37,057 nt of DNA, from the NCBI GenBank assembly GCA_027024225.1, contig JALVSR010000068.1, positions 1 to 37,057 on the forward strand, written 5' to 3'. Under the pieces are notes generated by a model that was given only the letters and a program-made list of their open reading frames with translations, ran no database searches and had not been told where the DNA came from. This document shows, one piece after another, positions 1 to 37,057 of this stretch (positions are counted from its first letter, which is position 1; each line of letters opens with the position of its first letter). The translations under genes and the position numbers were made by a program. Source of the stretch: Hyphomicrobiales bacterium (GTDB lineage: Bacteria; Pseudomonadota; Alphaproteobacteria; Rhizobiales; Aestuariivirgaceae).

Positions 1-306
1 TGCAGACTTCCCGCAGACGCCCTTTGCGGCGTCCATAAAAAACAAGAGCGGGCCCGCTTCCGGACCCACCCTCCGCGAATTCCTCTCCGGGTGCGGACAT
101 CCACAACCCGAAGGTATGGGGTTCGTGTCCTCTATATAGTCCGCCCCACAAGAGGATGCAAGCGGCTGTTTCCACATCCGCCCGCCGGCGGAGCTTGACC
201 GCCCTTGCGCCTTGGGCCAAAGTTGCTCTCCCGCGCGGGGGCCGGCCGGGCCATGGCAATGGAAAGAGGGGCGCGGGAAGCTGTTGCAACAGGAAGGGAC
301 CGTGTC
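1..306. other. Non-coding leader region upstream of dnaN
   Basis: No convincing gene is visible here. Positions 16-33 form a 6-bp stem (gacgcc/ggcgtc), and 47-58 form a perfect 12-bp palindrome (agcgggcccgct). Read on the minus strand, that palindrome is followed by a T-rich run (positions 37-42 read as A on the plus strand), so it could be a weak terminator for something leaving the window to the left. A possible sigma-70-like promoter for dnaN is ttgacc at 195-200 and caaagt at 218-223, 17 bp apart, but its -10 element matches only 3 of 6 consensus bases. Partial DnaA-box-like strings (tccaca at 110-115 and 172-177) match only 7 of 9 positions and do not support an origin. No dnaA tail is visible. 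Confidence 0.4.
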
Positions 307-1422
307 ATGCGGGTGACCATCGAGCGCGACGCGTTCTTGAGCGCGCTGAGCCACGTGCAGAGCGTGGTGGAGCGGCGAAACACCATTCCCATTCTGGCCA
401 ACGTGCTCGTCCAGGCGCAGGAGAACAAGGTGCGGCTGACCGCCACCGACCTGGAGCTGGAAGTGGTGGAGGACGCCCCCGCCATGGTGGAAACCGCAGG
501 CGCGGTTACCGTGCCGGCCCATCTGCTGCATGATATCGTGCGCAAACTGCCCGAGGGCGCGCAGGTGCGGATCGACGAGCCGGAGCCGGGGCGCGTGATC
601 ATCGCGTCCGGGCGCTCGCGCTTCATGCTCTCCTCCCTGCCGGCGGAGGATTTTCCGGAGCTGGCGGCGCTGGAGCCGACGAATACCTTCTCCATAGGCA
701 CCGAGGACCTGAAGTTTCTGGTGGAGCGCACGCGCTTCGCCATCTCCACGGAAGAGACGCGCTATTACCTCAACGGCATCTTCTTTCACACTTCCGAGCA
801 GGAAGACGGGGTGAAGCTGCGCGCCGTGGCCACCGACGGCCACCGCCTGGCCTGGGCGGAGGTGATGGCCCCGGCGGGTGCGGCCGGCATGCCCGGCATC
901 ATCGTGCCGCGCAAGGCGGTGCTGGAGCTGATGCGGCTGTTCGACGCGGCGGGCGACGAGATAGAGGTGGCCCTGTCGGAAAACGCCATCCGTTTTTCCA
1001 TCGATGGCGTCATCATGACCACCAAGCTCATTGATGGGCGCTTCCCCGACTATGAGCGGGTCATCCCGCAAAACAACGACAAGCGGCTGGTGGTGGACAC
1101 GAAGCTGTTCGCCCAGGCCGTCGACCGCGTGTCCATCGTCTCTTCGGAAAAGGGCCGGGCGGTGAAATTCACCATCTCCCCCGACACCCTGCTGTTGTCC
1201 GTGAACAACCCCGAGGCCGGCTCGGCCGAGGAAGAGCTGGCGGCGGAATTCTCCGGTGGCGAGATGGAAATCGGCTTCAATGCCCGGTACCTGCTGGAAA
1301 TCGTCGGTCAGTTCGAGGGCGACACCGCCGAGTTCCTGTTGTCGGACGCCGGCTCGCCCACCATCATCCGCGACCCGGCGGAAGAGCGCGCCCTGTACGT
1401 GCTCATGCCCATGCGGGTCTGA
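307..1422 (+). CDS. dnaN: DNA polymerase III subunit beta (sliding clamp)
   Basis: This is the 371-aa beta clamp, which dimerises around DNA and tethers the replicative polymerase and many repair enzymes. The N-terminus MRVTIERDAFLSALSHVQ and the following VVERRNTIPILANVL are the family signature, and the C-terminus ends in the usual LMPMRV. Three clamp domains of about 120 residues each account for the whole length (E. coli protein: 366 aa). An in-frame start at 205 exists, but I chose 307 because it begins the conserved domain and is preceded by an aggaaggg Shine-Dalgarno sequence at 291-298. The start at 205 would add 34 poorly conserved residues. No recF or dnaA is adjacent. The next gene, proB, lies about 150 bp downstream on the same strand. 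Confidence 0.97.
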   Translation: MRVTIERDAFLSALSHVQSVVERRNTIPILANVLVQAQENKVRLTATDLELEVVEDAPAMVETAGAVTVPAHLLHDIVRKLPEGAQVRIDEPEPGRVIIASGRSRFMLSSLPAEDFPELAALEPTNTFSIGTEDLKFLVERTRFAISTEETRYYLNGIFFHTSEQEDGVKLRAVATDGHRLAWAEVMAPAGAAGMPGIIVPRKAVLELMRLFDAAGDEIEVALSENAIRFSIDGVIMTTKLIDGRFPDYERVIPQNNDKRLVVDTKLFAQAVDRVSIVSSEKGRAVKFTISPDTLLLSVNNPEAGSAEEELAAEFSGGEMEIGFNARYLLEIVGQFEGDTAEFLLSDAGSPTIIRDPAEERALYVLMPMRV

Positions 1423-1576
1423 GGACCGCGCTGGCGGGCCGCGGGTGCGGCCCGTGGGCGGCATTCATCGTCGACGTTTCGTTTGTCATTGACAATTCGT
1501 TCCGCGCCCGTAGTGCTGATGGCAATGGCGGAAACGTGGTCCGCCGAAGGCCTTGGCATCGTTGGATTCACGCGAC

Positions 1577-2719
1577 ATGAGCAACCCTCTGGCAAAGGCC
1601 CGCCGCGTGGTGGTGAAAATCGGCTCCGCGCTGTTGGTGGAGGCCGCAACCGGCCGCCTGAAACAGGACTGGCTCGCGGCGCTGGCGGAGGATCTGGGAG
1701 CGCTGCATGCGCGTGGCGCGGATGTCATGGTGGTGTCTTCCGGCGCCGTGGCGCTGGGCGCGCGCATGCTGGGAGTGCCGCTTGAGCGCCACAAGCGGCG
1801 TCTGGAAGAAAGCCAGGCGGCGGCTGCGGTGGGGCAGATCGCCCTGGCGCGGGCCTGGGCCGATGCCTTGTCCGCTCACGGCATCGTGGCCGCGCAGGTG
1901 CTGCTGACGCTGACCGACACGGAGGAACGCCGGCGCTACCTGAACGCGCGCGCCACCCTGTGCACCCTGATGAAGCATCGCGCCGTGCCGGTGATCAACG
2001 AGAACGACACCGTGGCCACGGACGAGATCCGCTATGGCGACAACGACCGGCTGGCGGCGCGCGTGGCTTCCATGATGCAGGCCGACTGCGTGGTGCTGCT
2101 TTCCGACGTGGACGGGCTCTACACGGCCCCGCCCGGCAGCCCCGGCGCGGAGCACATCGCCGTGGTGGAGGCCATCACGCCCGAGATCGCCGCCATGGCG
2201 GGCGAGGCGCAAACGCCGGTGGGCTCCGGCGGCATGAAGACGAAGCTGGAGGCGGCGCGCATCGCCACCAGCGCCGGGGCCGATCTCATCATCGCCAATG
2301 GCCATGCGCTGCATCCCATTCGCCGCGTGCTCGGGGGCGCGCGGCACACCTTGTTCAGGGCGCAGCGCAGCTCGCTGGCCGCGCGCAAGCGCTGGATCGC
2401 GGGCGCGCTGGCGCCGGCTGGCGCCATCGTCGTGGATGCGGGAGCGAAACGGGCGCTGTTGCAGAACCGTTCGCTGCTGCCGGTGGGCGTGGTGCGGGCG
2501 GAAGGCGATTTTTCGCGCGGGGACGCGGTGCGGGTGCTGGACGAGGAAGGTCATGAGCTGGCGCGCGGGCTCATCATGTACGATCGCGCCGATGTGGACA
2601 GGATCAAGGGGCGCCGATCGGAGGAAATAGAGGACATTCTGGGCTATCCGGCCCGCTCCGCGCTCATTCACCGCGACGATCTGGTGCTCACCGGCGAAGG
2701 GGCGAAGACCGATACCTGA
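1577..2719 (+). CDS. proB: Glutamate 5-kinase
   Basis: This enzyme catalyses ATP-dependent phosphorylation of glutamate to gamma-glutamyl phosphate, the first and feedback-inhibited step of proline synthesis in the cytoplasm. The 380-aa protein has an amino-acid-kinase domain with VVKIGS at 12-17, SSGAV at 54-58, NENDTV at 141-146 and GGMKTKL at 218-224. A C-terminal PUA domain follows from about residue 280. The ATG at 1577 gives the normal N-terminus ([16 protein letters not shown]). A TTG at 1553 would add eight residues, and neither start has a strong ribosome-binding site. In many alphaproteobacteria proB sits between obgE and proA; here neither is adjacent. The next gene starts 23 bp downstream and is probably cotranscribed. 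Confidence 0.96.
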
Positions 2720-2742
2720 AAGGCGACGGGAGACCCACGGGC

Positions 2743-3303
2743 ATGGCGGCAGGAAGTGAGAAGCGTCCCATTCGCGCGCGCTACAGACTGGACGAGGAAA
2801 CCTTCCTGCAGGCCTCTCATGCCCTGTGGCGAAAGGGGCGGCGCAGCAAGAAGGTTCGCGTGCGTTCCGCCATCGTCCTGGCGGCCTTGCCGTTGGGAGC
2901 GTGGCTGGCCATGGCCTATGGCATGTGGTTCACCTTTTTCGCCATCATCGCGCTGGCGCTCATGCATTTCGTCTTTGACTGGCCGCTCACCCGCGCGTTC
3001 GTGCGCCGGCAGTTCGCCCAGCTGCCCTCCGCCGGCAAGACCCTGCGTTGGGAAATAGACCGCAAGGGGCTGAAGGTGCGCATCGACGGGGAGGAAGGAG
3101 ACTGGCAACGCATCGACTGGGAGGCGCTCACGGACATCACCGTGGCCGATGAAGGCTTCATCCTGCACCAACCGCACAACGTGAATCACTGGCTGCCCTT
3201 GCGGGCCTTCGCCACGGAAGAGGATCTCGGGCGCTTTCGCGAGCTGGTGGCGCGCTGGCGGCGGCGTCACGCCGCGGTAGATGCGAGACAAGACGCGGCC
3301 TGA
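2743..3303 (+). CDS. YcxB-like membrane protein of unknown function
   Basis: This 186-aa protein has two adjacent predicted transmembrane segments at about residues 42-60 and 62-78. They are preceded by a basic cytoplasmic stretch (KGRRSKKVRVR). The soluble C-terminal half carries the pattern seen in YcxB-type proteins: an LRWEIDRKGLKVR strand, then DWEALTDITVADEGFILH and a run ending in LPLRAF. That architecture matches the YcxB family, whose function is unknown. The assignment is from pattern only. The gene follows proB after 23 bp, so cotranscription is likely, but no functional link to proline synthesis is evident. It converges on dsbB with only 8 bp between the stop codons. Confidence 0.75.
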   Translation: MAAGSEKRPIRARYRLDEETFLQASHALWRKGRRSKKVRVRSAIVLAALPLGAWLAMAYGMWFTFFAIIALALMHFVFDWPLTRAFVRRQFAQLPSAGKTLRWEIDRKGLKVRIDGEEGDWQRIDWEALTDITVADEGFILHQPHNVNHWLPLRAFATEEDLGRFRELVARWRRRHAAVDARQDAA

Positions 3304-3311
3304 GCGGGATT

Positions 3312-3830
3312 TCAGGCCCGCCCTCGCCGTCCGCCCGCCCGCAGGGCGCCATAGAGCGCCAGCATGGCCAGCGCGAAGGAAACGACCGCATTCCATCCCG
3401 CCAGCGACAGGCCGAGGATGCGCACCGGCGCTTCGTCACACAGCACGACGCGCCTGTTCAGGTCCGGCAGGGCGACCGTGAAATCCATCCCGCCGGAAGA
3501 ACAGCTGGCGGGACCTTCCCACCATTTCCACTCGATGCCCGCATGCCAGCCGCCGATGCCGGCGTTCACCAGCAACAGTAGCGCCGCCAGCGCCAGCCCG
3601 ATGCGCAGCATGCCCGTGTTGCCCTTCACGGCGAACACCACCAGCGCCAGCCCGCCCGGCACCAGCGCGTACCACGGCTTGCGCTGCAGGTAGCACAGCG
3701 GACAGGGCTGATAGCCCAGGATGTGCTCGAAGGTGAGGGCACCAAGCACCATCAGCAGGGCCACGGCAAGGATCGTGACCGCCGCCAGGGTGGCGGGATC
3801 GCGCCAGTCGATGTCCTTTTCGCCGTTCAT
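3312..3830 (-). CDS. dsbB: Disulfide bond formation protein B
   Basis: This inner-membrane quinone reductase reoxidises periplasmic DsbA and passes electrons to quinone. At 172 aa it matches the family length (E. coli 176 aa) and shows four hydrophobic segments. The first periplasmic pair is CPLC (Cys43, Cys46), and the second pair is Cys110 (PASCSS) and Cys131 (VVLCDE), so all four redox cysteines are present. The start is well supported by aaaggag seven bases upstream of the ATG. It lies 144 bp downstream of yqaA on the same strand, a pairing often seen in alphaproteobacteria. No dsbA is in the window. A 12-bp direct repeat lies just upstream (3851-3862 and 3868-3879). Confidence 0.95.
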   Translation of the reverse strand: MNGEKDIDWRDPATLAAVTILAVALLMVLGALTFEHILGYQPCPLCYLQRKPWYALVPGGLALVVFAVKGNTGMLRIGLALAALLLLVNAGIGGWHAGIEWKWWEGPASCSSGGMDFTVALPDLNRRVVLCDEAPVRILGLSLAGWNAVVSFALAMLALYGALRAGGRRGRA

Positions 3831-3850
3831 GGGCGGCTCCTTTCGTCGAA

Positions 3851-3879
3851 AGAAGTGGTCGTTTTGCAGAAGTGGTCGT
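3851..3879. repeat. 12-bp direct repeat upstream of dsbB
   Basis: The sequence agaagtggtcgt occurs at 3851-3862 and again at 3868-3879, with a 17-bp period. It begins about 20 bp upstream of the dsbB start codon and overlaps the likely leader. The spacing is not a whole number of 10.5-bp helical turns. It could be a regulator-binding pair or a local slippage duplication, and nothing in the sequence decides between them. Confidence 0.5.
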
Positions 3880-3974
3880 GTTGCCGCCGTGGGCCGGAAA
3901 ATACCCCCGATCCACGCTCGCGGAACGGGCCGGGGAGGTCCGGAAGGGCTTCGGCCCCGGTGGCCGGATCGTCG

Positions 3975-4556
3975 TCAGAAAACGTAGCGCACCGCGATGA
4001 AACCGCCAACCAGCAGAATGCCCAGCGCCAGCGTCACCCAGCCCAGGTGGTTCTCCAGGATGCGCCGCGCCTGTGGGCCGAACCAGAACAGCAATGCCGC
4101 CACGAGAAAGAACCGCAGCCCCCGCGCCACCACGGAGGCGACGACAAAGACCCAGATGTCCAGCTCCGCCACGCCGCTGGCGATGGTGATGACCTTGTAG
4201 GGAAAGGGGGTGATGCCCGCGAACAGCACGATCAGGGCGCCATGCTCGTTGTACCAGTCGACGAAAGTGGAAAATTTCTCCTCCAGCCCGTAAAAGGACA
4301 CAATGGCCTGGCCTACCGAGTCGTACAGCAGCCAGCCGATGAGATAACCGGCCAGACCGCCAAGCACGGAGGATGCCGTGGCCACCAACGCGTAGCGGAA
4401 CACCCTGTCGCGCCGGGCCAGCCCCATGGGGATGAGCATGGCATCGGGAGGAACGGGAAAAACGGAGCTTTCGACAAAGGATACCAGCGCCAGCGCCCAT
4501 TCGGCATGACGGTGCGCGGCCAGCCTCATCAGCCATTCATAAACAGCGCGAATCAT
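3975..4556 (-). CDS. yqaA: YqaA/DedA family membrane protein
   Basis: This 193-aa polytopic membrane protein belongs to the DedA (SNARE-associated, VTT-domain) superfamily, some members of which act in lipid-carrier or small-molecule transport. Supporting motifs are VESSVFPVPPDAML at about 28-41, GGLAGYLIGW at 66-75 and FAGITPFPYKVITIASG at 112-128, followed by hydrophobic C-terminal helices. The reading frame extends upstream to 4799, but the conserved protein begins at MIRAVYEW (ATG at 4556). A start at 4571 (MALGIM) is also possible, and neither has a clear ribosome-binding site. The 5' end overlaps the start of the divergent lipase gene by two bases if both chosen starts are right. dsbB follows on the same strand. 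Confidence 0.88.
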   Translation of the reverse strand: MIRAVYEWLMRLAAHRHAEWALALVSFVESSVFPVPPDAMLIPMGLARRDRVFRYALVATASSVLGGLAGYLIGWLLYDSVGQAIVSFYGLEEKFSTFVDWYNEHGALIVLFAGITPFPYKVITIASGVAELDIWVFVVASVVARGLRFFLVAALLFWFGPQARRILENHLGWVTLALGILLVGGFIAVRYVF

Positions 4557-5616
4557 GATGCCCAAAGCCATAGCCCCGAACCGCGCCAATGTCCAAGCCG
4601 AACGCGGCGTCAGCCGGCCATTTCCCCTGGCCTGGCAGAGGGGACATGACGCGCGCGCGGCCCGCGCGGTATTGCTGGAAACCGCGGCCAAGCGCAAGCC
4701 GCCGGAGCTTTCGCCGCTGCTGTTGCAAACACCGGACGGATTTGCCCTGCGCTGCGCGGTGGCCCGCCCGGCGCGTTTCGCCCGCGGCACGGTGGTCATC
4801 CTGCCAGGGCGCGGTGACTATATCGAGCGCCATTACGAAACCATCGCGGAGCTTCTGGCGCGCGATCTGGCGGTGGCCATTTTCGACTGGCGCGGGCAGG
4901 GGCTCTCCCAGCGGCTGCTGAAAAATCGCCTGAAGGGGCATATTCGCGATTTCTCCCAATACGAGACGGACCTGGAAACCGTCATGCGTCGGCTGGTGCT
5001 GCCCGACATGCCGCCACCCCATTTCGCGCTGGCCATTTCCATGGGGGGACACGTGTTGTTGAAGGCCAGCTGGAAGCACCTGTGGTTCGCCCGCGGGATG
5101 CTCATCTCGCCGCTGGTGGACCTTCCGCATCATCCCCGCGAGCGCTGGCTGAAGCTACTGGTGCGGGTGGCGCCTTACGTGGGGTTGTCGCGGGCCTTCT
5201 TTCCGCTTCTGCCCAAGAGGCTCATGCGGCCGGAAGACTTCGAGAACAACGCCCTGACCTCCGATCGCCGGCGTTTTCTGCGCGAGGCGCGTTTTTTGCA
5301 GGAATATCCCGAGGTGGGCGTGGCCATTGCGCCCACGCTGGGCTGGCTGCACGCGGCGCTGAAATCCATAGGGCAGTTGCGCAACCTTGTGGATACGGGA
5401 GATGAGCCGCGCTGGCCCATGCTGGCGCTGGCGGCGGCGCAGGACAGGCTGGTGAACCCGGAAGCCCTGCGCCGGATGGCGCGCCAGGTGGGCAACCTGA
5501 AGGCCACCTTCCTGCATCGGGCGCGTCATGACATCACCATGGAGCGTGACGAACTGCGAGCCCTGTTCTGGGCCGCCTTCGACGCCTTCATCGAAGATGG
5601 GCAGCCAGCACTATAG
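4555..5616 (+). CDS. Alpha/beta hydrolase, PldB-like lysophospholipase or monoacylglycerol lipase
   Basis: This is an alpha/beta-hydrolase of the Hydrolase_4 group, predicted to cleave an acyl ester of a lysophospholipid or monoacylglycerol. It is 353 aa from the first ATG. The core starts near residue 55 (LLLQTPDGFALRC). An oxyanion-side stretch VVILPGRGDYIERHYETIAELL is followed by FDWRGQGLSQR at 110-120. The nucleophile is Ser162 in ALAISMGGH. The acid is probably the Asp of AAAQDRLVNPEAL, and the His is in RARHDITMERDE near the C-terminus. The first 40-50 residues look unconserved, so the true start may lie downstream of 4555. The exact substrate cannot be read from sequence. ltaE follows after 92 bp. 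Confidence 0.82.
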   Translation: MMPKAIAPNRANVQAERGVSRPFPLAWQRGHDARAARAVLLETAAKRKPPELSPLLLQTPDGFALRCAVARPARFARGTVVILPGRGDYIERHYETIAELLARDLAVAIFDWRGQGLSQRLLKNRLKGHIRDFSQYETDLETVMRRLVLPDMPPPHFALAISMGGHVLLKASWKHLWFARGMLISPLVDLPHHPRERWLKLLVRVAPYVGLSRAFFPLLPKRLMRPEDFENNALTSDRRRFLREARFLQEYPEVGVAIAPTLGWLHAALKSIGQLRNLVDTGDEPRWPMLALAAAQDRLVNPEALRRMARQVGNLKATFLHRARHDITMERDELRALFWAAFDAFIEDGQPAL

Positions 5617-5661
5617 GAAACGCGGGGCAAAGACCCCATTTCTGTTTCTGTTGGCGGACCT

Positions 5662-5677
5662 CGGGCAACCATGCCCG
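5662..5677 (+). other. Small hairpin in the ltaE leader
   Basis: The bases cgggca-acca-tgcccg form a perfect 6-bp stem with a four-base loop, 31 bp upstream of the ltaE start codon. No T-run follows, so it is not a classic terminator. It may simply be a stable leader hairpin. Confidence 0.3.
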
Positions 5678-5708
5678 TGCAACATTCGATAATACCGGGT
5701 CAGGCAAA

Positions 5709-6746
5709 ATGCATTTTCTTTCCGACAACACCGCCGGGGTGCATCCGGACATCCTGGAGGCCATCCAGCAGGCCAATGTTGGCCATGCGCCCAGCTATGG
5801 CGCGGATGGCTTCACGGAAGAGGCGGAAAAATTGCTGGAGCGGCTGTTCGAAACCGATCTCAGGGCTTATCTGGTGGCCACCGGCACGGCGGCGAACGCC
5901 CTGGCGCTTGCCGCCATGACGCCGCCCTATGGTGGCATCCTCTGTCACGAGGAGGCGCACATCAACACCGATGAATGCGGGGCGCCTGAATTCTTCACCG
6001 GCGCCAAGCTCATTCCGCTGCCCGGCGAGCACGGCAAGCTGACGCCGGAGGCGGTGCGCGAGCGGCTCGCGCGCTTCGCGCACGGCGAGCACCAGGTGAA
6101 ACCGGCGGTGCTATCCATAACCAATCCCACCGAATGGGGCGTGCTCTACACGCCGGAGGAAGTGCGCGCGCTGGCGGCGGTGGCGCACGAGCACGACATG
6201 CTGCTGCACGTGGATGGCGCGCGGTTCGCCAACGCGGTGGCCGCCCTGAACTGCCACCCGGACGACCTGGCCGGGCGCGCGGGCGTGGACGCCCTGTCGC
6301 TGGGCGCCACCAAGAACGGCGCGATGATGGGCGAGGCGGTGTTGTTCTTCGACACCGCGCTGGCGGTGGAGTTCCCGCGCCGACGCAAACGGGCGGGACA
6401 GCTGGTGTCCAAGAGCCGTTTCCTGGGGGCGCAGGTGGTGGCCTGGCTGGAGGACGACCTGTGGCTGGAGCTGGCCCTGCATGCCAACGCCATGGCGCGG
6501 CTGCTGGCGGCGCGGCTGGATGATTTCGACATGATCGACATCGCTGTGCCGGTGCAGACCAACATGGTGTTTGCCTGGTTGCCGCGCAAATTGCACGAGG
6601 CGCTGGTGGAAGAAGGGGCGGAATATCATTGCTGGCGGGAAGAGGAAAACCGCGTGCTGGCCCGTCTCGTGTGTTCGTGGCAGACCACGGAAGAAGAGAT
6701 AGAGGCCTTCATCACCGCCATCACCGCCCACGCCCACACCGCCTGA
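5709..6746 (+). CDS. ltaE: Low-specificity L-threonine aldolase (PLP-dependent)
   Basis: This enzyme cleaves L-threonine or L-allo-threonine to glycine and acetaldehyde and is a fold-type I PLP enzyme. The 345-aa protein has the family opening [16 protein letters not shown], a cofactor-phosphate region around [12 protein letters not shown] (55-66), an active-site segment [11 protein letters not shown] (166-176), and the PLP lysine Lys202 in [15 protein letters not shown]. The length fits the family. It lies 92 bp downstream of the lipase and 202 bp upstream of purH on the same strand. It supplies glycine and so links loosely to the neighbouring purine genes, although that link is inference. 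A beta-eliminating lyase paralogue is the only realistic alternative. Confidence 0.93.
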
Positions 6747-6948
6747 CAACCCTGGTTCTCGCCGGAAGGAGCGTCATGGGTGCATACACGCCACGATTGG
6801 CGTCTTCGGGCCATTCCGTTCATCCGCAACGGCTCTGCCTTCATGCCCTCATGTCGGACGCAATGCACAGAGGGATGTTTTCTTTCGCGCGCGTTTCTGC
6901 CACATTCGCCGCCAGAGAGGTTCAAGGACAAGCAGGGAGGCAGTCGTC

Positions 6949-8529
6949 ATGGCCCAGCCCGTGCGCCGCGCGCTCGTTTCGGTTTCCGACAAGACGGGGC
7001 TCATCGATTTCGCCCGGGCGCTGGTGGAAAAGTTCGGCATAGAGATCATTTCCACCGGCGGCACCGCCCGCACGCTGAAGGAAGCGGGCATACCGGTGAA
7101 GGACGTTTCCGACGTTACCGGCTTTTCCGAGATCATGGACGGACGGGTGAAAACGCTGCATCCGGCCATTCACGGCGGCATCCTGGCCGTGCGCGGCAAC
7201 GCCGAGCACGAGGCGGCCATGGCCGAACACGGCATCGAACCCATCGACATGGTGGTGGTGAACCTCTACCCGTTCGAGGAAACGCTGGCGAAGGGCGCGG
7301 ATTACGAAACCATCGTGGAGAACATCGACATCGGCGGCCCGGCCATGATCCGCGCCGCGGCGAAGAACCACGCCGCGGTGGCGGTGGTGGTGGACCCGGC
7401 CGACTATGAGAAGGTTCTGGGTGACCTGGAACAGCACAATGGCGGCACCTGCGGCAAATTCCGCCGCAAGCTGGCGCAGAAGGCCTTCGCCCGCACCGCC
7501 GCCTATGACGCGGCCATTTCCAACTGGCTGGGCCGGGTGGTGGCCAGCCCGGATGCGCCGGAGGAGGCCTGGCCGGTGACCTTCACTGCCCAGTTCATCA
7601 AGAAGCAGGACATGCGCTACGGCGAAAACCCGCACCAGCGCGCCGCCTTTTACACCGACCGCGAAGGTGCGCAGGAACCCTGCATCGCCACCGCCGAGCA
7701 ATTACAGGGCAAGGAGCTCTCCTACAACAACATCGCCGATGCCGACGCGGCGCTGGAGTGCGTGAAGCAGTTCGACGAACGCCCTGCCTGCGTGATCGTC
7801 AAGCACGCCAATCCCTGCGGCGTGGCCGAGGCGGAAAGCCTGCTTGCGGCCTATGACCTCGCCTTTGAAACCGACCCCGAATCGGCCTTCGGCGGCATCA
7901 TCGCCTTCAACCGGCCGCTGGACGAGGAAACGGCGAAGGCCATCGTGGAGCGGCAGTTCGTGGAGGTGATCATCGCACCGGAAGTGACGGAAGCCGCGCG
8001 CGCGGCGGTGGCGAAGAAGAAGAACGTGCGCCTGCTGCAGACGGGCATGTGGGACGGCGCGCCACAACCGCGGCTGGACTTCAAGCGCGTCAATGGCGGC
8101 CTGCTGGTGCAGGATGCCGACCTCGACCTTTACAAGGAGCTGAAGGTGGTGACGAAGCGCGCGCCGACGGAAGAGGAGATGCGCGATCTCATTTTCGCCT
8201 GGAAGGTGTGCAAGTTCGTGAAGTCCAATGCCATCGTCTATGCCAGGGACAGCCGCACCATCGGCATCGGCGCGGGCCAGATGAGCCGGGTGAACTCCGC
8301 CCGCATCGCCCGCATCAAGGCAGAGCAGGCAGGCCTTCAGGTGGAAGGCTCGGTGGTGGCGTCCGATGCCTTCTTCCCCTTCGCCGACGGCCTGCTGGAG
8401 GCTGCGGGCGCGGGTTGCAAGGCGGTCATCCAGCCGGGCGGTTCCATCCGCGACGATGAGGTCATCGCCGCGGCGGATGAACACGGCATCGCCATGGTGT
8501 TCACCGGCATGCGGCATTTCCGCCACTGA
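6949..8529 (+). CDS. purH: Bifunctional AICAR transformylase / IMP cyclohydrolase
   Basis: This bifunctional enzyme catalyses the last two steps of de novo IMP synthesis. The 526-aa protein has an N-terminal IMP cyclohydrolase (MGS-like) domain with [11 protein letters not shown] near the start, [11 protein letters not shown] and [13 protein letters not shown]. The C-terminal AICAR transformylase domain has the catalytic Lys285-His286 pair in [10 protein letters not shown], plus [21 protein letters not shown] and [11 protein letters not shown]. The start at 6949 is preceded by a gggagg ribosome-binding site. The stop overlaps the start of the DUF459 gene (TGATG), which implies translational coupling. 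purE and purK lie about 1.2 kb downstream on the opposite strand. Confidence 0.98.
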
Positions 8530-9743
8530 TGGCGCGCACGCCACGCGCGGCACGATCACGGGGGAGGACGGGGCCGATGTCCGGACACGGCACAGCACGA
8601 AGAGCGCGCAATCTGCCAGGCAGGGTGACGCCAGTTGGGCGGCGTGGAATGCCGGTGGTCCTGTCGGTGCTGTTGATCCTGGCGGTCTGTGTCTCGTGGC
8701 TGCTGCCCATGCCGGTGCGCGCCCAGGCGCAGGACGGCTCCGGGGTGGGGAGCCCCGCCGCGGGGGCGCCCTACATTCCCGTGGCCAAGGAGCGTTATCG
8801 CCTGTTCGTGTTTGGCGACAAGATGGCCACCGGCCTGCTGGCCGGCCTGTGGCGGGTGCTCAAGGACGATCCGGGATTTGTCGCCAAGGGACGCTTCAAC
8901 GCCGGCTCCGGCCTGGCGCGCGTACGCTACTACGACTGGCCACGGGCCATTTCGCAGGTGCTGCAAAGCCGGCCGGTGGACATCGGCGTGGTGCTGCTGG
9001 GCATCAACGACGTGCGCGACATTTTCGTCCATGGCCGGCGCATTCCCTTCGGTAGCGAGGAATGGAAGTCCATCTACGCCAGCCGCGTGGACGCGGTCAT
9101 CCAGGCTTTCCGCAACAACAACGTGGCGCTCTATTGGGTGGGTCTGCCGCCGGTGCGGGATGCGCGCCTCGATGCCGGGGCGAGGCTCATCAATGACCTG
9201 CTGCGGGCGCGCACGACCGCACATGGAGTGCGTTTCATCGACATACGCAAGCATTTTGCCGGCCCGGACGGCGGATTCGTGTTCGAGGGGCCGGATGTGA
9301 CGGGCCGCAAGGTGCGTCTGCGCGCGCGCAACGGCATTCATTTCATCCGGCCGGGCAACACGAAGCTGGCGAAAATCGTCATGGATGTCATTCGCCAGGA
9401 TGTCGAGGCCGCGCGCGGCACGCAGGCCTCGCCGGGCCTGGCCGGCCTGCCGCAGTCGGACAAGCCGTTCGTGGGCAAGGCGGGCCCGGACGGACAACCG
9501 ATTTTCGTGCCGCCGTTTCGGCTGCCGGGGGCCAACGTGGTCTATCTGGCCAAGCACAATGACATGACGCGGGTGGTGCGCAACACGCTGCAGGCCCTGC
9601 GCGAGAGCGTCGCCCCCGGCTCGGCCGGCCACATGCTGTTCGTGCGGGGCGTCTGGCCCGCCGCGCCGGCCGGTCGCCTCGATGATTTCAGCCTGCCCGG
9701 TGCAAATCCGCCGCGGCAGGGCGCGGGCGAATCGAGTGAATGA
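8529..9743 (+). CDS. Exported DUF459/SGNH-fold protein with degraded catalytic motifs
   Basis: This 404-aa protein is predicted to be exported. A basic N-terminus precedes a hydrophobic stretch at about 42-60 and a likely signal-peptidase site after VRAQA. The mature part has SGNH-hydrolase blocks in order: [16 protein letters not shown] (93-107), [10 protein letters not shown] (156-165) and [14 protein letters not shown] (268-281). The canonical nucleophile Ser of GDS is Lys98 here, and the Asp of the terminal DxxH is Asn268, whereas Asn160 and His271 remain. That suggests a non-hydrolytic role, possibly in cell-envelope polysaccharide metabolism. Some DUF459 proteins already lack the Ser, so this may be a family trait. 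The start overlaps the purH stop, and the gene converges on purK with a 21-bp gap. Confidence 0.8.
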
Positions 9744-9764
9744 CGGTCCTGAAGGGCTGAAAGG

Positions 9765-10877
9765 TCATTTTTTGCCGGCGCCGCCGGATGAACGCAGCAG
9801 GCGGGTGAAATGGCCCATCTTGCGCCCTTCCCTCGCCTCGCGCTTGCCGTACAGGTGCAGCACCACGCCCGGCTCGGCGGCCAGTCGGGCCCAATCGTCG
9901 GTCTCGAAGCCAAGTATGTTCGTCATGACGCAGTCATGATGCCGCACCGGTGCGCGCAGCGGCCAGCCGCAAATGGCGCGCACGTGCGCCTCGAACTGCG
10001 ACAGGTCGCAGGCGGCCTCCGTCCAGTGGCCGGAATTGTGCACCCGCGGAGCCATTTCGTTGAACACCAGCTCTTCCGTGCCATCCTTCCCGCGCACCAC
10101 GAACAGTTCCACCGCCAGCACCCCGACGTAATCGAGCGCCTCGACCAGGGTGCTGGCGATTTCCTTCGCGCGGGCCTCCGTCCGGGGAGAAAGGCCCGAG
10201 GGCAGGTGCGAATGGCGCAGGATATGATGCTCATGCTCGTTGCGCGGCACGTCGAAATGCACCACCGTGCCATCCAGCCCCCGCGCCGCCAGCGCCGAAA
10301 CCTCGCAGGTGAAATCGATGAAGCCCTCCAGCAGACAGGGCACGCGGCCCAGTTTCTCCCACGCCGCCAGCGGATCGTCGCCCGGGCGCAGCATCACCTG
10401 TCCCTTGCCGTCGTAACCGAAGCGGCGGGTTTTCAACACGGCGGGCAAGGCGATGCGTGCGGCCGCGGCGGCCACGTCGTCTTGCGTCTCGATGTTGGCG
10501 AAGGGCGGGGTGGCCACGCCTTGATCGCGGGCGAAGCGCTTCTCGTTCCACCTGTCCTGCGCCATCTCCAGCGCCCGCGGCCCCGGCCGCACCGGGCGGA
10601 TGCGCTGCAGGACGGCCACGGTCTGAAGAGGGATGTTCTCGAATTCGTAGGTGATGACATCCACGCTCTGCGCGAACCGCTCAAGCGCCTTATCATCGTC
10701 CCACGCAGCTTCCGTGCGGGCATGCGCCACGTCGAAGGCCGGGTTGTCGCCCGCAGGCGCGTAAACGTGCGTGCGCAGCCCAAGCCGCGCCGCCGCCAGC
10801 GCCAACATGCGGCCCAGTTGGCCGCCGCCCAGGATGCCGATCACACCGCCGGGGGGCAAGGCTTCCGCCATGTTCAT
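9765..10877 (-). CDS. purK: N5-carboxyaminoimidazole ribonucleotide synthase
   Basis: This ATP-grasp enzyme makes N5-CAIR from AIR, bicarbonate and ATP, feeding PurE. The 370-aa protein opens with [19 protein letters not shown], then has the ATP-grasp core with FGYDGKGQ and [17 protein letters not shown], and the catalytic stretch [16 protein letters not shown] chose the ATG at 10877 because its ATGA overlaps the purE stop by 4 bp. An ATG six bases later is equally possible biochemically, and longer in-frame starts run into purE. The C-terminus [17 protein letters not shown] is typical. It is cotranscribed with purE. Confidence 0.96.
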
Positions 10878-11374
10878 TTCTCGTCCTCGTCCACGGGAAA
10901 TTCCGCTACCGCGGCCGTCTGTCGCGCCCGCCACTGCAAAAGCCGTTCACGCACGCCTTCATCGGTCAGCGCCAGCACGGCGGCGGCCAGCAGCGCGGCG
11001 TTTATCGCGCCCGCCTTGCCGATGGCCAGCGTGCCCACGGGGACCCCGCCTGGCATCTGCACGATGGAGAGCAGGCTGTCCTTGCCCGAAAGAGCGCGTG
11101 AGGGAATGGGCACGCCGAACACCGGCAGGTGCGTGAGCGCCGCCGTCATGCCTGGCAGGTGCGCCGCTCCGCCGGCACCGGCGATGATGACCTTGAAGCC
11201 CTTCTCGTGTGCAGTGGTGGCGAAATCATACAGCCGTTTCGGCGTGCGGTGGGCGGAAACGATGCGCGCCTCGTGCGCGATGGCCAGCTCGTCCAGCACT
11301 TCGCAGGCGTGGCGCATGATGGGCCAGTCGGACTGACTGCCCATGATGACCCCGACATCGGCTTGCAACGACAT
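10874..11374 (-). CDS. purE: N5-carboxyaminoimidazole ribonucleotide mutase
   Basis: This is the class I PurE mutase, which converts N5-CAIR to CAIR in de novo purine synthesis. The 166-aa length is normal. Active-site elements are [10 protein letters not shown] (11-20), SAHRTPKRL with His42, and [12 protein letters not shown] with His72, followed by GVPIPS and [18 protein letters not shown] gggagc ribosome-binding site precedes the ATG. The stop overlaps the purK start by four bases, so the pair is translationally coupled. It is divergent from the GGDEF-like gene, with 171 bp between them. Confidence 0.97.
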
Positions 11375-11545
11375 GATGATGCTCCCAGTGGTTCCGCCGG
11401 TGAATGCTCATGCCCGATCCGGCACATGTCCAGCTTCCCAATAGCCCCACCGCCCTTCTCTTGGCAATGGCGCGTGAAAACGTGTAATTGTATTCATGAA
11501 GCACCTTGGCTCATCGTAATTCGGGGTAATGGAAGACGGCGCCTC

Positions 11546-12115
11546 ATGCAGCAGCCCCAGGCGGATATCAAGCGAATGCGCGCGGCGCGGCAAAGGCTGG
11601 CGCGGGTGCGCCAGCGCATCAGGCGGCTTTCGTGGATGGCGCGCACACCGGAAAGTCTCGACCGCGACGTGCCGGTGCTGTCGCGCTCGGCCTTCGTGCG
11701 GGCGCTGGCGCGCTTTCAGGCCATTCGCCTGCGCGAGGAAAAGGCCAGCCTGCTGGTGCTGTGCATCGACCGGGACAATGTGGCCCTGCGCCGTGCCGTG
11801 GCCATGCATCTGCTGGAAAACACCCGCAATTGCGACACCGTGGGGTGCGCCGACGCCCGCACGTTCCTGGTGTTGCTGAAGGGAGCGGACGAGGACGGTG
11901 CCGCAACGGCGGCCGCCCGACTGTACAACGAGATCCGGCGGCTGGCCGTGCGCATGGGATATCTGTTGCGCATCGGCGCCTTTTGCATGCCGGTGGCGGA
12001 CAGCCCCGGCGCGGCGGACATCATGCGGGCGGTGGACGCGTTGACGAAACAGGCCGATACCGCCGGCGTGATTCATGTGGGGCAATGGCGCCGGGCTTCT
12101 CCCGGGATCGTCTGA
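11546..12115 (+). CDS. Degenerate GGDEF-like domain protein
   Basis: This 189-aa cytoplasmic protein has a basic N-terminus rich in Arg, then a domain that lines up by pattern with diguanylate cyclases. VLSRSAFVRALARF resembles the LTGLxNRRAF helix start, LLVLCIDRDNVAL the DID-like metal-binding strand, and VGCADARTFLVLLKGAD the signature hairpin. YLLRIGAFCMPV and AVDALTKQADTAG match the last strand and helix. At the signature site DARTF (103-107) replaces GGDEF, so cyclase activity is not expected. It could bind nucleotide or protein, or have lost function. The family call is inference from order and spacing. CNNM follows after 46 bp on the same strand. The start is supported only by a loosely spaced ggaag. 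Confidence 0.6.
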   Translation: MQQPQADIKRMRAARQRLARVRQRIRRLSWMARTPESLDRDVPVLSRSAFVRALARFQAIRLREEKASLLVLCIDRDNVALRRAVAMHLLENTRNCDTVGCADARTFLVLLKGADEDGAATAAARLYNEIRRLAVRMGYLLRIGAFCMPVADSPGAADIMRAVDALTKQADTAGVIHVGQWRRASPGIV

Positions 12116-12161
12116 TCCCGGTCGGCCATTTCCGCGAACAGCCATGTGAAAGATCCGTGAC

Positions 12162-13484
12162 ATGGACAACTGGCTTCTCATTGTCAGCGTTGTTGGCCTG
12201 TTGTTGCTCTCCGCCCTGTTTTCCGGGTCGGAAACAGCGCTGACGGCGGCCTCGCGCGCCCGCATCACCCATATGGCACGCCAAGGCGATGCACGGGCGC
12301 TGATCCTGAAGTCGTTGCTGGACATGCCGGAGCGGCTCATCGGCGCCATCCTGCTGGGCAACAACCTCGTCAACATTCTCGCCTCGGCCCTGACCACCGC
12401 CCTGTTCATCGAGCTGTTCGGGCAGACTGGCGTGGTCTGGGCCACTTTCATCATGACGGCGTTGGTGCTGGTGTTCGGCGAGGTCCTGCCCAAGACCTAC
12501 GCCATCCTGAATCCGGAGCGCGTGGCGCTGAAGGTGGCGCCATTGATGCGCTGGGTGGTGCGCATCTTCGCGCCGGTGGTGATGGTGGTGGAGGCGCTGG
12601 TGCGACAAGTGCTGAAGCTGCTGGGAGCGAACGTGGAGCGCGCGCACAACGTGCTGTCCTTTCGCGAAGAGCTGCGCGGAGCCATCGAGATGCACCGCGA
12701 GCAGCAGAAAAAGACCAGCCGCGACCTGTTCATGCTGGATGGGGTGCTGGACCTGCAGGACCTGACCGTGGGCGACGTGATGGTGCATCGCACGCGGATG
12801 AAAAGCATCGACATTTCCCGCAAGCCGTCGGAGATTCTCGACTACGTCCTCAGGCACGGCTACACGCGTTATCCCGTCTGGGAGGAAAACCCGGACAACA
12901 TCATCGGCGTGCTGCATGCGCGCGATCTGCTCTCCGCCCTGGCGGGGGCGAAGGGTGACATCAACCAGATCGATATCCGCAGCCTGCTGTTGCCGGCCTG
13001 GTTCGTGCCGGAACACACGCCCCTGCAGGAACAACTGGCGGCCTTTCTGCGGCGCAAGATGCACTTCGCCATCGTGGTGGACGAATATGGCGAGGTGCAG
13101 GGGCTGGTGACGCTGGAAGACATCATGGAGGAGATCGTCGGCGACATCGCGGATGAGCATGACCGGGCATTGCAGCATGTGCAGCAGGAGGGCGAGGCCT
13201 TCATCGTCGATGGCTCCATGCCGGTGCGCGACCTCAACCGCATCTATGGATGGAACCTGCCCGAGGACAAGGCCACCACCATCGCCGGGCTCATCATCCA
13301 CGAGGCCCAGACCATCCCGGAAGTGGGGCAGACCTACACGTTTCACGGCTTCAGGTTCGAGATACTGGCGCGCGAGCGCCATCGCATCACCCGTATTCGC
13401 ATGCAGCCGCAGAATCTGTCCTCTCAGGGCGGGCGGCGCAAGACCGGGTCCGAAAGCCACTCCTCCGCCGAATCCGCCTCATGA
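12162..13484 (+). CDS. CNNM/CorC-type transporter (hemolysin family, DUF21-CBS)
   Basis: This 440-aa inner-membrane protein belongs to the CNNM/CorC family, linked to Mg2+ or Co2+ export and resistance. The N-terminal DUF21 domain (about 1-195) has LLLSALFSGSETALTAASR, LLGNNLVNILASAL and VFGEVLPKTYA. A CBS pair (about 205-335) includes VGDVMVHRTRM, GYTRYPVWEENPDNIIGVLHARDL and FAIVVDEYGEVQGLVTLEDI. A CorC_HlyC domain follows to about residue 428 (VDGSMPVRDLNRIYGWNLP). The substrate ion is not decided by sequence. It probably shares a transcript with the GGDEF-like gene and converges on tsaD with a 130-bp gap. Confidence 0.93.
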   Translation: MDNWLLIVSVVGLLLLSALFSGSETALTAASRARITHMARQGDARALILKSLLDMPERLIGAILLGNNLVNILASALTTALFIELFGQTGVVWATFIMTALVLVFGEVLPKTYAILNPERVALKVAPLMRWVVRIFAPVVMVVEALVRQVLKLLGANVERAHNVLSFREELRGAIEMHREQQKKTSRDLFMLDGVLDLQDLTVGDVMVHRTRMKSIDISRKPSEILDYVLRHGYTRYPVWEENPDNIIGVLHARDLLSALAGAKGDINQIDIRSLLLPAWFVPEHTPLQEQLAAFLRRKMHFAIVVDEYGEVQGLVTLEDIMEEIVGDIADEHDRALQHVQQEGEAFIVDGSMPVRDLNRIYGWNLPEDKATTIAGLIIHEAQTIPEVGQTYTFHGFRFEILARERHRITRIRMQPQNLSSQGGRRKTGSESHSSAESAS

Positions 13485-13614
13485 AGGGGCGTCATGCGGT
13501 AATGCGCGAAGAACCATCCGCTGCTCCGCGCCGCCGCCCGCCTGCCAAATCATGACAAGGGAGTGGGATTGGCGCGGGGAGGATTGCGCCGGACAACCCT
13601 TGCGCCCGCGTGGA

Positions 13615-14754
13615 TCATCCTTTCACGCCGGCAAAGGGAGCGGGCTCGGCTTTCTCATCCAGTGGCCAGCGCGGACGCGCGGACACGGAAAGCGGCGCCG
13701 TTTCGCCCCGCAAGAGCTTGAGCGCCCCGGCATAGGCCACCATGGCGGCATTGTCCGTGCACAGCGCCGGCGGTGGCACCGAAAGCGCAAAGCCCTGTGC
13801 CGCTGCCACCTCTTCCAACGCGGCGCGGATGGCCCTGTTGGCGGCCACGCCACCGGCCAGCACAAGATAGGGGTGCTTGACCTCCGGATGCATTTCCCGG
13901 AACCGGCGGCAGGCGCAGGCCACGCGGTCGGCCAGCGTTTCCACCACCGCCTGCTGGAACGAGGCGCAGATGTCCGCCTTGTCCTGCTCGCCCAGATCCG
14001 GCCCCAGCTCCAGGATGGCCGTACGCACCGCCGTTTTCAGACCGGAAAAGGAAAAATGGCATTCCTTCCGGCCCAGCATGGGCCGGGGGAACCTGAAGCG
14101 CTGGGAGTCGCCCTTTTGCGCCATGCGCTCCACCACCGGGCCGCCCGGATAGCCCAGCCCCAGCATCTTCGCCACCTTGTCGAAGGCCTCGCCCAGGGCG
14201 TCGTCGATGGTGGTGCCCAGCCGCCGGTAGGCGCCCACGTCGTCCACCGAGATGAGCTGCGTGTGCCCGCCCGAAACCAGCAACAACAGGTAGGGCGGCC
14301 TTACCCGCGGGTCGCTGAGCATGGGCGAGAGCGCGTGGGCCTCGAGATGATTCACCGCCACCAGCGGCAGGCGGCGGGCCAGGGCAATGGCCTTGCCGCT
14401 CATCAGCCCCACCATCAGCCCGCCGATCAGCCCCGGTCCGGCGGTGGCGGCCACGGCGTCGATCTCGTCCCAGCCAAGCCCCGCCTGTTCCAGCGCCGCC
14501 AGAATCAGCCTGTCCAGCCGCGAGACATGCGCGCGCGCGGCAATCTCCGGCACCACGCCGCCAAAGGCCGCGTGCTCCTTCACCTGCGAATAGACAACGT
14601 TGGAAAGGATCTCGCCGCAGCCTTGCGCATCCACGCGCACCACCGCCGCGGCCGTCTCGTCGCAGGAGGTTTCCAGCCCCAGCACGGTCACGGGCGGTTT
14701 TGCGCGCGCCTTTTGCGGCGCATGTTCCAGGCGCTTTTTGCTTGCCTTGTTCAT
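13615..14754 (-). CDS. tsaD: tRNA N6-adenosine threonylcarbamoyltransferase
   Basis: TsaD transfers the threonylcarbamoyl group to A37 of ANN-decoding tRNAs, working with TsaB and TsaE, neither of which is in the window. At 379 aa it is longer than the E. coli protein (337 aa), partly because of a basic 20-residue N-terminal extension. Motifs are [15 protein letters not shown] (25-39), [10 protein letters not shown] with metal ligands His136 and His140, LVSGGHTQL, and the C-terminal [13 protein letters not shown] and CTDNAAMVA. The start is divergent from hemC with a 59-bp gap, a very common alphaproteobacterial arrangement, so both promoters must sit in or near that gap. Confidence 0.97.
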
Positions 14755-14813
14755 GCCTGCCCTTTTATCTCTGCCGGCAACGGGTTTCCACGTTTTTCAT
14801 CGGGGACAGGCAC

Positions 14814-15728
14814 ATGAGCATCATCCGCATCGGCACCCGCGGCTCGCAGCTGGCGCTGGCCCAGGCGAGGGAGACGAAGGCCCGCCTCATGCAGGCGCAT
14901 GGCCTGTCGGATGAAGATATAGAGCTTGTCATCATAAAGACCACGGGAGACATGGTGCGCGACCGTCCGCTGGCCGACATCGGCGGCAAGGGCCTGTTCA
15001 CCAAGGAAATCGAGGAAGCCCTGCTGGACGGGCGCGTCGATCTGGCCGTGCATTCCATGAAGGACGTGCCGGCGGAGCTGCCCGCGGGTCTTGCCATCGT
15101 CTGCCACCTGCCGCGCGAGGATGCGCGCGATGCCTTCCTCTCGCCCAAGGCGGAAAGCATCGATGCCCTGCCCGAGGGCGCGGTGGTGGGCACCTCCTCG
15201 GTACGCCGCGCGGCGCAGTTGCTGGCCATGCGGCCGGATGTGAAGGTGGTGCCCTTTCGCGGCAACGTGGACACGCGCCTGCGCAAGCTGGAAGAAGGCG
15301 TGGCGGATGCCACCTTCCTGGCCTGCGCCGGGCTGAATCGGCTGGGCCTGTCGGAGAAGATCACCCAGGCCGTGCCGGAAGACGTGATGTTGCCGGCGGT
15401 GGCTCAAGGGGCCATAGGCATCGAGACGCGCGAGGACGATACGCGCACGCGTGCGCTGCTGGCCCCCCTGAACGACGAGGAAACCGCCGTGCGAGTGGCG
15501 GCCGAGCGCGGCTTTCTCATCCGGTTGGAGGGCTCCTGCCGCACGCCGCTGGCCGCGCATGCGGTGATGCGCGATGGCGCGGTGCACCTGCGCGTGGAAG
15601 CGCTGACTCTGGACGGCACGCGGCGCTGGCGCGCAGAGCGCACCGGCGCGCCGGAAGATGCCTTCGCCATGGGTGCGGATGCGGCCGAGGAAATCCTGAG
15701 AGAGGCCGGCGAGGCGCTGGTGCGCTGA
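14814..15728 (+). CDS. hemC: Porphobilinogen deaminase (hydroxymethylbilane synthase)
   Basis: This enzyme polymerises four porphobilinogens into hydroxymethylbilane for heme, siroheme and cobalamin. The 304-aa protein starts MSIIRIGTRGSQLALAQA. An upstream in-frame start at 14700 would run back into tsaD on the other strand and is rejected. The active site shows HSMKDVP with Asp84, RGNVDTRLRKL, and Cys242 in LEGSCRTPLAAHA, which carries the dipyrromethane cofactor. A gacagg site precedes the ATG. No hemD follows; hemC instead converges on korB with a 39-bp gap. It shares the tetrapyrrole pathway with cobS about 4 kb away. Confidence 0.97.
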   Translation: MSIIRIGTRGSQLALAQARETKARLMQAHGLSDEDIELVIIKTTGDMVRDRPLADIGGKGLFTKEIEEALLDGRVDLAVHSMKDVPAELPAGLAIVCHLPREDARDAFLSPKAESIDALPEGAVVGTSSVRRAAQLLAMRPDVKVVPFRGNVDTRLRKLEEGVADATFLACAGLNRLGLSEKITQAVPEDVMLPAVAQGAIGIETREDDTRTRALLAPLNDEETAVRVAAERGFLIRLEGSCRTPLAAHAVMRDGAVHLRVEALTLDGTRRWRAERTGAPEDAFAMGADAAEEILREAGEALVR

Positions 15729-15767
15729 GCTCGCTTTTTCACATTCCTTCCGCTCCTGCATCCTGCC

Positions 15768-16625
15768 TCAGGGGTGGAAGGATTTCTCGATCCACGCCAG
15801 CTCGCGCGCTCGCATGGTGGCCAGCTCCTTTACGCTTTCCGGGCGAGGCATCATTGGTGCGGGCGCGCGTTCTTCCCGCCAGACGATGCCGGTGCTCAGC
15901 GCCGGGGCGGCGATGACCTGCGCCATGGCCTCTTCAAGCGTCTTCGCCGGCTGCAACAGGCCGGCCTGCACGTGGCGCTTCCACTCCCTTTGCTCGGGCC
16001 GGAAGGTGGGGCAGGGGCTCAAGACCTCGATGACGGCGAAGCCGGGATGTTCAATGCCCGCCACGATGATGTCGGCAAGCTCGTTCGGCTGGCCGGAAAA
16101 GCCGCGTGCGACGAAGCTCGCGCGGCTGGCCAGCGCCAGCAACAGGCCGTCCACCGGCGGCACACCCGGCCCTTCGGGTTGCAGGGCGGCGGCGAAATCC
16201 GGCTCCGAGGTGGGCGAGGGCTGGCCCTTGGTCATGCCATAGACGCGGTTGTCCATGACGATGAGGGTGATATCCGGGTTGCGCCGGCAGGTGTGCACGA
16301 AATGCGCTGCGCCGATGGAATAGATGTCGCCATCGCCGCCGGCGGCCAGCACCGTAAGATCCGGGCGAGCCAGCTTCAGCCCCGTGGCCACCGGCAGCGC
16401 TCGCCCATGCAGGCCATGAAAGCCATAGGCCGCCACATAGGCCGGAATGCGCCCCGAGCATCCGATGCCGGACACCACCGCCACCTGTTCCTTCGGCAGG
16501 CCCAGGTGGGCGAACGCGCGCGTCATGGCCGCCAGCACGCCGAAGTCGCCACAGCCCTTGCACCACACGGGATGCACGCCGCTTTTGTAGTCGGCGGGTT
16601 TCGGCGGTTGTTGAGGCCGGTTCAT
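15768..16625 (-). CDS. korB: 2-oxoacid:ferredoxin oxidoreductase, beta subunit
   Basis: This is the TPP-binding beta subunit of a 2-oxoacid:ferredoxin oxidoreductase, probably acting on 2-oxoglutarate. The 285-aa protein has four cysteines placed as [4Fe-4S] ligands: Cys22 and Cys25 in WCKGCG, Cys56 in IGCSGR and Cys205 in LSPCPTF. The TPP motif runs from GDGD (97-100) to MDNRVYGMTKGQ (124-135). The ATG at 16625 overlaps the korA stop by four bases (ATGA), which fixes the start against an upstream in-frame option inside korA. The C-terminus is short relative to longer KorB forms. The gene converges on hemC. No ferredoxin gene is next to the pair. Confidence 0.92.
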   Translation of the reverse strand: MNRPQQPPKPADYKSGVHPVWCKGCGDFGVLAAMTRAFAHLGLPKEQVAVVSGIGCSGRIPAYVAAYGFHGLHGRALPVATGLKLARPDLTVLAAGGDGDIYSIGAAHFVHTCRRNPDITLIVMDNRVYGMTKGQPSPTSEPDFAAALQPEGPGVPPVDGLLLALASRASFVARGFSGQPNELADIIVAGIEHPGFAVIEVLSPCPTFRPEQREWKRHVQAGLLQPAKTLEEAMAQVIAAPALSTGIVWREERAPAPMMPRPESVKELATMRARELAWIEKSFHP

Positions 16626-18439
16626 GTGCACACCCTCTCGCTGAAGGTTTCCTTCATCTCGCACGCCTCGCGCAGCGCGCGCAGCACCTGCCTGGGTGTG
16701 ATGGGCCGCGGCCCCGGCCGGCGGCAGGAAACGACCACCTCGGGCAAATCGTAATGCGCCCGCAGGTAATGCAGGAACTGCCCGGAATGGCTTTGTTCCA
16801 CCACGATGAGCCGCCGCACCCCTTCCAACAGCCGCGCCAGGCGGTTCTTTTGCGGTGGCCACAGCAGGCGCAGGCTGATGTGCCGCGCGTGCAGCCCTTC
16901 ATCGGCGGCCATGCGCACCGCCTCGCGCGCCGCCCCGGCGGACGAGCCCCAGGTGATGACCGCCACCTCGCCGCTGCCCATGATGTCGGCCCAGTGCGCC
17001 ATCTCCTCGTCGGGCCAGTCCTCCAGCCGCGCCAGCTTGCGGTGGCGTTTTTCCAGCTGCGCGGCATGGTCTTCCACCTGGCTTGAGGGCAGGGCGCGCT
17101 CGTCGTGCTCCAGCCCGTCCACCGTGTGCAGGCAGCCCGGCGTGCCGGGCAGGGCCATGGGTGAAACGCCGTCTTCGGTGATGGCGTAACGCTTGTAAGG
17201 CTCTTCATTCTCTGCGCAGCTTTCCTTCAGCTTGCGCTCGGCCTTCCACGGCGCGGGCGGAATGGCGTCGGTGATGCTCAGCATCTGCCCCAGCTTCTGG
17301 TCGCTCAGCAGCACGGCGGGGCATTGCAGCCGTTCGGCCAGGTGCAGCGCCCAGGCGGTGGTGTGCAGGCAATCCACCACGCAATCCGGCGCCAGCACCA
17401 GGTGCGGCGCATCGCCATGCGCGCCGCACAGGGCCAATTGCAGGTCGCCCTGCTCGGACTTGGTGGGAATGCCGGTGGACGGTCCCACCCGCTGCACGTC
17501 CACGATGAGCGCCGGGATCTCGGCCATGACGCCAAGGCCGAGGCCCTCCACCATCAACGAGAAGCCGGGGCCGGAGGTGGCCGTCATGGCCGGCAAGCCG
17601 CCAAAGGAGGCGCCCAGCACCATGTTGATGGCCGCCAGCTCGTCTTCCGCCTGCACCAGCAGGCCGCCGGCGCGGCCAATGCGCGGTGCCAGCCATTCCA
17701 GCATGTCGGTCGCCGGCGTGATGGGATAACCGGCCACGAAGCGCCCGCCCGCTTGCAGGAACCCCGTGGCCACCGCCCGGTTGCCGGAAATCAGCCAGCG
17801 CGCGCCGCAGTCCGCCATGTCGCGGCAGGGTTTGCCCGGCGTGGCGATGAGCGGCCCGCCGCGCGCCTTCAGCAGTGGCTCGGCCAGCTCCCTGCCCTTT
17901 TCCAGGGCCGCCAGCGAAGGCTCGATGAACCGGTCGCGCTTCTTGCGACGAAAGAAGTCCTGCACCACCGCGCGCAGCATGTCCTGCTCCATGCCCAGCA
18001 GCGCGCCCAAAAAGCCCAGCGCCACCATGTTCACCCGCGCATCGAGCTCTCTTGCCAGCGCGTGCAGGGGCAGGCGCAGGATACTCTTCTCATCCGCCAC
18101 CGCCGCCACCATCTCCGGCAAATCGCCCGCCTGTTCATCGACGATGACCAGCACGTCCTCGCCCAGCACGATCTCGCCGGCGAAGCGGTGAAAATTGTTC
18201 CAGTCCGCCGCCAGCAGCACGTGGAAATGATCATCGTGCGTCTCGACGGGGTAATGCGCCAGCCGAATGAGCGCCGCCGATTCGCCGCCGCGTATCTGCG
18301 GACCTACCGAACGGGTAAGCAGGCCGTAAAAGCCCGTTTTCGCCGCCGTGCGCAGCAGCAACTCGCCTGCCGACAACATGCCGGAGCCGCCGGACCCGGT
18401 AATGGCGAGAGAAATGTTTTCGCGGAGAACACTGGTCAT
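16622..18439 (-). CDS. korA: 2-oxoacid:ferredoxin oxidoreductase, fused gamma-alpha subunit
   Basis: This 605-aa subunit fuses the gamma domain (about 1-190, opening with LAITGSGGSGMLSAGELL and TRSVGPQIRGGES) to the alpha domain (from about 215). The alpha domain carries YPITPATDMLEWL at 238-250, ATSGPGFSLMVEGLGL at 287-302 and QRVGPSTGIPTKSEQGDL. With KorB it oxidatively decarboxylates a 2-oxoacid to acyl-CoA and reduces ferredoxin. The YPITPATD motif and fusion order fit 2-oxoglutarate enzymes, but substrate range can be wider. The start at 18439 follows gaaaggg. The gene lies 132 bp downstream of znuB on the same strand, and korB follows with a 4-bp overlap. Confidence 0.93.
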   Translation of the reverse strand: MTSVLRENISLAITGSGGSGMLSAGELLLRTAAKTGFYGLLTRSVGPQIRGGESAALIRLAHYPVETHDDHFHVLLAADWNNFHRFAGEIVLGEDVLVIVDEQAGDLPEMVAAVADEKSILRLPLHALARELDARVNMVALGFLGALLGMEQDMLRAVVQDFFRRKKRDRFIEPSLAALEKGRELAEPLLKARGGPLIATPGKPCRDMADCGARWLISGNRAVATGFLQAGGRFVAGYPITPATDMLEWLAPRIGRAGGLLVQAEDELAAINMVLGASFGGLPAMTATSGPGFSLMVEGLGLGVMAEIPALIVDVQRVGPSTGIPTKSEQGDLQLALCGAHGDAPHLVLAPDCVVDCLHTTAWALHLAERLQCPAVLLSDQKLGQMLSITDAIPPAPWKAERKLKESCAENEEPYKRYAITEDGVSPMALPGTPGCLHTVDGLEHDERALPSSQVEDHAAQLEKRHRKLARLEDWPDEEMAHWADIMGSGEVAVITWGSSAGAAREAVRMAADEGLHARHISLRLLWPPQKNRLARLLEGVRRLIVVEQSHSGQFLHYLRAHYDLPEVVVSCRRPGPRPITPRQVLRALREACEMKETFSERVCT

Positions 18440-18571
18440 GGGCGTGCCCTTTCATGCGGGGCCGTGACCGAAGGAATGTGCGGAATGGACATCCCCGACG
18501 CTAGCGCGCCCTGCGGGGCGATGCAATACGCAATGCCCTGTCCTTCTGTTCCGTGGATACGACGGATGCTC

Positions 18572-19405
18572 TCAGCTTCGCAAGCGGTCAATGGCATGCA
18601 GCAGCAGAAACGCCACCAGCGAGATCGACACCATGAGCGGGCCGGAAGGAATGTGCAGCATGTGCGCCAGCGCCAGCCCGCCGGTAACGGCCGCAACGCC
18701 AATGACCGCCCCCAGCCCCGCCATGCCCTCCGGCGAACGTGCCATGGCCCGCGCCGCCGCCACCGGCAACACCAGCAGGGAGGTGAACAGCAGCAAACCC
18801 GTCGCCCGCGCCGCCAGCGCCAGCATCACCGCCGCCGCCAGCACCAGTAACAGCTGCGCCTGCCGTGCCGGCCAGCCTTCCGCCAGGGCCAGCTCCTCGC
18901 TCACCGCGCCCAGCACCAGCACCTGCCAATACCGCCACACCAGCAGCAGGATGACCGCGGCGCCTGTGAGGATCATCAGCGCCTCCGCCACCGTCATGGT
19001 CATGACATCGCCGAACAGCACCCCGTGCAGGTCAACCCCCTTGCCCAGCACGATGAACACCAGCACCAGGCCAGAGGCCATCAGCCCATGCGCGAAGGTG
19101 CCCAGCACGGCATCGTGCGCCAGCTTGCCCCGTCGGGAAAGGGCGATGACCGCGCCCGCCACCACCAATGCCACCACCAGCACGCCGATGATGACCGGCA
19201 GATGCGCCACCAGCGCGATGGCAACGCCGAACATGGCCGCGTGCGCCAGCGCATCGCCAAGATAGGCCATGCGCCGCCACAGCAGGGCCGCGCCCAGCGG
19301 CGCGGTGGCCAGCGCCAGCATGATGGCCGCCAGCGCGATGAGCCACACCGGCGCGCCCGCGCCGCTCATGAAATGCTCCAGGTGTTGGTGGGCATGTTCG
19401 TGCAT
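18572..19405 (-). CDS. znuB: Zinc ABC transporter permease (ABC-3 family)
   Basis: This is the membrane permease of a zinc (or manganese/iron) ABC importer. The 277-aa protein has multiple hydrophobic segments and the ABC-3 family features RRMAYLGDALAHAAMFG (44-60), AHDAVLGTFAHGLMASG, GVLFGDVMTMT and SLLVLPVAAARAMA. I chose the ATG at 19405 because it gives a His-rich start (MHEHAHQHLEHF) followed at once by the first helix. An in-frame start at 19483 adds an unlikely polar leader. Neither znuC, znuA nor zur is adjacent, unlike the usual zur-znuC-znuB order, and I saw no Zur-like palindrome upstream. Substrate is assigned from family only. Confidence 0.87.
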   Translation of the reverse strand: MHEHAHQHLEHFMSGAGAPVWLIALAAIMLALATAPLGAALLWRRMAYLGDALAHAAMFGVAIALVAHLPVIIGVLVVALVVAGAVIALSRRGKLAHDAVLGTFAHGLMASGLVLVFIVLGKGVDLHGVLFGDVMTMTVAEALMILTGAAVILLLVWRYWQVLVLGAVSEELALAEGWPARQAQLLLVLAAAVMLALAARATGLLLFTSLLVLPVAAARAMARSPEGMAGLGAVIGVAAVTGGLALAHMLHIPSGPLMVSISLVAFLLLHAIDRLRS

Positions 19406-19730
19406 GCGTCCGCCCCGAGAACTGACACGGATTGAATGACAAGGCCAGGCAAGCGGCTTACTCCTCGCCCGCGGAATTGACAAGCATCGTCATGGCCGCA
19501 CCCGTTCGGGAAAAGCGCCCTAATGGCACTCATGCGGGTGTCCGCCTCTCGAAAAGCGCCATGACAAGCGCCATATTTGCCGCGTAAGACGTCCGGCACG
19601 TTCTTCCGGCTTGCGGCATGCATGGCATTGGCGCTATGCACGGGGGCCGGAAGCGCGCACGATTTTTCCCGTGCGCTGGTTGCATTGAAACGCGACGAAC
19701 AACACCGCGCGAATGGCGGAAGATTTGCCC
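19406..19730. other. Divergent znuB/cobS intergenic region
   Basis: This region between divergent starts must hold promoters for both genes, but I could not identify a convincing pair. The string aaaagcgcc occurs at 19511-19519 and 19552-19560, with a related aagcgcca at 19566-19573. A plus-strand frame from a TTG at 19577 reads like a signal peptide (FFRLAACMALALCTGAGSA) but runs out of frame into cobS with no stop of its own, so I do not call it a gene. No terminator-like hairpin or AT-rich Zur-type palindrome was found. Confidence 0.4.
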
Positions 19731-20714
19731 ATGACCGACACCACCACCGCACCGCTGCCCGACACGGAAGTTTCCGTGCGCGAAGTTTTCGGCATCGACA
19801 CGGACATGACCGTGCCGGCCTATTCCGAGCCCAACGAATACGTGCCGGAGCTGGACCCGGACTACCTGTTCAACCGCGAGACCACCATGGCCATCCTCGC
19901 CGGGTTCAAGCACAACCGGCGGGTCATGATCACCGGTTATCACGGCACCGGCAAGTCCACCCACATCGAGCAGGTGGCGGCAAGGCTCAACTGGCCCTGC
20001 GTGCGCGTGAACCTGGACAGCCACATCTCGCGCATCGACCTCATCGGGCGCGATGCCATCGTGCTGCGCGACGGCAAACAGGTGACCGAGTTCCGCGAGG
20101 GCATTCTGCCCTGGGCGCTGCAGCACAACGTGGCGCTGGTGTTCGACGAGTATGACGCCGGGCGGCCGGACGTGATGTTCGTCATCCAGCGCGTGCTGGA
20201 GGTGCAGGGCAAGCTCACGCTTCTGGATCAGAACCGGGTGATTCACCCCCACCCGGCGTTCCGCCTGTTCGCCACCGCCAACACGGTGGGCCTGGGCGAT
20301 ACATCGGGGCTGTATCACGGCACGCAGCAGATCAACCAGGGGCAGATGGACCGCTGGTCGATCGTGGTGAATCTGAACTACCTGCCGCATGATGAGGAAG
20401 TGAACATCGTACTGGCGAAGGTGAAGTCGTTCGCCGGAACGGAAGAGGGCCGCGAGACGGTCTCGCGCATGGTGCGGGTGGCGGACATGACGCGCAACGC
20501 CTTCATCCAGGGCGATCTTTCCACCGTCATGAGCCCGCGCACGGTCATTACCTGGGCGCAGAACGCGGAGATTTTCGGCGACGTGGGCTTCGCCTTCCAG
20601 GTGAGCTTCCTCAACAAGTGCGACGAGCTGGAGCGGCCCATCGTGGCGGAATTCTATCAGCGCTGTTTCAACGAGGAACTGCCCCAATCCGCCGCCACCA
20701 TCGCCGTGGCATAG
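19731..20714 (+). CDS. cobS: Cobaltochelatase subunit CobS (AAA+ ATPase)
   Basis: CobS is the AAA+ motor of the aerobic CobNST chelatase, which inserts cobalt into hydrogenobyrinate a,c-diamide. The 327-aa protein has a CobS-type N-terminus ([19 protein letters not shown]) and Walker [10 protein letters not shown] at 69-77. Walker B is LVFDEYD at 136-142, followed by the sensor-type [14 protein letters not shown]. An ATG at 19713 is also in frame, but the one at 19731 has ggaag at a good distance. CobT, its obligate partner and usual downstream neighbour, is absent: leuB converges 48 bp downstream. Related MoxR-type ATPases are less likely, given the close match across the whole length. Confidence 0.93.
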
Positions 20715-20716
20715 GG

Positions 20717-20740
20717 CATCCCAGCAGGGGGAGCGGGATG
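20717..20740. terminator. Possible weak terminator between cobS and leuB
   Basis: The bases catccc (20717-20722) and gggatg (20735-20740) form a 6-bp stem with a 12-base loop in the 48-bp gap between two convergent genes. No T-run follows on either strand, so intrinsic termination is doubtful. Confidence 0.3.
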
Positions 20741-20762
20741 ATGCCACACCTGCGATAAGGCC

Positions 20763-21872
20763 TCAGGCCAGCTTTTGCAGCTCGGCCAGGATGAGGTCGC
20801 CCATTTCGGCGGTGGAGATGATCTTCGTCCCCTCCCGCGCGATATCCGCCGTGGCCACGTTCTGCGCCAGCGCGTTGGCGATGGCCTGCTCCACCTTGTC
20901 CGCCCACTCGCCCATGTCGAAGGAATAGCGCAGCATCATGGCCAGGGAAGCGATCATGGCAATCGGATTGGCCTTGCCCTGCCCGGCGATATCCGGCGCG
21001 GAGCCGTGCACCGGCTCGTACATGGCGCGCCGGCGGCCGGTTTCGGGATCGGCCGCGCCCAGCGAGGCGGACGGCAACATGCCCAGCGAGCCGGTCAGCA
21101 TGGCCGCCACGTCGGAGAGAATGTCGCCAAACAGGTTGTCGGTAACGATCACGTCGAACTGCTTCGGCTGGCGCACCAGCTGCATGGCGCAGTTATCCGC
21201 CAGGATGTGTTGCAGCTGAACGTCTGAATATTCATCCGCGTGCACCCGGCGCACCACCTCGTCCCACAACACGCCGGTTTTCATCACGTTCTTCTTGTCG
21301 GACGAATGCACCAGGTTCCGCCGCGTGCGGGCGAGGTCGAAGGCCACCTTCGCGATGCGCTCGATCTCATGCTCGTGGTAGAGCTGCGTGTCCACCGCGC
21401 GTTTTTCGCCCGATTCCAGCGTCACGATTTCCTTCGGCTGGCCGAAATAGACCCCGCCCGTGAGCTCGCGCACGATGAGGATGTCCAGCCCCTCCACCAG
21501 CTCGCGCTTCAGCGAGGAGGCATCGGCCAAGGCTGGATAGCAGATGGCGGGCCTGAGATTGGCAAACAGCTCGAGATCCTTGCGCAGGCGTAGCAGCCCC
21601 GCCTCGGGCCGCGCCTCGTAGGGCACATCGTCCCACTTCGGACCGCCCACGGCGCCGAACAGCACCGCATCCGCCGCCATGGCCTTTTGCATGTCTTCCT
21701 CGGAAATGGCCACGCCGTAGGCATCGTAGGCCGCACCGCCCACCAGCCCTTCTTCCATCTCGAAGCTGGCGATGCCTTGCGTGTTCATCCAGTCGAGGAT
21801 CTTCTTCGCCTCGGCCATGATTTCCGGGCCGATCCCGTCACCGGCCAGTAGCAGCACGCGATAGGTGGCCAT
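20763..21872 (-). CDS. leuB: 3-isopropylmalate dehydrogenase
   Basis: LeuB oxidatively decarboxylates 3-isopropylmalate with NAD+ in leucine synthesis. The 369-aa protein opens [16 protein letters not shown] and carries [13 protein letters not shown], a catalytic region around [12 protein letters not shown], the [16 protein letters not shown] lysine stretch and [28 protein letters not shown]. These are diagnostic of LeuB rather than isocitrate or tartrate dehydrogenases. It lies downstream of leuD on the same strand, separated by 132 bp that contain a palindromic repeat. It converges on cobS. leuC is not in the window. Confidence 0.97.
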
Positions 21873-21915
21873 GTCCCCTGTCCCCTCACATGATGTTCGT
21901 CATTCCGCCCCCATC

Positions 21916-21997
21916 CGTCATTCCGGCGAAAGCCGGAATCTCGTGCCGCACACGCACGAGCCTGCGGCCCGAGACCCCGGCTATCGCCGGGGTGACG
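21916..21997. repeat. REP-like palindromic element between leuD and leuB
   Basis: This 82-bp element has two perfect hairpins. attccggc-gaaa-gccggaat (21920-21939) has an 8-bp stem and a GAAA loop, and ccccggc-tatc-gccgggg (21975-21992) has a 7-bp stem. Outer ends cgtca (21916-21920) and tgacg (21993-21997) also pair, so the whole element could fold as a branched structure. A partial copy, cgtcattccg, lies at 21899-21908. Sequences of this GTCATTCC...GGGGTGACG type recur as dispersed intergenic repeats in proteobacteria. Being inside the leuD-leuB transcript, it may affect mRNA stability or relative expression. Confidence 0.8.
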
Positions 21998-22004
21998 AGG
22001 AATA

Positions 22005-22610
22005 TCACAACCACGGAAAGCGTTCCGCGTATTCCTTCTCGAAGGCTTCGATCCTGTCCAGCTTCTGCAGCGTCAGGCCGATGTCGTCCAGTCCCTCCAG
22101 CAGGCAGTGCTTGCGGAACGGGTCGATGTCGAAGTGAAACACGGAATCGTCCGGCGCCTGCACCTCCTGCGCCTCCAGGTCAACAACGAAGGCCGCGCCG
22201 GGCTTGTCCATGGCCACCTTCATGAGGTGCATCACGTCCTCGCGCGGCAGGCAGATGGGCAGGATGCCGTTCTGGAAGCAGTTGTTGTAGAAGATGTCGG
22301 CGAAGCTCGGCGCAATGATGACCTTGATGCCGAAATCCTTCAGCGCCCACGGCGCGTGCTCGCGCGAGGAGCCGCAGCCAAAGTTCTCGTCCGCAATCAG
22401 GATGGAGGCGTTGCGATAGGCCTCCTGGTTCAGCACGAAGTTGGGGTTTTCGCCGCCGTCCTCGTCATAGCGCATCTCGTAGAACAGCGACTTGCCAAGC
22501 CCTGAGCGCTTGATGGTCTTCAGGAACTGCTTGGGGATGATCATGTCGGTGTCGATGTTCGTTAGCGGCAGGGGCGCGGCGACACCTTCAACGCGGGTGA
22601 ACTTTTCCAT
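22005..22610 (-). CDS. leuD: 3-isopropylmalate dehydratase small subunit
   Basis: LeuD is the small subunit of isopropylmalate isomerase and needs LeuC, which carries the iron-sulfur cluster. The 201-aa protein starts [20 protein letters not shown] and has [18 protein letters not shown], the swivel-domain signature [15 protein letters not shown], and [16 protein letters not shown]. The start at 22610 follows a gagaag site; the frame extends upstream to 22685, but that part is not conserved. It is divergent from ruvC (127-bp gap). Because no leuC lies upstream, LeuC must be encoded elsewhere if the enzyme works. leuB follows after 132 bp. Confidence 0.96.
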
Positions 22611-22737
22611 GGTTCTTCTCGCCAGTGCATCGGATGAAACGGGTTCGGTTGGCCGGTTTTTCGCCCTTTCCACAGGCCGAGTCAAGCATCCGCCCGCTTC
22701 CCTTCCGCCAGCCCGTCCCAGCCCTTACACTTCCTCC

Positions 22738-23232
22738 ATGGTCAACACGATTCGCATCATCGGCATCGACCCGGGGCTGAACCACACCGGCTGGGGCGTC
22801 ATAGAGGCGCGCGGCAACGACCTCTCGCACGTCGCCAACGGCACGGTGAGCGCAAAGGCGAGCGACCCGCTGGCCACGCGGCTGATGATCATCCACAACG
22901 CGCTGATGGAAATCATCCATGCTTATCAGCCACGCGAGGCAGCCATCGAGGAAACCTTCGTCAACCGCGACGCGCGCGCAACGCTGAAGCTGGGGCATGC
23001 GCGCGCCGCGGCCATGCTCGCCGCCGCCCGTTGCGAGCTGACAATCGCCGAATACGCGCCGAATCGGGTGAAAAAGGCCATCGTCGGCGCGGGCCACGCA
23101 CAGAAACAGCAGGTGGCGGCCATGGTGAACATGCTGCTGCCGAAGGCCAGGCCTGAGAGCGCCGATGCGGCGGACGCGCTGGCCGTGGCCATTTGCCATG
23201 CGCACTACCGCACGGCGCTGACGGCAAAATGA
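22738..23232 (+). CDS. ruvC: Crossover junction endodeoxyribonuclease RuvC
   Basis: RuvC is the Holliday-junction resolvase, a dimer that cuts junctions after RuvAB branch migration. The 164-aa protein shows the four catalytic acids of the family: Asp11 in IGIDPGLNHTGWG, Glu71 in AAIEETFVNRD, and Asp143 and Asp146 in SADAADALAVAICH. The length matches the E. coli protein (173 aa). The ATG at 22738 gives the standard start, although its ribosome-binding site is weak. A longer frame from 22492 runs back over leuD on the other strand and is rejected. ruvA follows after 206 bp holding two large inverted repeats, a wider gap than usual for this cluster. Confidence 0.96.
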   Translation: MVNTIRIIGIDPGLNHTGWGVIEARGNDLSHVANGTVSAKASDPLATRLMIIHNALMEIIHAYQPREAAIEETFVNRDARATLKLGHARAAAMLAAARCELTIAEYAPNRVKKAIVGAGHAQKQQVAAMVNMLLPKARPESADAADALAVAICHAHYRTALTAK

Positions 23233-23255
23233 TGGAAAAATGCATAATGAGATGA

Positions 23256-23316
23256 CCTCTCCCGCCGGAAAGGAAAAAGTGCAGACAAGTGCACTTTTCC
23301 TTTCCGACGGGGGAGG
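23256..23316. repeat. Large inverted repeat 1 in the ruvC-ruvA gap
   Basis: The arms at 23256-23283 and 23290-23316 are about 27 bp long and pair almost completely, with two mismatches and one extra A; the loop is gacaag. The centre contains gtgca/tgcac next to runs of A and T. The element starts 24 bp after the ruvC stop. It is far longer than a normal terminator stem and lacks a clean T-run. It could fold as RNA (3' end of ruvC, leader of ruvA) or extrude as a DNA cruciform. Confidence 0.85.
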
Positions 23317-23332
23317 CAAGAATGATGTTTCC

Positions 23333-23406
23333 GTCCAGCGGATGGTTGTCAAGGGGCCTGCCCGCCAAAGGCGGCGCTCCGCGCCCTTGACAACCATCCA
23401 CTGGAC
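23333..23406. repeat. Large inverted repeat 2 in the ruvC-ruvA gap
   Basis: The arms at 23333-23355 and 23384-23406 are each 23 bp, starting gtccag and ending ctggac, with one mismatch. The 28-bp loop holds its own perfect hairpin, ccgcc-aaa-ggcgg, at 23362-23374. It lies 16 bp after inverted repeat 1 and ends 32 bp before the ruvA start codon, so it falls in the ruvA leader. The arm sequences differ from those of repeat 1, and I did not see a second copy elsewhere in the window. Confidence 0.85.
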
Positions 23407-23438
23407 GAACACGCAGAACACATGGAAAGGCGGACCTC

Positions 23439-24065
23439 ATGAACATGATCGCCAAGCTGCGCGGGCGGGTGGATTCCCGCGGTGAGGACTGGGTCGTCAT
23501 CGATGTGGGCGGCGTGGGATATCTGGCCGAATGTTCCGCCCGCACGTTGGTGCAACTACCCGGCCCCGGCGAGGCGGTGGAAATCTTTACCCGCATGCTG
23601 GTGTCCGAATCCGCCATCCGGCTGGTGGGCTTTGCCGATGAGGCCGAGCGCGAATGGTTCGACGTGCTGGCCGCCGTCTCCGGCGTGGGGCCGAAGGTGG
23701 CGCTCGCCCTGCTTTCCGCGCTGGCGCCGAACGAGCTTTCCATGGCGCTGGCCAGCGGCGATACGGCCATGCTCACCCGCGCCAACGGCGTAGGGCCAAA
23801 GCTGGCCCGCAGGCTGGTGGCGGAGCTGAAGGACAAGGCGCTCACCATCGGTGCCGGCGCGTTGGAATTGCCGAAGGAGGCCGTGGCGGGCGTCGCCGCC
23901 GCCGCCACCTCGCAAAACGCCGCCGATGCCGTCTCCGCGCTGGTCAACCTGGGCTACGGCCAGTCGCAGGCCTCCGCCGCCGTCGCCGCCGCCATGAAGC
24001 TGGCGGGCGAGGACGCGGAGACGGGCGAGCTCATCCGGCTGGCATTGAAGCAGTTGGCGGAGTAA
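23439..24065 (+). CDS. ruvA: Holliday junction branch migration protein RuvA
   Basis: RuvA binds Holliday junctions as a tetramer and targets the RuvB motor to them. The 208-aa protein has an N-terminal OB-fold (MNMIAKLRGRVDS onward), a helix-hairpin-helix region with AAVSGVGPKVALALLSAL and ANGVGPKLARRLVAELKDK, and a C-terminal RuvB-binding domain (SALVNLGYGQSQASAAVAAAMK). Most RuvA proteins start MIxKLxG, which would match the ATG at 23445, but ggaaagg sits eight bases before the ATG at 23439, so that start is preferred. ruvB follows after 39 bp. Confidence 0.96.
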   Translation: MNMIAKLRGRVDSRGEDWVVIDVGGVGYLAECSARTLVQLPGPGEAVEIFTRMLVSESAIRLVGFADEAEREWFDVLAAVSGVGPKVALALLSALAPNELSMALASGDTAMLTRANGVGPKLARRLVAELKDKALTIGAGALELPKEAVAGVAAAATSQNAADAVSALVNLGYGQSQASAAVAAAMKLAGEDAETGELIRLALKQLAE

Positions 24066-24104
24066 GAATGGCCCACGGCAAAACGACTCACGGAGCCGGA
24101 GAAG

Positions 24105-25160
24105 GTGCAGGACGACAGGGTCATCAGCGGCGCGCGCAAGCCCGAAGACGACGCGGAAGCGCACATCCGCCCGCAGACGCTTGATGATTTCATCGGCCAG
24201 TCGCGGGTGAAGGCGAACCTTTCCGTCTTCATCCAGGCGGCGAAGGCCCGGCGCGAGGCGCTGGATCACGTGCTGCTGGCGGGCCCGCCGGGGCTGGGCA
24301 AGACGACGCTGGCGCAGATCGTGGCGCGCGAGCTGGGGGTGAACTTCCGCGCCACCTCCGGCCCAGTCATCGCCAAGGCGGGGGATCTCGCCGCCCTGTT
24401 GACCAACCTGGAAGAGCGCGACGTGCTGTTCATCGACGAGATCCACCGCCTGAACCCGGCGGTGGAAGAGGTGCTGTATCCCGCCATGGAGGACTTTCAG
24501 CTCGACCTCATCATCGGCGAGGGCCCCGCCGCGCGCTCGGTGCGTATCGATCTTGCGAAGTTCACCCTCATCGGCGCCACCACCCGCACCGGGCTGCTCA
24601 CCACCCCGCTGCGCGACCGCTTCGGCATTCCGCTGCGCCTGCAATATTACACCGAGGAAGAGCTGCTTCAGATCGTTGAGCGCGGCGCGCGCATCCTGAA
24701 CATGAACCTCTCCAAGGACGGCGCGCTGGAAATCGCCCGGCGCTCGCGCGGCACCCCGCGCATCGCAGGGCGCCTGCTGCGCCGGGTGCGCGACTTCGCG
24801 GCGGTGCAAGGCGCGGCGGTGGTGGACGCCAAGGTGGCCGATGTCGCCCTTTCCGCCATGGAGGTGGATGCGCTGGGGCTGGACGCCATGGACAGGCGCT
24901 ACCTCAAATGCATCGCCGAGAACTTCGGCGGCGGCCCGGTGGGCATCGAGACCATCGCCGCCTCGCTCTCCGAATCCCGCGACGCGCTGGAGGAGGTCAT
25001 AGAGCCGTATCTCATCCAGCAGGGGCTGGTGGCGCGCACCCCGCGCGGGCGGGTGCTGACCGCGCGGGCCTTTCAGCACCTGGGGCTGATGGTGCCGCCG
25101 AAGCTCGCCGGTCAGCCCGACCTCTTCGGCGAGGCGGCGGCGGACTCCGACGGCGAATGA
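24105..25160 (+). CDS. ruvB: Holliday junction branch migration ATPase RuvB
   Basis: RuvB is the hexameric AAA+ motor that drives branch migration with RuvA. The 351-aa protein has [11 protein letters not shown] at 22-32, Walker [10 protein letters not shown] at 60-68, Walker B FIDEIHRL at 109-116, the sensor-type [19 protein letters not shown], and a C-terminal winged-helix region ending [10 protein letters not shown]. The start is a GTG at 24105; the only in-frame codons between it and an upstream TAA offer no other start, so this choice is firm. It converges on rlmH with a hairpin between them. The tol-pal genes that often follow ruvB in alphaproteobacteria are absent here. Confidence 0.97.
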
Positions 25161-25196
25161 TTCTCGTGTTTCACGCTCCACGGACAGAATGGCAAG

Positions 25197-25232
25197 GAAG
25201 CGCCAATGGCGAGAAAACGCCATTGGCGCTTC
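25197..25232. terminator. Perfect 15-bp hairpin between ruvB and rlmH
   Basis: gaagcgccaatggcg at 25197-25211 pairs perfectly with 25218-25232 around the six-base loop agaaaa. It lies in the 85-bp gap between convergent genes and is symmetric, so it could stop or stabilise transcripts from both sides. It lacks a long T-run (only ttctct follows on the plus strand), so it may act as a 3'-end stabiliser rather than a strong intrinsic terminator. Confidence 0.7.
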
Positions 25233-25245
25233 TCTCGGCCAATAT

Positions 25246-25728
25246 TCAATCCCGGTGATAGGGCAGCCCGGCGGCGATGCTGCCGGCCCGGTAGAGCTGC
25301 TCGGCCAGCATCACCCGCACCAGCCGGTGCGGCCAGGTCATGCGGCCGAACGCCACCGTCACGTCCGCCCTTTCACGCAGGCTCTCGTCCACCCCATCCG
25401 GCCCGCCAATGACGATGGCCAGTTCCTTCGCGCCGCGCCCGGCCAGCTTGCGCAGGGCACCGGTAAACCCGCGCGAGGTCATGTGCTCGCCGCGCTCGTC
25501 CAGCAGCAGCACGGGCGCCTTTGAGTCGATACGCCTGAGAATTTCATCCGCCTCCTGCCGCTTGCGCAGCTCGGCGGTGTCGGCGCGCGACTCGGGCAGC
25601 TCCCGCACGGCCACGTCGGAAATGCCCATCCGCCGCAACAGCGGCTTGGCCCGGCGCAGATAATCCTCCACCAGCGCCCGCTCGGCCGACTCCTTCAGGC
25701 GTCCGACGGCAAGAATGACCAGTTTCAC
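25246..25728 (-). CDS. rlmH: 23S rRNA (pseudouridine1915-N3)-methyltransferase RlmH
   Basis: RlmH is a SPOUT-class methyltransferase that methylates pseudouridine 1915 in helix 69 of 23S rRNA using SAM. The 160-aa protein starts with KLVILAVGRLKESAERALVEDYLRR and has LLLDERGEHMTSRGF. Its SAM-knot signature is LAIVIGGPDGVDESL, and the C-terminal HRLVRVMLAEQLYRAGSIAAGLPYHRD is nearly invariant in the family. The start is a GTG at 25728, three bases after the rsfS stop, implying translational coupling. It is the last gene of the nadD-rsfS-rlmH group and converges on ruvB. Confidence 0.97.
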   Translation of the reverse strand: MKLVILAVGRLKESAERALVEDYLRRAKPLLRRMGISDVAVRELPESRADTAELRKRQEADEILRRIDSKAPVLLLDERGEHMTSRGFTGALRKLAGRGAKELAIVIGGPDGVDESLRERADVTVAFGRMTWPHRLVRVMLAEQLYRAGSIAAGLPYHRD

Positions 25729-25731
25729 CGC

Positions 25732-26154
25732 TCAATGTTGCTTTGGGGCATGGGGCGACCAGAGCTTTTCCAGGTTGTAAAGCTCGCGCACCTCCGGGCG
25801 GAAGACATGCACGATGATGTCGCCGAGATCGATGAGCACCCAATCGGCGTTCTCCAGCCCCTCCACCGAGTAGTTCCTGAAGCCGGCCTTGCGTAGATCG
25901 TCCATCAGGCGCTCGGCAATGGCGGCGACGTGGCGCGCGGAGCGGCCCGAGGCCACCACCATGGCATCGGCCAGCGCCGCGCCGGGGTCGAGCTCCAGCG
26001 TTACGATATCTTCGGCCTTGGAATTTTCTAGGCTGGTGATGACGAGATCGAGAAGTTGTTCCGGGCCGAGACTTCGCGGTTCTTCACCGCCTTCCTTCTC
26101 AACGCCCGCGGCGGCGTGCAGGGCCGCCGAAGTGGGTTCATGAGCCATTGGCAT
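25732..26154 (-). CDS. rsfS: Ribosomal silencing factor RsfS
   Basis: RsfS binds uL14 on the large subunit and blocks subunit joining when nutrients are scarce. The 140-aa protein has the family core LLDLVITSLENSKAEDIVTLEL, MVVASGRSARHVAAIAERL, and YSVEGLENADWVLIDLGDIIVHVFRPEVRELYNLEKLW. The start is uncertain: ATGs at 26154 and 26148 are both possible, and a gggag site is rather far upstream. The frame stays open to 26337, but that extension is unconserved and overlaps nothing useful. rlmH follows after three bases; nadD lies 208 bp upstream. Confidence 0.95.
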   Translation of the reverse strand: MPMAHEPTSAALHAAAGVEKEGGEEPRSLGPEQLLDLVITSLENSKAEDIVTLELDPGAALADAMVVASGRSARHVAAIAERLMDDLRKAGFRNYSVEGLENADWVLIDLGDIIVHVFRPEVRELYNLEKLWSPHAPKQH

Positions 26155-26331
26155 GAAACGAAACGAACGCTCCCTGTTCAGGGCATGTCGCGGCACATTG
26201 ATCGTCAACGGTGCCGCCAGCCCGCATGAAACGGATACGTCACCTGCGCCGGAAGCTCCGGCAAGCGGCATTATGCGCCAGGCCGTGCGCGCCTTGCAAG
26301 AGGCAATGAACGCGCAAGGTGAATACCTTTC

Positions 26332-26343
26332 CGCCACGTGGCG
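26332..26343. other. 12-bp perfect palindrome in the nadD-rsfS gap
   Basis: cgccacgtggcg is a perfect palindrome 20 bp downstream of the nadD stop codon (minus strand). A second ccgccacgtg half-copy lies at 26370-26379 inside nadD. It may be a binding site or part of a 3' structure, but 12-bp GC-rich palindromes also arise by chance. Confidence 0.3.
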
Positions 26344-26362
26344 AGCGCGCCAGCGTGGGGCC

Positions 26363-26983
26363 TCATCCCGCCACGTGCCCCAGCGCCCTGAGCCGGGTGG
26401 AACTTTCCGGGTTCTGGCGCATGTTGAAAAAGGCCCATGCCGGAGGCGTCATCTCCGGCAGCAGCCGCGCCTCGGATGACGGCAGGCGATAATCCCGCAA
26501 CGCCAGCGCCGCCGGCGAGCACAGCGCGGCGAGCGTGGCGCCGGGGCGGTCGAACACGCCGATGGGTATCATGTGCGCAATGTCCCGCCAGCGCCGCCAG
26601 CGATGAAACGAGGCGAACGAATCCGCCCCCATGACCCAGGTGCAATAGCCCTGTGAAAACATCGGCGCGAGCGCTTGCAGGAGCTCGATGGTGTAATGCG
26701 TGCCAAGCCGCCACTCGATATCCAGCACCTTGAAGCGCGGATGTCTCGCCAGCCTCGCCGTCGCCTGCAGGCGCTTCTGGTAATCGGCGTAGATGTCAGA
26801 CGGCTTCAGCGGGTTGTGCCGGGCGGGCAGCCACCACACCTCGTCCAGCGCCAGCCTTTTCAACGCCTCCCGCGCGATATGCAAATGTCCTTCGTGCGGC
26901 GGGTTGAACGAGCCGCCGAACAGCCCGATGCGCCGTCCCCGCACCCATGACAACGGCAGCAATGTCGAAAGTGGTGGCCTCAT
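26363..26983 (-). CDS. nadD: Nicotinate-nucleotide adenylyltransferase
   Basis: NadD adenylates nicotinate mononucleotide to deamido-NAD in NAD synthesis. The 206-aa protein has the nucleotidyltransferase signature GLFGGSFNPPHEGHLHIA at 20-37, EVWWLPARHNPLKP, VMGADSFASFHRWRRW, and a C-terminal SSTRLR corresponding to the ISSTxIR motif. The ATG at 26983 was chosen; the frame runs to 27187 but would then overlap the clpB promoter. It heads the nadD-rsfS-rlmH group, though with a 208-bp gap before rsfS. In many relatives obgE-proB-proA precede nadD; here clpB is divergent instead. Confidence 0.95.
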   Translation of the reverse strand: MRPPLSTLLPLSWVRGRRIGLFGGSFNPPHEGHLHIAREALKRLALDEVWWLPARHNPLKPSDIYADYQKRLQATARLARHPRFKVLDIEWRLGTHYTIELLQALAPMFSQGYCTWVMGADSFASFHRWRRWRDIAHMIPIGVFDRPGATLAALCSPAALALRDYRLPSSEARLLPEMTPPAWAFFNMRQNPESSTRLRALGHVAG

Positions 26984-27085
26984 GACGCGCGCATGATTGG
27001 GCGAAAAAGCGGGCCATTGCAACGATCTGGCCTGTGAAACCGGGCGAATTTGCTTCCAAACCGTGCGTTTTTCGTTTCCAGCAAC

Positions 27086-27116
27086 CTTGTGCCCCGGTTT
27101 GCGCCTCCTATATCGG
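27086..27116 (+). promoter_or_regulatory. RpoH (sigma-32) heat-shock promoter of clpB
   Basis: CTTG at 27086-27089, a 17-bp spacer and CCTATAT at 27107-27113 match the alphaproteobacterial heat-shock consensus CTTG-N17-CYTATNT, and a G follows at the expected spot. Transcription would begin near 27120, leaving a leader of about 70 bases before the clpB ATG at 27193. The gene downstream is a classic RpoH target, which strengthens the call. Confidence 0.8.
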
Positions 27117-27192
27117 AAAAAGAAAATCGACAACCTCGCCGCACATTTCACACTCCACATCATCACGCGGCTCAAAAGGGGAAACAATAAAA

Positions 27193-29799
<2,607 letters not shown>

Positions 29800-29830
29800 A
29801 GCCTCTTCGGAAAGGCCGGAGACGCGATAA

Positions 29831-30040
29831 GAACGGGATGCGCTTGCGACGCATCCCGTTTTTTGTTGTGCCGTTGCCGGTGGCCACACGAACCCTTGGC
29901 TTGAAGCGCGCGACTGGCGCAACCCGGTGGTGCGTGACACCGACCGGGTGAAAACGGAAGAAATCGGCACAGGCATGTCCGGCGTTGAGGTGGCCGGCTT
30001 TCTGCGTCAGCCTCTGCGGGTGGTCCTGCGCCGTTCATGA
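29831..30040 (+). pseudogene. Coding-like frame without a start, possible gene remnant
   Basis: A frame open from 29831 to a TGA at 30038-30040 reads, after the clpB terminator, as TNPWLEARDWRNPVV, then RDTDRVKTEEIGTGMSG and [18 protein letters not shown]. Codon third positions are mostly G or C, as in the neighbouring genes, and the composition is protein-like. There is no upstream start with a ribosome-binding site: only a GTG at 29927 and an ATG at 29974 are in frame, and the frame begins within the terminator hairpin. The last six bases overlap the ispG stop on the other strand. I do not recognise the protein. It may be the 3' tail of a deleted gene, a very short gene, or chance. Confidence 0.3.
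29832..29864 (+). terminator. Rho-independent terminator of clpB
   Basis: aacgggatgcg (29832-29842) pairs with cgcatcccgtt (29850-29860), an 11-bp perfect stem with a seven-base loop, followed by a T-run to 29864. It lies 32 bp after the clpB stop. Confidence 0.93.
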
Positions 30041-31303
30041 ATCCCGTGGCTGGTTGCCTGTCTCTCTTCTTGCGGGCGATGGGCCCCAGCGGCGGGCGAC
30101 GTAGTCGGCCACGATGTCCTTGAACTGCTCGGCCAGGTTCTCTCCTCGCAAGGTCGCGACCTTTTCGCCATCCACGAACACCGGCGCGGCCGGCGCCTCG
30201 CCGGTTCCGGGAAGCGAAATGCCGATGTCGGCGTGCCTGGACTCGCCCGGTCCGTTGACGATGCAGCCCATCACCGCCACCTGCAATTCTTCGCTGCCCG
30301 GATACTTTTGCCGCCATTCGGGCATTTGCCAAGCGAGCCATGTCGCGATGTCGCGCGCCAGTTCCTGAAAGCGTCCCGACGTGGTGCGCCCGCAGCCTGG
30401 GCAGGCGATGACGTCCGGCGTGAAAGCGCGCAGGCCGAGCGACTGCAATATCTGTTGCGCCACCCGCACCTCGCGCGTGCGCGGGGTGCCAGGTTCGGGC
30501 GTGATGGATACGCGAATGGTGTCGCCGATGCCTTCCTGCAGCAGAATGGCGAGCCCGGCGGTGGAGGCGATGATGCCGGCATCGCCCATGCCCGCTTCCG
30601 TCAATCCCAGGTGCAGGGCATAGTCGCAACGATCGGACATTTGTCGGTATACCGCCACCAGGTCCTGCACCTCCGACACCTTGGCCGAGAGGATGATCCG
30701 GTCCGCCCGCATGCCCAGCTCCTCCGCCCGTCTGGCCGAGCGCAGGCAGGATTCCACCAGCGCCAGGTGCATCACTTCGCGCACGTCCTTCGGCTTGGGC
30801 AGGCGGGCGTTTTTCTCCATCAGCTCATCCAGCAAGGCCCGGTCCATGGAGCCCCAGTTGGCGCCGATGCGCACCGGTTTTTCATGCTCGAGCGCGGTTT
30901 CGATGATGGCGGCGAAATTCCTGTCCTGCTTGGCGCCAAAGCCGACGTTGCCCGGGTTGATGCGGTACTTGGCCAGCGCCTCGGCGCAGGCCGGATGATC
31001 GCGTAACAGCAGATGGCCGATATAATGGAAATCGCCAATCAGCGGCACATCGCAGCCGCGCCTGTCCAGCTCCTCGCGGATGTGCGGCACGGCGCGGGCG
31101 GCCTCTTCCCTGTCCACGGTGATGCGCACCAGCTCGGAGCCGGCCTCGGCCAGCGCCACGACCTGTTCCACCGTGGCTTTCACGTCCGCCGTGTCGGTGT
31201 TGGTCATGGATTGGATGCGCACAGGCGCATCGCCGCCGATGGTCACATGACCCACCGCGACCTGGTGCGTGCGCTTGCGCGTCTTGCGGGCGGAATAGCT
31301 CAT
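30035..31303 (-). CDS. ispG: 4-hydroxy-3-methylbut-2-en-1-yl diphosphate synthase
   Basis: IspG (GcpE) converts methylerythritol cyclodiphosphate to HMBPP, the penultimate step of the MEP isoprenoid route, using a [4Fe-4S] cluster. The 422-aa protein has a TIM-barrel part ([35 protein letters not shown]) and the cluster ligands Cys301 and Cys304 in CPGCGRT and Cys347 with Glu354 in [11 protein letters not shown] chose the ATG at 31303 ([18 protein letters not shown]); the frame runs to 31423 without conserved sequence. No strong ribosome-binding site is visible. It is the last gene of the lysC-ptsP-rodZ-ispG run but is separated from rodZ by 333 bp and a likely terminator, so it may have its own promoter. 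Confidence 0.97.
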
Positions 31304-31636
31304 GGCCGCTATATCGCGCCTGTGGCGGCGGCTGACAAGCCCCGAGGTGGCCATGGCTCTGGCCGCCGAAGGCCGCATCATGCCAGAATGCATGAGGATA
31401 TCGTCCACCATCCCGCGCCCCACCCAACCCCGAGATCATGAAACAAGGGCTTGGCGGGGGTGCGCGCCGGTCAGCCTTTGCGCGACCCGGTCTTGCCGGT
31501 GCTGTCCCCCCATGGATACCATATCCGCGCGGTGGGGTGGTTTGACGGAATAACGGAAAAGAAAAACGACGGCCCGGAAGCCGCCGTGGGAGTTGGTGCA
31601 AGAGGCGAGGGGAGAGAGTGGGATGGACCTTGTGTT
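31304..31636. other. rodZ-ispG intergenic region
   Basis: I saw no credible gene in this 333-bp gap. It holds a probable minus-strand terminator at its rodZ end. The ispG-proximal part should hold the ispG promoter, but I found no clear -35/-10 pair; gatatag lies close to the start codon. A small inverted repeat ggata-cca-tatcc lies near 31514-31526. Confidence 0.5.
31562..31587 (-). terminator. Probable intrinsic terminator of rodZ
   Basis: On the minus strand, acggc pairs with gccgt (plus-strand 83-87 and 69-73 of the 31501 block, that is 31583-31587 and 31569-31573). A cg and a T-run (31562-31566 read as A on plus), then more T-rich sequence, follow. The stem is short at 5 bp, but position and T-run fit an end for the rodZ message 50 bp after its stop. 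Confidence 0.5.
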
Positions 31637-32875
31637 TCAGCCGGTGTTGCCGGGTGTGGGCACCTTCAGGCCACCTTGCTTGTAGAAACGGCCCAAAGGC
31701 TCGCTGATGAAGTCCGATCCGCGCTGCCCCAGCCGCCCCATGCGCTGGCCGTTCACGAACCATTCCAGCCGGTGCACATCGCCGGCGGTCAGCCGCAGCG
31801 CGCGGTCGTCGGGCAGTTTCAGCACCTGGCCGGGGCGCAGGAAGCCGGAATACCAGGAGGTGCCCCTGTCATCTTCCAGCCGCACCCAGATCATGTTGGT
31901 GGCGCGCAGGGCCAGGCCCTGTTCCGGCACCTTGTCGATGGGCGCGAGAGAATTTTCGTGCAGGCTCGGACCGACCGGTTCGGCAACGGACGGCGATGCA
32001 TGCGGCGCGGGAGGCTGCGTGGCCCGCCGGGGCTCCTTCTCCTGGGGCCGTGGGCCAGGCGCCGCAGCCATATCCGGGGATGAAGGCGCCGGCGGCTTCA
32101 TCGCCTTGCCACGAGGGGCCGCCGCCGCATCGGGCGCTGGACGGATGGAGGCGTCCTCCCGCAAGGTGCGGGCGATCAGGGCGCCGATGGGGTCATCGGC
32201 GCGGGCCACATCCTCGCGCAGCGGGGCGGCGTCGCGCAGGCGTTCTTCCTTGTGCTGCACCGAGGCGGCAACACGGCGATGCGTATCCATCTTCTGCGAG
32301 CGGGTGACGGTCTGCGAAAGTGCGGTCTTGCCATTCTCACCCCCCGCCTGGGCCATCCGGGGCGCCGGCGCATCGCCGGAAGGGGCGCCCGTCGGCCACA
32401 TGCCCCAGACAAGGCCGCCAAACAGCACCATCAGCCCCAACACCGAGGCGGAAAGACCACCGGGGGTGCGGCTCGTGGCGCGCAGCCGCTGCAGCAGGGG
32501 AAAGCGCACCACTTGGGCGGAGGAAAAGGCGGCGGCCTTTTTTTCCTTCGCTTCCGCAAGCGGCATGTGATTGGCGAAGTGACGCACGATGGGCTCGGCA
32601 TCGAATCCCAGGAAATGGGCATAGGCGCCGATCATCTTCAGGGCTTCGTCGCGTTGCGGCAGGTTTTCCAGCATGCCCATTTCGATGGCGCGCAAGTGAT
32701 GCTCGTGCACGCCGGTGGCCTGGCTTGCCGCCTGCAATGAGAGGCCGCGGCGAATGCGCTCGCATTCCAGGTACCAGCCGGCCTCGCCTGTGGGGTCGGT
32801 GGTGCCATCCGGCTTGGGGCGGAAAAAAGCCTGGTGGCGCCGGTCGCCCTCGTTCCTGTTCGGATTCTCGCTCAT
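31637..32875 (-). CDS. rodZ: RodZ-like helix-turn-helix membrane protein (DUF4115)
   Basis: This is a RodZ-type bitopic membrane protein, the family that links MreB to the cell-wall elongation machinery. The 412-aa protein has an N-terminal helix-turn-helix domain at about 33-100 (LECERIRRGLSLQAASQATGV). One transmembrane helix lies at 141-160, followed by a long Pro/Ala-rich periplasmic linker. The C-terminal DUF4115 domain starts near residue 325 (LALRATNMIWVRLEDDRG, then WYSGFLRPGQVLKLP). The linker is low-complexity, so its length is probably free to vary. It sits between ptsP and ispG, as often in alphaproteobacteria. A DNA-binding role for the HTH is not implied, because in RodZ it contacts MreB. 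mreB is not in the window. Confidence 0.87.
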   Translation of the reverse strand: MSENPNRNEGDRRHQAFFRPKPDGTTDPTGEAGWYLECERIRRGLSLQAASQATGVHEHHLRAIEMGMLENLPQRDEALKMIGAYAHFLGFDAEPIVRHFANHMPLAEAKEKKAAAFSSAQVVRFPLLQRLRATSRTPGGLSASVLGLMVLFGGLVWGMWPTGAPSGDAPAPRMAQAGGENGKTALSQTVTRSQKMDTHRRVAASVQHKEERLRDAAPLREDVARADDPIGALIARTLREDASIRPAPDAAAAPRGKAMKPPAPSSPDMAAAPGPRPQEKEPRRATQPPAPHASPSVAEPVGPSLHENSLAPIDKVPEQGLALRATNMIWVRLEDDRGTSWYSGFLRPGQVLKLPDDRALRLTAGDVHRLEWFVNGQRMGRLGQRGSDFISEPLGRFYKQGGLKVPTPGNTG

Positions 32876-33008
32876 CGTCTTTCATCCACGGGCTGCATTG
32901 CCACCGGCACGAACAAGGCGGAAGGGGCGCTCGAAACCGTTGCCTGGGCCTTGGGTGTCGGCGGGTGTCTTTCGAGAACATGATGAACGAAAATGGTAAG
33001 CGAATGAT

Positions 33009-33050
33009 GAATGGCGCAAATTTTACGTTTTCAGGAGAGAAGCGCCATTC
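33009..33050. other. Inverted repeat between ptsP and rodZ
   Basis: gaatggcgc (33009-33017) and gcgccattc (33042-33050) are a perfect 9-bp inverted repeat with a 24-base AT-rich loop, just downstream of the ptsP stop on the minus strand. A separate perfect 14-bp palindrome, caggttcaaacctg at 33061-33074, spans the ptsP stop codon itself. Together they may form the 3' end structure of the ptsP message, but there is no T-run. Confidence 0.45.
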
Positions 33051-33065
33051 GCCAGCTGGCCAGGT

Positions 33066-35357
33066 TCAAACCTGCACGATTTCCACCCCGTGCGCGCGGG
33101 CGAATTGCGCCGCCGCCTCGCGCAGGCTGCACGTGCCTTCACCCTCGGCCAACCACTTGGGCACCTCCGCCCGCAAGGTTTCAAGCGGCAGGCTGCGCAC
33201 CATGGCCTTGACCGGCCCGATGCCGGCCGGAGGCATGGACAGGGTGGCGAAACCAAGGCCCAGCAGCATCATGGCTTCCAGCGGGTCCCCGGCCATGTCG
33301 CCACAAACGGAAACGGGCATCTCCGGCGCCCTCGCCCGCGTCTTTTGCGCGATGTCTGACAGCAATCGCAGCATGGCCGGATGCAAGGGATCGTAACGCC
33401 GCGCCGTGCGCGGATTGGCGCGGTCGGCGGCGAACACGAACTGCATCAGGTCGTTGGTGCCGATGGAGATGAAATCAACTTCCTTCAGCAAGGCATCGAG
33501 CTGCCACAGCAGGCTTGGCACCTCCAGCATGACGCCACAGCGGATCTTGCGCGGCAGGTCGCGTCCCAGCCGCGCAAACAGCCGCACCTGGGATCGCAGC
33601 AGGTCCCGGGCGCCGCGCAATTCGCCGATATCGGCGACCATCGGGAACATGAGCCACAATTCACGCCCCGCCGCCGCCGCCAGCAAGGCGCGCAGCTGCA
33701 TCTTCAGCAGGCCCGGTCGGTCCAGGCCGATGCGGATGGCGCGCCAGCCCATGGCGGGGTTCGGCTCGCGTGCATCCGGCATGAACATGGGGATCTTGTC
33801 GGCACCGATGTCGAGCGTGCGAAACAGTACGCGACGGCCGCTTGCCGCCTCGAGAATGGCGCGATAGTGCGACTCCTGTTCGTTGCGGCCGGGCAGGCGC
33901 TGCTGCATCAGGAACAGCATCTCGGTGCGGAAAAGGCCAAGTCCATCGGCGCCCAGCTCGTCGAGATATTCCAGATCGGCCGGCAGGCCGGCGTTCATGA
34001 GCAGTTCCACGCGCTGGCCATCCTTCGTCACGGGTGGCGCGTCCTTCAGACGCAAAACGCGCTTGCGGGCGTCCTGCTTCAGCGCCATGCGGGTCTGGAA
34101 GGACTCCAGCAGCTCGGCATCGGGGCGGATGTGCACCTCGCCGCGGCCGGCGTCCAGAATTACCGTGTCGCCCTGTTCCACAAGGTCGGTCGCCCCCTCC
34201 ACCCCCGCCACCAGGGGCAGGCCCAACGCCTTGGCCAGCAGCGTGGCGTGGGCCTGTTGCGTGCCTTCTTCCAGCACCAGTCCGGCGATATGGTGGTGGT
34301 CGTAATCCAGCAGTTCCGCCGGCCCCATGCCGCGGGCGAAGATGATGGCCTGTTCCGGCAGTTCGCGGGCTTGGCCGTTCAGCCCCGCGGCGTTGCCGTC
34401 GCCCCGGGCCAGAATGCGCAGCAGGCGCCAGGAGAGGTCGTCCAGGTCATGCAGCCGCGCCCGCAACCACGGATCCTGCTGGCGCAGCATGCGCGCGCGG
34501 TTGTCGGACTGCACGCGCATGACCGCCGCCTCCGCCGTCAGCCCCAGCCGGATGTAGTCCTCCATGCGGTGGATCCAGCTGGCGTCCTCGGCGAACATCA
34601 TCAGCGCCTCCAGGATGGCGGCATGGGCGCTGCCGGCCAGGCCAGGGTGGGCACTGAGAGTTTCCAGCTCGTCCCGCAATTTCTTCAGGCCTTCGCGCAG
34701 GCGCCGGCGTTCGGCCTCGCTGTCCGCGGCCTCGAACTGGTGAATGGCGATGCGCGGTTCGTGCAGCACCGCCTGGCCGATGGCCAGGCCCGGATGCAGC
34801 GACTCGCCGCGCAGGTGATGACTGCGCACGCGGTTGGCGCCGAGCTCCTCGCGCAGGGCCAGAACTTCCGGCGAGTGCAGGAACTCGGCCAGCACCATGG
34901 CGATGATTTCCATCGCCTCTCGCTCCTCGTCGGTGTAATGGCGCGGCGTGCGGTTCTGCACCACCAGAACGCCAATCAACGCGCCACCGCGCAGCACCGG
35001 CACGCCAAGGAAGGATTGATAGTCCTCTTCGCCCGTTTCCGGAAAGTAGCGGAAGGCAGGATGACGCTGGGCCTCGGCCAGGCTCAGGGGCTCCGCGGTG
35101 GCGGCGATGACGCCCACCAACCCCTCGCCCACGCGCAGGCGCACACGATGCACCGCCTCCGGCCGCAAGCCCTCGCTGGCGAACAGCTCCAGCGTGTTCT
35201 CGTCCACCAGCACGTAGAGCGAGCAGACCTCCGCCACCATGTTGGCGGCGATCAGATGAACGATGCGGTCGAGTTTCTGTTGCGCCGGCTCCTGCTCCGC
35301 CATGACATCGCGCAACCTGCGGAGCAGGACGCGCGGGCCACGGCCGGGAAGCATCAT
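33066..35357 (-). CDS. ptsP: Phosphoenolpyruvate-protein phosphotransferase PtsP (EI-Ntr)
   Basis: PtsP is enzyme I of the nitrogen-related PTS: it autophosphorylates from PEP and passes phosphate to NPr. The 763-aa protein has an N-terminal GAF domain at about 20-165, then the PEP-utiliser core with the phosphohistidine His370. The C-terminal PEP-binding TIM barrel has GLGLFRTEMLFL, RTLDIGADK, MLEVPSLL, FISIGTNDLMQF and the catalytic Cys in VSVCGDMAGDP. The His motif reads EEGTQQAHATLLAKAL, whereas related enzymes usually have GGxTSH, a departure worth checking. The start at 35357 follows ggaggg; ATG 35354 is equally possible. It lies 206 bp downstream of lysC, a common alphaproteobacterial pairing. 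Confidence 0.95.
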   Translation of the reverse strand: MMLPGRGPRVLLRRLRDVMAEQEPAQQKLDRIVHLIAANMVAEVCSLYVLVDENTLELFASEGLRPEAVHRVRLRVGEGLVGVIAATAEPLSLAEAQRHPAFRYFPETGEEDYQSFLGVPVLRGGALIGVLVVQNRTPRHYTDEEREAMEIIAMVLAEFLHSPEVLALREELGANRVRSHHLRGESLHPGLAIGQAVLHEPRIAIHQFEAADSEAERRRLREGLKKLRDELETLSAHPGLAGSAHAAILEALMMFAEDASWIHRMEDYIRLGLTAEAAVMRVQSDNRARMLRQQDPWLRARLHDLDDLSWRLLRILARGDGNAAGLNGQARELPEQAIIFARGMGPAELLDYDHHHIAGLVLEEGTQQAHATLLAKALGLPLVAGVEGATDLVEQGDTVILDAGRGEVHIRPDAELLESFQTRMALKQDARKRVLRLKDAPPVTKDGQRVELLMNAGLPADLEYLDELGADGLGLFRTEMLFLMQQRLPGRNEQESHYRAILEAASGRRVLFRTLDIGADKIPMFMPDAREPNPAMGWRAIRIGLDRPGLLKMQLRALLAAAAGRELWLMFPMVADIGELRGARDLLRSQVRLFARLGRDLPRKIRCGVMLEVPSLLWQLDALLKEVDFISIGTNDLMQFVFAADRANPRTARRYDPLHPAMLRLLSDIAQKTRARAPEMPVSVCGDMAGDPLEAMMLLGLGFATLSMPPAGIGPVKAMVRSLPLETLRAEVPKWLAEGEGTCSLREAAAQFARAHGVEIVQV

Positions 35358-35494
35358 GACACGGCGCCCTCCGTGCGGGGGGTGGTTACGGCGGATTTTC
35401 GCCAGGCTTGCGGGGAATGCGCGCGCGCAAAGGCATGGCCCGCCATGGCGGCGGGCATGGTGGCGTCATGCATGTGGGCGGGGTGAAAGTGCAT
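35354..35494 (-). CDS. Possible His- and Met-rich small protein overlapping the ptsP start
   Basis: This 46-codon frame begins MHFHPAHMHDATMPAAM and ends with a TGA that overlaps the ptsP ATG (ATGA), the hallmark of translational coupling. Its start is preceded by gaggggaa at five bases' distance, as good a ribosome-binding site as any in the window. Third codon positions are mostly G or C. The His/Met-rich N-terminus could bind metal, but that is inference. A start at 35542 in the same frame would give 62 residues. I do not recognise it, and it may be only a leader that feeds ribosomes to ptsP. Confidence 0.35.
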   Translation of the reverse strand: MHFHPAHMHDATMPAAMAGHAFARAHSPQAWRKSAVTTPRTEGAVS

Positions 35495-35563
35495 GAATTC
35501 CCCTCTCGCGCTGACACGCCGGATTTCAGCGATACGTTGCATTGCCGGCGCGAACCGTTGCGC

Positions 35564-36832
35564 TCAGCCTACCCGAGTTTCCCCTTCCGCGTCCAGACCG
35601 AAGGCGGTGTGCAGCGCGCGGATGGCCAGCTCCATCCAGGCTTCGTCGATGAGTACGGAAATCTTGATCTCGGAGGTGGTGATGGCCTCGATGTTCACGC
35701 CCTTTTCCGACAGCGTGCGGAACATCTTGGCCGCCACGCCCGCGTGTGAGCGCATGCCGATTCCGACAATGGACACCTTGGCCACGTTGTCAGCCGTATC
35801 CAGCGCCTCGAAACCGATGTTCTCCTTCTCCCGCTGAAGCACCTCCACGGCGCGGCGCAGGTCCTTGCGCGCAACGGTGAAGGTGATGTTGGCAAGCCCG
35901 TCGGTGGAGACGTTCTGCACGATCATGTCCACCGCCACGCCGGCCTCGGCCAGCGGGCCGAAAATGGAGGCGGCGATGCCGGGTTTGTCCTTCACGTGGC
36001 GCACCGCCACCTGCGCCTCGTCGCGCGAATAGGCGATGCCGGTAACGACCTGCTGTTCCATGGTTTCATCCTCATCGCAAACAAGGGTGCCGGGACCACT
36101 GCCGTCTTCCATGACTTGCAGCGGCGAATCGGGAGCATCGAAGCTGGAGCGCACGCGCAGCGGCACCTTGTGCACCATGGCCAGCTCCACCGAGCGCGTC
36201 TGCAGCACCTTCGCGCCCAATGATGCCAGCTCCAGCATTTCCTCGTAGCTGATGCGCTCGATGCGCCGCGCCTTGGGCACGATGCGCGGATCGGTGGTGT
36301 AAACGCCATCGACATCGGTGTAGATGTCGCAGCGCGCGTTCAGGGCGGCGGCCACCGCCACGGCGGAGGTATCCGAGCCGCCGCGGCCCAGCGTGGTGAT
36401 GCGCCCATCCGGTCCAATGCCCTGAAAGCCGGCGATCACGTTCACCTTGCCCTCGTCCCACGCCGCCAGCAGGTTTTGCGGCGGAATGCCCGTGATGCGC
36501 GCCGCGGCGTGGGCGTCGGTGGTCTCGATGGGGATCTGCCAGCCGCACCAGGAGCGCGCCGGAATGCCCATCTTCTGCAACACGATGGCCAGCAGGCCGG
36601 CCGTGACCTGTTCGCCGGAGGACACCACCATGTCATATTCCGCACGGTCGAAATCCACGTGCGCGTCCTCAACGTAGCCCACCAGCTCGTCCGTCTTGCC
36701 GGCCATGGCCGAAACGACGACGGAAACCTTGTGCCCGGCGCGCACCTCGCGCGCCACATGGCGTGCCACGTTGCGGATGCGGTCAAGGTCGGCCACCGAG
36801 GTGCCGCCGAATTTCATCACCAGCCGGCCCAT
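35564..36832 (-). CDS. lysC: Aspartate kinase
   Basis: Aspartokinase makes aspartyl phosphate, the entry to lysine, threonine, methionine and diaminopimelate. The 422-aa protein has the kinase signature VMKFGGTSVADLDRI at 5-19, VVSAMAGKTDELV, SSGEQVTAGLLA and TLGRGGSDTSAVA. Two C-terminal ACT regions follow (KPGIAASIFGPLAEAGVAVDMIVQN and VSIVGIGMRSHAGVAAKMF), which normally confer feedback control. The ATG at 36832 with gggagc upstream starts the conserved protein; the frame continues to 37054 without conserved sequence. It heads the lysC-ptsP-rodZ-ispG run. Separate lysine-sensitive or threonine-sensitive forms cannot be told apart by eye. Confidence 0.97.
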   Translation of the reverse strand: MGRLVMKFGGTSVADLDRIRNVARHVAREVRAGHKVSVVVSAMAGKTDELVGYVEDAHVDFDRAEYDMVVSSGEQVTAGLLAIVLQKMGIPARSWCGWQIPIETTDAHAAARITGIPPQNLLAAWDEGKVNVIAGFQGIGPDGRITTLGRGGSDTSAVAVAAALNARCDIYTDVDGVYTTDPRIVPKARRIERISYEEMLELASLGAKVLQTRSVELAMVHKVPLRVRSSFDAPDSPLQVMEDGSGPGTLVCDEDETMEQQVVTGIAYSRDEAQVAVRHVKDKPGIAASIFGPLAEAGVAVDMIVQNVSTDGLANITFTVARKDLRRAVEVLQREKENIGFEALDTADNVAKVSIVGIGMRSHAGVAAKMFRTLSEKGVNIEAITTSEIKISVLIDEAWMELAIRALHTAFGLDAEGETRVG

Positions 36833-37057
36833 GGCTTGCTCCCGAAATGTCCCGTTGCCGACGCGCCGCCATTCTGGAAGCACGTCCGCCGCCTGAGTTG
36901 CGGCCCGTCTTATCGTCCATCCGGCCGCGGGGCAAGCCCCCGATGCGCCAGACCGGGGCTGACCGCGGGGGGCGGAAGCCACAGGCGCCACAATGCTGCC
37001 GGAAGTGCCGCGCATGAAAAGCGCGCGAAGAGGCAATTTCAGGCTCGGGCTCATGAC

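Follow-up and report, generated by a model that had tools for sequence, protein, structure and literature searches.

A dispersed two-hairpin intergenic repeat fills the ruvC-ruvA gap of a Hyphomicrobiales bacterium and keeps its stems paired while their sequence drifts

In the window analysed here (the whole stretch of 37,057 nucleotides), ruvC and ruvA are separated by 206 bp, and the question raised by this locus is what the two long inverted repeats occupying that gap are. The first-pass annotation had described two such repeats in a gap of this size, and both the repeats and the size proved right; the second repeat ends at 23409, slightly past the 23406 given for the span. The features of the locus are:

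22738..23232, forward strand: ruvC, the upstream neighbour (start taken from a codon-usage gene caller)
23256..23316, no strand assigned: HP1, the partner hairpin, about 26 pairs, with a purine-rich inner left arm
23330..23409, forward strand: HP2, the hallmark hairpin of the family (covariance model R1, 68.1 bits on the forward and 48.6 on the reverse strand)
23330..23346, no strand assigned: HP2 left outer arm, 17 nt, locus-specific
23347..23354, no strand assigned: left half of the HP2 inner stem, TGTCAAGG
23355..23384, no strand assigned: HP2 tip, with a pair of small hairpins, in the opposite orientation to that of the G006 ortholog
23385..23392, no strand assigned: right half of the HP2 inner stem, CCTTGACA
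23393..23409, no strand assigned: HP2 right outer arm, 17 nt, locus-specific and complementary to the left arm
23439..24065, forward strand: ruvA, the downstream neighbour
25197..25232, no strand assigned: HP4, the second partner hairpin of the family, here in exact copy 3' of ruvB and with no HP2 beside it

HP1 forms 26 pairs with one mismatch and one bulge (-44.1 kcal/mol), and in HP2 (-60.6 kcal/mol) arms of 25 bp enclose a 30-nt tip with a fold of its own; three pairs of its outer arms, counted over 20 nt, are not Watson-Crick. In a window-wide scan for inverted repeats with arms at most 200 apart, HP2, with 40 nt and 80% complementarity, is the longest of the 18 pairs listed, and HP1 (22 nt, 91%) has the highest complementarity among the listed pairs of at least 20 nt; three further inverted repeats in the window equal or exceed HP1 in length, but their complementarity is merely 72-79%. 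The 206-nt gap folds at -111.4 kcal/mol, compared with -63.5 +/- 4.6 for dinucleotide shuffles (z = -10.5), and none of 200 shuffles was as low. The whole window gave no Rfam match at the gathering score. A consensus scan of positions 23100-23600 identified no terminator-like and no promoter-like site, in agreement with the earlier remark that neither repeat looks like a simple terminator.

The ruvA gene was located in nine of the 11 genomes of the genus, and the comparison of the junction rests on those nine. Hairpins stand between ruvC and ruvA in only two of them, G000 (206-nt gap) and G006 (202-nt gap); the two genes overlap by 4 nt in six others and lie 19 nt apart in G002. We infer that the hairpins were inserted at this junction and not lost from the other genomes, and the likely effect at ruv is that the tight ruvC-ruvA junction was lost. 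The closest ruvA loci by search belong to metagenome bins (JALUAB010000239.1, JALVFB010000021.1 and JALSGQ010000157.1), the host being an uncultured member of the Hyphomicrobiales.

When the own genome (2.22 Mb, 155 contigs) was queried with the 206-bp gap, many scattered partial matches were obtained, several with adjacent hairpins. Searches for the exact core of HP2, TGTCAAGG...CCTTGACA, gave 21 sites in this genome and matches in eight of the 11 genus genomes, counting the own genome; the 49 other genomes examined had none. The covariance model R1 was built from 52 copies of HP2. Its search is biased to paired copies, so that broken copies are under-counted, and it matches at least 34 distinct loci of the own genome; nearly all of these HP2 copies lie next to a second hairpin, and they stand between unrelated genes. 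Ten of the 11 genus genomes contain R1 matches, two of these ten with a single match among those listed. Under stricter filters, ten of the 69 genomes of the family-level set were matched: nine of the genus and G062, from another genus. This 66%-complete genome has at least six HP2 loci, and none was found in the 57 other non-genus genomes of the family; the G062 copies could reflect transfer or a binning error.

This distribution weighs against the ruv-specific readings. It had been proposed that the gap extrudes as a cruciform bound by RuvA and RuvC, through which the operon would regulate itself. The gap is indeed strongly palindromic, but the own genome has at least 34 HP2 loci, nearly all elsewhere, and the hairpins are missing from seven of the nine ruvC-ruvA junctions, so autoregulation of this kind is extremely improbable. 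The first-pass annotation had itself named two observations that would count against an operon-specific role, absence from sister strains and scattering at unrelated loci, and both were made. Regulation peculiar to ruv was rejected in view of the copies elsewhere together with the absence at seven of nine ruv loci; nothing specific to RuvA, RuvB or RuvC was found, and the hairpins in the gap are a drifting structural repeat rather than a control switch peculiar to this operon.

The copies share a modular build. In HP2, outer arms of 17 bp lead into an inner stem of 8 bp, which is capped by a tip bearing two small hairpins, and 97 of 102 copies are adjoined by a recognised partner hairpin, mostly 9-19 nt away. 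According to automatic labels, four of which were changed by hand, the partner is HP4 (GAAGCGCCAATGGCG...CGCCATTGGCGCTTC) in 61 copies and of the HP1 type in 36; in the remaining five it is absent, weak or something else. Exact HP4 occurs 18 times in the own genome and is present in eight of the 11 genus genomes. The HP1-type sequence shows compensated variants at other loci, and many of its copies have a core of the form A-tract-GTGC...GCAC-T-tract. A T-tract is missing from HP2, whose outer ends tend towards TTTC...GAAA, a polarity opposite to that of the HP1 core. At two orthologous sites HP1 and HP4 have been swapped for each other, and some arm changes may therefore come from module replacement. 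The window itself has, at 25169-25232, in the gap between ruvB and a convergent gene, an exact HP4 (25197-25232) preceded by the usual spacer of the module and with no HP2; this looks like a module that has lost HP2. Elsewhere, contig C82 of the own genome has three HP2 modules in about 3.3 kb (11747-14987; L013 and L038), two of them in codirectional gaps of an apparent peptide ABC transporter operon, the product being guessed by eye.

Gene calls for the analysis of placement came from a codon-usage caller made for this work. Copies were found between codirectional genes in 63 cases, convergent genes in 28 and divergent genes in three, with eight at contig edges, whereas the other gaps of 80 bp or more in these stretches were codirectional in 52 cases, convergent in 7 and divergent in 26 (P = 3.5e-7); copies at orthologous loci enter these counts more than once. 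The copies avoid divergent promoters (3/94), as REP/BIME repeats do. Non-MITE copies with HP4 are more often convergent than those with HP1 (P = 0.004), and HP1 copies lie mostly between codirectional genes (29 of the 33 classified). By analogy, an intercistronic or 3'-end role is plausible, and a duplex of at least 25 bp whose sequence is free to vary would be suited to protecting mRNA 3' ends or to processing by RNase III. Bidirectional intrinsic termination would account for the A-tract and T-tract cores of HP1 and for the frequent position of HP4 between convergent genes. However, it would cut operons at the codirectional gaps where most HP1 copies lie, it does not fit HP2, which lacks a T-tract and has ends of opposite polarity, and the ruv gap has no terminator-like site; we regard it as distinctly improbable.

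Some copies of the family belong to a larger element. In genome G003, six copies of about 255 bp have common terminal inverted repeats near GGGGCTGTCCTAGA and TCTAGGACAGCCCC, with HP4 and HP2 inside, and are here called MITE copies; target duplications of 8-9 bases are visible by eye at some of these elements, not all. The MITE set used here has 18 copies (six from G000, six from G003, five from G008 and one from G006); G006_L169, which is near the consensus and has compensated changes, was excluded from it, its inner stem being classed as non-MITE. In these 18 copies, divergence from the consensus is 17-19% in the body, 0.4-0.7% in the HP4 arms, 2.4-4.9% in the HP2 halves and 5.7% in the tip. 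Their arm changes are one-sided, and by eye no compensated double change is present. Across the family, the HP2 arms form a graded series, departing from the MITE consensus at anything from 0 to 15 of their 17 positions. This gradation, together with arms of about 17 bp throughout, led us to reject the idea that a core jumped into the loops of pre-existing palindromes. The earlier suggestion of a remnant of a miniature mobile element largely holds, in that the family is dispersed and has relatives inside a MITE-like element with terminal inverted repeats; the ruv copy itself has no such ends, nor do most other copies.

Candidate sources of mobility were searched for. The Y1 transposase (PF01797) was found in none of the 11 genus genomes, with five of 14 well-known genomes positive as a control, and mobility of the RAYT/REP type was rejected on this ground. 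The same 11 genomes have one IS1595-type transposase gene (L260, 1069-2028, on contig C26 of the own genome), and neither 14-base MITE end occurs at this locus within three mismatches (a looser search with 9-base ends gave many chance matches); IS1595 was therefore rejected as the parent of the MITE. As judged by eye, the gene is bounded by end repeats of its own, which resemble ATTATGGCGATAT and bear no relation to those of the MITE. Carriage by plasmids or viruses was likewise rejected, with no MITE match in the plasmid collection and no exact HP4 match in viral contigs. At three contig ends of G003 (L223 1-427, L226 5232-5659 and L227 1-340) stand copies of a repeat that are 98-99% identical over at least 340-430 bp and contain an HP4-like hairpin and HP2; the repeat may be a piece of a longer, unassembled mobile element, and Rfam identified only a tRNA on L223, L226 and L227.

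The existence of MITE relatives, the presence of the repeat at some ruv junctions and its absence from others, and the graded arm distance are all what a decaying, functionless remnant would leave, its pairing being a mere by-product of template switching. Such a remnant would not be expected to show the non-random placement described above. Moreover, the inner stem, the tip and HP4 keep their sequence better than their surroundings, and at the ABC transporter locus on C82 the hairpins are kept in four species beside a spacer that has diverged. We consider this explanation quite unlikely.

What distinguishes the family is the behaviour of the stems. The 17-bp outer arms of HP2 differ at nearly every locus and are nevertheless about 95% Watson-Crick paired. 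In 52 HP2 sequences, 97.1% of cells are paired, cells changed on both sides number 461 versus 129 +/- 11 in shuffles, and the covariation score is 0.621 versus 0.088-0.123 for slid controls. Two further measures, the number of pairs showing a double change and that of additional pair types, were not above shuffles, as expected with highly variable columns. The 52 sequences came from a pattern that fixes the inner stem, whose invariance there is by construction; in a wider set of 101 distinct copies, compensated variants of the inner stem occur. The stems have been kept paired while their sequence drifted. Compensatory changes, which the first-pass annotation took as a sign of regulation if confined to ruvC-ruvA, are thus present, but throughout the family. 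Gene conversion from other copies is thought less likely as a source, as the arms within a genome are almost all different, the MITE copies apart.

The mismatches that remain were counted in copies found by the model, not in those selected by the pattern. Non-MITE copies have 1970 Watson-Crick pairs, 32 G-U, 35 A-C and 38 others in 2075, and the MITE copies 439, 28, 5 and 3, respectively, in 475, so that MITE mismatches are mostly G-U (28/36), some shared by descent. Read in transcript orientation, the codirectional non-MITE loci have 23 G-U, 18 A-C and 19 other mismatches in 1425 pairs. A constraint at the RNA level should tolerate G-U; no G-U preference is seen outside the MITE copies.

Orthologous copies allow the rate of change to be compared with that of the adjoining genes. 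We identified 38 ortholog pairs, 21 with both flanks matched, of which 20 were used. The pair C76/L248 was excluded, as G008 has a MITE-type copy there (7 compensated, 1 single and 17 same of 25 pairs), and so were the 17 pairs with one matched flank, in most rows of which compensated changes also exceed single ones. The 20 comparisons share loci and are not independent. They comprise 340 arm pairs: 192 unchanged, 119 with a compensated double change, 22 with a single change and seven changed on both sides but unpaired. Four-fold sites of the flanking genes differ at 1767 of 6554 positions (27%), so paired double changes are about as frequent as single four-fold changes, a rate beyond that expected from stepwise compensation. 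The ten comparisons with HP1 on both sides gave 48/170 compensated versus 875/3329 four-fold changes; the arms of HP1 itself, in eight comparisons that do not include the ruv pair, have 32 compensated and two single changes in 206 pairs. At ruv, the G000/G006 pair has five of 17 arm pairs compensated and two with single changes. Transversions make up 70 of the 119 compensated changes versus 1349 of the 1767 four-fold changes; as an argument against G-U intermediates this share is weak, the four-fold sites being even richer in transversions.

The tip adds a second type of change. In four of the 20 ortholog pairs (ruv G000/G006, C154/L156, L039/L185 and L255/L252) it is inverted according to both methods used, model strand and direct alignment; ten pairs have the same orientation by both, and six are discordant or unclear. 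The pair L039/L185 has a reversed tip even though 23 of its 25 arm and inner-stem pairs are identical. Taken relative to the partner hairpin, and by automatic labels, all 18 MITE copies have the tip one way, while the other HP4 copies are divided 28 to 13.

Selection alone is the main rival to the explanation that we propose. The stems would be functional as RNA duplex or DNA palindrome, single changes would be harmful and a second change would restore pairing, with no arm copying. The young MITE copies favour it, since by eye they have one-sided changes only; so do the low divergence of their hairpins relative to the body (0.4-5.7% versus 17-19%) and the non-random placement. A harmful intermediate should, however, prevent compensated doubles from reaching the four-fold single-change rate, G-U intermediates are not enriched in the non-MITE copies, and inversion of the tip requires a separate cause. 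We judge it unlikely. Purely mechanical arm copying is also disfavoured, because the changes in MITE copies are one-sided, HP4 is invariant, the inner stem and tip are steadier and HP1 and HP4 have replaced each other; the constancy of HP4 sequence would not be explained by mere arm copying.

We therefore favour, with moderate confidence, arm copying combined with selection for intact structure. The gap probably contains a copy of a MITE-related intergenic repeat, specific to the genus and built of two hairpins, whose paired stems may drift by template switching and may act in the transcript. A two-hairpin module (HP2 with HP1 here and with HP4 elsewhere) would have been inserted into the ruvC-ruvA junction of G000/G006. 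Template switching at the hairpin during replication, a step for which we see the chances as evenly balanced, would copy one arm from the other, and the same event would flip the tip; selection would then retain the copies with intact structure. The role in the transcript is the weakest step and a tentative one, somewhat short of evenly balanced. It is proposed because copies are found at the 3' ends of genes and in codirectional gaps: by analogy with REP/BIME, the stems could act as stable duplexes, protecting the message or serving in its processing, and uncoupling ruvC from the ruvA-ruvB pair. In broader terms, the family might be inherited as structure and not as sequence, with arms rewritten, drifting at the synonymous rate, and tips that flip, and with only the inner stem, the tip and one partner keeping their sequence; to this we also give a little less than even credence.

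How long stems remain perfectly paired despite sequence change is an old question of RNA and palindrome evolution. In the present family, arms have been homogenised and tips inverted within single elements, across dozens of dispersed copies that have orthologs in several species; adjoining synonymous sites provide a clock, and a partner hairpin of invariant sequence provides an internal control. If the family is indeed inherited as structure, these copies would form a natural, replicated record of bacterial template switching and a case of strong covariation at the DNA level without RNA selection; covariation, commonly read as proof of a functional RNA, may arise in DNA.

Several known systems resemble the family in part. 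BIMEs are rarely placed between divergent genes and have roles in mRNA stability, and the REP stem has a GTAG-type foot motif. Like REP/BIME (the PU-BIME of E. coli, associated with TnpA-REP), the present repeats are dispersed intergenic palindromes in composite units that rarely lie between divergent genes. Unlike them, they occur in genomes without the Y1 transposase (0/11), have longer stems with locus-specific outer arms and, compared by eye only, begin their arms with a TTTC-like sequence and have no GTAG-type foot. The resemblance to MITEs lies in those copies that measure about 255 bp and end in inverted repeats, some with target duplications of 8-9 bp discernible by eye; the ruv copy and most others differ in having no such ends, and the Y1 and IS1595-type searches found no transposase with matching ends. 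Bacterial stem-loop sequence families (Cozzuto et al. 2008, PMC2267715) are likewise repeated intergenic stem-loops with a shared fold. Passages of that paper describe their detection through clustering of similar sequences, a procedure that the HP2 arms and HP1 would largely escape. Our search of the literature for a repeat family with compensated stems gave none recognised as the HP2 family, which is no proof of its absence from print.

The closest parallel in mode of change is with inverted repeats homogenised by template switching. As reported in PMC8604942, template switching between inverted repeats homogenises the arms and inverts the spacer; PMC8794818, the study that put template switching forward to explain how long stems stay paired, reports that it yields multi-base compensated changes in RNA genes, and treats compensated change together with loop inversion as the strongest possible support for template switching, extremely rare in rRNA. 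Both parts of this footprint were found here: arm homogenisation, with 119 compensated versus 22 one-sided changes in HP2 and 32 versus two in HP1, and spacer inversion, in four of 20 pairs by both methods. The cases reported there (PMC8604942, PMC8794818) are yeast coding genes and RNA genes, whereas the HP2 family consists of dispersed bacterial repeats with fixed arm length and many orthologous copies. The object in the ruvC-ruvA gap is therefore of a known kind, a dispersed, MITE-related intergenic palindromic repeat, and what is unusual is its mode of evolution.
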